DNA of 48,906 nucleotides, taken from the NCBI GenBank assembly GCA_017446745.1, contig JAFSQF010000082.1:1-48906 (forward strand). The letters run 5' to 3'. Both the position numbers and the translations under genes were made by a program. Each line of letters opens with the position of its first letter. The first letter of the stretch is position 1. Source of the DNA: Bacteroidales bacterium (GTDB lineage: Bacteria; Bacteroidota; Bacteroidia; Bacteroidales; P3). The notes under the pieces are model-generated. The model ran no database searches. It was not told where the DNA came from and saw nothing but the letters and a program-made list of their open reading frames with translations. This document shows, piece after piece, positions 1 to 48,906 of this stretch.

Positions 1-2
1 CA

Positions 3-851
3 GTGTATTTCCCTGCAAAACAGGCGTATACAGGCGAAGACACAGTGGAGTTTTATCTCCACGGCGGTGTGCGCATTATGCAGGGCGCACTTGATACGTT
101 GCTTGCAAACGGTGCGGTCATGGCAAAGAACGGCGAGTTTACAAAGCGCGCGTTTTTGTCGGGCAGGCTTTCACTTGCTGACGCCGAAGGCGTCATTGAC
201 ATGATAAATGCCGAATCCGCGGCGGGGCTTCGTGCGGCATACAGGCTTATGGAGGGCGACGTTGCAAAGCGCATAAACGCAATTCTTGACAAACTTGAAG
301 AGCTCATCGCGACGATTGAAGCAACGCTTGACTATCCTGACGAGATGGAAGACGAGGTGCTTCCAAACCTTGAAAACAATATCAAAGATATTTTGGTTAA
401 GGTCAAAGACCTTATCGCCAGCGCAAAGAACGGCAAGATTGCAAAATACGGCTTGACCGTTGCACTTGCCGGCAATCCAAACGCGGGCAAATCCTCGCTT
501 ATGAACGCACTGCTCAAAGAGAACCGCGCAATCGTCACACCTGTCGCAGGCACGACGAGAGATACGGTTGAGGACAGCTTTGAATACGACGGCGTCAAAA
601 TCACGCTCGTTGATACGGCAGGCCTCAGAGAGAGCAAAGATATCGTTGAGAGCGAGGGTATAGAGCGTGCAAAACGCGCAATTGAAAGTGCAGACGTAGT
701 GCTTCACGTCATTGACAGCACGGCGGACGATAAGGATGATATTGACTTTGGCGACAAACTTGTGTTTGACGTCTACAACAAGTGCGATATTTCGAATGAG
801 CGCAATGTTGCAAAAGACAATAAGTCTTTTGTAGTCAGCGCAAAGACATAG
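3..851 (+). pseudogene. mnmE: tRNA modification GTPase MnmE, fragment cut at both ends
   Basis: MnmE (TrmE) acts with MnmG to modify U34 of some tRNAs. The visible 282 residues hold the end of the N-terminal domain, part of the helical domain and most of the G domain: P-loop GNPNAGKSS, G2 GTTRD, G3 DTAG, G4 NKCD and a G5-like SAK. The family is about 450-460 residues long. Here the 5' end lies outside the window and the 3' end stops just after G5, so the C-terminal helices with the catalytic cysteine motif are missing. Codon use (many GCA, CTT and AAA codons) differs from the GC-rich neighbours and resembles Clostridia. Bacteroidales-type repeats begin by about 880. An assembly join near 845-880 is more likely than a real truncated gene. 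The protein call is secure; its status as part of this genome is not. Confidence 0.9.
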
Positions 852-880
852 AAAACGCCCTACCACTCTACTCCTCTTCT

Positions 881-1000
881 CCCAATCCCCGTAGGGGATA
901 CCGTTCAATAGACAACGTCCATTCCACACCCCCTCTCCGAGCCCCGTAGGTGTGAAGAAAGCTCCAGTGAAGCTTTCGATAGCGAAGCGGAGAATAAATA
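881..1000. repeat. CCCCGTAGG-type dispersed repeats between mnmE fragment and aroA
   Basis: This stretch carries two members of a short dispersed repeat built on CCCCGTAGG. The second copy (about 938-992) continues into a hairpin-like sequence with AGCTTTCGATAGCGAAGC. The same extended unit recurs, apparently unchanged, at about 41307-41362, and simpler copies lie at 36652-36746. The gap 852-1261 otherwise holds AT-rich sequence and the aroA promoter; I see no gene in it. Sharing of the repeat with the far end of the window shows that this part belongs to the Bacteroidales sequence, which puts the foreign join to its left. Confidence 0.75.
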
Positions 1001-1187
1001 TTCAAGTTTCGCATGTATGCGAAATGTTTGATATTAAGTCGCCTATGGCGAGAAATCTTACAAATCTACTCAAATCAAACAGATAAATATTGAAAGATTT
1101 GAAAGGATTTCATCAACTTATTTTTTTTATTATTGTTTAAAATCAATAAGCAAAAAAAATCTTGCAGAGTATCTGATTTTTTTTTAG

Positions 1188-1196
1188 TATTTTTGC
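1188..1196 (+). promoter_or_regulatory. Bacteroidetes -7 promoter element for aroA
   Basis: TATTTTTGC matches the Bacteroidetes -7 consensus TAnnTTTG. It lies 65 bases before the aroA start, with a CTTGC that could serve as the -33 TTG element near 1161. Recognised by pattern only. Confidence 0.6.
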
Positions 1197-1261
1197 AGTT
1201 CGAAAAGAGTTGGTTGACTTTGGTGTAAATATTTAATTGAAAATAAATTACATTAATAATA

Positions 1262-2476
1262 ATGGAACTTGAAACGATTCAGATTACTTTACCCTCGTCG
1301 AAAAGCTTGTCAAATCGTTGGCTTATGCTCGACTATATGTCGCGCACGGGCATTAAGATAAAGAACATCTCCACTTCCAACGACACCCAGCAGCTCGGGC
1401 GACTGTTGCACCAGCTTAAGGGGGGCCGCCGCCACAATTTCGACTGCCGTGATGCGGCTACGGTGGCGCGCTTCATGCTCTCGCTCCTTTCCATCACCCC
1501 CGGAAGCCATACCCTCACGGGTTCCGACCAGCTCTGCCGTCGCCCTATGGGGCCGCTTATCAACGCACTTCGCGAGGCCGGCTGTATTATCACTTGCACC
1601 GGCGAGGAGGGCTTTCTCCCCGTCAAGATTGAAGGCACGGTGCCCGTGGCATCGCGCGTGGTGATCGACTGCAGCGTCTCCAGCCAGTTCGCCTCGGCTC
1701 TGTTGCTCTCGGCAGCCACCATGCCACAAGGCGGCGTGGTGGAACTGAAGAACGCCCCCGTCTCCGAGCCTTATATCGAGATGACCCTCAAGGTTATGGA
1801 ACAAGCCAAGGTGCAATGGACCCTCAAAGGCAATCCCCCCACCTATTTCGTTGAGCACAGCATCCCGCAGTGCGATGTGGTGTCGATTGAGAAGGACTGG
1901 TCGTCGGCCTCCTATTTCTTCGAGGCCGTGGCCTTGCTGCCCGACGTGCCGGTGCGCCTGCCGGGACTGATGCGCGAAAGTCTTCAGGGCGACCAGGCGG
2001 TGCGCGACATCTACGCCAAGCTCGGCCTGACGGTGAGCCAGGGCGACCAGTCGATCGAACTGCGCCGCGACAACGACCTCTGCAAGCAGCTGGAATGGGA
2101 CTTCGCCAACACCCCCGACCTGGTACCCGCCGTCGCCGTCACCTGCGCAGCCCTCGGCATCGAGGCCCGCATGACGGGCGTGGCCAACCTGCGCTACAAG
2201 GAAAGCGACCGCATCGAGAGCATCATCGCCGAACTTAAGAAGCTGGGACGTAAGGTTATCTTCGATGGCGAATCGATGATTATTCAGGCCGGCAAGCCCT
2301 TCACTGCCGCCACCCTCGAGAATGCCGCTACCATCTGCGCCCACGACGACCACCGCATCGCTATGGCTTTCGGCGCCTTGAAGGTTATCAACCCCAAGGT
2401 GGAGGTGGACAACCCCGCCGTGGTGGCCAAGTCGTTCCCCGACTTCTGGAAGATGATCGACAGGCTCTGCCTCTAA
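1262..2476 (+). CDS. aroA: 3-phosphoshikimate 1-carboxyvinyltransferase (EPSP synthase)
   Basis: Cytosolic enzyme that joins shikimate-3-phosphate and phosphoenolpyruvate, the sixth step of the shikimate route to chorismate. The 404-residue product shows the family landmarks in order: the LPSSKSLSNRW substrate loop (about 10-20), LTGSDQLCRRPMGPL, the EKDWSSASYFFEA region, GVANLRYKESDRIESI and the closing DDHRIAMAFGAL. It is slightly shorter than the usual ~420-430 residues. The loop normally written GNAGTAMR reads RDAATVAR (residues 63-70), so Ala66 stands where class I enzymes have the glyphosate-contact glycine. The gene stands alone, with a promoter at 1188-1196 and a strong terminator directly after it. 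The start is the first ATG downstream of the promoter. Confidence 0.95.
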   Translation: MELETIQITLPSSKSLSNRWLMLDYMSRTGIKIKNISTSNDTQQLGRLLHQLKGGRRHNFDCRDAATVARFMLSLLSITPGSHTLTGSDQLCRRPMGPLINALREAGCIITCTGEEGFLPVKIEGTVPVASRVVIDCSVSSQFASALLLSAATMPQGGVVELKNAPVSEPYIEMTLKVMEQAKVQWTLKGNPPTYFVEHSIPQCDVVSIEKDWSSASYFFEAVALLPDVPVRLPGLMRESLQGDQAVRDIYAKLGLTVSQGDQSIELRRDNDLCKQLEWDFANTPDLVPAVAVTCAALGIEARMTGVANLRYKESDRIESIIAELKKLGRKVIFDGESMIIQAGKPFTAATLENAATICAHDDHRIAMAFGALKVINPKVEVDNPAVVAKSFPDFWKMIDRLCL

Positions 2477-2493
2477 GCCTCAAGAATAAAAAA

Positions 2494-2536
2494 ACATCCC
2501 GGACAGGCCGATAGCCGTTCCGGGATGTTTTTTTTT
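2494..2536 (+). terminator. Intrinsic terminator after aroA
   Basis: A 10-bp stem (ACATCCCGGA with TCCGGGATGT) is followed by a run of T. It starts 18 bases after the aroA stop and directly abuts the first palindromic repeat. Confidence 0.85.
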
Positions 2537-2660
2537 GGTACGCGGGCGTCCCGCCTGCGATTAGTTTTGGTACGCGGGCGTCCCGCCTGCGATTAGTTTT
2601 TTTGGTACGCGGGCGTCCCGCCTGCGATTTGTTTTTGGTACGCGGGCGTCCCGCCTGCGA
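2537..2660. repeat. R1 palindromic repeat, four tandem copies
   Basis: Four copies of a 24-bp unit, starting near 2537, 2569, 2604 and 2637, lie 32-35 bases apart. Each reads GGTACGCGGGCGTC then CCGCCTGCGA and is partly self-complementary (GCGGGCG against CGCCTGC). The same family is found at 3090-3148 (opposite strand), 6402-6560, 11660-11757, 46398-46454 and inside the BtuF-like gene at 46827-46850. The sites are mostly intergenic, in the manner of REP-type elements. No RAYT-type transposase that might move them is visible in the window. Confidence 0.85.
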
Positions 2661-2673
2661 TAAATATCAGGTT

Positions 2674-3057
2674 TTATTTCACCCTCAGCATCGCACCAGG
2701 CAAGGAACCAATAAACAGAGAATCGATATGTATTTCAAATTCTGATTCCATTCCTGTCAGTTCACCAATGCCGTATACCTCCCCGTCGATTTCCTCCGTA
2801 GTGTAGGTGTAAGGCGACACGAAAGTGGTGGGTCCCATACTTGCTGTTGCATCTTTATCGGTGAATTCAATAGAATATTGCATTGTCATAACCGTTCCAT
2901 TCTCTTCCTCGGAAACATTTAACTCCCAGCGGGTGCCGTCGAGGTTGGTGGGTGTGGAGCTGAAATCGGGAGTATCCTCCTCCTTGTCGCCGCAGGCGCC
3001 GAAGAGTACGGCGGCGGCCACGAAAAGCATAGCTTTGAAAAGATAGTGTTTTTTCAT
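2674..3057 (-). CDS. Small lipoprotein of unknown function
   Basis: I do not recognise the family beyond a general lipocalin-like look. The 127-residue product begins with a lipoprotein signal (MKKHYLFKAMLFVAAAVLFGAC) with the lipid cysteine at residue 22, followed by the acidic KEEDTPD linker common in surface-exposed Bacteroidales lipoproteins. The mature part is short and beta-rich in appearance (TRWELNVSEEENG, then YSIEFTDKDA). A TATCTTTGC promoter element lies on this strand at 3167-3159. R1 repeats flank the gene on both sides. It is transcribed alone, toward the aroA terminator. Confidence 0.7.
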   Translation of the reverse strand: MKKHYLFKAMLFVAAAVLFGACGDKEEDTPDFSSTPTNLDGTRWELNVSEEENGTVMTMQYSIEFTDKDATASMGPTTFVSPYTYTTEEIDGEVYGIGELTGMESEFEIHIDSLFIGSLPGAMLRVK

Positions 3058-3089
3058 GATAGATACGTTTTTATTGTTTTAGTTAATTT

Positions 3090-3148
3090 CGCAGGCGGGG
3101 ACGCCCGCGTACCAAGTAGGGACTCGCAGGCGGGGACACCAGCGTTCC
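3090..3148. repeat. R1 palindromic repeat, two inverted-orientation copies
   Basis: Two copies of the R1 unit, at 3090-3113 and 3125-3148, run opposite to the array at 2537-2660. The second is diverged (GGGACACCAGCG). They lie in the 5' leader of the small lipoprotein gene, between its start and its -7 element. Confidence 0.8.
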
Positions 3149-3158
3149 ATTTCGAGGT

Positions 3159-3167
3159 GCAAAGATA
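3159..3167 (-). promoter_or_regulatory. -7 promoter element for the small lipoprotein
   Basis: On the minus strand the sequence reads TATCTTTGC, a full match to TAnnTTTG. It is about 100 bases from the start codon, so the leader would include the two R1 copies. Confidence 0.55.
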
Positions 3168-3231
3168 GGAAAAAAAAACGTATTTATTTATATATTTAAT
3201 TAATTGATTATTTATTAGGTAGTTATGCAAA

Positions 3232-3274
3232 AAGAAAAAGATGCCGGCACTGTGGGTGCGCGGCATCTTTTTCT
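3232..3274 (-). terminator. Terminator after the GH3/serine hydrolase gene
   Basis: AAAGATGCCG pairs with CGGCATCTTT, with A-rich sequence on one side and T-rich on the other, so it could stop transcription from either direction. It lies 53 bases past the stop of the minus-strand hydrolase gene. Confidence 0.75.
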
Positions 3275-3326
3275 GTAAATTGGGGAGGATTTATTCGTTT
3301 TTTTTGGGGGTGGGGCAATCTTTGGT

Positions 3327-6251
3327 TCACTTCACACCTATCGAGCGGTAGATAAGGTCCTGGATGTCGGTGCGGATGTTCATGGACGAGAGCTTGTTGG
3401 GTGTGGCCGAGGGGTAGACGCGGTTGGAGAGGAAAAGGTAGATGAGGTCGTACTGCGGGTCGACCCATACCATGATGCCGGTGAAGCCGGTGTGGCCGAA
3501 GCTGCTCTGCGAAGCCATAGGCGACACGTGGGTGCTGTTGCCGTTGATAAATGGCTTGTCGAAGCCCAAGGCGCGGCGGTTGTCCTTGTCGGCGTAGTGT
3601 CGGCTGTTGAAGGTGTTGAAGGTGGCAGGTGTGATGTATTGTTTTCCCTCGAAAGAGCCGCAGTTGAGCATCATCTGGTAGAGGCGGAAGAGGTCGTTGG
3701 CCGTCGAGAAGAGGCCGGCGTGGCCGGCAACGCCACCCATGGCGGCGGCATTAGGGTCGTGGACATAGCCGCGCAGCTGCTGCCGGCGGAAAGTCTTCTC
3801 GTTTTCGGTAGGGGCTATCCTGCGTGGCTCTACGCCGTGTTGGATGGGTTGGAAAAAGGTGTTGCGCAGCTTCAGGGGGCCGTAGAAATGCTGCTGCATG
3901 AAGATGTCGAGGCTCTGGCCGCTGACCCGCTCCACAAGGTCGGCAAGGAGGATGAAACCCAGGTCGCTATAGAGATAGCGTTCTTTTTTCTCCAGTTTGC
4001 TGTCGACAATCTGCTTCAGGAGATTATTGCGATAGGCGGGGTCGATGAAAACGCTGTCGCCTATGGCAACAAACCCTTCGGGCGCATTGGAGCCGAAGAT
4101 AAGGGAATGGCCGTCGGTAGTTGCTCCGCTCCAGTAGGCGTCGAAAGCCTTGAGACGTGCAAAATGGCTCAGGGCTTGACGAATGGTGATATGTTTTTTG
4201 TTGGTGTGCTTGAGGTAGGGCAGGTAGGTTGAGAGGCGGTCGTCAAGTTTTATCTTGCCGGCATCCACCAGCTTCATTACGGCGAGAGTGGTGGCCGAGG
4301 TCTTGGTGAGCGATGCCAAGTCGAAGAGGGTATTGGTGTCTATCACGGATGATGCGGGGTTGTAGGTCTGTCGGCCGTAACACTGGTTGTACACGATGCG
4401 ACCTTTGCGAGCCACCAGGACCTGACAACCGGGATAGGCTTTCTGTGCTATACCGTTGAGGGCAATGGAGTCTATTTTGCGGAAACACGCCACGTCCATG
4501 CCAGCCTCTTTCACCCTGTCGTAGCGTGTGTCTTTAGGACGTGTTTTAGGCTTGAGCGACAGGCCCTCGCGGTAGTCGCCGGCAGTCACTGGCAGTCGCC
4601 CGTCGAAAGTGGTTTTGCCGTAAAGGGCAGCATCGGTAGCATCAACAACCTCCTTCATGTTCTGATATCCCATAATGATGGCATCGGGCAGGGGAGTGCC
4701 GGACTTGGCAGGGAAGAGTTGGAGGATATATGGCGAGCCATAGATGACGAGGATTGAGCCGACACTGTCGATTGCGGCGACATCGCCAATCAGGGATAGC
4801 GTTTCGGGAGTCACGCCGAAGTTGTTGGCCGAGCTGAGGTTGGCATGGAGCGACATGACAACCTTGTCGGCGGAGGCTATGCGGCTACGCAACTCGGCCG
4901 ACAGTTCCTTGACGGCAGTATCATTACTGCCGAGGGCTATGCGTACCACGGTCTCGTCGCGTTGTATGGGCAGCGTGAAGTTCTCGTCGCGGACAAGGGT
5001 CAGTGCATGCTGAGCCATCTGTAGTGTGATGGTCTCACAGCGTTTATTGTCTTCCTTTGTTGGGACGGAGAGTTTGTCGAGGTTGAGGGAGTGTAGGCCA
5101 CAGAGGTATTTCTCGCGCAGGATGCGGCGGCAGCTGTTGTCGATCATTCTGGCGAACTCCTTGTCGTTCTTGGCCTCTTTGACCAAAGCGTGGATTGTTT
5201 TTTCCACGTCGATAGGGAGCAAGATAACATCGCTTCCGGCGCGTATGGCGCGAATGGCTCCCTCGCCGTCCTTATAGTTCTTGGAGACGGCCTTCATGTC
5301 GATGCCGTCGGTAAAGACGAGGCCGTCGAAGTTCATCTGTTGGCGCAGCAAGGGGGTCACAATTTGTTCGGAGAGAGAGGAAGGCATATTGGCACGCTTA
5401 TCGTAGGCGTTGACTTGCAGGTGAGCCACCATCATACCTCTGATGCCATTATTGACCAGATGACGGAACGGGAAGAGGTCGACGGAGTCGATATAAGATT
5501 TTGAATGACTGATGACAGGCAAGTCGAGATGGCTGTCGACATCGGTGTCGCCGTGTCCCGGGAAATGCTTTCCTACGGCCATAACGCCAACGCGCTGCAG
5601 GGCGCGCGAATAGAAAGCGGCTTTGCGGGCCACGCGTTTTTTGTTCTCGCCAAATGAGCGACAGCCGATGACGGGATTGCGAGGATTGTTGTTGATGTCG
5701 GCCACGGGAGCGAAATTGACATGGATGCCCACTTTACGGCATTGCCGGCCCACCTCTTCGCCCATCTGGGCTATCAGGGTGTCCCATGCAGGAGGCAGGG
5801 CACCCATAAGCATCTGGCGCGGAAAGGAGTAGCAGTCCGTGAGGCGCATGCCAAGCCCCCACTCGCCATCGATGGTGACCATCAGAGGCACGTCGGAGAG
5901 CCGCTGGTAGCGCCGTGTGCTTTCTATCTGTTTGGCAGCGGTGCCCTTGAAGAAACATATGCCGCCTACGCCGGTGTGCGAGAAGAGGCGGTCGAACTCG
6001 CGTTGCTGCTTCTTGGTCATGCTCTGCGGGACGCGGACGAACATCAGCTGCGCCACGCGTTTTTCGAGGCTCATCTGTTTCATCTGCTTGTCGGCCCATT
6101 GGTTGGCGGCGGCACGGTTCGCGGCAGCACGTTCTGTGGTGGCCTGTTTCGCGGTGGTCTGTTTCGCGGTGGTCCGCTCGGCCTTGCCCGGTTGCGCCAT
6201 GGCGGCATAGGCCAGAAATATTAGGAGTAACAACGTGGTCGGGTGCTTCAT
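3327..6251 (-). CDS. GH3 beta-N-acetylglucosaminidase fused to a beta-lactamase-family serine hydrolase
   Basis: A 974-residue secreted or periplasmic two-enzyme fusion. After a signal peptide (MKHPTTLLLLIFLAYAAMA) and a low-complexity TTAKQTTAKQAT stretch comes a GH3 domain (about 55-400). It has KHFPGHGDTDVDSHLDLP, the NagZ-type histidine/aspartate loop, and VFTDGIDMKAV, where the nucleophilic aspartate is expected. A GH3 C-terminal-like region follows. The last third (about 600-974) is a class C beta-lactamase/PBP-like domain with SLTK (near residue 647) as the SxxK motif and YSDLGF as the tyrosine motif. In the families concerned, the first domain removes N-acetylglucosamine from peptidoglycan fragments and the second resembles peptide hydrolases or esterases, so the protein probably trims cell-wall material. 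This fusion is common in Bacteroidetes. Single gene; -7 element at 6355-6347. Confidence 0.88.
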   Translation of the reverse strand: MKHPTTLLLLIFLAYAAMAQPGKAERTTAKQTTAKQATTERAAANRAAANQWADKQMKQMSLEKRVAQLMFVRVPQSMTKKQQREFDRLFSHTGVGGICFFKGTAAKQIESTRRYQRLSDVPLMVTIDGEWGLGMRLTDCYSFPRQMLMGALPPAWDTLIAQMGEEVGRQCRKVGIHVNFAPVADINNNPRNPVIGCRSFGENKKRVARKAAFYSRALQRVGVMAVGKHFPGHGDTDVDSHLDLPVISHSKSYIDSVDLFPFRHLVNNGIRGMMVAHLQVNAYDKRANMPSSLSEQIVTPLLRQQMNFDGLVFTDGIDMKAVSKNYKDGEGAIRAIRAGSDVILLPIDVEKTIHALVKEAKNDKEFARMIDNSCRRILREKYLCGLHSLNLDKLSVPTKEDNKRCETITLQMAQHALTLVRDENFTLPIQRDETVVRIALGSNDTAVKELSAELRSRIASADKVVMSLHANLSSANNFGVTPETLSLIGDVAAIDSVGSILVIYGSPYILQLFPAKSGTPLPDAIIMGYQNMKEVVDATDAALYGKTTFDGRLPVTAGDYREGLSLKPKTRPKDTRYDRVKEAGMDVACFRKIDSIALNGIAQKAYPGCQVLVARKGRIVYNQCYGRQTYNPASSVIDTNTLFDLASLTKTSATTLAVMKLVDAGKIKLDDRLSTYLPYLKHTNKKHITIRQALSHFARLKAFDAYWSGATTDGHSLIFGSNAPEGFVAIGDSVFIDPAYRNNLLKQIVDSKLEKKERYLYSDLGFILLADLVERVSGQSLDIFMQQHFYGPLKLRNTFFQPIQHGVEPRRIAPTENEKTFRRQQLRGYVHDPNAAAMGGVAGHAGLFSTANDLFRLYQMMLNCGSFEGKQYITPATFNTFNSRHYADKDNRRALGFDKPFINGNSTHVSPMASQSSFGHTGFTGIMVWVDPQYDLIYLFLSNRVYPSATPNKLSSMNIRTDIQDLIYRSIGVK

Positions 6252-6346
6252 GATTAGGTTTGGCGTGATTTATAAATGATGTACTTATTAAGTAATAGGT
6301 TTATTATTAGTGTTTTGCTTTGTTGTGTCATATTCCATTGGCAAAT

Positions 6347-6355
6347 GCAAATATA
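6347..6355 (-). promoter_or_regulatory. -7 promoter element for the GH3 fusion
   Basis: The minus strand reads TATATTTGC, about 95 bases before the start codon, matching TAnnTTTG. Confidence 0.5.
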
Positions 6356-6360
6356 CGAAA

Positions 6361-6581
6361 ATTGGTGAATAGTGAATAGTGATTGGTGAATAGTGTCGAA
6401 TGGTACGTGGGCGTCCCCGCCCGCGAAAATGCAAAAATCCTTGGCATGATTGGTGAATAGTGTCGAGTGGTACGTGGGCGTCCCCGCCCGCGATAATGCA
6501 ATAATCCTTGGTATGATTGGTGATTGGTGACGATTGGTACGTGGGCGTCCCCGCCCGCGAAAATGCAAAAATCCTTGGTAT
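6361..6581. repeat. R1-variant tandem array, three units of 67 bp
   Basis: Three units with period 67 each contain an R1 palindrome variant (GGTACGTGGGCGTCC then CCGCCCGCGA, starting near 6402, 6469 and 6536). Each is joined to a spacer carrying ATGCAAAAATCCTTGG and TGATTGGTGAATAGTG. Open reading frames over this array are repeat artefacts. The array fills the gap between the divergent GH3 fusion and the CoA transferase gene (6252-6769), which otherwise holds only promoters. Confidence 0.85.
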
Positions 6582-6658
6582 ACAACATTTAATCAATTCA
6601 TCAACTCTTCAAATCAAAAATATACAAATAAACATTTCAACGGTTCAACACTTTTGCT

Positions 6659-6667
6659 TATCTTTGC
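6659..6667 (+). promoter_or_regulatory. -7 promoter element for the first CoA transferase
   Basis: TATCTTTGC matches TAnnTTTG and lies about 100 bases before the start at 6770. Confidence 0.5.
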
Positions 6668-6769
6668 AACCGTTTTTCGGTAAGCTCCGTTGCGTGTAAG
6701 CCGATGAACAAAAGTACTTTAAAACGGTTTCTGCTTTTGCTCGTTTACTTAACTTAACAAAATAGCATA

Positions 6770-8071
6770 ATGAATTGGAAAGACGATTATAAACGCAAGG
6801 TTACGAAGCCCGAGGAGGCTATAAAGGATATTCACGATGGCGACTGCGTGGTCATGGGTCATGCCGCGGCGGTGCCCAAGGTGGTGCCTCACGCTATGGC
6901 TGAGCATTGCATGGACTACAACGACGTGCTGATTTTCCACATGACCACACTTGGCGACAACGAGCTGCTGCATCCGCGCTGCTTCGGCCATTTCCGCCAC
7001 GTCAGCAATTTCCTCAGCGGCAACAGCCGCGATGCCGTCAACCACCTCGAGGGCGACTTCTTCCCGGCCTATTTCCACGACGTGCCAGAGATGATAGGCG
7101 ACGAAATCCCGTGCGATGTGGCTGTGTTTCAGGCCACGCCACCCAACGAGGACGGATACTGCTCGCTCGGTGTGTCGTGCGACTACGCACTGGCTGCCAT
7201 CCGCGTGGCCAAGAGCGTCATTATCGAAACCAACGAGTTTATGCCTTTCGTCTACGGCGACGCCATGGTCCACGTGTCGCAAATCGACCATATCATCCCC
7301 TGTGCCTATCACCTCCCGGAGCTTCACAGCGACGCCCCCTCGGAGGTGGAGATGGCCATAGGACGCAACTGCGCCACCCTGGTAACCGACGGCTCTACGC
7401 TCCAGCTGGGCATAGGGGCCATCCCAAATGCCGTGCTGCAGTCGCTCGGCGAGAAAAACGACCTGGGCATCCATAGCGAGATGTTCAGCAACGGCGTCGC
7501 CGAGCTGATGCAGAAAGGCGTCATCAACGGCAAACGCAAGACTATCCATAAGGGCAAGGTGGTGGCGACCTTCATTATGGGCACCCGCGAACTTTACGAT
7601 TTCGTCGACGACAACCCCGACATTGAACTCTACCCGGTGGACTATGTGAACAACCCCGTGGTCATCGCGCAGAACTATAGGATGGTGTCAATCAATTCAT
7701 GCCTCGAGGTCGACATGATGGGGCAGGTGGCCAGCGAGACGATAGGCATGCGGCAGTATAGCGGCATCGGCGGCCAGATCGACTTCGTGCGCGGCGCCTC
7801 GATGGGTCGCGAGGGCAAGAGCATCATTGCCATGCCCAGCACCGCAGCGGGCGGCACCATCTCGCGCATCAAACCTTTCCTGACCCCTGGCGCAGCGGTG
7901 AGCACCACACGCAACGACGTCAACTACATCGTCACCGAGTATGGCATCGCTCGTCTGAAGGGCCGCACCCTGAAGCACCGCGCCGAGGACCTCATCAAGA
8001 TTGCACACCCCAATTTCCGTCCCATGCTTATCGAAGAGTACGAGCGCCGCTACCGCTGCAAATGGGAATGA
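6770..8071 (+). CDS. Acetyl-CoA hydrolase/CoA transferase family protein (copy 1)
   Basis: A 433-residue class I CoA transferase of the acetyl-CoA hydrolase / 4-hydroxybutyrate CoA-transferase type, cytosolic. Family landmarks are the glycine-rich LGIGAIPNAVLQSL, the following HSEMFSNGV with the glutamate expected to carry CoA, GQIDFVRGAS and a C-terminal VTEYGIARLKGRTLKHRAEDLI. The family moves CoA between short-chain acids (acetate, succinate, butyrate, hydroxybutyrate); the substrate cannot be told from sequence. A paralogue of the same length lies at 30634-31926. The gene starts at the ATG that gives MNWKDDYKRK, and a long palindromic array follows its stop. Confidence 0.88.
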   Translation: MNWKDDYKRKVTKPEEAIKDIHDGDCVVMGHAAAVPKVVPHAMAEHCMDYNDVLIFHMTTLGDNELLHPRCFGHFRHVSNFLSGNSRDAVNHLEGDFFPAYFHDVPEMIGDEIPCDVAVFQATPPNEDGYCSLGVSCDYALAAIRVAKSVIIETNEFMPFVYGDAMVHVSQIDHIIPCAYHLPELHSDAPSEVEMAIGRNCATLVTDGSTLQLGIGAIPNAVLQSLGEKNDLGIHSEMFSNGVAELMQKGVINGKRKTIHKGKVVATFIMGTRELYDFVDDNPDIELYPVDYVNNPVVIAQNYRMVSINSCLEVDMMGQVASETIGMRQYSGIGGQIDFVRGASMGREGKSIIAMPSTAAGGTISRIKPFLTPGAAVSTTRNDVNYIVTEYGIARLKGRTLKHRAEDLIKIAHPNFRPMLIEEYERRYRCKWE

Positions 8072-8110
8072 CCCGTGCCAACGCAATAACCTATCTCTCT
8101 TTTCGGTTTT

Positions 8111-8500
8111 CGGTTGCGTCGGATTTGCAATCCGACGCAAAATATTATAAGGATTTTTAATCCGCAAAATAACTCGGTTGCGTCGGATTTGCAATCCGAC
8201 GCAAAATATTATAAGGATTTTTAATCCGCAAAATAATCGGTTGCGTCGGATTTGCAATCCGACGCAAAATATTATAAGGATTTTTAATCCGCAAAATAAC
8301 GGATTAAAAATCCTTATAATAAGCAGTTTCGGATTGCAAATCCGAAACAACTGCATAATAACGGATTAAAAATCCTTATAATAAGCAGTTTCGGATTGCA
8401 AATCCGAAACAACTGCAAAATAACGGATTAAAAATCCTTATAATAAGCAATTTCGGATTGCAAATCCGAAACAACTGCAAATCCGAAACAACTGCAAAAC
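8111..8500. repeat. R3 array: six palindrome-rich units in two opposing blocks
   Basis: Three units of 62-64 bp starting at 8111, 8175 and 8238 each contain two palindromes: GTCGGATTTGCAATCCGAC and GGATTTTTAATCC. They are followed by three units in the opposite orientation at 8300, 8362 and 8424, with a variant palindrome (TTTCGGATTGCAAATCCGAAA), and by a partial unit to 8500. The whole could form many small hairpins or one large inverted repeat. This is part of the 696-bp gene-free gap 8072-8767. The rest (8501-8767) shows only the importer promoter. Confidence 0.85.
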
Positions 8501-8645
8501 TTCAATGGCCTTTACAGATAATACATGCCAAAAGGAATTGTATTCGAAAGCGTTACTGATGAATAGCTGACCATGGCAAGATGGCTTATTAACACCAGAC
8601 CGAAAAAAGATTTGGATTTGTATCTCCAATTCAAAAAATTTATAC

Positions 8646-8654
8646 TACTTTTGC
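8646..8654 (+). promoter_or_regulatory. -7 promoter element for the fused ABC importer
   Basis: TACTTTTGC matches TAnnTTTG. It is 113 bases before the start codon at 8768, leaving an AT-rich leader. Confidence 0.5.
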
Positions 8655-8767
8655 AGGCGATTCTAAAGTCATAAATATACTCAACAAGGTTGCATTTATA
8701 ACTTGAATTCTAAATAAAATCACCTTGATTTTTAGAAGTTACCGTAAAAGAAAATAGAACAAGAAGA

Positions 8768-11539
8768 ATGAAAACAGGAAGACTCATGTTGGCGGCGATG
8801 ACGGCCTGCGGCTGTATGGTGTTGACGGGTTGCTCGTCACTGAAAGAAAGTTTTACTAACAATTTGATAGTAGAGGATCGCTACAGGATGATTCTCGACG
8901 GTTTGCAGGTGACGCTGCTGATAACGTTGTGCGCCACTGTGCTGGGGACCTTGTTGGGAGGACTGGTGTGCTGGATGCGCATGAGTCGACGCGCATGGCT
9001 GCAGCGCACTGCGAAAGTATATATCGATATCATGCGCGGCACTCCGGTGCTGGTGTTGCTAATGCTGATGTACTATGTGGTTATGGCACCGGTGGGAGCC
9101 ACGGGCATTGTGGTGGCCATCGTTACTTTTGCCATGAACACAGCTGCCTATGTCAGTGAGATGTTGCGCACGGCAATTGAGGGTATCGACCGTGGGCAGA
9201 CCGAGGCTGGCCTGGCCTTGGGTTACACGCGGCGGCAGACGTTCTTCAGGATTGTGATGCCGCAAGTGGTGAGGGCCGTGATGCCTGTCTATCAAGGTGA
9301 GGTGGTGAGCCTGCTGAAAGGGACGAGCATTGTGGGCTATATCGCCGTGGCGGACATGACGCGGGCTTCCGACTTGATACGCTCGCGCACGTTCGACGCT
9401 TTTTTCCCACTCATTGTGACGGCTGCCCTATATTTTCTCTTGGCCTGGCTGATTGGTCTGTTGCTGCAGTCGCTGGTGCAAAAGAAGCGCTTGAAAGCCA
9501 TCGTCGCGGCAGTGGCTTTGGCGATAGGGCTGCTGGCTCCCGGCCTGACGTGCCAGACCAACTCCACCAGCACCGACAGCGTGGCTGACGCCCCAGAAGT
9601 GTTCAAGTCCCTCTCCGGCAAGCGCGTGGGTGTGATTATTGGCAGCATACAAGACATGGCAGTCTCCCAATACGCCCCCGATGCCGATATAATGAGGATA
9701 ACCAACAATACCGACATGCTGGCCGCTTTGGCTAACGGCAAAGTGGACGTGGCTGGCGGCGAGAGCCTCACTGTGCTGTTCAACAAAGAGATAGCAGCAA
9801 AAGTGGATGCCGTGGAAGCCGACCTGCCATCCATGCCGATAGGTGCCTGCTTCCGGTTGGACAACACGCAGCTGAAACAGGATTTCGACAGCTTCCTCGC
9901 CGAAATCCGCAACGACGGCACCTATCAGCAGATATACGACCGATGGAAAAACGCCGACGACATTTCCGCCGTGACTTCGCCCCTCGGGCGTGGCACTGGC
10001 CAGACCCTGCATGTGGCCATCTACCCCGCCATGCCACCCTTCAGCTTCATCAGCTCGGGGAAACCCTCTGGCTTGGAGATAGACATACTCACAGAATGGG
10101 CCAACCGGCGCAATTGGCAGCTGGAATACCTCATCATGGAATTCGCTTCGCAAATCCCCGCCGTGCAGACCGGCAAAGCCGACATGGCAATGGGGTCGAT
10201 CAGCATCACCGAGGAGCGACAGAAACAAGTGCTCTTTTCCGACGGCTACATCGAGTCGCATATCGTGCTGCTGACCAGGAAAGGTGAGGCGTCGTTGCTC
10301 ACCACCCCACCTTCTCATCCCGACGCCTCTTCCAACGGAGCAGGAAAGGGATACCTCTGGTGGGCGGCAGGCCTCCTTGCAGCGCTATGTGCAGGCTTGT
10401 GGCTACTCGTGCGCCGCAAGCGTCGTGCCACCCCGCCCCACAGCAGTCCCCAAACCTCAGAAAAAGCCGATGGCGCGGAATGCCTCATCCGCATCTCTCA
10501 CCTTAAGAAAAACTATGGCAACCTCGAAATATTGCGCGACATCAACGTCGACATATATCGCGGCGATGTCATCTCCATCATAGGACCCTCCGGCACCGGC
10601 AAAAGCACCCTCCTGCGATGCCTCAACCTGCTGGAACAGCCCTCGGGCGGCAGCATCGTCGTCAATGGTGAAGACATCCTTGCCAAAGGCTTTCCTGTCA
10701 ACAAACTCCGCCAGAAGATGGGTATGGTGTTTCAGAGCTTCAATCTCTTTGAACACAAGACCGTGCTCGAAAATGTCATCCTCGCACCCTGCCAGCTGCT
10801 CCACATGCCCGAAGCCGAGGCACGCAAAGAAGGAATGGCTCTCTTGCGCAAAGTCGGTCTTGCCGAGAAAGCCGATGTACATCCCTCAAGCCTTTCCGGC
10901 GGACAGAAGCAGCGTGTGGCCATTGCCCGTACCCTCGCCATGAAGCCAGAGGTAATCCTATTCGACGAACCCACGTCGGCCCTCGACCCCACAATGGTGG
11001 GCGAGGTGCTCAGCGTAATACGACAGCTGGCCGACGATGGCCTCACCATGCTCATCGTCACACACGAGATGAAATTCGCCCACGACGCCAGCACGCGCAT
11101 CTTCTTCATGTCGGGCGGCTACATCCACGAAGACGGCTCGCCACAGCAAATCTTCGAGGCTCCTGTCCACAGCGCCACCAAGGCCTTCGTACAGCGCATC
11201 CGCAAAGAGGTGTTCGAAATCGACGGCCCCGATTTCGATATCCTGGGCATGCACTCCACCATCAATGCATTCTGTTACAAATACGGCATAACCGCGAAAC
11301 AGGAAACCGCGCGGCGGCTGTGCGACATAATGCTCAACGACTTCATGTCCGCCTACCGTCCCATCACCGTTCGCATCACCCATAGCGAGCAGACCGCCGT
11401 CACCGCCCTCGATTTCATGGTCGAAAAGATGGAATCTACGCCCCTCAACGACGCCCAACGCACCATTCTCTCCACCCTCTGCCAGCAGGTCGTCGAAGAG
11501 CCGACTGCTCGTGGCTTCCGCGTCAAACTTATCATTTAA
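8768..11539 (+). CDS. Single-chain amino-acid-type ABC importer: permease + binding protein + ATPase
   Basis: A 923-residue fusion that appears to hold a whole polar amino-acid importer. Residues 1-22 look like a lipoprotein signal (lipobox LTGC). Residues 40-245 are a HisM/GlnP-type permease with the EAA-like loop EAGLALGYTRRQTFFRIVMP and VVSLLKGTSIV. Residues 281-395 resemble lobe 2 plus the C-terminal end of an SBP_bac_3 binding protein (GKRVGVIIGS; DGTYQQIYDRW). Residues 412-510 resemble lobe 1 (FSFISSGKPSGLEIDILTEW; MAMGSISITEER). A membrane segment (about 528-552) leads to the ATPase (573-812): Walker A GPSGTGKS, Q-loop VFQSFNLF, signature LSGGQKQR, Walker B ILFDEP, switch VTHE. A ~110-residue tail (813-923) is unrecognised. 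The importer calls are firm; the lobe order is inferred. Confidence 0.85.
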   Translation: MKTGRLMLAAMTACGCMVLTGCSSLKESFTNNLIVEDRYRMILDGLQVTLLITLCATVLGTLLGGLVCWMRMSRRAWLQRTAKVYIDIMRGTPVLVLLMLMYYVVMAPVGATGIVVAIVTFAMNTAAYVSEMLRTAIEGIDRGQTEAGLALGYTRRQTFFRIVMPQVVRAVMPVYQGEVVSLLKGTSIVGYIAVADMTRASDLIRSRTFDAFFPLIVTAALYFLLAWLIGLLLQSLVQKKRLKAIVAAVALAIGLLAPGLTCQTNSTSTDSVADAPEVFKSLSGKRVGVIIGSIQDMAVSQYAPDADIMRITNNTDMLAALANGKVDVAGGESLTVLFNKEIAAKVDAVEADLPSMPIGACFRLDNTQLKQDFDSFLAEIRNDGTYQQIYDRWKNADDISAVTSPLGRGTGQTLHVAIYPAMPPFSFISSGKPSGLEIDILTEWANRRNWQLEYLIMEFASQIPAVQTGKADMAMGSISITEERQKQVLFSDGYIESHIVLLTRKGEASLLTTPPSHPDASSNGAGKGYLWWAAGLLAALCAGLWLLVRRKRRATPPHSSPQTSEKADGAECLIRISHLKKNYGNLEILRDINVDIYRGDVISIIGPSGTGKSTLLRCLNLLEQPSGGSIVVNGEDILAKGFPVNKLRQKMGMVFQSFNLFEHKTVLENVILAPCQLLHMPEAEARKEGMALLRKVGLAEKADVHPSSLSGGQKQRVAIARTLAMKPEVILFDEPTSALDPTMVGEVLSVIRQLADDGLTMLIVTHEMKFAHDASTRIFFMSGGYIHEDGSPQQIFEAPVHSATKAFVQRIRKEVFEIDGPDFDILGMHSTINAFCYKYGITAKQETARRLCDIMLNDFMSAYRPITVRITHSEQTAVTALDFMVEKMESTPLNDAQRTILSTLCQQVVEEPTARGFRVKLII

Positions 11540-11769
11540 CACACTTCCCTTCTTTCGTCGAACGCTTTCGTTAAGCTAATGCATATGAAGAAGATTCAGC
11601 AATTTTTTCGATAGCGCAAAGACGTGGCGACATCCATTACATGGCAACGGAATCAGGATGCCTGCGATGTTGGTACGCGGGCGTCCCCGCCTGCGATGTT
11701 GGTACGCGGGCGTCCCCGCCTGCGGTGTTGGTACGCGGGCGTCCCCGCCTGCGATGTTATTAATGAACC
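11540..11769. repeat. R1 repeat array before the transposase remnant
   Basis: R1 copies start at 11672, 11701 and 11730 with period 29; a partial CCTGCGATG precedes them near 11660. There is no gene between the ABC importer stop and the transposase remnant. Confidence 0.8.
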
Positions 11770-12152
11770 GTGGAGGAGACATTCAAGACTCTGAAGCTGG
11801 ATCTCGACATACGCCCGGTCTTCCACAAGTCCGACAAAGGCACCAAAGCTCACCTCCACCTGGCCACGCCTGGCCTACTGGGTTGTGTCCGTCACCAAAT
11901 ATATGCTGAAAAAGAAAGGCATAATCCTGCGTTGGTCGGAGCTGCTGCGCATCATGAGCGCGCAGCAGAGCGTCACCATAGTGGCGCAGCAGACAGGGCG
12001 GACGACAACTCAGGGTGCGGCGCTGCACAGCTCCGGAGGAGAAGCTCGAGGCCATCCAGAATGCCCTCGGCATCCCTGCCAAACCTACCTGCTCAATAAA
12101 ATTTGTGTGGTCCCAGAAATTACCATCCGCAGAAGAACCCAACTCTAAAACA
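11770..12152 (+). pseudogene. IS1634-type transposase remnant, C-terminal part, two frameshifts
   Basis: Three frames read in turn give the C-terminus of a DDE transposase of the IS1634-like group. First comes FKTLKLDLDIRPVFHKSD...KAHLHLA. A shift near 11866 leads to LAYWVVSVTKYMLKKKGI...WSELLRIMSAQQ. A second shift near 12010 leads to RRCTAPEEKLEAIQNALGI and ...IKFVWSQK. The N-terminal two thirds and any terminal repeat are missing, so the element is dead. Its end runs straight into the truncated hsdS gene on the other strand (junction about 12120-12175), which suggests that insertion or deletion linked to this element cut hsdS. Family assignment is from memory of the motif order. Confidence 0.75.
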
Positions 12153-12405
12153 GCCACTTAGCACCCATCAGGCTGCAATGTGGGTTAACTGCTTGTTGTG
12201 TTATATGCTGTATGGAATCGGCCAATATATTTCCGTCCTGTCGGATGTCTTCCATTCGGAACCAGGGAATAGTTTCGCCGTTCCAAAATTCCGTATTTGA
12301 CTTTGGGGGTGTGTAGCCATTCCTTATTTCAAATATTTCACCCAATGGTTTATACTCCACCCCGTCCGGGCAATATTGCTGTATCAGTTTCTCTATCTTT
12401 CCCAT
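12145..12405 (-). pseudogene. hsdS: Type I restriction specificity subunit, N-terminal fragment
   Basis: HsdS gives type I restriction-modification its DNA sequence specificity. The 86 residues match the start of a target recognition domain: IEKLIQQYCPDGVEYKPLGEI, then NGYTPPKSN..FWNGETIPWFRMEDI and HITQQAVN. A full HsdS is about 400 residues, so roughly one fifth is left. Homology stops about 12170, where the transposase remnant begins. I chose the ATG at 12405 because an AGGAGG sits 9 bases upstream at 12415-12420, inside the end of fic; a longer in-frame start at 12426 would overlap fic. With one broken target domain and no hsdR nearby, the protein cannot be a working specificity subunit. 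Confidence 0.85.
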
Positions 12406-12409
12406 ACCG

Positions 12410-13276
12410 TCAGTCCTCCTGTTCATAGTAATATGAATAATCTATGCCTTTCATAAATATCTCCCTGCTGTTTATGTCGTCTGTCAGTGCGCCTTGCAGC
12501 AATGCCTTGATTGAAGTTGCGTCGGTGGTGCTTCTTTTCATTGCCGAAAGGTACTGTTTCTTGTCTATCCGGCTCCAATCAACACATTTCTTCAGCCGCT
12601 GCTTGAATATCATATCGAGCCAGATGCGTGTACTCCTTCCGTTGCCCTCCATAAAGGGGTGCGCCACATTCATCTCGACGTATTTGTCGACAATCTCGTC
12701 GAAGGTGGTTTCCGGCATACTCTCTATCTTCTGAAGATTCTCCTGCAGATACTCGGCTCGGCAGAACAGCGTGCCGTCTTTCCAAATGGTCTTTTGTCGT
12801 ATCTGTCCGGCAAAGTCATACAATCCACCAAAGAGGTAGGCGTGAATCTGTTGCAACGATTTCACCTTTCCTACATCCTTGACAGAAACAATGTTGCTCT
12901 CCCACAAGGTATAGGCCTTTTTGCGGCTGCGTCCGTCGATACTGTTATCGCTGTAGGTGAACCAATCAAGGAAGTTGACTGTATTTTTTGCCGGGAGGGT
13001 CTTTACCACTTCTTCGACATCCTCTTGTGCAAAGCAGTCCGTAGCGTAGCGTTTGCCGTCGGCTGCAAGTAGTTTCAGTTGTATACATTTTGAATACAAC
13101 TGACCATAGTCTGCTTTCTGTCTGTTCTTTACAGTGCCCCAGTATACACGAGGACGTGGACTCTCGGTAATGGCTGCCACTATATCGACAATGGAAAAAT
13201 ACCACTTGTTTTCTTCGTCGTTCCAGATAGCCCGAACTTCGTGGTCTTTGTAAAACCGGAAGGATATCTTGCCCAT
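12410..13276 (-). CDS. fic: Fic-domain protein with N-terminal Bro-N-like domain
   Basis: A 288-residue Fic protein; Fic enzymes usually transfer AMP from ATP to hydroxyl side chains of target proteins. Residues 5-95 resemble a Bro-N/KilA-type domain (DHEVRAIWNDEENKWYFSIVD). Residues 120-270 form the Fic core with IHAYLFGGLYDFAGQIR and the complete active motif HPFMEGNGR (206-214). Near the C-terminus SYYYEQ (281-286) resembles the class III inhibitory helix [S/T]xxxE[G/N], with Gln in the last position. The gene starts one base after the hsdM stop and ends just upstream of the hsdS start, a position where Fic genes are often found in type I restriction loci. Unlike its neighbours it shows no damage. 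Confidence 0.9.
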   Translation of the reverse strand: MGKISFRFYKDHEVRAIWNDEENKWYFSIVDIVAAITESPRPRVYWGTVKNRQKADYGQLYSKCIQLKLLAADGKRYATDCFAQEDVEEVVKTLPAKNTVNFLDWFTYSDNSIDGRSRKKAYTLWESNIVSVKDVGKVKSLQQIHAYLFGGLYDFAGQIRQKTIWKDGTLFCRAEYLQENLQKIESMPETTFDEIVDKYVEMNVAHPFMEGNGRSTRIWLDMIFKQRLKKCVDWSRIDKKQYLSAMKRSTTDATSIKALLQGALTDDINSREIFMKGIDYSYYYEQED

Positions 13277-13277
13277 A

Positions 13278-13784
13278 CTACAGCTCCTTTATAATTTCGT
13301 TAATCTGTGCCCTCAACTCGCTCTCGTGTGCCACTATCTGCTCAATCCGTGCATTTAGCTCCGCGATATCCACCTTCTCGCGTGTGTCCTCCTGCTCCAC
13401 GTAGGTGGATACCGACAGGTTGTAGTCGCCTCCCGCTATGCATTTGATGCTGTATGGAGGATTGCTGACGATGACCTCGAAGGGTTCGTCGTCCCAGTGC
13501 TGCGGCGATATAAGGGTGTCCTCACAGGCTATGTCGAACTTGTCGTAGTCGATGTCGTGCAGGAACATATTGATACGACACAGGTTGTAGGTCGTCAAGT
13601 TGATTTCCTGTCCTAAGAACCCCTGGCGGACATTCTCCTTGCCCAGTATCTTCGCTGACTTCAACAACAGCGAACCGCTGCCACAGGCCGGGTCATACAC
13701 CTTATTGACTTCGCTCTTGCCGAGTGTCGCCAGTCGGGTGAGCAGCTCGGACACCTGTTCTTGCTCTTTCTTGTTATCTGTCAT
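13278..13784 (-). pseudogene. hsdM: Type I DNA methyltransferase subunit with two in-frame internal deletions
   Basis: HsdM methylates adenine in type I restriction-modification. This 168-residue product keeps motif I DPACGSG (31-37), motif IV NPPY (108-111) and the family's C-terminal end (DYNLSVSTYVEQEDTREKVD). A full HsdM is about 500 residues. Comparison with the family as I know it suggests one missing block after residue 9 (MTDNKKEQE then QVSELLTRL, about 200 residues, the helical N-domain) and another after residue 114 (NPPYSIK then IAGGDYNLS, about 190 residues). Both joins keep the frame. The start at 13784 matches the usual HsdM N-terminus. It overlaps nothing and is one base from fic. 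Methylation activity is doubtful. Confidence 0.85.
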
Positions 13785-13933
13785 CGTTATAACTATCTTA
13801 TGTTTCCATTTGACCCCGTCTTGCAATTCGATAGGTGCCACGTATTATGAATGTTATAACGTAAAAACGTGATTGTTATTGCCCTGTTCTGCCAAAAAAA
13901 AAGACTCAATCGGGTATTCCGATGGGGCCTTTG

Positions 13934-14067
13934 CCATTTTACCACACAAATGCTTGGTTTTTCCGATACAACCGGTTCGGAAACCAATAAAAAACGGGTG
14001 CTGAAATATATCCAGCACCCGTTTCTATTTAGTGTATTTCTGTGTCTTACTTCACCTCTTCTTATAT
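13934..14067 (+). repeat. Direct repeat A (134 bp, about 85% like repeat B)
   Basis: Aligns from CCATTTTACCACACAAATGC to CACCTCTTCTTATAT with 20396-20529 in the same orientation, with only scattered mismatches and no clear gap. A terminator-like hairpin lies in the middle (13988-14024). The two copies bracket 6.3 kb that include the WYL regulator and the nuclease gene set. Confidence 0.75.
13988..14024. terminator. Hairpin with T-run inside repeat A
   Basis: AACGGGTGCTG pairs imperfectly with CCAGCACCCGTTT across a short AT loop, with A-rich and T-rich flanks, so it could act on both strands. Confidence 0.6.
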
Positions 14068-14575
14068 AATCAGTACTGGTTATCAGGACTTTCCAATTTT
14101 GTAGTACAATTATGGAACAAAAATCGGTTTTTTATCCCATATTTTTATATGGCAATATCTTCAAAGAACTTTTTGCAAAAGTACGAAAAATATTCGAAAC
14201 CCAAGGCAGTTTTGATGATTTAATTTCAACTTTGGATCGTCGTCTATCTGGTTGTCCCCTGTGTCCCATCCATCCCGAGTTCATCACATCCTTTGACCGA
14301 GATACACCCCGACTGATTTTCGAGTGGCCCGGGCTTCGAAATGCCTCTCGGATTTTTGAAAATGGTGTCGGACCATCAGGTTGTCCGGTTGCATCACCCC
14401 GAAAAAGGCCGACAAGCTTTCGAGGGTCGATATGTTTCGACAGGTTGCATCAGGGCTCAACCGGTTGCATCGGTGTGCATAGGTGGAAACGGTGGTCAAT
14501 AGTGGATGGTGATGGTTCGGGATGGGTGGGTACTTTGAGGTTGTTGGGAAGGATGGGGGAAGATGGGTCTATTAT

Positions 14576-14728
14576 TCATATCACAAACAGTGTCCTCAAT
14601 TTTCGGAGGGTGTTTATGGCCCGACTGGTCCGGCTCCGAACTCGACGTAGGGATAGTCCATCTCTCATCAGGGCAATCTCATCCCCGTACTGCATTAAAT
14701 AATCTACTTTAAGTTTCTTTCTTCCCAT
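14576..14728 (-). pseudogene. Short reading frame with a strong Shine-Dalgarno site, probably a gene remnant
   Basis: Fifty residues beginning MGRKKLKVDYLMQYGDEIAL. The start is preceded by AGGAGGTAATT, a near-perfect ribosome site that is rare in the rest of the window. The first ~29 residues look like real protein and may be the N-terminus of a DNA-binding or recombinase protein; the remainder is arginine-rich and low in information. I cannot name the family. A foreign origin is possible given the ribosome site. Confidence 0.35.
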
Positions 14729-15021
14729 AATTACCTCCTATGTCATAATTGTTGCGTTTCTTCTCGTTCTTTCAATTTGTCAAAGTTGATTATATAATGG
14801 AGTATGCCGACGACATCTAACTATTGAGAGTCGGTCTGTCATTCCGAAAAGTCCGGTGAAGACCCAGATGAGCCATCAACACTTTGAGAAAGTTGAAAAC
14901 AATGTTCTGTATTTGAAGGAATATAAGTCTGTTTATGGCAAGAAAAACTGATAATCTTTTTATGGTTGTAAAATCAATTAATACTGCACGTAAGGCCAAA
15001 TTGAAATCAAGTTATTATATA

Positions 15022-15726
15022 TTATATTAGATATTCTTGCCATAGATTTTTATGGGTTTCCCAAAATCTCTCTGGTGAAAATCCTGTGGGACGGTATGTT
15101 GTGTCTGTTATCCTAATATCACTCAGCAAATACAACGGCCAAATCGTCTCCAAACGATAGCTCGTATGTCCCAAAACGTACCAGACATAATCTTTCATTA
15201 CCAATCCTCTTGGTTCAAATAGTTCCTGATGATAAGGAAAACCAGTTCTTGGATGATGGTAGTATAAATCAACACACTTTTGCTGACGGATGGCATCCAT
15301 CAGAATATTCACATTCTCTACCCCTGTGGCTTTGCAGTCGATGTGCATATACTTTTTGTTTTCTTCCGAATCCTGCAGATGCTTCATTGCCGCTGATGTT
15401 TCAAATGCCATTAGAAACGGCATTGTCCAAGGGTTGTTGTTGCTCCGTGGCTCTTCCACTAGTCGATAGCGATACCTTCGGTTCTCTTCCGACAATGCTT
15501 TCTTCCCTACCTCGTGTTGAAGGCGGTTGACACATTCTATTTTGATACCAAACCTGTCTCGGAGTTCTTTCAAATAGTTGTGAAATGTCCTCTTGGGCAT
15601 AATCTTCTCCATATTCGGTTCATCGACAAGTCTGTCTATCAACTGGTCGAATGTGATTCCTGTCTCTCCAGCTCTACGAAACTGGGCAACCAGCCAAGAA
15701 AGCATCTCCAAATTTTTGTAGTCCAT
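15022..15726 (-). CDS. WYL-domain transcriptional regulator
   Basis: About 234 residues. The N-terminal part (MDYKNLEMLSWLVAQFRRAGETGITFDQLIDRL...PKRTFHNYLKELRDRFGI) reads as a winged helix. The C-terminal part carries a WYL core (about 150-225): CVDLYYHHPRTG, then YHQELFEPRGLVMKDYVWYVLGH, ending in RFWETHKNLW. WYL proteins often control defence loci (BrxR and CapW are known examples) by sensing a small ligand. I used the ATG at 15726 because a -7 element lies just upstream and the family usually starts there. The gene is divergent from the gene at 15917, with 190 bp between them, a layout that fits local control. Confidence 0.85.
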   Translation of the reverse strand: MDYKNLEMLSWLVAQFRRAGETGITFDQLIDRLVDEPNMEKIMPKRTFHNYLKELRDRFGIKIECVNRLQHEVGKKALSEENRRYRYRLVEEPRSNNNPWTMPFLMAFETSAAMKHLQDSEENKKYMHIDCKATGVENVNILMDAIRQQKCVDLYYHHPRTGFPYHQELFEPRGLVMKDYVWYVLGHTSYRLETIWPLYLLSDIRITDTTYRPTGFSPERFWETHKNLWQEYLI

Positions 15727-15746
15727 CTGATGTATTGTTTCTCGGT

Positions 15747-15755
15747 GCAAAGGTA
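15747..15755 (-). promoter_or_regulatory. -7 promoter element for the WYL regulator
   Basis: The minus strand reads TACCTTTGC, 20 bases upstream of the ATG at 15726. The close spacing supports the shorter start. A matching element for the divergent gene at 15917 is not evident. Confidence 0.6.
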
Positions 15756-15916
15756 CGAAAAACAATCCGTATGTAAAATAAATGTCATGCAAAAGTTAAT
15801 ATATCTGTGCGGAATTTTTACTCAAAACACTAACTGATAACTAATTGCATTTTTGATAAAAAGTTCTTGTTGGAAGTCATTCGTATTATTTAAGCAGATA
15901 GTAATTGCAACACGGT

Positions 15917-16447
15917 ATGAAAACGACAAAGGAAAACACCCAGAAGAAGAGCCTCGGCGAGGCCATCGCCAACGCCGCCAATGCGTGCAAAGTTATCTGC
16001 GCCATCAATGCCCGCTTCGCCCAGAATGGCCTCCCCATGCTCGTGATGAGCGACACCCACGGTATGACGGGAGAGAAAGGCAACCGCACCCTCTGTATCG
16101 ACAGCGACGACCTGGCTCTCCTCAACGCCATCAGTATGCGCGAGGCATTGCAAATCGCTGACCTGGCTATCAAAATCAAGCAGCGCGGCAACAATCCCTA
16201 CCCTCCTATCAATGTAATTCTCAGCGGCGACACCCGCAGGGGAATGTATTGGGCGAATCTGCTGGATGAGTTGCTGGGCCTCCACCTCAAAAGCCTGCCG
16301 TTCTCCTCGCTCTACAGCGGCAAGCACTATGATGGCAAGGGTCTCTTCATCATCGCCTCCGACCTGCCGGTGGCCGAGCTGAAAAGGGGCTTCCCGAAAC
16401 TGTACTCTGATGTCATACTCCTGGAGGAAACACCTTCGGGAGTATGA
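15917..16447 (+). CDS. Unknown protein, first gene of the nuclease-like set
   Basis: I do not recognise this 176-residue protein. It is soluble, with no signal or membrane segment. It starts with a lysine-rich MKTTKENTQKK, then an alanine-rich helix (LGEAIANAANACKVICAINARFAQN), a segment MLVMSDTHGMTGEKGNRTLCID and later NVILSGDTRRGMYW. The SDTHG resembles the first metal site of a calcineurin-like phosphoesterase, but the GNHD and histidine motifs are absent, so I do not call it one. GC content and codon use are those of the core genome, unlike the AT-richer genes that follow. Its stop overlaps an in-frame ATG of the next reading frame (ATGA at 16444). Confidence 0.6.
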   Translation: MKTTKENTQKKSLGEAIANAANACKVICAINARFAQNGLPMLVMSDTHGMTGEKGNRTLCIDSDDLALLNAISMREALQIADLAIKIKQRGNNPYPPINVILSGDTRRGMYWANLLDELLGLHLKSLPFSSLYSGKHYDGKGLFIIASDLPVAELKRGFPKLYSDVILLEETPSGV

Positions 16448-16497
16448 CTTCTCTAATTACAAACAATTATTTGTACAACAATCAAATAAGCACTAAA

Positions 16498-16833
16498 ATG
16501 AAATTATTTACAACACCCAATACGACAACCCTTGAAGATGGGTCAATCAAAGTCAATGTTCAGGCCATCACTCCCGAATACATCGAAAACCACATTAAAA
16601 ATATCGAAGCCGTTGAAAAATTGGACATTAACGAAGTTATCAGTATTATCCGTGGAAGCAATAATCTTGATGAGGCAAACAACTCACTTGTATCACGTTT
16701 TAATATCACGCACCAAATAGCTGATTTTATTCTAAATATGGAATTTGCAGAGGTGAGTGAGTATGTGGGGAACGAGGTGTTCTGTGAGGCAGAAATCGAG
16801 AGATGGAATGCACTGCGAGAAATTATACAGTAG
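16498..16833 (+). CDS. Small unknown protein with a GyrA tower-like segment
   Basis: About 111 residues from MKLFTTPNTTT. The run DEANNSLVSRFNITHQIADFILNM is reminiscent of the topoisomerase IIA coiled-coil/tower segment that usually reads eARxxLmxrFgLseiQAxaILdM, but no catalytic tyrosine domain or ATPase is present. This likeness is from memory and weak. An upstream ATG at 16444 overlaps the previous stop and would add 18 residues; I prefer 16498 because the added part is AT-rich and unlike protein. It may be linked by translation coupling to the gene before it. A new promoter for the next gene lies 30 bases after its stop. Confidence 0.55.
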   Translation: MKLFTTPNTTTLEDGSIKVNVQAITPEYIENHIKNIEAVEKLDINEVISIIRGSNNLDEANNSLVSRFNITHQIADFILNMEFAEVSEYVGNEVFCEAEIERWNALREIIQ

Positions 16834-16862
16834 AAATATTTAGCTGATTGAGAATAAATTCG

Positions 16863-16871
16863 TATCTTTGC
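16863..16871 (+). promoter_or_regulatory. -7 promoter element for the nuclease-like gene
   Basis: TATCTTTGC matches TAnnTTTG and lies 78 bases before the start at 16949. It could drive the three overlapping genes 16949-19768 as one transcript. Confidence 0.6.
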
Positions 16872-16948
16872 ACCTTGAAATTTAAGTCATTCAGTAGGAT
16901 AAAGGGGCTACCTGAATGAATATTATTTGAACAGCTCCCACAATAACA

Positions 16949-17908
16949 ATGACAATGAAACTGAGCAAAAGACAAATTTCTGATACCTTATTAAGTATGC
17001 TTGATAAGGGAGGCATTTATTATGAAATCACGGAAATAGTAAAAACCGACCCTTATCTCGACATGGAGATGCGAGGAAATACCGGAGTCATTGTCTATTA
17101 CCGAGGTGGAAAAATTTTAACCATTGATGAAAAGAAAGGATTACTGGGATTAGATAAAGAATACTATCGTGGAACTACAATAGAGACTATACTTCCGAGC
17201 ACCAACAGTATTTTTGATTATATCTGTAAGGCCAAACACATCATGGATATATACGAGTGTAATGTCAAGAGTAAATTGGGAGAAAAAGAGATTCAGCAAA
17301 GAGTGGTTTATGAGAACAACTTATCTGTAAACGCCGATAATACTGATTACTTTATTGCAGATATTGAATGGGCTGATAATAATCTTTTAGGTGGACGGGC
17401 TGATATTGTTGCTTTTCGGTGGAATCACATGGAACACAGAAAGAGGGTATTACAACTAACCATAATAGAGGTAAAACAGGGTGAAAAGGCAATAAAAACC
17501 AAAGAGAAAGGGAATCCTGGTCTAAAGAAACATTATGAAGATTACCAGGCGTTTAAGAGCGACAAGGAATACGCTAAATCCTTTGCAGATGATATGCTTG
17601 CCGTTCTTCGCCAAAAGCATAAACTTGGACTAATAAAAGGGTTAGACATGTTATTCACTAATGGAAAGAAAGACTTCACCCCAAAGATTGAAGAAAAAAT
17701 AGATTTTGTTTTTCTGCTCGCAAATTATCATCATTATAGTGATGAGTTGAAAGAGGAATATGAGTCATTACCCGATGAATGTAGATTCTATGTATCTTCG
17801 TTTATGGGCTATGGATTATATAAAGACTTTATATTCAATAAGAACGAGATACGGAATTTATTTCCTGTAGTTTTTAACCATGACCATTACCATTCATCGC
17901 GGAATTAA
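16949..17908 (+). CDS. PD-(D/E)XK nuclease-like protein
   Basis: A 319-residue soluble protein of no named family. Residues 134-177 show the signature of a restriction-endonuclease-like fold: YFIADIEWADNNLLGGRADIVAF, with Asp152, then LTIIEVKQGEK with Glu174-x-Lys176. That spacing is typical of the PD-(D/E)XK active site. The N-terminal third (about 1-110) is an unknown mixed domain with MRGNTGVIVYYRGGKILTID; the C-terminal third is charged and helical. The gene is AT-richer than the core genome, which suggests transfer. The last 29 bases overlap the start of the metallo-beta-lactamase gene. A second ATG two codons in is an alternative start. The fold is a fair inference; the substrate is unknown. 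Confidence 0.7.
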   Translation: MTMKLSKRQISDTLLSMLDKGGIYYEITEIVKTDPYLDMEMRGNTGVIVYYRGGKILTIDEKKGLLGLDKEYYRGTTIETILPSTNSIFDYICKAKHIMDIYECNVKSKLGEKEIQQRVVYENNLSVNADNTDYFIADIEWADNNLLGGRADIVAFRWNHMEHRKRVLQLTIIEVKQGEKAIKTKEKGNPGLKKHYEDYQAFKSDKEYAKSFADDMLAVLRQKHKLGLIKGLDMLFTNGKKDFTPKIEEKIDFVFLLANYHHYSDELKEEYESLPDECRFYVSSFMGYGLYKDFIFNKNEIRNLFPVVFNHDHYHSSRN

Positions 17909-19166
17909 CCAGATTGGCGGGTGCATCACAGAGATTGCCTCCGCCAATGGTTCTAAGATACTTATCGACCTCGGCCACAATCTGCCAGAGGGAGATAACC
18001 ATAACAACGACCCGCTGGAGAAGGCCGAGAACATCGACCCTATCCTTGATGGTGTGGATGCCGTATTCTACACCCATTCCCACGGCGACCACGTTGGATT
18101 TGAGGCTTACGTGGCGAGCAAGAACATTCCGCAGTATATTGGAAAACTATCCAAAAGACTAATGTTGCTGCTGCGCGGCAACATTCTCTACTACCATCCA
18201 ACTCCCGAATTGAGAGCCAGTAAAAAAGCTATCGAGAATTTCAGCACATACGAGGCTGCAAAACCAGTGAAGGTCGGTGATATTATAGTTACACCGTACT
18301 ATGTCAGCCACTCTTCCCCTGATGCCTATATGTTTGTGGTTGAATGCGACGGCCATGCGGTTCTGCACACGGGCGACTTTCGTGACCACGGCTATCGTGG
18401 CAAGGGGTTGGAACCTACCATTCAAAAGTACATAGTTCCCCGCCATATCGATGTGCTTATCACAGAAGGCACCATGCTTGGCCGCGATGATGGACGTATG
18501 ATTTCGGAGGTGCAACTGTGCGAGCAGGCCACCGAACTGATGCGTAAATATAAATATGTCTTCTTTATGTGTTCCACGCAGGATGCCGACCGCATATCTT
18601 CCATCAATCAAGCCACGGACATCGTAAGAGGACGGCGGATGCTTGTGGATGGATACCAGTATAAGGTGCTTGAGGCTTTTGAAGAGGAACTGGGGCAAGG
18701 GAAATATTTCCGTTACCAGTATAACCGCAAGTGCTATTACCGCAAACATTGGGATTACGTGCTTGACAAGGACTGCAAGAGAGGTTTCACCATGCTTGTA
18801 AGAAACAACCGCAATATGAGAAAGAGCCTCGACGAGATGATGCCTTTGCTGGACAAAGAACAATGCTGCTTGGTATATTCACAATTCAAAGGTTATATCG
18901 ACCCCAAGCACTCGGCTTTTATGCAGAGTACCTACGACTTTATCCACACATACGACTGGCATTTCGAGTATCTTCACACTTCTGGTCACGCTTCGCGTGA
19001 GACACTGGAGATGGTGTGCAAAAAGGTGAATCCCCAACTGGCCATTATCCCTATTCACCGTGAAGCACAAAGTGACTTTCGAGAACTCAACTTGTCAGAG
19101 GAACTGAAAAGCAAGGTGATTACAAAAAGCACATCAATTGAGGATGTGAAAATCGTCATTAAATGA
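17880..19166 (+). CDS. RNase J-like metallo-beta-lactamase fold hydrolase
   Basis: A 428-residue metal-dependent hydrolase related to the RNase J/beta-CASP group, which cut or trim RNA (some cut DNA). Metal motifs: HSHGDH (66-71), VSHSSPDA, HTGDFRDHG, and in the C-terminal part HTSGHAS and IPIHRE, the last two as in RNase J. ITEGTMLGRDDGR matches the usual beta-CASP boundary. It is shorter than housekeeping RNase J (about 550 residues) and appears to lack the extra C-terminal domain. Its start overlaps the nuclease-like gene by 29 bases, and its stop overlaps the next gene's start as ATGA. An accessory nuclease rather than the cell's main RNase J is my inference. Confidence 0.82.
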   Translation: MTITIHRGINQIGGCITEIASANGSKILIDLGHNLPEGDNHNNDPLEKAENIDPILDGVDAVFYTHSHGDHVGFEAYVASKNIPQYIGKLSKRLMLLLRGNILYYHPTPELRASKKAIENFSTYEAAKPVKVGDIIVTPYYVSHSSPDAYMFVVECDGHAVLHTGDFRDHGYRGKGLEPTIQKYIVPRHIDVLITEGTMLGRDDGRMISEVQLCEQATELMRKYKYVFFMCSTQDADRISSINQATDIVRGRRMLVDGYQYKVLEAFEEELGQGKYFRYQYNRKCYYRKHWDYVLDKDCKRGFTMLVRNNRNMRKSLDEMMPLLDKEQCCLVYSQFKGYIDPKHSAFMQSTYDFIHTYDWHFEYLHTSGHASRETLEMVCKKVNPQLAIIPIHREAQSDFRELNLSEELKSKVITKSTSIEDVKIVIK

Positions 19167-19768
19167 AGATTCTCCACCTCTCCGACACACACGGCAAACA
19201 TAGAGAACTCACTGATATGCCATCCGCTGACATACTGGTGCATAGTGGCGATTTTACACTATCCGGCGGTGATATGGAGGCCCTTGATTTCATTGAATGG
19301 CTCTGTGATTTACCCTATAAACACAAATTATTCATCGCCGGCAACCACGACGACTGTATGTTGGACGCCTCATTGGAGGGCCTGCCTGATGACGTGCATT
19401 ATCTTTCCGATAGGAGTATCACTATTGACGGAATATCATTCTATGGAGCTCCGATGTTTGCTGTATTCGATGGCGAGGAATTGAAAGAGGTAGAACACTA
19501 CGAACAAATACCAGACAACACTGATATTTTAATAACCCATCGTCCTCCGCTTGGCATTTTGGATAGCATCGACGACCGCATACACTATGGCAGTTCCATC
19601 CTACTGGACAAGGTTTCCAATATAAAGCCAAGAATTCACCTTTTTGGACACGTTCATTCTGCTTACGGAACAATTGGTTGGAAAGGGATAACTTTCTGTA
19701 ATGCTGGTCTTACTGATTGGAAATATGACATCCAATATTCTCCTCAATTATTGGAAATAAATATATAA
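19163..19768 (+). CDS. Calcineurin-like metallophosphoesterase
   Basis: A 201-residue two-metal phosphoesterase with every expected motif: LHLSDTHGKH (Asp8, His10), VHSGDFTLSGG, the bridging GNHDD, ITHRPPLG and LFGHVHSAYG. The size and motif spacing recall the MPPED/YfcE-like small phosphodiesterases, which act on cyclic nucleotides or similar phosphodiesters. It is translationally coupled to the RNase J-like gene (stop and start share ATGA). No signal peptide, so cytosolic. It is the last gene of the set; no clear terminator follows before the convergent gene. Confidence 0.85.
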   Translation: MKILHLSDTHGKHRELTDMPSADILVHSGDFTLSGGDMEALDFIEWLCDLPYKHKLFIAGNHDDCMLDASLEGLPDDVHYLSDRSITIDGISFYGAPMFAVFDGEELKEVEHYEQIPDNTDILITHRPPLGILDSIDDRIHYGSSILLDKVSNIKPRIHLFGHVHSAYGTIGWKGITFCNAGLTDWKYDIQYSPQLLEINI

Positions 19769-19872
19769 GTTTGAATTGGATATGGTTGAATAGGCCTTTC
19801 CATTATCTGCCATCTCTGAGAAAGCACCAAACAGCACAGATTTTGTTAAGTGTCAATAACGACACTGCCACT

Positions 19873-20433
19873 CTATGCCCTCCACGTTTTTCTGAACTCA
19901 TCACTGTCGTGATATCTCTCAATAATCTCCGCGAACTTTCTACCGAAAGATACCAACGACTCATCGTGTTCAACTTCTTCATCAAATGTATCATCATTAA
20001 ACCTAATTGAAAAATGGTTATATATTGGTTTTGGTAATGATACTTTCTTATTTTTCCTTCTCTTACTATAACCTCTGTCTTTAAGGTATCTCTTAAAGGT
20101 TGCTATACTTACTTCAATACTATTCTCTTTAAGGATTGCTATCCACTGTTCTTGGGTTATCTTGCTGCCATCACTCCAGGTAATACCAAAGTCAAAGAAA
20201 CAATCTATCATCCGGCATTTCTCTTCTTTCTTCTCTATTCTCTTCTCGGAAAGTATTTCGGAGACAACCTCTCTCTTACTTACCTTATTCTTCTCGCAGT
20301 AGGAACTGCTCACTTTGAAGGAAGGTACAATCTTCCCGACATTTCTTCGGGCACATCCAGTTCCCCAAAAATGAAAAAGTGTGATACAACCTTGTCCATT
20401 GTACCACACAAATGCTTGGTTTTCCAGACACAT
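19873..20433 (-). CDS. Unknown protein with possible helix-turn-helix, start uncertain
   Basis: The reading frame is 186 residues. The first ~13 lie inside direct repeat B, so the true start is probably further in (candidates include the MIDCFFDF methionine). The centre, DGSKITQEQWIAILKENSIEVSIATFKRYLKDRGYSKRRK, looks like a helix-turn-helix or RNA-binding segment. The end, DDTFDEEVEHDESLVSFGRKFAEIIERYHD, is acidic and helical. The sequence is AT-rich. I recognise no family. It could be a truncated gene whose 5' end was replaced when repeat B arrived. It faces the phosphoesterase gene. Confidence 0.45.
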   Translation of the reverse strand: MCLENQAFVWYNGQGCITLFHFWGTGCARRNVGKIVPSFKVSSSYCEKNKVSKREVVSEILSEKRIEKKEEKCRMIDCFFDFGITWSDGSKITQEQWIAILKENSIEVSIATFKRYLKDRGYSKRRKNKKVSLPKPIYNHFSIRFNDDTFDEEVEHDESLVSFGRKFAEIIERYHDSDEFRKTWRA

Positions 20434-20529
20434 CCAGTCCGGAAAGCAATAAAAAACGGGTGCTGGAAACTATCCAGCACCCGTTTTTATTTAGTGTATT
20501 TCGGTGAATTACTTCACCTCTTCGTATAT
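20396..20529 (+). repeat. Direct repeat B (134 bp)
   Basis: Same orientation and layout as repeat A (13934-14067), including the central hairpin (20453-20489). Its right end also shares 23 identical bases (20504-20526) with the 3' end of dnaK (25967-25989); read on the minus strand this encodes YEEVK and a stop. Confidence 0.75.
20453..20489. terminator. Hairpin with T-run inside repeat B
   Basis: AACGGGTGCTGG pairs with CCAGCACCCGTT around the loop AAACTAT, followed by TTTTATTT. The 12-bp stem is perfect. It could stop minus-strand transcription from the AbiE pair. Confidence 0.7.
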
Positions 20530-20677
20530 GAAACTTATTGTGGATTAATGTTTTCTAAAACTGTGTAGCAAATATGTAGCAAAAAAAATATGACTAAACA
20601 CTAAGAAATATATAGCAAACTGAATACAAATCGTTTTTTTTAGTTGTGGAATGAGCGATTTGTAAAGGAAAATGTTA

Positions 20678-21622
20678 TTATTTGATGTGTTGTGTCTTCC
20701 AAATAGCCATTGGATGGTTTGCAACACTGTCAGTTATTGATTTGTCGTCAAAAAGCAGTTCGGGTTTATATAGACCTTCATAAAAAAGTCTAATAAACTT
20801 CTCTTCTGTATCGGTAATCGTGAGTAATTCCTTCAGATATGATACCACTTGGTTCTTTATGCTTTCGAGTTCAAAATAAGTTCCTTTTTTGAGAACGGGT
20901 AATAGCGATGCTCTGATTTGCTTGAATTGGAGTCTGCTGATGGAATCCAATGAAAACAGATTCTCTCTTCTTGTGTCACTTCCTAATACAGAGTAGAATA
21001 TAATTCCTTTTCGAAGTGTTGGTTTTTGCTGTTCCTCGATGATATTCTGCTCAATCATATTGTGAACGTCATATAAATCTCTCGCTGCACCCCTTTCAAG
21101 AAGTGCTTTTATCTTGGTGGCATAGAGTTCTACCACATCCAACGTGCGAACTGTGAAATCGCCTAATTGTGGGATAAGAATGGATTTGCGTACAATCGGT
21201 AGTATATGGCAACGCATAGAATAGTTGATTTCTATCTTGATGTTATCATTATTACCTACAGAATTAGTGTATTGATAGACCCACGAATCAATCGATAAAG
21301 GTGATTTGCTGCGTGGGGTCCGTCTATACCCTTCGGAGTTCATGTATGCGTCAAGCCGTTCATTAATCTCTTTTCGTTTTCGCATCATTGCCATCCGCAC
21401 ACAATTATCAGTGAAATCCAGATCGATATCAACAGAAAGTCTCGGCAATGGAGCTATCACCAAGTTGATTGCCGTACCACCTTTTAAGGCGAGATTGTCG
21501 GCAAATAACGAATCAGCATTCAGCTGTCGTAATATACCGCTAAGGCGAACAATCTTCTCCACATTGTCGCGGATGTAATTTGTTTCTTTCGCCAGATTGT
21601 CAATGTCGGTCCTGTTATACAT
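20678..21622 (-). CDS. AbiEii/AbiGii-family nucleotidyltransferase toxin
   Basis: A 314-residue toxin of the type IV AbiE toxin-antitoxin family, known from phage-abortive infection. AbiEii-like proteins are nucleotidyltransferases. The active-site region is present: LKGGTAINL (47-54) then SVDIDLDF with Asp65, Asp67 and Asp69. A later KIKALLERGAARDLYDVHNM matches the family's second conserved block. Its start overlaps the antitoxin gene by 8 bases, so the two are coupled. All motifs are intact, so the pair may work. It lies in the accessory island beside a mobile element. Confidence 0.88.
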   Translation of the reverse strand: MYNRTDIDNLAKETNYIRDNVEKIVRLSGILRQLNADSLFADNLALKGGTAINLVIAPLPRLSVDIDLDFTDNCVRMAMMRKRKEINERLDAYMNSEGYRRTPRSKSPLSIDSWVYQYTNSVGNNDNIKIEINYSMRCHILPIVRKSILIPQLGDFTVRTLDVVELYATKIKALLERGAARDLYDVHNMIEQNIIEEQQKPTLRKGIIFYSVLGSDTRRENLFSLDSISRLQFKQIRASLLPVLKKGTYFELESIKNQVVSYLKELLTITDTEEKFIRLFYEGLYKPELLFDDKSITDSVANHPMAIWKTQHIK

Positions 21623-22382
21623 TTACATATCCTCCTTTCTCTGTCATCATATAGAAAGTGTTTGGTACGCACAGGCCCCACTCGCTTACGTATTTTGTGT
21701 CTGTATTCGTTTCGTCGAGGTATCGTGTGCTTTTCCCTATATTATCCTTGCAAAGTTTGAAGAATGCAGAAGAAAGATGCATCTGTTTTTTGTAATGCGA
21801 TAGAATAAACCCCACCTTTTGGTACAATGCCGGTTTTGAATACAATTCAAGATATGAAACGAGAGCAACTTCATTGACGAATGTGATGGCGTCAAGGTTG
21901 TTTAGCAGTTCTTCCAAGCCGCCGGCATATTTGATTCGGTCTATGCAGTCAAGTATCGTCCGTTCAACATCGGTTACACGGATATGAGAGTTCATCGTTG
22001 GTGTGACAACTCCGAAGTTGTGGTTTGGCTTGCGCCGATTATATGTTATGCCCTCAAAATCGAATGTGCGGAAAACGGTTGCGGTCATCACATCCATCTC
22101 GTTGAATACCTGGTTGCTGAATCCATAATATTCCATTGCAGAATGGTATGCCACACAGGCATCGTTAGCTATGGCCGAGGCAATCTCATATTTGTTGGCT
22201 GCACATAAGCCAGTTGCGAGGTCTGTCACCGAATACAGATTGCTTTTTATTCGGCAAATGGTTTTTTGTTTGACTCCAGCAGATAGCATGGATATGGCAG
22301 TACTTTTATTGCCGGTTATTTTTACTGCATCATCTAAGGAAAACAACCTTATTTCATGTAATTTACCAAGATATTTTGACAT
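21615..22382 (-). CDS. AbiEi-family antitoxin
   Basis: A 255-residue antitoxin and probable autoregulator, first gene of the AbiE pair. The N-terminal part (about 1-60, LFSLDDAVKITGNKSTAISM...VKQKTICRIKSNLYSV) reads as the winged helix of AbiEi proteins. The middle (CVAYHSAMEYYGFSNQVF; RVTDVERTILDCIDR) is the standard AbiEi core. In the family the antitoxin binds its own promoter and blocks toxin action without binding the toxin protein. A -7 element lies 23 bases upstream at 22413-22405. Confidence 0.87.
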   Translation of the reverse strand: MSKYLGKLHEIRLFSLDDAVKITGNKSTAISMLSAGVKQKTICRIKSNLYSVTDLATGLCAANKYEIASAIANDACVAYHSAMEYYGFSNQVFNEMDVMTATVFRTFDFEGITYNRRKPNHNFGVVTPTMNSHIRVTDVERTILDCIDRIKYAGGLEELLNNLDAITFVNEVALVSYLELYSKPALYQKVGFILSHYKKQMHLSSAFFKLCKDNIGKSTRYLDETNTDTKYVSEWGLCVPNTFYMMTEKGGYVNV

Positions 22383-22404
22383 TATAATATCCTTTAAAAT
22401 TTTT

Positions 22405-22413
22405 GCAAAATTA
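22405..22413 (-). promoter_or_regulatory. -7 promoter element for the AbiE pair
   Basis: The minus strand reads TAATTTTGC, matching TAnnTTTG, 23 bases before the antitoxin start. It sits in AT-rich sequence. Confidence 0.6.
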
Positions 22414-22467
22414 TGAAATATTATGTAATTGTGTAAAAAAAATAAAGAATATTAAGCAATCTTTTAT

Positions 22468-23533
22468 CAGGGCAAACGCATCAAATTTAACAATTATTGT
22501 ATCCCGACATCCATGGCAGACGTTTCAGTTTTCCAGCAGTGAGAATAGATAATCGATGCTCCAGACGGCCTTGAGACGTTTAGTTACGAGGCTTCCCTTG
22601 CCCGTTTCTCGCTTGAGGATGTTGAGCGAGCATTTCCTCACCAGTGCAAAATTCTCGGCGGCCATACCCGCACGCTTGCGCTGGCGGTCCTCGCCGAAGG
22701 ACATGTCAAGAACCCAGTGCAGCGAGTTTTCCACGCCCCAATGGCTGCGGATGTGACGTATGTAGTCGGCTCCGCCGCCGACAATCCTCTCAGCCATGGC
22801 TGTCTGCGTGCCAATCGCGTCGATGGTTATTATGGCACCCTCTATGCACAGCATGTCCAGCAGCTCGGGAATGGCCGTTATCTCGTTACTCTTGTCGCGC
22901 GTCTTGCGCTGCCCCAGGCAGATGCCGTTCTCCACGCTCCACGCATGGACCAGGTGGATGGCATGGTTGTCGTAGTACCCGTCTCGGCTGCCCCTGACCG
23001 TCTTGCCGTCTATGGCGATGACATGCTCCGCCGACCCCTCGGGTTTCAGCCCCTCCGTCCATTCGAGGAAAAGACGCTCGAATTGCCGGAACTTTATTGC
23101 CTGGAACACTCGGTTTCTCGTGTCGTGCGACGGTATCCCGTTCGGAAGGCGCAGCCTCTTCCTTAGCGTCTGGTAGTGGTACTTGCCGAATTCCTCTATC
23201 GCCTCATAGCCCTCCGCTCCGCTGGTGACAGCGAGTACCGCCAATATCACAATGTCTGCCAGGAGGTGCTTGCTTCGTCCTTTTACCCTTGGGTCGTGCA
23301 GCCGTGCCGCTGTCTCGTATAAACTTGCCATAACTATCTGTGTCTGTTATGACATTATAACGACTGATATTAATCTTTATTACGGATTGATATACAAATA
23401 TTTATCAACACCACGGCTCAAAAATTGTTAATATTGCTGTGGTTTCCGATCGGGGGACGAAAACGCCTGTTGATAACACAGGCGAACCTGTTAATATCGC
23501 GGTGATTCTGAAAATTTTCATGCGTTTGCCCTG
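22468..23533 (-). mobile_element. ISAs1-family insertion sequence, internally deleted
   Basis: Bounded by terminal inverted repeats that share CAGGGCAAACGCAT (22468-22481 and its complement at 23520-23533). It holds one transposase gene at 22525-23331. The ~1.07 kb length is shorter than normal for the family (about 1.2-1.4 kb), which agrees with the deleted transposase. The right end has an extra 200 bp with two similar segments reading TGTTAATATTGC and TGTTAATATCGC. No target-site duplication is visible next to the repeats. The right end cuts the GLUG gene, but the rest of that gene is not found on the left side, so sequence was lost or rearranged here. Confidence 0.85.
22525..23331 (-). 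pseudogene. ISAs1-type transposase with in-frame internal deletion
   Basis: A 268-residue DDE transposase of the ISAs1 (H-repeat-associated) family, which is usually ~370 residues long. The first two catalytic blocks are present (AIDGKTVRGS with Asp108; ITIDAIGTQ with Asp171), and so is the third (SHWGVENSLHW with Glu201). The ~100 residues normally between GADYVLALKGNQ and RxHWGIEN are missing: GGGADYI runs directly into RHIRSHWG at about residues 190-194. The frame is kept. Activity is unlikely, although all three catalytic residues survive. Confidence 0.88.
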
Positions 23534-24836
23534 GATATCCTTTAGATAAGTACCTGTCGCCGTCGAAGGTGCCGCTGAAGGGCTGGTAGTTGTCGTCGTC
23601 CTGGTAGCCGCCCGCCATGGTAGTCACGCTGATGTCGTTGGTCAGCTTCACGTACTGGCCGCTGTAGTTGCGGCCGTAGGTGACGTTGTGTGCGAACTTG
23701 TTCCAGTCGTCGGCGCTGCTGATGAGGTAGGGGTCGTCCTCGGTGCCGTTGCTCTGCGTGGGCCTGTCCTCGTAGAAGACGAACGTCGCGGTGATGTTTT
23801 TGTTTCGCATGACGAACCAATAGCTTGACCCATCATTTTGCCCCTGAAGGGGGATGTCGATGGTGAAGCGCGCCACCGAACCCGAAGTCACGTGCAGCGT
23901 GAAGGTCTCTCCAGCGCGTGTCCCGGGCACGCCGTATTCGCCGACAGCTTCGGTCTGGATGGATCCGTGGCCTATGTTGTTGACCGTGACAGAGTAGGGG
24001 AACTTGTAGGCATAGGCATACATGCCGTATCCACTGGCGTAGCTGTAGTGGTTATTGTCGTAGGTGTCGCGCAAATCATTCTCAGTACCATCCTGATCGC
24101 CTACGTATTTACTGTCCTGCGAGTCATTCGCCGACACAGAACCGTAGAAGGTGCAGTGCTCGATGGTGCCGTCATTGCTGCCTGCGATGCCACCTACGCC
24201 GGAATTCCCACCAGTGTTTTGCACGTTACCGGTCATGCAACAGAATTGGATTGTGGCACCGTTCTCATTCCAGCCGGCAATGCCGCCCAAATCGGCATCG
24301 TAGATAGAGTTATGGCTGCTTGCCATGTCAGCACTCACCCAGCAGTTCTCTATCGTGCCGTAGTTGTCGCCCGCGATGCCGCCCACCATTCGTGCATTGC
24401 CTACATTAATTATTCCGGTTAAATGTAGATCCTGCACCTTGCCTGATGTACCAATCTTGGCAAACAGTCCTTGGTAGTTATCACTTGTATTCGAAATGTA
24501 GATGCGGATGGTGTGGTTTTCGCCGTAGAACGTGCCTGCGAAAGCAATGCTGTCATGTCCCAGAGGAGTCCACGAAGCGGCAATCATGTCGAGGTCGGCC
24601 TTAAGGTGAAGCTTCTTGTTATAATACGCTCCCCAATGTTCTATGAGGTAGGCTAATTCGGCTGCGTTTGTAATTTCATACCATTCATCAAGTACTTCAC
24701 CTGTACCTCCGTTGACCCTCGAGTAAGCTTGCGGACTATGGGTCGATGATCCGTCCCAAACGTTGTAATTCTGTGCCTATGCCCCCTGTGCGAATGCGCA
24801 CAGCAGGGCGAGAATCAGGATTGATTTCCGTTTCAT
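23534..24836 (-). pseudogene. GLUG-repeat secreted protein, stop codon in signal peptide and 3' end cut by IS
   Basis: Reading from ATG at 24836 gives the signal MKRKSILILALLCAFAQGA, a TAG at codon 20 (24779-24777), then continues in the same frame as AQNYNVWDGSS and on for over 400 residues. The body holds GLUG-type repeats (VGGIAGDNYGTIENC; LGGIAGWNENGATIQFC; VGGIAGSNDGTIEHC) typical of surface adhesin-like proteins, then a beta-rich part, then a second domain starting NGTEDDPYLISSADDWNKFA. The frame runs into the IS at about 23533 (after GTFDGDRYLSKG). Both lesions point to a dead gene. The next intact in-frame ATG (24587) lacks a signal peptide. Codon use matches the core genome. It follows the lipoprotein gene by 36 bases, so it was probably in one operon with it. 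Confidence 0.8.
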
Positions 24837-24872
24837 TGTCGTTAATGTTCTTTGGTTCGTTTATACAGCGCT

Positions 24873-25673
24873 TTACTGGCTGACTTTCGTCAGCGTGGAG
24901 GTCTCGGTGTAGAGGTGGCCGTTGTGCTCCACCACCTCTTTCACGGTCAGTATGCCGTTCTCGTAGGATGCGAAGATGCAGTTCTCGCGCTCCTCCTCGC
25001 TGCCGGGGTTTTTCCAGCGCGTGCACATCAGGTTGCCGTCGACGAAGTATTCGGTGTAGTCCGCCACTTCCGGCACCCACTGGCCGTCGACGAGGGTGTA
25101 CCCGATGAAGGTGCCGTCGGCGAGGTATTCCTCGCAGAAAGGCACAGGCTCGGAGCCCGGCTCGTCGCTGATGTAGGATCCTTCCCAGCGGCCGATGATG
25201 ATTTGGGAGTAGTCGTCGTGCACCTTGACGCAGCGCAGGCGGTAGGGCTCGGTGTCGTCGTTGATCACCTGGCCGTTGCGCATGACGGTGTAGGTGCTGG
25301 TGTAGCTCATCTCTTCGCCGGTGATGGTGATGTCGGAGAGTTCTTCGACGATGGTGATGTCGCCCGCACGCATGGTGAGCGTCACCTTGTCGCCGTCGAT
25401 GGCCACCTCCATGGGTTGGTTGAAGGCCCAGAGGTCGTATTCCTTCATCGAGATGCTGATGTAGCCTTTCAGCGTGGAGCCGTCCATGACGAAGGTGGAG
25501 ACTGTCGATTCCTCGGTCTCGACCTTTTCGCCGTCGGCTTCGAGGTAGAGCCATTTGCCGACAAGCTTCTCGGCGAGGCTGAGGTTGTCCTCCTTGTCCT
25601 TGCTGCAGGAGGAGAAAACGCTGGCGCCGCAGAGGGTGAGGATGGCGGCGAGCATCGTAAAGATTTTCTTCAT
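24873..25673 (-). CDS. Lipoprotein with two lipocalin-like segments
   Basis: A 266-residue lipoprotein: signal MKKIFTMLAAILTLCGASVFSSC with the lipid cysteine at 23 and the acidic SKDKEDN export-type linker after it. Two segments start alike, LVGKWLYLEADGEK (about 38) and IIGRWEGSYISDEPG (about 158), and each continues as an antiparallel-looking beta region. This resembles the lipocalin-like domains common in Bacteroidales lipoproteins, possibly duplicated. No function can be assigned. A -7 element lies upstream at 25897-25889, and the GLUG pseudogene follows. Confidence 0.7.
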   Translation of the reverse strand: MKKIFTMLAAILTLCGASVFSSCSKDKEDNLSLAEKLVGKWLYLEADGEKVETEESTVSTFVMDGSTLKGYISISMKEYDLWAFNQPMEVAIDGDKVTLTMRAGDITIVEELSDITITGEEMSYTSTYTVMRNGQVINDDTEPYRLRCVKVHDDYSQIIIGRWEGSYISDEPGSEPVPFCEEYLADGTFIGYTLVDGQWVPEVADYTEYFVDGNLMCTRWKNPGSEEERENCIFASYENGILTVKEVVEHNGHLYTETSTLTKVSQ

Positions 25674-25888
25674 TTTTTTTTGTCCTTTTTATTTATTAAT
25701 GATTCATTATTTTTTATTGTATCTGGATACAATTCAAAGGCAAAAAAGCAAAGTCCCCCGCGCGCCGGGGCGCACGGCAGGGCACAAATCAATCGTTTCT
25801 CCTATCGTTGTTAATTCGCGGAGGGGGTGGGTGATAGTCAGCGAGTTATATGTAGAAACCTTCTGCATCGTGTTCGAAATACAACGCT

Positions 25889-25897
25889 GCAAAAGTA
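25889..25897 (-). promoter_or_regulatory. -7 promoter element for the lipoprotein/GLUG operon
   Basis: The minus strand reads TACTTTTGC, a full TAnnTTTG match, in the 298-bp gap between dnaK and the lipoprotein. No coding signal is seen in that gap. Confidence 0.55.
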
Positions 25898-25910
25898 GGT
25901 CTTTTTTTTG

Positions 25911-25953
25911 ACATGGCAAAAAAAAGAGGTGCAATTGTAAAATTGCACCTCTT
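25911..25953 (-). terminator. Terminator after dnaK
   Basis: AGAGGTGCAATT pairs with AATTGCACCTCT around a four-base loop, with a long A run on the plus strand that becomes a T run in the dnaK transcript. It begins 19 bases past the stop. Confidence 0.85.
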
Positions 25954-25971
25954 CGTTATTGACGAAGTGAA

Positions 25972-27897
25972 TTACTTCACCTCTTCGTAGTCGGCGTCTT
26001 CTACGGTGTCGTTGCCTTTGGGGCTGCCACCCTGCGGGCCTTGCTGGCCGGCACCGCCTTGGAAGCCTTGGCCGGGGTTCTGCGGACCGGCCTGCTGCTG
26101 TGCCTGGTACATTTCCTGGCTGGCAGCCTGCCAGGCGGCGTTGATCTTCTCCATGGCCTGGTCGATGCCGGCAACGTTGCGGCTGCTGTGGGCGGCCTTG
26201 AGCTCGTTGAGGGCGTTCTCAATGTTCTGCTTCTTGTCGGCGGGCAGCTTGTCGCCATAGTCCTTCAAGTTCTTCTCGCTCTGGAATATCATGCTGTCGG
26301 CGGCGTTAATCTTCTCTATCTCTTCCTTGGCTTTCTTGTCGTCGGCGGCATGGGCCTCGGCCTCGGCTTTCATACGCTTGATCTCGTCGTCGCTCAGGCC
26401 GCTGCTGGCCTCGATGCGGATGTTCTGGCTCTTGCCGGTGGCTTTATCCATGGCACTGACGTTGAGGATGCCGTTGGTGTCGATGTCGAAGGTTACCTCG
26501 ATCTGAGGCACTCCGCGCGGTGCTGGCGGTATGCCGGCAAGGTGGAAGCGGCCGATGGTCTTGTTGTCGTTGGCCATGGGGCGCTCGCCCTGCAGGACGT
26601 GGATCTCGACTTCGGGCTGGTTGTCGGCAGCCGTCGAGAAGACCTGCGATTTCTTGGTCGGGATGGTGGTGTTGGCGTCAATCAGTCGTGTCATCACGCC
26701 ACCGAGGGTCTCGATACCAAGCGAAAGGGGAGTGACATCAAGCAGAAGCACATCCTTCACTTCGCCGGTCAGCACGCCGCCCTGGATGGCGGCGCCGATG
26801 GCCACAACCTCGTCGGGGTTGACACCCTTGTTGGGGGTCTTGCCGAAGAACTTCTCCACGATGGCCTGGATGGCGGGGATACGCGTCGAACCGCCCACGA
26901 GGATCACCTCGTTGATGTCGCTGTTGGTGAGACCGGCGTCTTTCATGGCTTGGCGGCAGGGCTCCAGGGTTGCCTGGATCAGGTCGTCGCAGAGCTGCTC
27001 GAATTTGGCGCGGGTCAACTTCATCACCAAGTGCTGCGGCACGCCGTCGGCAACGGTGATGTAAGGCAGGTTAATCTCGGTCTCTTGACTGCTGGAAAGC
27101 TCTATCTTGGCTTTCTCGGCAGCCTCTTTCAGACGTTGCATGGCCATCGGGTCTTTGCGCAGGTCGATGCCTTTGTCGCTCTTGAAGCTGTCGGCCAGCC
27201 AGTTGATAATCTTCAGGTCGAAGTCGTCGCCGCCAAGGTGCGTGTTGCCGTTGGTCGACTTCACTTCAAACACACCGTCGCCAAGGTTCAGAATCGAGAT
27301 ATCGAACGTACCGCCACCAAGGTCGAAGACGGCCACATTCATATCCTGGTTTTTCTTGTCGAGGCCGTAGGCCAGAGCGGCGGCCGTAGGCTCGTTGACT
27401 ATTCGGCGCACCTTGAGGCCTGCTATCTCGCCGGCTTCCTTGGTGGCCTGACGCTGGCTGTCGTTGAAGTAGGCCGGTACGGTGATGACGGCTTCCGTAA
27501 CCTCGCTGCCCAGGAAGTCCTCGGCGGTCTTCTTCATTTTCTGAAGCACGATGGCGCTGATTTCTTGCGGGGTGTAGAGGCGTCCGTTGATGTCCACACG
27601 CGGTGTGTTGTTGTCGCCGCGCACCACCTTGTAGGGCACTGCCTCAACCTCTTTCTGCACCCGGTCGTAGGTCTCGCCCATGAAACGTTTGATCGAGTAG
27701 ACCGTGTTGTGAGGGTTCGTGATGGCCTGTCGTTTGGCGGGGTCGCCCACCTTGCGGTCGCCATTCTCAAGGAAACCAACCACCGACGGGGTGGTGCGGT
27801 TGCCTTCGCTGTTTGTGATAACCACAGGCTCATTGCCTTCCATGACACTGACGCAACTGTTGGTCGTTCCTAAGTCTATTCCTATGATTTTTCCCAT
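25972..27897 (-). CDS. dnaK: Hsp70 chaperone DnaK
   Basis: A 641-residue cytosolic chaperone that binds unfolded peptides in an ATP cycle driven by DnaJ and GrpE. The ATPase domain shows [11 protein letters not shown], the [20 protein letters not shown] block, [25 protein letters not shown] and [12 protein letters not shown]. The peptide-binding domain shows [17 protein letters not shown] and [13 protein letters not shown], then a lid and a Gly/Gln-rich tail ending in DADYEEVK. I took the MGKIIGID start at 27897; the open frame extends further upstream but without any protein-like sequence. Neither dnaJ nor grpE is adjacent. No CIRCE element is visible. Confidence 0.98.
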
Positions 27898-28011
27898 GAT
27901 GTGTATTTTTTTTATTTTTTTTCTTTTGTTATTGTTCTGCCGTCGCAATGCCGGCCTGTTTTTGCTTTCTCCGCTGTGGAGAAAACACTTCTTATGAAAC
28001 AAAAAAAGTGC

Positions 28012-28019
28012 CAAAAGTA
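28012..28019 (-). promoter_or_regulatory. Possible -7 promoter element for dnaK
   Basis: The minus strand reads TACTTTTG about 115 bases before the dnaK start. The 381-bp gap between dnaK and sufB (27898-28278) holds this and the sufB element; nothing else is evident. Confidence 0.45.
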
Positions 28020-28242
28020 TATTATTGCACAAATGTGCCATTTTGTCATGATTCTGCCAGCCGCAAGGCATGGTCTGCAGGGCTCCTGTCGTTTGTGTGT
28101 CATATTTTCTGGCTGCCACTCGGCCTCTGTAGGCATTTCTGCCGTGGTGTATCTTCCTGTCATCAACGCTCTGAGGCGTTGGCCACAACATCTATCAAAA
28201 GCGTTATTTATCTGCCATTGGCGGGCATTCAATTTTTTTGTG

Positions 28243-28251
28243 TAAATTTGC
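28243..28251 (+). promoter_or_regulatory. -7 promoter element for the sufB operon
   Basis: TAAATTTGC matches TAnnTTTG, with a TTTG at 28237-28240 just upstream, and lies 28 bases before the sufB start. Confidence 0.6.
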
Positions 28252-28278
28252 AAAGTTTAAAAGACCGTTTTTGGGACT

Positions 28279-29739
28279 ATGGAACAAAATCAAAACGATA
28301 TAATTCAAGAAGTTACAAACGAAGACTACAAGTGGGGCTTCGTAACAAATATCGAGACCGACACCATCGGCAAGGGCCTTAACGAGGATGTGGTGCGTCT
28401 GATTTCGCAAAAAAAACAAGAGCCCGAATGGCTGCTCGAATTCCGCCTGAAGGCTTTCCGCCGCTGGCAGACCATGAAAGAACCCGACTGGGCACATCTG
28501 GAATACGAGAAGCCTAAGTATCAGGAAATAATCTACTATGCCGCTCCCAAGCAGAAAGGCTCCGACCCCAATGCGCCCAAGAGCCTCGACGAGGTGGACC
28601 CCGAGCTGTTGGCCACCTTCGACAAACTTGGCATACCCCTGCGCGAGCGCGAGGCCCTGGCTGGCGTGGCCTACGATGCCATCATGGATTCCGTGTCGGT
28701 GAAGACCACCTCGCAGAAGATGCTCGAAGAAAAGGGTATAATATTCTGTCCTATAAGTGAGGCCGTGCAGCGCTACCCCGAGCTGGTGAAGCAATATCTG
28801 GGCAGCGTGGTGCCTATTGGCGACAATTTCTTCGCCGCCCTCAACAGCGCGGTGTTCAGCGACGGCTCGTTCTGCTATATCCCCAAGGGGGTGCGCTGCC
28901 CCATAGAGCTCAGCTCCTATTTCCGCATCAACGCCCGTGGCACAGGACAGTTTGAACGCACCCTGATTGTAGCCGACGAAGGAGCCTACGTGAGCTACAT
29001 GGAGGGCTGCACCGCCCCGCAACGCGACGAGAACCAGCTCCATGCAGCCATCGTGGAAATCGTGGCCATGAAGGACGCCGAGGTGAAGTACAGCACCGTG
29101 CAGAACTGGTATCCAGGCGACAAAGAGGGTAGGGGAGGCATCTACAATTTCGTCACCAAACGCGGCATCTGCAAGGGGCACCGCTCTAAGATAAGCTGGA
29201 CCCAGGTCGAGACCGGCAGCGCCGTGACATGGAAATACCCCAGCTGCATCCTGCAGGGCGACGACTCGACGGCAGAGTTCTACAGCGTCGCCGTCACCAA
29301 CAACTATCAGCAGGCCGACACCGGCACCAAGATGATTCACATTGGCAAGAACACCCACAGCACCATCATGAGCAAGGGCATCAGCGCCGGCCACAGCCAC
29401 AACAGCTATCGCGGTCTGGTGCAGATAGGTCGCGGCGCCGAGGGAGCTCGCAACTTCTCGCAGTGCGACTCGCTCCTGCTTGGCGACCAATGCGGCGCTC
29501 ACACCTGGCCCTACATCAAGGCCGACAACAGCAGCGCCATCCTGGAGCACGAGGCCACCACCTCCAAAATCAGCGAGGACCAGCTCTTCTACTGCCAGCA
29601 GCGTGGCATCTCGGCCGAGAGCGCCGTAGGCCTCATCGTCAACGGCTATGCCAAGGATGTGCTCCGCAAACTGCCCATGGAATTTGCTGTAGAGGCGCAG
29701 AAACTGCTTAGCGTCAGCTTGGAAGGCAGCGTAGGATGA
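28279..29739 (+). CDS. sufB: Fe-S cluster assembly scaffold protein SufB
   Basis: A 486-residue subunit of the SufBCD scaffold that builds iron-sulfur clusters in the cytosol. Typical stretches are [18 protein letters not shown] near the start, [61 protein letters not shown] and the C-terminal [31 protein letters not shown]. Length matches the family. SufC (the ATPase) and SufD usually follow directly in Bacteroidetes, but here a tRNA/rRNA methyltransferase gene begins two bases after the stop. The partners must lie elsewhere if the pathway is complete. Confidence 0.95.
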
Positions 29740-29740
29740 T

Positions 29741-30271
29741 ATGAAGAAACTCACAACAGACGAAATGCACCGCCTCTCGGTGGAGGAATTCCGCCAAAGC
29801 GAAAAGCTGCCCATCGTCGTGGTGCTCGACAATGTGCGCAGCAAGAACAATATAGGCTCTGTTTTCCGCACCGCCGATGCTATGGGCATCGGCGTAATTC
29901 ACTGCTGCGGCATCACCGCCACCCCTCCCGACCGCGACATCCACAAGACGGCCCTCGGCGCCGAGGACAGCGTGGCGTTCAACTATTTCGACGACGCCTC
30001 GCTCTCCGTCAAACAGCTTAAAGAGAAAGGATACCGTGTTTATGCCGTTGAGCAGACCCATGACAGCCTAAAGCTCGGCACCGACGCGATAGACTGCTCC
30101 CATCCCGTGGCTCTTGTGCTTGGCAACGAAATCGATGGCGTTCAGGAATCCGTCCTCGCTCTCTGCGATGCCTTTATAGAAATTCCACAGTACGGCTCGA
30201 AACATTCGCTCAACGTCAGCTGTGCCGCTGCCATTGCCATGTGGGAAATATCTAAAACTATGCGATTATGA
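29741..30271 (+). CDS. TrmH/SpoU-family RNA 2'-O-methyltransferase
   Basis: A 176-residue SPOUT methyltransferase that uses S-adenosylmethionine to methylate a ribose in tRNA or rRNA. The three family motifs are present: LDNVRSKNNIGSVFRTADAMGI, ALVLGNEIDGVQ and the knot end GSKHSLNVSCAAAIAMWE. The length fits the single-domain TrmH type without an RNA-binding extension. It starts two bases after sufB and overlaps the next gene by four bases (ATGA), so it is part of an operon. The precise RNA target is unknown. Confidence 0.9.
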   Translation: MKKLTTDEMHRLSVEEFRQSEKLPIVVVLDNVRSKNNIGSVFRTADAMGIGVIHCCGITATPPDRDIHKTALGAEDSVAFNYFDDASLSVKQLKEKGYRVYAVEQTHDSLKLGTDAIDCSHPVALVLGNEIDGVQESVLALCDAFIEIPQYGSKHSLNVSCAAAIAMWEISKTMRL

Positions 30272-30621
30272 ACAAAGAAGAAAGAACAGAATCGGCCCGC
30301 AAGCTCCATAAGCAGGGCCTCAACTGCTGCCAGTCGGTGGTGAAGGCCTATGCCGACCGTCTGCCCATAGCCCCGGAAGCCGCTCAGGCCGTGGCATCGC
30401 CCTTCGGACGCGGCATCGCCGGCTGTCGCGAGGTGTGCGGATGCGTAAGCGGCATGGCCATGGTGTGCGGCCTCACCGGCCATACGGCCGACGTGCGGAC
30501 CTTGATTGAAAAATTCCGAGCCGACAACGGCGACATCGTATGCGACCGCCTCCTAAAGCTCGGCAAACGCCCCTGTCCCGACATGGTGGCCTATGCCGCC
30601 GGTTTGCTCGCCGACTTATGA
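30268..30621 (+). CDS. C-GCAxxG-C-C family (redox-type) protein
   Basis: A 117-residue cysteine-rich cytosolic protein. The signature region is GIAGCREVCGCVSGMAMVCGL, matching the C-GCAxxG-C-C family with Cys in the third position instead of Ala. Further cysteines lie in GLNCCQSVV at the front and DIVCDRLL and RPCPDM at the back. Family members are found near redox and metal-handling genes and may bind a cofactor; the reaction is not known. Translation is coupled to the methyltransferase through ATGA, and the CoA transferase follows 12 bases later. Confidence 0.85.
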   Translation: MNKEERTESARKLHKQGLNCCQSVVKAYADRLPIAPEAAQAVASPFGRGIAGCREVCGCVSGMAMVCGLTGHTADVRTLIEKFRADNGDIVCDRLLKLGKRPCPDMVAYAAGLLADL

Positions 30622-30633
30622 TCATTATTATTC

Positions 30634-31926
30634 ATGACCAATATTAATTATATCACTGCTGATGAGGCCGTCAGTCTTGTTCGTGCAGGCGACCATATCC
30701 ATTGGCCGTGCGTCAGCTGTGCCCCGGAACACCTGATCAAAGCCCTCGTGCATCGCGCTGATAACGAGCTCGACCGTGGTAGCAACTCCTCGAACGCACT
30801 CCGCGACGTGACCATCAGCCATTTCTATACTGAGGGCTACGCCGACTATGTGCTGCCAAAATATCGGGGTATTTTTCATCTCGACGCTTTTTTCGTGGGC
30901 GGCAATGTCAGGCAAGCCACCGATGAAGGCCGCGCCGACCATATTCCTTGCTCGCTCAGCGAAACACCGCGCATGATAGCCTCGGGTGCTGTGGGCTGCG
31001 ACGTTGTCTTCCTGATGGTAAGCCTGCCCGACGACGAGGGCTTCGTGTCGCTCGGCACGTCGGTGGACTATATGCCCGAGGCCATCGCCATGGCGCGTTG
31101 CGTCATAGCGCAAGTCAACAGCTATGTGCCTTACACCTACGGCGATTCCCGCATTCATGTGTCGAAAATCACAGCTTTCGTCCGTCACGACGCACCCCTC
31201 TTGCCCGCCGCTCCGCTGCCTCTTTCCGAAACCGACATGGTCATAGGACGCCATTGTGCTGCCCTTATCCCCGACGGGGCTACGCTGCAAATCGGCATAG
31301 GCAATATCCCCACGGCGGTGCTCTCGCAGCTCCATGACCATAAAAACCTCGGCGTGCACAGCGAGATGTTCTCCGACAGCGTCATCCCTCTGGTCGAGGA
31401 GGGCGTGATCAACGGCAGTTGCAAACGCACTGACCCGGGCAAGATGGTGGCCATGTTCCTGAAAGGCTCGCAACGGCTCTACGACTTTGTGGACCATAAC
31501 GATAGCGTTCTGATGCGCGATGTGGGCTACACCAACAACCCCGCTGTCATAGCCTCCAACCCTCGTGTGGTGGCCCTCAACTCGGCCATCCAGATCGACC
31601 TCACAGGACAGGTCTGCTCCGATTCAATAGGCTCGCGTATCTTCAGCGGCAGCGGCGGCCAGCTCGACTTTATCCTCGGCGCCACCTACAGCCCCGGAGG
31701 CATCCCCATCATTGCCATGCCCTCCATCACTGCCAAGGGCGTGAGCAAAATTGTGCCGACGCTCACACCCGGCGCTGGTGTCGTCACCCCACGCACCCTC
31801 GTGCAATGGGTGGTGACCGAACAGGGGGCCGTGAACCTCTACGGCCTAAGCCTCCGGCAACGTGCTAAAGCCCTCATCAGCATCGCTCACCCCAGCGTGA
31901 GGGACATGCTGAGTGCCGAATTATAA
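30634..31926 (+). CDS. Acetyl-CoA hydrolase/CoA transferase family protein (copy 2)
   Basis: A 430-residue paralogue of the protein at 6770-8071 with the same motif order: LQIGIGNIPTAVLSQL, HSEMFSDSV with the expected CoA-binding glutamate, GGQLDFILGATY and a final VTEQGAVNLYGLSLRQRAKALI. The copies share architecture but are clearly diverged, for instance in the middle (NSAIQIDLTGQVCSDSIGSRIF against NSCLEVDMMGQVASETIGMRQY), so they probably serve different acyl groups. It is the last gene of the sufB-led operon, which may link it to anaerobic acid metabolism. No terminator is obvious; a diverged R1-like pair follows at 31944-32001. Confidence 0.88.
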   Translation: MTNINYITADEAVSLVRAGDHIHWPCVSCAPEHLIKALVHRADNELDRGSNSSNALRDVTISHFYTEGYADYVLPKYRGIFHLDAFFVGGNVRQATDEGRADHIPCSLSETPRMIASGAVGCDVVFLMVSLPDDEGFVSLGTSVDYMPEAIAMARCVIAQVNSYVPYTYGDSRIHVSKITAFVRHDAPLLPAAPLPLSETDMVIGRHCAALIPDGATLQIGIGNIPTAVLSQLHDHKNLGVHSEMFSDSVIPLVEEGVINGSCKRTDPGKMVAMFLKGSQRLYDFVDHNDSVLMRDVGYTNNPAVIASNPRVVALNSAIQIDLTGQVCSDSIGSRIFSGSGGQLDFILGATYSPGGIPIIAMPSITAKGVSKIVPTLTPGAGVVTPRTLVQWVVTEQGAVNLYGLSLRQRAKALISIAHPSVRDMLSAEL

Positions 31927-31943
31927 AGCGCGATGCCCCGCGC

Positions 31944-32001
31944 TGCTACGCAGGCGTCAAAGCCTGCGAAACCTCTGCTGCGCCGGTTTCCACGCCTGCG
32001 A
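31944..32001. repeat. Diverged R1-like repeat pair
   Basis: Two degenerate segments, ACGCAGGCGTCAAAGCCTGCG and a second ending in CACGCCTGCGATAATC, resemble the right arm of the R1 unit. They lie between the CoA transferase and the HD-domain gene. Confidence 0.45.
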
Positions 32002-32031
32002 TAATCATTAAACCTTTCAACATTTCCAACA

Positions 32032-33258
32032 GTGACCAACAAACGCAAGATTATCAACGACCCCGTATATGGTTTCCTAACCATCGACGACGACATCATC
32101 TACGACATCATCTCGCACCCCTATTTCCAACGCCAGCGCAACATCCGCCAGCTGGGTTTCACCTATCTCGTCTATCCGGGTGCCGTGCATTCGCGCTTCT
32201 CGCACATGCTCGGCGCCCTCAACCTCATGCAACGCGCCATCGGCGTGCTGCGCTCCAAGGGCGTGCCGATAAGCCACGAGGAATCGCTTGGCGTTCAGCT
32301 GGCTATCCTGCTCCACGACATCGGCCACGGTCCTTTCTCGCACACTTCCGAACGCGTGCTGTGCAATGTCCACCACGAGACTCTCACCCTCCTTTTCATG
32401 CATCGCCTCAACCAACAGTTCGACGGACGCCTCTCGCTGGCTATCAGCATCTTCGATGATAGCTACCCTCGCCATTTCCTCCATCAGCTCGTGTCGTCGC
32501 AGCTCGACATGGACCGCCTCGACTATCTGGCACGCGATTCGTTCTTCACCGGCGTCAGCGAAGGCATCGTTGGCACCGAACGCATCATCAACATGCTCAA
32601 CGTCAAGGACGACATGCTGGTGGTCGACGAGAAAGGCATTTATTCCATCGAGAAATTCATCATTTCGCGGCGTCTGATGTATTGGCAGGTCTACCTCCAC
32701 AAAACTGTCATAGCAGCCGACAATGTCTTCTACAGCATCCTGCACCGTGCACGCCAACTCTCCAGTATGGGAACGCAGATGACTGGAAATCCAGACCTTT
32801 TGTTCTTCCTCTCCAGTTCGGTAACCGAGGCGGACTTCTACAAAGACCCTTCGTTGCTTGACCGTTTTGCCAGCATCGACGACAACGATGTCCTCTCTTC
32901 CATCAAGCTGTGGACACGCCTCAACGACCAGGTACTCAGCCTTCTGGCCACACAGCTCATCTATCGGCAGCTGCCTGCCATAAGGGTGGCACAGCAGCCT
33001 TTCAACGCCGACTTGGTGAACGTCTTGCGCACGAAGACCATGAGCCTCTATGATATTGCGGACCATGATGCCGATTTCTTTGTCGGCACCGGTCAGCTTG
33101 TGAATCACGCCTATAGCTTCGACGACAAGGAGATTAAGGTTCTCTTCAAGGATGGCCGATGCCTCGGCATCAGCGAGGCCAGCGACCAACTCGACCGCCC
33201 CTTCCTCGAAAAAACCGTCACAAAATACTATCTTCACTTCCCTAAGGAACTGAAGTGA
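32032..33258 (+). CDS. HD-domain phosphohydrolase (YwfO-like)
   Basis: A 408-residue HD superfamily enzyme of the COG1078 type, whose studied members hydrolyse (deoxy)nucleoside triphosphates. Metal ligands: His in HSRFSHMLGA, the pair in ILLHDIGHGPFSHTSE, and Asp in QLDMDRLDYLARDSFF. The N-terminal INDPVYGFLTIDDDIIYDIISHPYFQRQRNIRQLGFTYLVYPGA is a strong family marker. The start is GTG (32032), chosen because it gives the family N-terminus MTNKRKI; no nearby ATG does. It converges on the OmpA-like gene, with a two-way terminator between. Confidence 0.9.
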   Translation: MTNKRKIINDPVYGFLTIDDDIIYDIISHPYFQRQRNIRQLGFTYLVYPGAVHSRFSHMLGALNLMQRAIGVLRSKGVPISHEESLGVQLAILLHDIGHGPFSHTSERVLCNVHHETLTLLFMHRLNQQFDGRLSLAISIFDDSYPRHFLHQLVSSQLDMDRLDYLARDSFFTGVSEGIVGTERIINMLNVKDDMLVVDEKGIYSIEKFIISRRLMYWQVYLHKTVIAADNVFYSILHRARQLSSMGTQMTGNPDLLFFLSSSVTEADFYKDPSLLDRFASIDDNDVLSSIKLWTRLNDQVLSLLATQLIYRQLPAIRVAQQPFNADLVNVLRTKTMSLYDIADHDADFFVGTGQLVNHAYSFDDKEIKVLFKDGRCLGISEASDQLDRPFLEKTVTKYYLHFPKELK

Positions 33259-33326
33259 TACGGATTAGTCTAAGCGGTGTGCCCTGTCACTCCGAATTTT
33301 TTTTCTGCTCGCCATTTAAGCCACAT

Positions 33327-33366
33327 AAAAAAAACTGTCGCAACACCATTGCGACAGCTTTTTTTA
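33327..33366. terminator. Bidirectional terminator between the HD gene and the OmpA-like gene
   Basis: AACTGTCGCAA pairs with TTGCGACAGCTT around a CACCA loop, with an A run before and a T run after. It serves both converging genes. Confidence 0.85.
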
Positions 33367-33387
33367 TGGGGCTTGTTAATATCTCGC

Positions 33388-34422
33388 CTATTCAATCATT
33401 TTCAGAATATCGGTCATCTTGGGGGTGAGGATGATCTCGGTGCGGCGGTTGAGGGCTTTGTGGGCTGGGGTGTCGTTGGGCACCTTGGGGGCGAACTCGG
33501 CATGGCCGCAGGCCTCGATGCGGGCAGGGTCGATGGAGGGGCCATGTTTCAGCAACAGCTTGACGATGGCCGTGGCGCGCATGACGCTGAGGTCCCAGTT
33601 GTCTTTCACGCTCGACGAGCCTTTGAACACGGCATTGTCGGTGTGTCCCTCAACCATGATGTTCAAATCCGTGCTTTGCTCCAGCACCTTGGCAAGGGTT
33701 TTGATGGCTTCAACACCCTCTTTCGACACCGACCAGCTGCCAGAGGAGAAGAGGAGCTTGCTCTCCATCGAGACGTAGACCTTGCCCTCGCGGGTCTCCA
33801 CGTTGAGGCCTTTGTCGGCAAAACCCACCAGGGCGTTGTTGAGCGATGTGCGCAGATTTTCAAGCTCTTTCTCTTTGGCTTCAAGGGCTTTGCGCGTCGC
33901 TGCCTCTTGCTTTTCCAATTCTGCCTGTTTTTCTTTCAGCTTGCGTTCCTCCTCTCTGAAGGTCTCCTCTTTCAGCTGGAAAGTGGCCTCTTTGGCCTGG
34001 AAAGTGGCCTCCTTGGTGCGGAAGGCGGCCTCTTTCTCGTTCAACTCCTTGGTGCGGGCGGCAAGGAGGTTGTTGGTGCGGTTCAGGTCGCGTGTCTGGC
34101 CTGTCAGCTGCTGGTTGAAATTCTCCACCACGGTGTCGAAACCCAGCTGAAGATTGGCCATCTGTTGCCGTAGGGCCTCAATGGTGTCGGTGTAGGATGT
34201 CTGCTTGTCGGTGAGCTCGGCAATACGTGAATTGAGGCTTTGGTTGACTCTGAGCTGTTCGGCATGTTCTTCGGTCAGGTCGGCATATTCGCTGACTTTG
34301 GTGTTGTAGTCGCGGCGCAAAATCTGATGTTTGTGCTCCAACTCTTCATACTTGCCCAACATGCATGATGATGCCATTATCGACATGGCTGCAAGGGCTA
34401 AAAAAACTATAGGTCGTCTCAT
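33388..34422 (-). CDS. OmpA-like lipoprotein with long coiled coil
   Basis: A 344-residue lipoprotein (signal MRRPIVFLALAAMSIMASSC, lipid cysteine 20). Residues about 25-205 form a coiled coil, including near-repeats of the type FRTKEATFQAKEATFQLKEETF. Residues 215-340 are an OmpA_C-like peptidoglycan-binding domain: LLFSSGSWSVSKEG, then MVEGHTDNA, NWDLSVMRATAIVKLL, ACGHAEFAP and KALNRRTEIILTP with the conserved arginine pair. It probably links the outer membrane to the cell wall. It is transcribed alone and ends at the two-way terminator. Confidence 0.88.
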   Translation of the reverse strand: MRRPIVFLALAAMSIMASSCMLGKYEELEHKHQILRRDYNTKVSEYADLTEEHAEQLRVNQSLNSRIAELTDKQTSYTDTIEALRQQMANLQLGFDTVVENFNQQLTGQTRDLNRTNNLLAARTKELNEKEAAFRTKEATFQAKEATFQLKEETFREEERKLKEKQAELEKQEAATRKALEAKEKELENLRTSLNNALVGFADKGLNVETREGKVYVSMESKLLFSSGSWSVSKEGVEAIKTLAKVLEQSTDLNIMVEGHTDNAVFKGSSSVKDNWDLSVMRATAIVKLLLKHGPSIDPARIEACGHAEFAPKVPNDTPAHKALNRRTEIILTPKMTDILKMIE

Positions 34423-34600
34423 TATTTTATTGTTTAATATTTTCCGTTTGCCTCGTGGGCCTCACCCTCTGCCGGAGGGCAACTTCTGTAGTTTCCCTCG
34501 TGAGCTTCACGCCCACGATGTTTATAACTCTTCTCTAACGCCAAAACGACAATTTTAGTTTAAAACGGAAAAAAAATTTTTTCTAATAACAGAGAAAGTG

Positions 34601-34609
34601 TATTTTTGC
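34601..34609 (+). promoter_or_regulatory. -7 promoter element for the ClC channel gene
   Basis: TATTTTTGC matches TAnnTTTG, 48 bases before the start at 34657. The preceding 34440-34530 has two similar segments, CCTCGTGGGCCTCAC and CCTCGTGAGCTTCAC, of unknown meaning. Confidence 0.6.
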
Positions 34610-34656
34610 AAGTTCTAATCCGGCACGACACTATTGTCTAACTTCTTTATAGAACA

Positions 34657-36444
34657 ATGAATTGGAAAGCTTTATACAAGCGTTTTTTTATTTGGCGCAA
34701 GCGCCATGTGAGCGACCGTGTGATGCTCTTGGTGCTTAGTGTGGTGGTGGGACTGTGCTCGGGGCTTGCTGCCGTGGTGCTGAAAACTCTGGTGCACGTC
34801 ACCAACCGCTGGCTTCTTCAGTTCAATATCCCAACCTTTGTGGGCGGCAATCTTCTCATCCTTATCTATCCTGCTATAGGTATTCTGTTGACTATCCTGT
34901 TTGTCCGTTATATCGTAAAAGGCGACATAGGGCACGGGTTGCCCAGCGTTCTTTTCTCGCTATCGCGTCAGAACGGCGTGCTTCCGGCGCGCAACATGTA
35001 CACTTCCATGGTGGCCTCCACGCTCACGGTGGCTTTCGGTGGCAGCGTAGGTCTGGAGGCTCCTATTGCTTCGACGGGCAGCGCTATAGGAAGCAATATA
35101 GGACGTTTTTTCCGCATGAGCGCACACGACGTCAAGATGCTGCTCGGGTGCGGTGCGGCAGGGGCTATAGCGGGCATCTTCAAGGCTCCCATCGCTGGCG
35201 TTCTTTTTGTTATTGAGGTCTTTATGTTCGATATGACGGCCACGGCGATTTTGCCTCTTATGCTCTCGGCAGTGACGGCCTCAACGGTGGCCTATTTCCT
35301 CATGGGCAACGACCTTCAGTTCGCCTTCACGGTGGTGGGCTCTACGGGATTGTCGCAGATTCCTTACTATATTGTCCTTGGTGTGTTCTGCGCCTTGGTG
35401 TCGCTCTATTTCTTGCGGGTGACGGATGCTGTGGAAGGATGGTTCGCGAAGCGCCGGCAGAGCTATCGCGCCGGGATAGGCATCGTTGCCTTGGGCGTGA
35501 TGATCTTCCTCTTCCCGCCGCTTTTCGGCGAGGGTTATGGCTTCCTTACCGAGATGCTCAGGGGCAGCAACGTCATGCTCTTCGAAAACAGCCTTTTCTT
35601 GCCATGGCGGGAGAAGAGCTGGCTGGTGATTGTCTATCTGCTGCTCCTGATTCTGATGAAGGCGGTGGCGACAGCCACAACGATAGGGTGCGGCGGGGTA
35701 GGAGGCACTTTTGGCCCGTCGCTTATCATCGGCGGCCTGGCAGGCTATTTCTTCTGCTCGCTGAGCAACCAGCTGGGTCTGGAGCCGCAATCAACGGCCA
35801 ATTTCGCCCTCGTGGGTATGGCGGCGGTGATGACGGGCGTGATGCACGCTCCCTTCATGGCTATTTTCCTTATTGCAGAAATCACTGGAGGCTACGCTCT
35901 TATGGTCCCTCTTCTTGTGGCCTCGTCGGTAACCTATCTCTGTGTGTCGCCTTTCGAGAAGCATTCCATCTATGCCCGCAAGCTGGCCGAGAGAGGCGAC
36001 CTCCTAACCCACGACAAGGACACTTCGGCATGGCAGCTTATGGATATGCGAAAACTGATTGAGACAAACTTTGTTATAGTGCGCGAGGGCGACACACTGC
36101 GCGACTTGGTGGAGGCCATTAAGTTCTCGCGACGCAACGTCTTCCCTGTGCTTACCGATGATGACAAGTTCCTCGGGGTCATTCACTTGGACGACGTCCG
36201 ACAGATTATGTTCCGCCCCGATCTTTACGACACGACGCCTGTCGTTGACTTGATGTACAACCTCTCGGAAGGTGATATTGTGAGAACTTCGGACAAGCCG
36301 GAGGAGATTGTGAAGAAATTCAAGGTGGGAAATCGCTATAACCTGATTGTTGTCGACGACGAGGGCTATTATCAGGGCTTTCTCTCGCGTGCCAACACTT
36401 TCTCTGCCTACCGACGCTTCGTTTCCGAACTCTCTGAGGAATAA
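34657..36444 (+). CDS. ClC-family chloride channel or transporter with CBS domains
   Basis: A 595-residue inner-membrane protein with about 10-12 hydrophobic segments in residues 20-430. Selectivity-filter motifs are GGSVGLEAPIASTGSAIGSN, with the gating-type glutamate in GLEAP, and GCGGVGGTFGPSLIIGG (GxFxP type). Residues 455-590 hold two CBS-type segments: FVIVREGDTLRDLVEAIK...VFPVLTDDDKFLGVI and the second near VRTSDKPEEIVKKF...LIVVDDEGYYQGF. CBS pairs bind adenine nucleotides in other ClC proteins. Whether it is a Cl-/H+ exchanger or a channel cannot be told here. Monocistronic by position. Confidence 0.9.
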   Translation: MNWKALYKRFFIWRKRHVSDRVMLLVLSVVVGLCSGLAAVVLKTLVHVTNRWLLQFNIPTFVGGNLLILIYPAIGILLTILFVRYIVKGDIGHGLPSVLFSLSRQNGVLPARNMYTSMVASTLTVAFGGSVGLEAPIASTGSAIGSNIGRFFRMSAHDVKMLLGCGAAGAIAGIFKAPIAGVLFVIEVFMFDMTATAILPLMLSAVTASTVAYFLMGNDLQFAFTVVGSTGLSQIPYYIVLGVFCALVSLYFLRVTDAVEGWFAKRRQSYRAGIGIVALGVMIFLFPPLFGEGYGFLTEMLRGSNVMLFENSLFLPWREKSWLVIVYLLLLILMKAVATATTIGCGGVGGTFGPSLIIGGLAGYFFCSLSNQLGLEPQSTANFALVGMAAVMTGVMHAPFMAIFLIAEITGGYALMVPLLVASSVTYLCVSPFEKHSIYARKLAERGDLLTHDKDTSAWQLMDMRKLIETNFVIVREGDTLRDLVEAIKFSRRNVFPVLTDDDKFLGVIHLDDVRQIMFRPDLYDTTPVVDLMYNLSEGDIVRTSDKPEEIVKKFKVGNRYNLIVVDDEGYYQGFLSRANTFSAYRRFVSELSEE

Positions 36445-36839
36445 CAACGAGCGCTTCGTATTCTGTGAAGTACAAGAATCTCTTCACAATACCCTCTTCG
36501 CATTACCATGACATCCTTCAATTCCCCACAAAACATCAATCACGCTGCAATAAATGTCTTTTTTCTTCGTTTATTTGCGAAAATAAAACAATTCATTTAA
36601 TAATTTAGTAAAGGTAAAAAAATAAAGTGTAATGATGCACCAACCTCTCTGAGCCCCGTAGGGGCGGCATATAATAGCCGTGGGCGCGAGCCCACGGGGT
36701 CCGAAGTACTCTATTCTATTTGAGCCCCGTAGGGGCGGCATATTAAAAACAGTCAATAATAAGGTGTATTTTTTTGAAATTTTTTCTACCTGATTGTATC
36801 AACTTATTATTTAATTATTGCTTAAACAATTCATTATCA
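36445..36839. repeat. Gene-free gap with two CCCCGTAGGGGCGGC repeats
   Basis: Copies of the CCCCGTAGG-type repeat lie near 36652 and 36723 (GAGCCCCGTAGGGGCGGCATAT), separated by an inverted segment with CCGTGGGCGCGAGCCCACGG. I see no gene in the rest; the sequence before 36840 is AT-rich. Confidence 0.7.
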
Positions 36840-37250
36840 GTGAAAAAATTCTTTTGTTTTGTCGCTGCCACTTTGTTCGCTCTGAGTTGTGGCGCGGGAA
36901 GTCAGGCGATGCCTCCAACGTCCGATTCCATAGTCGCTGGCCATTGGGAAAATATTGGTGTAGAAGATTTCGCCCGTCTTGTTGAAAGTGATGGCGTCCG
37001 CCTTATCGATGTGCGCACTCCCAATGAATATGCCGAGGGGCATTTGGAGCGTGCCGAGAATATTGACGTGAAGTCGTCCGACTTCGCCGACCAGACCAAG
37101 GATTTCAGTGGCACGGTGGCCGTCTATTGTCTTCGTGGCAAGCGTGGCCAGACCGCTGCCGAGCGGCTTGCCGCTCAGGGCTGTACGGTCTATAACCTGC
37201 AAGGTGGCATCAACGCTTGGAAGCAGGCTGGGAGGCCATTGGTGAAATAA
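36840..37250 (+). CDS. Rhodanese-domain lipoprotein
   Basis: About 136 residues starting at GTG 36840, which gives a clean signal (KKFFCFVAATLFALSC) with a loose lipobox; an upstream in-frame ATG at 36774 would put ~22 non-signal residues in front. The rhodanese domain covers about 40-135: LIDVRTPNEYAEGHLERAENI, then VYCLRGKRG with the active cysteine of the six-residue loop CLRGKR, and YNLQGGINAWKQAGRP. Rhodanese domains carry sulfur on that cysteine. The protein should face the periplasm. It lies 5 bases before xseA, so the two may share a transcript by chance. Confidence 0.87.
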   Translation: MKKFFCFVAATLFALSCGAGSQAMPPTSDSIVAGHWENIGVEDFARLVESDGVRLIDVRTPNEYAEGHLERAENIDVKSSDFADQTKDFSGTVAVYCLRGKRGQTAAERLAAQGCTVYNLQGGINAWKQAGRPLVK

Positions 37251-37255
37251 TTGTC

Positions 37256-38563
37256 ATGTCTGAACCGAAGCTTTTTACCGTATCGCAGGTCAATGCCAGG
37301 ATCGAGGGCCTTGTTGGCACCGACCCCATGCTCGCCAACCTCTCGGTCGAGGGCGAGGTGTCCAACTGCAACTATAATCAGTCGGGGCATATCTACTTCA
37401 CCCTCAAGGATGCGCGCTCTGCCATCTCGTGTGTCATGTTCGCCGGCAAGCGCGCCTATGGCCTCCGCTTCCCCATGAAGAATGGCGACAAGGTGGTCGT
37501 GTCGGGCTATGTGGGCATCTATGCCCCCTCGGGCCGTTATCAGGTCTATGCCGCCAAGATAGAGCTTGCCGGCGTGGGCAACCTCTACCAGCGCTTCGAG
37601 GAGCTGAAGAAACAACTCGCCGCCGAGGGCCTTTTCGACCCGGCTCATAAGAAACCGCTGCCCTCCCATGCCATGCGTATAGGTGTTGTCACAGCCCCCA
37701 CCGGTGCCGCCGTGCACGACATTATCCGGGTGTCGCACCTGCGCAACCCTTACGTGCAGCTGGTGCTCTATCCCGCTGTCGTTCAGGGCGACGCCGCTCC
37801 GCAGTCTCTCGTGGCCGGTATCGCCATGCTCGATGCCATGGGGCTCGACGCCATCATTGTGGGACGTGGCGGCGGCAGCCTCGAGGACCTCTGGGCTTTC
37901 AACGACGAGCGTGTGGCGCGTGCCATCTTCGCGGCGCGCACCCCCATTGTCAGCGCCGTGGGCCACGAGACCGACGTCACCATTGCCGACTTCGTGGCCG
38001 ACGTGCGTGCCGCCACCCCCTCGCAAGCCGCCGAACTCGCCAATTTCGTCTTCGACGATTTCCGCCGTAGCCTCGTTCGTTTCGCCGACCGTCTGGACCG
38101 CGCCATGGATTTCCGTCTGGATGTGGCTTCCCGCAAGGCCGAGGCTCTCCACGCTCGGCTGCTGTCGTTGCGCCCCGACAATAGGCTGCAGGCCAAGGCC
38201 GAAAAGCTCGAGGCTCTGCGCGGACGGCTCAACATGCTGATGACCATGCGGCTGGATCGTCTGCAGGCTCGCCTGCAGTCCCTCGCCGCCAAGCTCGACG
38301 GCCTCTCGCCGGCCAAGAAGTTGCAGCACGGCTTCGGCTACGTTACCGACGCCAATGGCCTCAGGGTGGATTCCGTGGCCCAGCTCCGCATAGGCGACAG
38401 CCTTAGCGTCCGTTTGGCCGACGGCGTGGTGGAAAGCACCGTGACAAGCATCTCTTCACCGTCCTCTCCCTCTCCCTCCCCCATTAAACCCATTAAACCC
38501 ATCAACCCCATTAACCCCATCAACCCCCTCCGTCCTCCCTCAGCAAGCACCCCAAATAACTAA
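37256..38563 (+). CDS. xseA: Exodeoxyribonuclease VII large subunit
   Basis: A 435-residue catalytic subunit of ExoVII, which degrades single-stranded DNA from both ends to oligonucleotides. N-terminal OB fold: FTVSQVNARIEGLV...LSVEGEVSNCNYNQSGHIYFTLKD. Catalytic domain: RIGVVTAPTGAAVHDIIRV, DAIIVGRGGGSLEDLWAFNDE and VGHETDVTIADFVADVRAATPSQAAEL. A long coiled coil and the usual KLQHGFGYVTDANG end follow. The last ~37 residues are unusual: SSPSSPSPSPIKPIKP then INPINPINPL, encoded by a tandem CCCATTAAA/CCCATCAAC repeat. The start MSEPKLFTVSQV at 37256 was chosen over an earlier overlapping frame start. Confidence 0.95.
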   Translation: MSEPKLFTVSQVNARIEGLVGTDPMLANLSVEGEVSNCNYNQSGHIYFTLKDARSAISCVMFAGKRAYGLRFPMKNGDKVVVSGYVGIYAPSGRYQVYAAKIELAGVGNLYQRFEELKKQLAAEGLFDPAHKKPLPSHAMRIGVVTAPTGAAVHDIIRVSHLRNPYVQLVLYPAVVQGDAAPQSLVAGIAMLDAMGLDAIIVGRGGGSLEDLWAFNDERVARAIFAARTPIVSAVGHETDVTIADFVADVRAATPSQAAELANFVFDDFRRSLVRFADRLDRAMDFRLDVASRKAEALHARLLSLRPDNRLQAKAEKLEALRGRLNMLMTMRLDRLQARLQSLAAKLDGLSPAKKLQHGFGYVTDANGLRVDSVAQLRIGDSLSVRLADGVVESTVTSISSPSSPSPSPIKPIKPINPINPINPLRPPSASTPNN

Positions 38564-38568
38564 TAATC

Positions 38569-38796
38569 ATGGAAGAAAATAAGCCAAAAACCGTCGAAGA
38601 TTGTTTTGCCACAATAGAGCAGATTCTCTCGCGCCTGGAGTCGCCCGACGTGTCGCTCGACGAGTCGTTCCGGCTCTACAAGGCTGGCATGGAGCAGCTG
38701 CAGGATGCCAACGCCCTTATCGACCAGACCCGCAAGGCCGTGATGAAAATAAGCAGCGCCGGCAATCTTGAACCGTTTGCCGACGCTGCACAGTAG
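38569..38796 (+). CDS. xseB: Exodeoxyribonuclease VII small subunit
   Basis: A 75-residue partner of XseA. The family pattern is clear: TVEDCFATIEQILSRLESPDVSLDESFRLYKAGMEQLQDANALID. In the known complex several XseB helices wrap the XseA coiled coil. It starts 5 bases after the xseA stop. A GGTCGGGC/GCCCGACC hairpin at 38799-38820, with no T run, follows the stop. Confidence 0.92.
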   Translation: MEENKPKTVEDCFATIEQILSRLESPDVSLDESFRLYKAGMEQLQDANALIDQTRKAVMKISSAGNLEPFADAAQ

Positions 38797-38798
38797 GA

Positions 38799-38820
38799 GG
38801 TCGGGCTTCCCAGCCCGACC
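38799..38820 (+). other. Hairpin after xseB
   Basis: GGTCGGGC and GCCCGACC form a perfect 8-bp stem around TTCCCA right after the xseB stop. With no T run it may be a repeat or a processing stem more than a terminator. Confidence 0.5.
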
Positions 38821-38852
38821 AATGCGAAGTCATCATTCGCATATCATGGTAT

Positions 38853-40136
38853 TTATTCAATCTTCGTTCCGCACTCGGGGCAGAACTTGCTGTTGGTCAC
38901 GGTGCCGCATTTGGGGCAGGCCTTAGGCCCTTGGTTCATAGGCGCTCCACATTCGGGGCAGAACTTGCCGGTGGTCTCGGTGCCGCATTTGGGGCATTTG
39001 CGCATCACCTTGGGCGCCGGGGCCGGCGTGCCGCACTCGGGACAGAATTTGCCGGTAACGGTGGCTCCGCAGTTGGGACATCTCACCCCCTGCTGTGGCA
39101 CTCCGCCGCCCTGTGCCGCGGCAGCGCCCTGCTGTGCATAGGGGTCGTACTGCTGCTGAGGCCCGGGATTCTGGAAGGTGTTCTGCATCACTCCGCCGGT
39201 CATACCCCCCGAGCCCATGTTCATCATGCCCAGACCCATAAAGGCACCGGCAGCCCCGCCAGGATTCTCCGCGGCTTTGTTCAAGGCATCCAACACGCGC
39301 CCCTGCTGCATCATGCTGTTGGCATTGTGCTCGTATTCCGTTATCTTGGCCTGGCTCTCATTGTCGAGGGTCACCGATTCCACGGTGAAACTCACCAGCT
39401 TGACGCCACGGTTGCGGATAGGCTCGTCGAAGACGCGCTCGTCCATGATCTGCTTGATCTCGTCGGTGTTGCTGGGCAGCTCCATGACGGGGACGCGGTT
39501 CTTGCTGTTGCCCAGCTCGTTGAGCACGTTCTGGAAAGCAGCCACAACCTCGCTGCGCATCTGCTCTGTTAGGTTCTGTTTCTTCACCACATCGGCTGTG
39601 CCGGCATGGTTGCGCAGGAAGACCCCGATGTCGTCGAGCTGGAACGTGTATTTTCCAAAGCATTTCACGTTGACGCCCATGGGCATCAGCGAGCCGGTCA
39701 TCTGGTTGGGAATGGCATGGCTCCAGTCCTGGTAGGGGATGGGGGCGGGAGTACCGAATTTGTTGTCGAGTATCTCTTTGGTGTTGAAGAAGAACACGGC
39801 CTGCTCCTTGTCGCGGTTGCCGCCATATTTGAAGCGCTGCCACATCTCCTTGAATACGGGGCCGAACTGGCCGGCGAAGAAGGAGGGCGACGACGACTCG
39901 TCGAAGGTGTAGACACCCTCCTCGGCGGTGGCGTCGACCACGGCTCCAGAGTCGTAGATCACGGCCACCTGGCTCGGTGCCACGAGGATGCGGCTGCCTT
40001 TAGAGATCTGGCCTGTCTTGGTGGTCACCTTCACCATAAGGGTGTCCATGTCCATATTGTCGCATTTGATGAGGTCCAGCCATGTGTCGCGGATGGTGGA
40101 TAGGGGCGAATTGACGATAGCTTTTATTAGTCCCAT
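38853..40136 (-). CDS. SPFH-domain protein with C-terminal zinc ribbons
   Basis: A 427-residue protein of the YdjI/virion-core-like SPFH group. Residues 1-300 form the SPFH (band 7-like) part: IVNSPLSTIRDTWLDL, RILVAPSQVAVIYDSGAVVD, then VKLVSFTVESVTLDNES. A Gly/Met/Gln-rich linker follows (about 305-350). The end carries three CxxC...CxxC zinc-ribbon units (CPNCGATVTGKFCPECG; CPKCGTETTGKFCPECG; CPKCGTVTNSKFCPECG). SPFH proteins assemble in rings at membranes and in bacteria often answer envelope stress. The next gene upstream also ends in a zinc ribbon, so the two are probably a functional pair. Confidence 0.85.
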   Translation of the reverse strand: MGLIKAIVNSPLSTIRDTWLDLIKCDNMDMDTLMVKVTTKTGQISKGSRILVAPSQVAVIYDSGAVVDATAEEGVYTFDESSSPSFFAGQFGPVFKEMWQRFKYGGNRDKEQAVFFFNTKEILDNKFGTPAPIPYQDWSHAIPNQMTGSLMPMGVNVKCFGKYTFQLDDIGVFLRNHAGTADVVKKQNLTEQMRSEVVAAFQNVLNELGNSKNRVPVMELPSNTDEIKQIMDERVFDEPIRNRGVKLVSFTVESVTLDNESQAKITEYEHNANSMMQQGRVLDALNKAAENPGGAAGAFMGLGMMNMGSGGMTGGVMQNTFQNPGPQQQYDPYAQQGAAAAQGGGVPQQGVRCPNCGATVTGKFCPECGTPAPAPKVMRKCPKCGTETTGKFCPECGAPMNQGPKACPKCGTVTNSKFCPECGTKIE

Positions 40137-40179
40137 GATGTGTATGTTTTTAATTATTTAATTGCTAAGTGAACAGCGA

Positions 40180-40223
40180 GTAGTGACCAGTGGTGCGAAT
40201 GCAATCGTGCCACTGGTCACTAC
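40180..40223. other. Perfect 14-bp inverted repeat between the two zinc-ribbon genes
   Basis: GTAGTGACCAGTGG and CCACTGGTCACTAC are exact complements around a 16-base loop. It lies after the Tim44-like gene stop and before the SPFH start. It could end or attenuate the upstream transcript or be an operator; there is no T run. Confidence 0.6.
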
Positions 40224-40238
40224 ACACCAGAAATTATT

Positions 40239-41144
40239 TTACTTAACGCTATAGAGGTCGGTAAGTACCCAGTCGTGTTCGCCGGTGGTGATGATGCTGC
40301 CGCAGTAGGGGCACTGTCCCGACGAGGTGATCTCGGTGGGTGCGCCGCAGTTGGGGCAGTTGGTGGTCGACATGTTGCTGAGCCCCTCCTGTGTCTTCAC
40401 GCCGGCCTTGCGGTTGAAGATGAGGTGGTAGGTCATGTACCAGTCCTTGTTGGGGTCGCTCTCGAGCACCTTGCGTGAGGTGGCGTCGATCACGTAGTCG
40501 CGCATCACGGCGCTGAGGCGCACCGTAAGGACCTCCTTGTCGCCGTCCTGCACGAAGCGCACCAGGTCGCACGACTTGATGCCGATTTTCTCTATAACGT
40601 TGATTTTGTTGCCCCGGATATATTCGTCTAACTGTGCTTTGTGGGTCGCGTAGAGTTCTTCGCTTTCGAAAGGCCGTATGGTCTTCCATTCGCGGTCGGT
40701 CCAGGCCTGCTGCAGTTTGATGAATACTTCGCGTGCCCACGAGTTGAATTTCTCGGCCGAGAAATGCGGGTCGATGGTTTGGATTTCTGCGGCCACGGCT
40801 TGTGTGTTGGGGGGCAGGTCGTCCTTAGGCAGGTCGGCAGGTGGGGTAGAGGAGCCGCCTTTATCGTTGTTGCCGCCACCATATTTCTTACAGATGATGA
40901 ATATGAAGATGAAGATGCCTATGAGGAGAGGAATACCGACAGTAGGATGCTTGAAGCACCACGCCACAAACAGAGCGGCGATGACGATAGAGAGGCCGTC
41001 GTCATCGTCCGACGAGGAGCTGCTGGAACTCTCCTCAACATAGCGGTTCTGGTTTCCCACGTCGGCCATTGCCGTTGTTGCGGCGGCCACGGCTACAAGA
41101 AGCAGCACTACAGTAAAGATTCGGAAAAGAGTACGTTTTTTCAT
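40239..41144 (-). CDS. Tim44-like membrane protein with C-terminal zinc ribbon
   Basis: A 301-residue protein: signal or first membrane helix (RTLFRIFTVVLLLVAVAAATTAMA), a serine/aspartate run (ESSSSSSSDDDDG), a second hydrophobic stretch (HPTVGIPLLIGIFIFIFIICKKYG), then a Tim44-like domain at about 115-260 (FSAEKFNSWAREVFIKLQQAWTDREWKTIRPF, the usual family start). It ends in a zinc ribbon CPNCGAPTEITSSGQCPYCG. Tim44-like domains in bacteria bind membranes; the exact job is unknown. It precedes the SPFH zinc-ribbon gene on the same strand by 102 bases, and shared action at the membrane is likely. Confidence 0.82.
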   Translation of the reverse strand: MKKRTLFRIFTVVLLLVAVAAATTAMADVGNQNRYVEESSSSSSSDDDDGLSIVIAALFVAWCFKHPTVGIPLLIGIFIFIFIICKKYGGGNNDKGGSSTPPADLPKDDLPPNTQAVAAEIQTIDPHFSAEKFNSWAREVFIKLQQAWTDREWKTIRPFESEELYATHKAQLDEYIRGNKINVIEKIGIKSCDLVRFVQDGDKEVLTVRLSAVMRDYVIDATSRKVLESDPNKDWYMTYHLIFNRKAGVKTQEGLSNMSTTNCPNCGAPTEITSSGQCPYCGSIITTGEHDWVLTDLYSVK

Positions 41145-41257
41145 AAATGTGTGGTGTCGTTTGATTGTTTATTTTAATTATATTTAATTATTTAATTGTC
41201 TAACTGTCTGATTACTTTTTTTTAACTGTTCGATCGTTTATTCTCTGTAGTGGTGAG

Positions 41258-41562
41258 GAGAACCCCGTAGGGGTGGCATATTATATTCTCTGTAGTGTAG
41301 AGGAGAACCCCGTAGGTGTGAAGAAAGCTCCAGTGAAGCTTTCGATAGCGAAGCGGAGAACTAAATATAACAGCCGTGGGTGCAAACCCACGGAACCGGT
41401 ATATACTCTCTTCATCCAACCCGAGCCCCGTAGGGGCGGCATATTATTCGTTAACTATTATCTTTGTCTACAATCCAGTATGGTTTCACACTCAATGCAA
41501 TGCGCGGAGGCGTTTACCACAAAATTGCATTGGCGAAGCTGGGAAGCTTCGCCTCCTACAAT
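41258..41562. repeat. Mixed repeat cluster (CCCCGTAGG type plus one R4 unit)
   Basis: Within the 424-bp gap 41145-41568, CCCCGTAGG-type copies lie near 41263, 41307 and 41424, the middle one carrying the long form also seen at 938-992. The right end (about 41495-41562) is one complete R4 unit, the hairpin sequence found in tandem at 48507-48852. No gene is seen here. Confidence 0.75.
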
Positions 41563-41568
41563 AGCACA

Positions 41569-42000
41569 TTATTTTATGGCTCCCAACAACTGCCCCATGG
41601 TGGTAAGGGTGGCGGCGGTAGAAGCTATATTGTTGCTGTTCACTCCGTTTAAACCCGTACTGTTGAGCAACATATTGGTGAGCGTTGTGGCTGTGGTGGC
41701 GTTGATGATACCGCTGCCGCCCGTCACCAAACCTGTGGCGAACGATTTCTTGTAGTTGGAATTCTCCTTGTTGGCTTTCAGACTGTTGTAGGCCGTAATC
41801 ACGGCAAGCATATTGGTGATGTCGGTGGGGTTGGTCAAGGCCAGCGTCCCGGCTTTCTTGCTGTTGTTGAGTGCTATAAGAGCTCGGCCACACGCGGCTC
41901 CGGAAGCAACGGCCGTGGCGTCGGTTGCAGAGGTGAGCGAACCACACGATGTGGCACCTAAAAGAGCCACAAACATCATAATAAGACTGAATTTTTTCAT
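41569..42000 (-). CDS. Small lipoprotein of unknown function
   Basis: A 143-residue lipoprotein: MKKFSLIMMFVALLGATSC, lipid cysteine 19. The mature part is rich in Ala, Thr, Asn and Ser with short hydrophobic helices (ATAVASGAACGRALIALNN; TGLVTGGSGIINATTATTLTNMLL). I do not recognise a family; helix-rich small outer-membrane lipoproteins of this look occur in Bacteroidales. I preferred the second methionine as start because the signal then begins MKK. An R4 repeat unit lies directly after the stop. Confidence 0.65.
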   Translation of the reverse strand: MKKFSLIMMFVALLGATSCGSLTSATDATAVASGAACGRALIALNNSKKAGTLALTNPTDITNMLAVITAYNSLKANKENSNYKKSFATGLVTGGSGIINATTATTLTNMLLNSTGLNGVNSNNIASTAATLTTMGQLLGAIK

Positions 42001-42065
42001 CATTCTAGAATTTTTTATATCGTTTTTTATTCTGTTTATTAGGATTTTATATGATAATTGTTTGT

Positions 42066-42138
42066 TATTTTTGCCTTACAAAGTTACATTTTTTTTGTTA
42101 CTGTGCGAAAAAAATGTATTTTTGCATTCTATTTTTGC
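42066..42138 (+). promoter_or_regulatory. Three -7-like elements upstream of pruA
   Basis: TATTTTTGC occurs three times, at 42066-42074, 42117-42125 and 42130-42138. Any could start the pruA transcript; the gap 42004-42341 has no other feature. Multiple elements may mean more than one start site. Confidence 0.5.
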
Positions 42139-42341
42139 AAAAAACAAGATTGAAAATTATTCTTGAAAACATTTGCTTTCAGTGTGCTACGAACGGCGTC
42201 GGTGTGTGCAAAAGCATTTGTTTCGCTCTTTGTAAAGCCAACAGATTGTACGGTCTTGTTGGTTATTCAGATTGACGGGTCGACAATGCATTTTAAGAAC
42301 GCTATTTACGAAAACAACACATTCATTAAATATTCTCTCAC

Positions 42342-44108
42342 ATGAACAACACACTTTTCTCTTTCCCAAAGCCTGAGAATGAACCCGTTCTGGGTTATGC
42401 CCCTGGCAGCCCTGAGCGCAAAAAAATCCGCGAAGCCCTCAACGAGCTCTACAACAAGCAGTATGAGATCTGCCCCATTATCGGTGGCAAGAAAATCAAG
42501 ACCAAAGAGACCGGCACCATCGTGATGCCCACCGAGAACAAACACGTGCTGGCCACCTACTATAAGGTCACCGAGAAAGAGGTGCAGCAGGCCATCGACG
42601 CCGCCATGAAAGCCCACGAGGAATGGGCCAACACCCCCTGGATCGAGCGCGCCAGCGTCATGCTGAAAATCGCCACCCTCATCAGCGGCAAGTATCGTTG
42701 GCTTATCAATGCCGCCACCATGCTTGGACAGGGCAAGACCACTATGCAGGCTGAGATTGACTCGGCATGCGAGCTCGTCGACTTCCTCCGCTACAACGCC
42801 TACTATGCTTCGCAAATCTATAGCGACCAGCCCTGCAGCGACAAGGGCACTCTCAACTATATGACCTACCGCCCCCTCGAGGGCTTCGTCTTCGCCATCA
42901 CCCCCTTCAACTTCACCTCCATCGCCAGCAACCTCTGCCTCAGCCCCGTGCTGATGGGCAACACCTGCATCTGGAAGCCCTCCACCACCGCCATGCTCTC
43001 CAACTATATCCTTATGGATATCTATAAGGAGGCCGGTCTGCCCGACGGCGTGGTCAACTTCCTCCCCGGCAGTGGCGCCCTCATCGGCAAGGTGGCATTC
43101 GCCGACAAGAACCTCGCCGGCGTCCACTTCACCGGCGGCACCAAGACCTTCAACGGCTTCTGGAAATCCATCGGCGACAATATCGCCAACTATCGCACCT
43201 ATCCTAAGATTGTCGGCGAGACGGGCGGCAAGGACTTCATCTTCGCCCACCATTCGGCCAACGCCGCCCAGGTGGCCACGGCTATTGTGCGTGGCGCCTT
43301 CGAGTTCCAGGGTCAGAAATGCTCCGCAGCTTCCCGCGCCTATGTCCCCAAGTCGTTGTGGCCTGAAGTCAAGGAATTGGTGGGCCGTATGCTCGACGAA
43401 ATCAAGGTGGGCGACGTGCGCGACTTCTCCGCTTTCGTCAATGCCGTCATCGACGAGGCTTCGTTCGACAACTGCATGAACTATATCAACCATGCCAAGG
43501 CAAGCAAGGACGCCGAAATCGTCTTCGGCGGCTCGGGCGACAAGTCGGTAGGCTGGTTTATCCAACCCACCGTTATCCTGGCCAAGAAACCCGACTACAA
43601 GTCGATGTGCGAGGAGATCTTCGGACCTATCATCACCATCTTCGTCTACGACGACGACAAGTATGAGGAGACCCTCCACCTCTGCGACACCACCTCGCCC
43701 TACGCCCTCACTGGCGCCATCTTCGCCTCCGACCGCAAAGCCTTGCGCTTGGGCGCCGACATCTTGAAATATGCTGCCGGCAATATCTACTACAACGACA
43801 AGCCCACCGGCGCCGTCGTTGGCCAGCAGCCCTTCGGTGGCGCCCGCGCCAGCGGCACCAACGACAAGGCCGGCTCTTACCTCAACCTGATCCGCTGGAC
43901 CTCGCCTCAGGCTATCAAGGAAACTTTCGACCCCGCCAGCCATTTCAGCTACCCCTTCGTCAGCAACGACGACAACCCCTACGAGGTTGAAGAGGCCGTG
44001 AAGAAGGTGGTGGAAAAGGCCGAAGAGGTGTCTGCAAAGGCCAAGGCCACTGTGAAGGCTGTAAAAGCTAAGGCTACAGCAGCAGCAAAGAGAGTGACCA
44101 AGAAATAA
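42342..44108 (+). CDS. pruA: L-glutamate gamma-semialdehyde dehydrogenase (P5C dehydrogenase)
   Basis: A 588-residue NAD-linked aldehyde dehydrogenase that oxidises glutamate semialdehyde (from P5C) to glutamate, the last step of proline breakdown. Landmarks: FVFAITPFNFTSIASNL, the glycine motif FTGGTKTFN, the VGETGGKDFIF glutamate site, the catalytic cysteine in FEFQGQKCSAASRAY, EEIFGPIITIFVYDD and FGGARASGTNDKAG. The length of the body matches the stand-alone Bacteroidetes enzyme (about 542). The last ~45 residues are extra and lysine/alanine-rich (VVEKAEEVSAKAKATVKAVK, then AKATAAAKRVTKK), like a histone H1 tail. proline dehydrogenase is not next to it. Confidence 0.95.
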   Translation: MNNTLFSFPKPENEPVLGYAPGSPERKKIREALNELYNKQYEICPIIGGKKIKTKETGTIVMPTENKHVLATYYKVTEKEVQQAIDAAMKAHEEWANTPWIERASVMLKIATLISGKYRWLINAATMLGQGKTTMQAEIDSACELVDFLRYNAYYASQIYSDQPCSDKGTLNYMTYRPLEGFVFAITPFNFTSIASNLCLSPVLMGNTCIWKPSTTAMLSNYILMDIYKEAGLPDGVVNFLPGSGALIGKVAFADKNLAGVHFTGGTKTFNGFWKSIGDNIANYRTYPKIVGETGGKDFIFAHHSANAAQVATAIVRGAFEFQGQKCSAASRAYVPKSLWPEVKELVGRMLDEIKVGDVRDFSAFVNAVIDEASFDNCMNYINHAKASKDAEIVFGGSGDKSVGWFIQPTVILAKKPDYKSMCEEIFGPIITIFVYDDDKYEETLHLCDTTSPYALTGAIFASDRKALRLGADILKYAAGNIYYNDKPTGAVVGQQPFGGARASGTNDKAGSYLNLIRWTSPQAIKETFDPASHFSYPFVSNDDNPYEVEEAVKKVVEKAEEVSAKAKATVKAVKAKATAAAKRVTKK

Positions 44109-44137
44109 TTAATGCTCTCTATGTAAATCTTTGCTTT

Positions 44138-44186
44138 AGAAAAGGGGATTGGACATTCCACGGTGTTTGTCCCAATCCCTTTTTTA
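44138..44186 (+). terminator. Terminator after pruA
   Basis: AAAGGGGATTGG pairs with CCAATCCCTTTT, the loop including a second small pairing (ACA/TGT), followed by six T. It begins 30 bases after the stop. Confidence 0.8.
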
Positions 44187-44217
44187 TATTTTATTTTCTT
44201 AATTCTTCGCGTAATGA

Positions 44218-44267
44218 CCACAAAATTGCATTGGCGAAGCTGGGAAGCTTCGCCTCCTACAATTGCG
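44218..44267. repeat. Single R4 hairpin repeat
   Basis: ACCACAAAATTGCATTGGCGAAGC...GCTTCGCCTCCTACAAT, the same unit as in the tandem array at 48507-48852 but in the opposite orientation. Its core GGCGAAGC / GCTTCGCC makes an 8-bp hairpin. Confidence 0.8.
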
Positions 44268-44324
44268 AACAACTTATTGACTTATCTTCGCATGAATGCG
44301 AAAAACTCCTTGATTTATCTTCGC

Positions 44325-45053
44325 ATGAATATTAAAGGAATTATCCTCGCCGCGGTACTTTGCTCTGCTACTTCTGCCTTTTGTCAGACCGAGAGTCTTG
44401 GAAACCGTCTCTTTCCGGCACAGGCCGTGTCGCAATGGAATGCCGGGCTTGCCGGCGGCATCAGCACCAACACCATCGACATCGATGTGGCCTACGCCTC
44501 AGACCTGAGGTATGCCTCATCGAACGGCTTCAATGCCGGTGCCACAGTGGCTTACCATCCCACGGGCTGGCTCTCGTTCAATTCCGGCGTCCTAATGGTA
44601 CAGAAAAACTGGTCTCTTAGCCGGCACAACGCCCAGGTGACCAGCGTGAAAACCAACGCCACCAACAACTACATTGCCCTGCCTCTTGCCATGGAGATCT
44701 CTATGGGCCGCACTTTCAAGGTCTGCGGTTTCTTCGGCGGCTATGTGGGCTATTGGCTCTCCGGCCATCGCGAGGGCAAAAGCCTTTCGGTCTCCTACCT
44801 CGTAAGTGGCGCTTCCGACGACATGAACTACGACGAAGACTACCAATTCAACACCGTGCGCGACAACCGCTTCGACGCCGGCCTCACCTATGGCGTGGCC
44901 CTCCGGTGCGATGTGGCTCGCTTGCTACAGATTTCGGCTGAATTGCGATGGTACTATGGCCTCACCGACCTGCAAAAGAATTATATGGAAAACCTCTTGC
45001 CGCGCTACAACACCACACGTACCATCTCGCTCGGCGTTTCCTATTGGCTATGA
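44325..45053 (+). CDS. Outer-membrane beta-barrel protein
   Basis: A 242-residue exported protein. The ATG at 44325 gives the signal MNIKGIILAAVLCSATSAFC with cleavage likely before QTES; an in-frame ATG at 44292 would add 11 residues and cannot be excluded. The mature part alternates hydrophobic residues as in a small 8-10 strand barrel (WNAGLAGGISTNTIDIDVAY; GFNAGATVAYHPTGWLSFNSGVL; FFGGYVGYWLSG) and ends with aromatic LGVSYWL, the usual barrel-insertion end. It resembles PorT-like barrels in general build only. Ligand or role unknown. Confidence 0.78.
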   Translation: MNIKGIILAAVLCSATSAFCQTESLGNRLFPAQAVSQWNAGLAGGISTNTIDIDVAYASDLRYASSNGFNAGATVAYHPTGWLSFNSGVLMVQKNWSLSRHNAQVTSVKTNATNNYIALPLAMEISMGRTFKVCGFFGGYVGYWLSGHREGKSLSVSYLVSGASDDMNYDEDYQFNTVRDNRFDAGLTYGVALRCDVARLLQISAELRWYYGLTDLQKNYMENLLPRYNTTRTISLGVSYWL

Positions 45054-45144
45054 CATTGATATGCGGCCCCCCCCGCGGCAGCAGATGAACTCATAGAACC
45101 CACAAAAATACTTTTTTTTAAACCTAATCTATCAATCCTTTTCA

Positions 45145-46347
45145 GTGAAAAAATATATTCTTCCCCTTGTTGCTTTATTGCTGCTCCTCAGCTCATGCCG
45201 CAAGGAAAAACTTGAAATCGTCAACCCTCACCATCGCCGTGTGGATAACTTCACCCAACAATTCGAAGCCGTATGGACCGGCATCGACTATGGCTACCTT
45301 TTCTGGGACCGCGACACCGTCGACTGGGATGCCCGCCACGACGAGTTGCTTCCTATTTTCCAGGACTTCGACTCCCGTAGGAATGTCAGCGACGATGAGG
45401 TGGCCATGGCCTATCAACAACTGGTACGTGGCTTGCTGGACCATCACATGCAGGTGTCGGTGAGGAACCTGCTGACTGGCCATGAATTCTCCGTTGACCC
45501 TGCAATTTTCGAGGTCCCTTCCCGCCCGTATTACCACTACACCTATCTATATAACCAGATAGATATTCTTAAATCTTTGCCGGGCATCACCGATTTCACC
45601 GAAGGCACTGGCAGCACACGCGTATACACTGCCCTGCTGCCAGGTACGGGCGACAAGAAAATTGCCTATCTCCGTTTCACAAATTTCTACCTCACCTACC
45701 AGTGCTATGGCAACTACAACGGCTGGCTGCCCCTGCGCAAATTCTTCGGCAACGACCCCATTAACGGTGTCACCGACGGATGGGCCGGGAGCGACGATGT
45801 CGAGGCCATTATCATCGATGTGCGCGGCAACGGCGGCGGCATGCTGCAAGACCTCAGGACTTTCATGGGTGCTCTGGCACCGTCGCGCCTCGATCTGGGT
45901 TATTCGCGCACCAAGGAGGGCCTCGGACGGCTGGACTACAGTGCCTGGACACCTTTCTTTATCGACCCTCCGGCCAACCATCTCGACGGCAGCAAGAAAA
46001 TCGTGCTCCTCACCGATGTCAACTCCGTCAGCTGCTCCGAAATAACGGCATTGATGGTGCAGGCTATCCCTAATGCCGTCGTGATTGGCGAACGCACCTA
46101 CGGCGCCACGTGCCCCCTTATCGACGGAGGCAACGATATGCTCTATAGCGGCGTGTTCGGCGACCTGGAGAAGTATGGCTACTACGTCTATACCAGCAAT
46201 TTCGATTTGGTTGACAAAAACTTCTACTCGCATGAGGGTGTCGGCGTGGAACCCGACATCGAATGCCTCTTCGACATCGAGGCCCTTGCCGATGGCCACG
46301 ACAACCAGCTCGACCGCGCCCTGGAATTCATACGCTCAGGGAAGTGA
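45145..46347 (+). CDS. S41-family peptidase lipoprotein
   Basis: A 400-residue surface or periplasmic lipoprotein starting at GTG 45145 (signal KKYILPLVALLLLLSSC, lipid cysteine 18). The N-terminal part (HRRVDNFTQQFEAVWTGIDYGYLFWDRDTVDWD) is typical of tricorn-core-like S41 proteins in Bacteroidetes. The catalytic region has AIIIDVRGNGGG, VLLTDVNSVSCSEITALMVQ with the likely nucleophile Ser of SCSE, and VVIGERTYGATCPL, which lacks the GK lysine of Ser-Lys type CtpA proteases. It may thus use the tricorn-type residue set or be altered. No PDZ domain is obvious. Confidence 0.82.
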   Translation: MKKYILPLVALLLLLSSCRKEKLEIVNPHHRRVDNFTQQFEAVWTGIDYGYLFWDRDTVDWDARHDELLPIFQDFDSRRNVSDDEVAMAYQQLVRGLLDHHMQVSVRNLLTGHEFSVDPAIFEVPSRPYYHYTYLYNQIDILKSLPGITDFTEGTGSTRVYTALLPGTGDKKIAYLRFTNFYLTYQCYGNYNGWLPLRKFFGNDPINGVTDGWAGSDDVEAIIIDVRGNGGGMLQDLRTFMGALAPSRLDLGYSRTKEGLGRLDYSAWTPFFIDPPANHLDGSKKIVLLTDVNSVSCSEITALMVQAIPNAVVIGERTYGATCPLIDGGNDMLYSGVFGDLEKYGYYVYTSNFDLVDKNFYSHEGVGVEPDIECLFDIEALADGHDNQLDRALEFIRSGK

Positions 46348-46397
46348 TACCTCTCATGGCCTATAGTGGGGAAAGTGAACTCTTTCAGTAGAATACC

Positions 46398-46454
46398 GGT
46401 ACGCGGGCGTCCCCGCCTGCGAAGAAAATGGTACGCGGGCGTCCCCGCCTGCGA
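46398..46454. repeat. R1 palindromic repeat, two copies
   Basis: Units begin at 46398 and 46430 (period 32), between the S41 peptidase and the converging BtuF-like gene, about 370 bases from the copy that lies within that gene. Confidence 0.85.
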
Positions 46455-46461
46455 ATGACAC

Positions 46462-47385
46462 TCATTCCGCGGTACTGCGAAATGCTTTGCTGAGGCGCAG
46501 GATAACATCGACGTTGCGTGGCACCTGGAGGTCAAGGATGCCGTCCTCAAGCGCTATGGTGCGCCCTTGCCTTACGGCACTGAGCTGGCTGTAGGGCGTT
46601 GCACGGCAAAAGCTTGCACTGTCTTCACGGCGAATCAGGATGAAGTCGGGGTCGGACTGCATCAACGCCTCGACGCTGAAAGTCCACCCCTTGCTTTCTT
46701 TGGCTATGTTCGCGCCTCCGGCCATCTCTATGATGTCGTTGATGAAAGTGTTGCCACCGGCTGTGAAATTGCCGCCGCTGCCATACCCTACAACGTAATA
46801 AACCGTGGGCTTCGTATGCCGCGTTTGGTACGCGGGCGTCTCCGCCAGCGTTGACATTGAGGATTGCTGATTAAGCAAAGTGTCAACCCTGGCTCTGAGA
46901 ACGCGGTTCAGACTGTCGGCCTGTTGGCTGTGACCCACCAAACCGCCGATTTTCGCAATATTTTCGTAGAGGGCATCGAAATGCTGCTTCTCTATCACCG
47001 AGACGAGAGGGACACCCATCGTGGCGAACTGCTCAACGATTTTGCGCGGCACCATCGAGCCGCTGATGATGAGGTCGGGACGGCAGGAGAGCACTTTCTC
47101 CACGTTGAGGTTGCTGATGCCACCAATATTCTCTATCCCTCTGGCCTCCGGGGGAAAAAGGCAGAACTCGGTGCGCCCCACCAGCAGGCTGTCGGCCCCC
47201 AAGGCGAACATTATCTCTGTCACTGCCGGCGAGAGGCTTACCACACGGCGCGGATGGGTCGGCACGGCTACCGTTTGGCCGTAGTCGTCGGTGTATTCAT
47301 AGGTTTCTTGTGCCTGGTTGGCGGTGTGCTGCTTGCAGCTTGCCAAAAATAAGAAGATAAGGGATATAATAAAGATTTTTTTCAT
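46462..47385 (-). CDS. BtuF-like ABC-transporter substrate-binding lipoprotein with an inserted repeat
   Basis: A 307-residue periplasmic binding protein of the cobalamin/haem/iron-siderophore class (signal MKKIFIISLIFLFLASC, lipid cysteine 17). Family features: TYEYTDDYGQTVAVPTHPRRVVSLSPAVTEIMFALG, VEKVLSCRPDLIISG and a C-terminal WTFSVEALMQSDPDFIL. BtuF-type B12 binding is the closest match but haem or siderophore uptake is possible. Residues about 178-190 (STLAETPAYQTRH) are encoded by an R1 palindromic repeat at 46827-46850, in frame, at a lobe position where such proteins normally have a short loop. No permease or ATPase gene is adjacent and no cobalamin riboswitch is visible upstream. 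Confidence 0.85.
   Translation of the reverse strand: MKKIFIISLIFLFLASCKQHTANQAQETYEYTDDYGQTVAVPTHPRRVVSLSPAVTEIMFALGADSLLVGRTEFCLFPPEARGIENIGGISNLNVEKVLSCRPDLIISGSMVPRKIVEQFATMGVPLVSVIEKQHFDALYENIAKIGGLVGHSQQADSLNRVLRARVDTLLNQQSSMSTLAETPAYQTRHTKPTVYYVVGYGSGGNFTAGGNTFINDIIEMAGGANIAKESKGWTFSVEALMQSDPDFILIRREDSASFCRATPYSQLSAVRQGRTIALEDGILDLQVPRNVDVILRLSKAFRSTAE
46827..46850. repeat. R1 repeat inside the BtuF-like coding sequence
   Basis: GGTACGCGGGCGTC followed by TCCGCCAGCG, one unit with two changes from the consensus. It is kept in frame and translated on the minus strand as LAETPAYQ. Confidence 0.85.
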
Positions 47386-47401
47386 AATACATTTATTTTA
47401 T

Positions 47402-47508
47402 GCACACGAGGACGTGTGCCGTTCGACAGGGGTGTGCACACGAGAACACGCGCTGTCAGACAGGGGTATGCCGCGGGAATGCGTGCTGTCCGGCAGGGGA
47501 GGGGGACA
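47402..47508. repeat. Degenerate ~35-bp tandem repeat
   Basis: Three diverged units of the type CACACGAGGACGTGTGC...GACAGGGGTGTGC fill the gap between the BtuF-like gene and the small gene at 47528. They could form weak hairpins (CACACGAGGACGTGTG). No gene. Confidence 0.55.
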
Positions 47509-47527
47509 GCCTAACAATTCGGACCTT

Positions 47528-47707
47528 TCAATTGTTGGATTTTAATTTGCGGAGCAGGTAGCGTGCTGAATATTCTTTTATCTGCCCGCCGTTCATGGTC
47601 ACCACGGTGCTATTGTGGAGGGCTTTCTCGCGTAGCATGCGCTCCTCGGCTTGCTGAAGCCCGAGGCAGATGCGCTCTCGCAAATCGTTGATTTCTTCTT
47701 GTGACAT
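47528..47707 (-). CDS. Small protein downstream of the zeta-toxin-like gene, possible partner
   Basis: 59 residues from the ATG at 47707, which was chosen over a longer frame overlapping the upstream gene: MSQEEINDLRERICLGLQQA, then ERMLREKALHNSTVVTMNGG and a lysine-rich end. Charged, helical, cytosolic. Unknown family. Lying 31 bases after the kinase gene and on the same strand, it could be an antitoxin or another partner of that protein; this rests on position and size alone. Confidence 0.6.
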   Translation of the reverse strand: MSQEEINDLRERICLGLQQAEERMLREKALHNSTVVTMNGGQIKEYSARYLLRKLKSNN

Positions 47708-47738
47708 TATCGTGTAAGGTTTTATGTTTTTACTTTCG

Positions 47739-48338
47739 TTAGCGCTGCGGCTTGGTGGTATCGACTGCCGACTGCATTTGCTTGTATAAGACGTTGTCAA
47801 TCACGTGTGTTTCCATGCCTATGCCACCTTCGGCTATCAGCACCCGCGAGGGTTGGCTGTTGTCGAAGAGCATCCAATAGTCCACTATGGGCATGTAAAG
47901 ATTGAAGAGGTTGTTGATTCCCGAACGGTAGCGCCGGCGTAGCACGTTGGTGGCGATGTTGTGTCCGCCTTCCTGCACCCGTTTGGCCACTCGCAACTCG
48001 GCCAACTCGGGGCTCTGAAGCCAGAAATAGATGAGGCTCACCTTGTAGCCCAGCTTGTGGGCATTGGCCACCAACGAGGTGTAGGACCGTGTGGCCAGCG
48101 TGGTCTCCAGTGCGAAGCTCTCCTTGGCCCCAAGCAACTCGTTGATGCGCCCCACCATGAGGCGGCCGGCCTTGATGGCCATGCTCTCGGGATTGAAGGG
48201 TGAGAGCCCCTTGGCTATCTCGTCGGCATTGACGAATTCGCGGCATTGCAGTATCTCCGGCAGTATGGTGTACGATGCAGTGGTCTTCCCGGCCCCATTG
48301 CATCCAGCTATGATATAAAGCCTCGAATCCAAGTCCAT
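47739..48338 (-). CDS. Zeta-toxin-like P-loop kinase
   Basis: A 199-residue P-loop protein of the zeta-toxin/UDP-N-acetylglucosamine kinase-like group. Walker A is AGCNGAGKTT (11-20), followed by FVNADEIAKGLSPFNPE with the acidic residue expected to act as base, ALETTLATRSY, and an arginine-rich RVQEGGHNIATNVLRRRYRSGI. Zeta toxins phosphorylate cell-wall precursors; chromosomal relatives like this one may be toxins or housekeeping kinases. A classical epsilon antitoxin is not recognised; the small gene downstream is a candidate partner. Confidence 0.82.
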   Translation of the reverse strand: MDLDSRLYIIAGCNGAGKTTASYTILPEILQCREFVNADEIAKGLSPFNPESMAIKAGRLMVGRINELLGAKESFALETTLATRSYTSLVANAHKLGYKVSLIYFWLQSPELAELRVAKRVQEGGHNIATNVLRRRYRSGINNLFNLYMPIVDYWMLFDNSQPSRVLIAEGGIGMETHVIDNVLYKQMQSAVDTTKPQR

Positions 48339-48431
48339 TTAATCGTTTTTTGTTGTTCCTTTAAACAGTTGTTTTGTTGTAATTTTCTTAAATTCAGTTC
48401 GGTATATTTATATTTCATTCCATTTCGGTAG

Positions 48432-48440
48432 GCAAAGATA
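48432..48440 (-). promoter_or_regulatory. -7 promoter element for the zeta-toxin-like gene
   Basis: The minus strand reads TATCTTTGC about 95 bases before the start at 48338, matching TAnnTTTG. Confidence 0.55.
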
Positions 48441-48500
48441 CTGTTTTACTCTGAATTGCAAAAATTTTTAACAATTACATTCCTCCCTTGAACTTCGTAA

Positions 48501-48890
48501 TCACTCCAGCTTCGCCAATGCAATTTTGAGGTCAACGCCTCCGCGTGTTGCATTGTAGGAGGCGAAGCTTCCCAGCTTCGCCAATGCAATTTTGTGATCA
48601 ACGCCTCCGCGCATTGCATTGTAGGAGGCGAAGCTTCCCAGCTTCGCCAATGCAATTTTGTGGTCAACGCCTCCGCGCATTACATTGTAGGAGGCGAAGC
48701 TTCCCAGCTTCGCCAATGCAATTTTGTGGTCAACGCCTCCGCGCGTAGCATTGTAGGAGGCGAAGCTTCCCAGCTTCGCCAATGCAATTTTGTGGTCAAC
48801 GCCTCCGCGCGTTGCATTGTAGGAGGCGAAGCTTCCCAGCTTCGCCAATGCGAATACCATTTGTCTAAGTGTCTCCAAAACTTTTTTCAT
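48501..48890 (-). other. Reading frame through the 66-bp array (22-residue repeats), status unclear
   Basis: Because 66 is a multiple of three, a frame stays open through the array from an ATG at 48890. It begins MKKVLETLRQMVFALAKLGS and repeats a 22-residue unit (DHKIALAKLGSFASYNATRG plus GV). The repeat also occurs singly outside any gene, so the frame is most likely a by-product, but a translated repeat protein cannot be excluded. The upstream region is cut by the window edge. Confidence 0.3.
48507..48852. repeat. R4 tandem array, 66-bp units with hairpin core
   Basis: Five units begin with TTGTAGGAGGCGAAGC at 48553, 48619, 48685, 48751 and 48817, exactly 66 bases apart, plus a partial unit at 48507-48552. 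Each contains GGCGAAGC...GCTTCGCC (8-bp hairpin) and a variable GCATTGCA/GCATTACA/GCGTAGCA segment. Single units in the other orientation lie at 41495-41562 and 44218-44267. Confidence 0.9.
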
Positions 48891-48906
48891 CTTAGCTTTA
48901 ACCCAC

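What the first reader, a model, noticed from the sequence alone, without database searches (positions are those of the whole stretch)
15022..19768. WYL regulator facing an unknown nuclease / RNase J-like / phosphoesterase gene set
Seen: a divergent WYL regulator, two unknown small proteins, then three overlapping genes encoding a PD-(D/E)XK-like protein (Asp152, Glu174-x-Lys176), an RNase J-like MBL protein with full metal motifs and a two-metal phosphoesterase with full motifs. Known: WYL proteins such as BrxR and CapW repress defence operons, and defence genes cluster. Inference: this is a defence or RNA/nucleotide-processing module in which one enzyme degrades nucleic acid and the phosphoesterase acts on a nucleotide signal or on end groups. 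It sits between a broken type I restriction locus and an AbiE pair. I know no described system with this set.
Basis: partly seen in the sequence, partly recalled or inferred. Interest (0 to 1): 0.7.

Follow-up and report, generated by a model that had tools for sequence, protein, structure and literature searches.

The report
Paired-nuclease module with swappable half
A bacterial genome carries a small gene set in which one predicted nucleic-acid-cutting enzyme is kept constant while its partner nuclease gene is swapped from genome to genome; it looks like an undescribed, mobile defence against phages or plasmids, though no activity has been shown.

Summary
At 16949-19768 three overlapping genes encode a PD-(D/E)XK-type protein (NUC), an RNase J-like beta-CASP metallo-beta-lactamase (MBL) and an MPPED2-like phosphoesterase (MPE); a WYL gene stands divergent upstream. 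NUC-MBL is a recurrent pair: of 44 loci found through MBL, 25 carry NUC; in the reverse search NUC is in 28 of 393 genomes of the order, 19 of them beside MBL, 5 clearly without it. D152, E174 and K176 are invariant in 28 of 28 NUCs; the modelled fold matches mainly restriction-type nucleases, at modest Z. The MBL catalytic residues are kept in 44 of 45 copies; the exception has no recognised partner. The main new finding is exchange: closely related MBLs have unlike partners (83% identical MBLs beside different gene families). The full trio is a minority, 7 of 51 loci, so MPE and WYL are optional. I found no description in the held library. Best reading: a sporadic, mobile, WYL-regulated nuclease defence module. 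Function is inferred, not shown. Nine of 44 MBL loci have no recognised partner.

The parts
15022..15792 (-). WYL-domain regulator, divergent from the rest; probable repressor
   Evidence: Pfam WYL 1e-7; PADLOC WYL 1.5e-11; WYL also divergent in L005, L011, L077 and in the Cupriavidus plasmid locus L149
15905..16447 (+). orfA, 180 aa (a likelier start is the ATG at 15917); unknown accessory protein, membership uncertain
   Evidence: 87% identical copy before NUC in L005; differences by codon position 20, 8, 33, so a real gene; no Pfam or NCBIfam match; GC 56% unlike the rest of the module
16444..16833 (+). orfB, 129 aa; residues about 55-106 resemble a stretch of gyrase A; membership uncertain
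   Evidence: NCBIfam gyrA 5e-6; third match of the gyrA model in the genome after GyrA and a ParC-like gene, E 2.8e-5; best match in 50 other loci only E 0.3
16949..17908 (+). NUC, PD-(D/E)XK-type protein, 319 aa, the exchangeable partner
   Evidence: E112, D138, D152, E174, K176 invariant 28/28; in 25 of 44 MBL-found loci; predicted core and structural matches
17880..19166 (+). MBL, beta-CASP metallo-beta-lactamase, 428 aa, the constant component
   Evidence: Pfam Lactamase_B_2 and RMMBL; NCBIfam RNase J family 1.5e-15, below cut-off; profile matches PDB EF2904 3e-36, RNase J 1.3e-30, Cas14 7.5e-17; catalytic motifs kept
19163..19768 (+). MPE, calcineurin-like phosphoesterase of the MPPED2 type, 201 aa, optional
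   Evidence: Pfam Metallophos 8.7e-12; PADLOC candidate PDC-S10 2.2e-71; best solved relative MPPED2 3rl4 2.7e-30; directly downstream of MBL in 9 of 9 loci that have this type

Best explanation
A horizontally mobile, usually silent nuclease defence module. The WYL protein represses the divergent operon and releases it on a nucleic-acid or nucleotide ligand (inferred from BrxR/CapW, recalled). The PD-(D/E)XK protein is the exchangeable, specificity-giving half: it binds and probably cuts foreign nucleic acid (residues shown, fold supported, activity inferred). The beta-CASP MBL is the constant executor, which degrades exposed RNA, or less likely DNA (motifs shown; substrate inferred from a motif-C His and kinship to RNase J and Cas14). 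The optional MPE removes or opens terminal or cyclic phosphates left by cleavage (inferred from MPPED2 kinship).
For: First survey: 28 NUCs, 28 of 28 on the MBL's strand, 26 immediate neighbours and 2 with one gene between; overlapping or within 35 bases in 25, an exact 4-base overlap in 10. 25 of 44 MBL-found loci have NUC, among them 3 of 4 proteobacterial plasmid loci not used to build the profile. Ten more have another PD-(D/E)XK-like neighbour, six of these by motif reading only. Partner type is scattered on the MBL tree: 16 changes, shuffled mean 17.4. L067/L068 MBLs are 83% identical with partners of different clusters; L065/L068 MBL 78% NUC 31%; L058/L068 MBL 41% NUC 63%; window/L008 MBL 39% NUC 62%. 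Sporadic: 30 of 393 genomes of the order; no match in the one same-genus and three same-family genomes listed. WYL, orfB, NUC, MBL, MPE 35-47% GC against 57% for two flanking genes. Relatives on plasmids, one between transposition genes. The only MBL with a broken HxHxDH has no recognised partner. PADLOC families near MBL 100 against 21.
Confidence: 0.55

Rival explanations
1. Toxin-antitoxin-like addiction or abortive-infection unit: the PD-(D/E)XK or the beta-CASP protein is a toxin held in check by its partner and by WYL repression, and the set persists because it is hard to lose.
For: Two tightly overlapping genes, one of them exchanged; plasmid carriage of relatives; in the window it lies beside AbiE, a TA-type system.
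Against: Both proteins keep full catalytic motifs, so neither looks like a plain antitoxin; five NUCs stand without MBL and nine MBL loci without a recognised partner.
Confidence: 0.2
2. Restriction without its own methylase (type IV-like): the PD-(D/E)XK proteins recognise different DNA modifications of phages, and MBL resects the cut DNA.
For: Structural matches of NUC include restriction enzymes, Shedu SduA, HamA and NucS; one partner is REase-ARP by Pfam; a solitary NUC stands between genes that read like hsdM and hsdS in L114 (my reading).
Against: Motif C of MBL is His, the RNA-type residue (recalled rule); no modified-base reader domain was recognised in NUC.
Confidence: 0.25
3. RNA or DNA end repair: MBL, phosphoesterase and nuclease trim damaged ends, as in Lhr- or ligase-associated MBL-phosphoesterase sets (recalled, not tested).
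For: MBL directly followed by a phosphoesterase; best solved MPE relative is MPPED2; WYL regulators are reported in DNA-damage responses (PMC10693628, start of abstract in the listing).
Against: Sporadic presence (30 of 393), lower GC than two flanking genes, exchange of the nuclease; MPE of this type missing in 42 of 51 loci.
Confidence: 0.1
4. Chance neighbourhood in an island.
For: MPE and WYL are present in a minority of loci.
Against: NUC next to MBL in both search directions and in proteobacterial plasmids, often with 4-base overlaps; 0 of 15 control windows hit.
Confidence: 0.02

Closest known systems
RNase J / beta-CASP ribonucleases
   Same: MBL fold, beta-CASP motif residues and RMMBL region
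   Different: Score 56.7 bits against a cut-off of 400, matched in two pieces; mostly about 400-440 aa; sporadic; nuclease gene next door
Cas14 of type VII CRISPR-Cas
   Same: beta-CASP nuclease in a defence setting (PMC10910872, passages); profile hit 7.5e-17
   Different: 27.2 bits against a cut-off of 800; no cas5/cas7 match among the ten window proteins scanned
EF2904 (PDB 2az4)
   Same: Best solved match of the MBL profile, 3e-36
   Different: Function and gene neighbours of EF2904 were not examined here
PD-(D/E)XK nucleases such as Shedu SduA, HamA, NucS, Card1
   Different: No PDB chain matched the NUC profile at E up to 1; other partner genes
PADLOC candidate PDC-S10
   Same: MPE matches nearly its whole length, 2.2e-71
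   Different: The S in its name I take to mean a single-gene candidate (recalled); here it is an optional third gene
MPPED2
   Same: Best solved relative of MPE, 2.7e-30
   Different: Substrate of MPE untested
BrxR / CapW type WYL regulators
   Same: WYL protein next to a suspected defence operon
   Different: No lactamase, MBL or phosphoesterase term occurs in the WYL-family paper PMC9122601 (term search)

Membership tests
PD-(D/E)XK nuclease superfamily (NUC) | Conserved D ... (D/E)xK residues | tested here: met
   D152, E174, K176 invariant in 28 of 28
PD-(D/E)XK nuclease superfamily (NUC) | Restriction-endonuclease-like core fold | tested here: met
PD-(D/E)XK nuclease superfamily (NUC) | Match to a curated PD-(D/E)XK family | tested here: inconclusive
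   None for the window protein; among 28 members six families match one member each at E 0.0009-0.0093, of which DUF234, NucS_C, HSDR_N_2 and PDDEXK_9 are of this kind (kind of the first three recalled)
beta-CASP nuclease (MBL) | HxHxDH, distal His and Asp, motifs A, B and C | tested here: met
   Kept in 45 of 45, except D70 and H71 in 44 of 45
RNase J proper | Match over the curated cut-off | tested here: not met
   56.7 bits against 400
Type VII CRISPR-Cas (Cas14) | Cas14 model over its cut-off, cas5/cas7 neighbours | tested here: not met
   27.2 bits against 800; no cas5/cas7 match in the ten proteins scanned
WYL regulator | WYL domain over Pfam cut-off | tested here: met
   32.3 bits against 21.8
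WYL regulator | Represses the adjacent operon | not testable with these tools
   Needs a promoter assay
Calcineurin-like phosphoesterase (MPE) | Metallophos domain with D-x-H ... GD ... GNHD motifs | tested here: met
Anti-phage defence system | Reduces phage plating | not testable with these tools
   No experiment
Anti-phage defence system | Clusters with defence genes | tested here: inconclusive
   130 neighbours matched 100 PADLOC families, 133 control proteins 21; families, not genes, were counted

The most novel reading that the evidence does not exclude
A guard-and-decoy immune module: small copies of pieces of the host replication machinery (a Pol III alpha palm piece beside NUC in L006, L007, L008, L015; a gyrase A-like piece, orfB, in the window) act as baits for phage proteins that attack the replisome, and capture of the bait releases a constant beta-CASP nuclease and an exchangeable PD-(D/E)XK nuclease.
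Probability: 0.08. Interest if true: 0.9.

Novelty: new variant of a known kind. Interest (0 to 1): 0.66.

Why it matters
If true, it adds an undescribed multi-gene nuclease system, seen here in relatives of Bacteroidales and on plasmids of Pseudomonadota, with an unusual design: one constant beta-CASP enzyme and a partner nuclease gene that is swapped between families. That design makes a testable split between sensor and executor and offers natural partner swaps to work with.

Tried and rejected
Type VII CRISPR and RNase J membership (scores far below cut-off). NUC by sequence: no match in plasmids at E 0.01, no confirmed relative in viral contigs, none in PDB at E up to 1, none in PHROGs at E 0.01. 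Phage records: MBL matched 5, not followed. Plasmid records: MBL matched 14; 9 were used as loci (H1-H5, H7-H10); H6 repeats H5's organism, size and place; H11 (L014, 24.7% identical, among ABC-transporter genes) and H12-H14 were left out.

Profile comparison of NUC with other partner families: c15 (L055, L067, L076) 88.8% probability; c28 and c36 align only around the active site, 5.7 and 7.3%; REase-ARP 0.4%. Pfam found nothing for the partners of L009, L049, L053, L055 and L056. So six of the ten non-NUC partners (L009, L049, L053, L056, L070, L083) are called PD-(D/E)XK-like by motif read by eye, and c15 may be a remote NUC.

Decoy idea: of 99 small neighbours scanned (of 134 collected), 2 matched Pol III models. 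A c2 profile found four small copies beside NUC (L006, L007, L008, L015); a Pol III alpha protein of G351 also matched ORFs further off in L009, L050, L067, L006 and L007, and none in 15 controls. orfB had no match better than E 0.3 in 50 loci. Kept only as the novel case.

Own errors found:'s tree L012 is labelled without partner, but one search found NUC there (a spurious ORF had hidden it); the MPE of L015 and the c2 of L007 were missed for the same reason. The tree was not rebuilt. L081 and L082 (cut MBLs) were left out of the 45, L054 (fragment) out of the counts. Two of 135 control proteins were dropped for size. Absent families are not used as evidence.

Papers: passages of PMC4012209, PMC12458937, PMC9503650, PMC11090510, PMC10910872; term search without a hit in PMC13092281 and PMC9122601; all others search listing. 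Recalled: BrxR/CapW behaviour, motif-C rule, Lhr/ligase sets, MPPED2 function, kinds of the PDB entries.
Full report
What is there. The window holds a divergent WYL gene and five forward genes. The last three, NUC, MBL and MPE, overlap by 29 and 4 bases. Pfam confirms WYL, the metallo-beta-lactamase with its RMMBL end and the phosphoesterase; NUC has no family. MPE matches the PADLOC candidate PDC-S10 over nearly its whole length and, among solved structures, MPPED2. The MBL profile matches EF2904, RNase J and Cas14.

Is it a unit? NUC was searched in 395 genomes of the phylum: 3 matches, the window and two others. A scan of named genomes gave four more loci. All six others have MBL nearby. 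MBL was then used alone: 5 of 395 genomes of the phylum, 30 of 393 of the order, 14 plasmid records, of which I used 9, and 6 viral contigs, one a fragment. With an iterated NUC profile the first survey held 28 NUCs, all on the MBL's strand, 26 immediate neighbours and 2 with one gene between. Counting only loci found through MBL, 25 of 44 carry NUC. Four proteobacterial plasmid loci fetched later were not used to build the profile: 3 of 4 had NUC directly before MBL, E 8e-19 to 6e-29. The reverse search, NUC profile against the 393 genomes, found 28; in 19 NUC and MBL lie together. Of the other nine, two stretches end just after NUC, two are weak and probably unrelated, and five are NUCs without MBL in the stretch fetched. 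The pair is real but not obligatory.

What MBL is. In 45 aligned copies the residues H66, H68, H144, D166, E196, S334, H366, S368, H370 and H393 are all kept, and D70 and H71 in 44. The one exception, L060, reads HFHPEL at that place and has no recognised partner, as a decaying orphan would. His at motif C is the RNA-type residue by a recalled rule.

The exchange. Of the 19 MBL-found loci without NUC, ten have another PD-(D/E)XK-like neighbour: one is REase-ARP by Pfam, 3e-50, three form a family that meets the NUC profile at 88.8% probability, six rest on motifs read by eye. Nine have none that I recognise: L011, L052, L060, L071, L073, L077, L148, and L081 and L084 at contig ends. On the MBL tree the partner labels need 16 changes (shuffled mean 17.4, as low in 20 of 200); the NUC label needs 14, at least 11 by starred branches, shuffled mean 14.4 (L012 mislabelled there). 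L067 and L068 have MBLs 83% identical with partners of different clusters, though the L067 family may be a remote NUC. Within NUC the case is cleaner: L065/L068 MBL 78%, NUC 31%; L058/L068 MBL 41%, NUC 63%; window/L008 MBL 39%, NUC 62%. MBL is the constant part; the nuclease gene beside it is exchanged.

Optional parts. MPE of this type is in 9 of 51 loci, always just after MBL. A motif scan adds L147 and L007 (there on the other strand): 11 of 51, against 0 of 15 controls. The trio NUC, MBL and an MPE stands in 7 of 51. L147, a Cereibacter plasmid, has it in the window's order, with an MPE of another subfamily, between a Tn3 transposase and TniB/TniQ genes. WYL is in 14 of 51 against 0 of 15.

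Context. WYL, orfB, NUC, MBL and MPE have 35-47% GC, orfA 56%, two flanking genes 57%, the whole window 51.6%. The one same-genus and three same-family genomes listed lack both MBL and NUC. In 15 loci, 130 neighbours of the module match 100 PADLOC families; 133 of 135 control proteins from windows about 25-58 kb away on the same contigs match 21. This points to defence but counts families, not genes.

How it may work. Commitment: WYL keeps the operon low; the PD-(D/E)XK partner recognises and probably cuts foreign nucleic acid; the beta-CASP protein degrades it; MPE cleans the ends. Shown: genes, motifs, linkage, exchange. Supported: NUC's fold. Inferred: every function. Giving the sensor role to the exchanged half is a judgement; it could be the effector. 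Methylase-free restriction and a toxin-type unit remain open.

Novelty. Listings were capped: one search showed 20 of 31 papers, 25 of 994. None of the papers listed was recognised as describing such a module, and the seven looked into by term did not show it. Most subscription papers are not in the library. The folds are known; the combination and the exchange are what is new.

Odd lead. orfB resembles a stretch of gyrase A; with the gyrA model only GyrA and a ParC-like gene score higher in this genome. The small c2 protein beside NUC in four loci resembles the Pol III alpha palm, over the Pfam cut-off in G351; in L015 the DnaE stretch PDIDVDFDDD aligns with residues lacking its acid cluster. 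A decoy role is possible; the counts are small and I give it 8%.

Noticed in passing
window 20678-22382 (-): AbiEi/AbiEii pair (PADLOC 3.9e-88 and 2.4e-106) next to the module.
   Followed up: partly
window 12145-13841 (-): Remains of a type I restriction locus: short hsdM piece, Fic protein (PADLOC PDC-S04 3.9e-138; NmFic model over cut-off), and a 93-aa ORF that reads like the start of hsdS.
   Followed up: partly
window 16444-16833: orfB carries a gyrase A-like stretch; with the gyrA model only GyrA and a ParC-like gene score higher in this genome.
   Followed up: partly
L006:7455-7943(+), L007:7461-7940(+), L008:6264-6764(-), L015:9006-9539(-): Small proteins resembling a piece of DNA polymerase III alpha near NUC; in L015 the gene stands between NUC and MBL.
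   Followed up: partly
window 15905-16447 and L005:7377-7919: orfA is 87% identical (protein) between two genomes whose NUCs and MBLs are 68% and 57% identical, and its GC is 56%.
   Followed up: partly
L114:6470-10988: A NUC without MBL stands with a REase-ARP-like gene (40% identical to the L066 one) between genes that read like hsdM and hsdS.
   Followed up: partly
L147:1-8264 (Cereibacter plasmid): NUC-MBL-MPE trio between a Tn3 transposase and TniB/TniQ genes.
   Followed up: partly
L011:1-3717 (Prevotella plasmid); also L059 and L071: DUF262 proteins near the MBL in L011 (annotated); L059 and L071 share a pair of genes, one of which I read as DUF262-like.
   Followed up: no
L010, L012, L013, L071, L148, L015: Small proteins beside the MBL share a type (cluster c4 in L010, L012, L013, L071; L148 and L015 by eye); no Pfam match in the three tested (L013, L010, L015).
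   Followed up: no
L060:7993-9300: MBL with a damaged HxHxDH motif and no recognised partner, a likely decaying orphan.
   Followed up: yes
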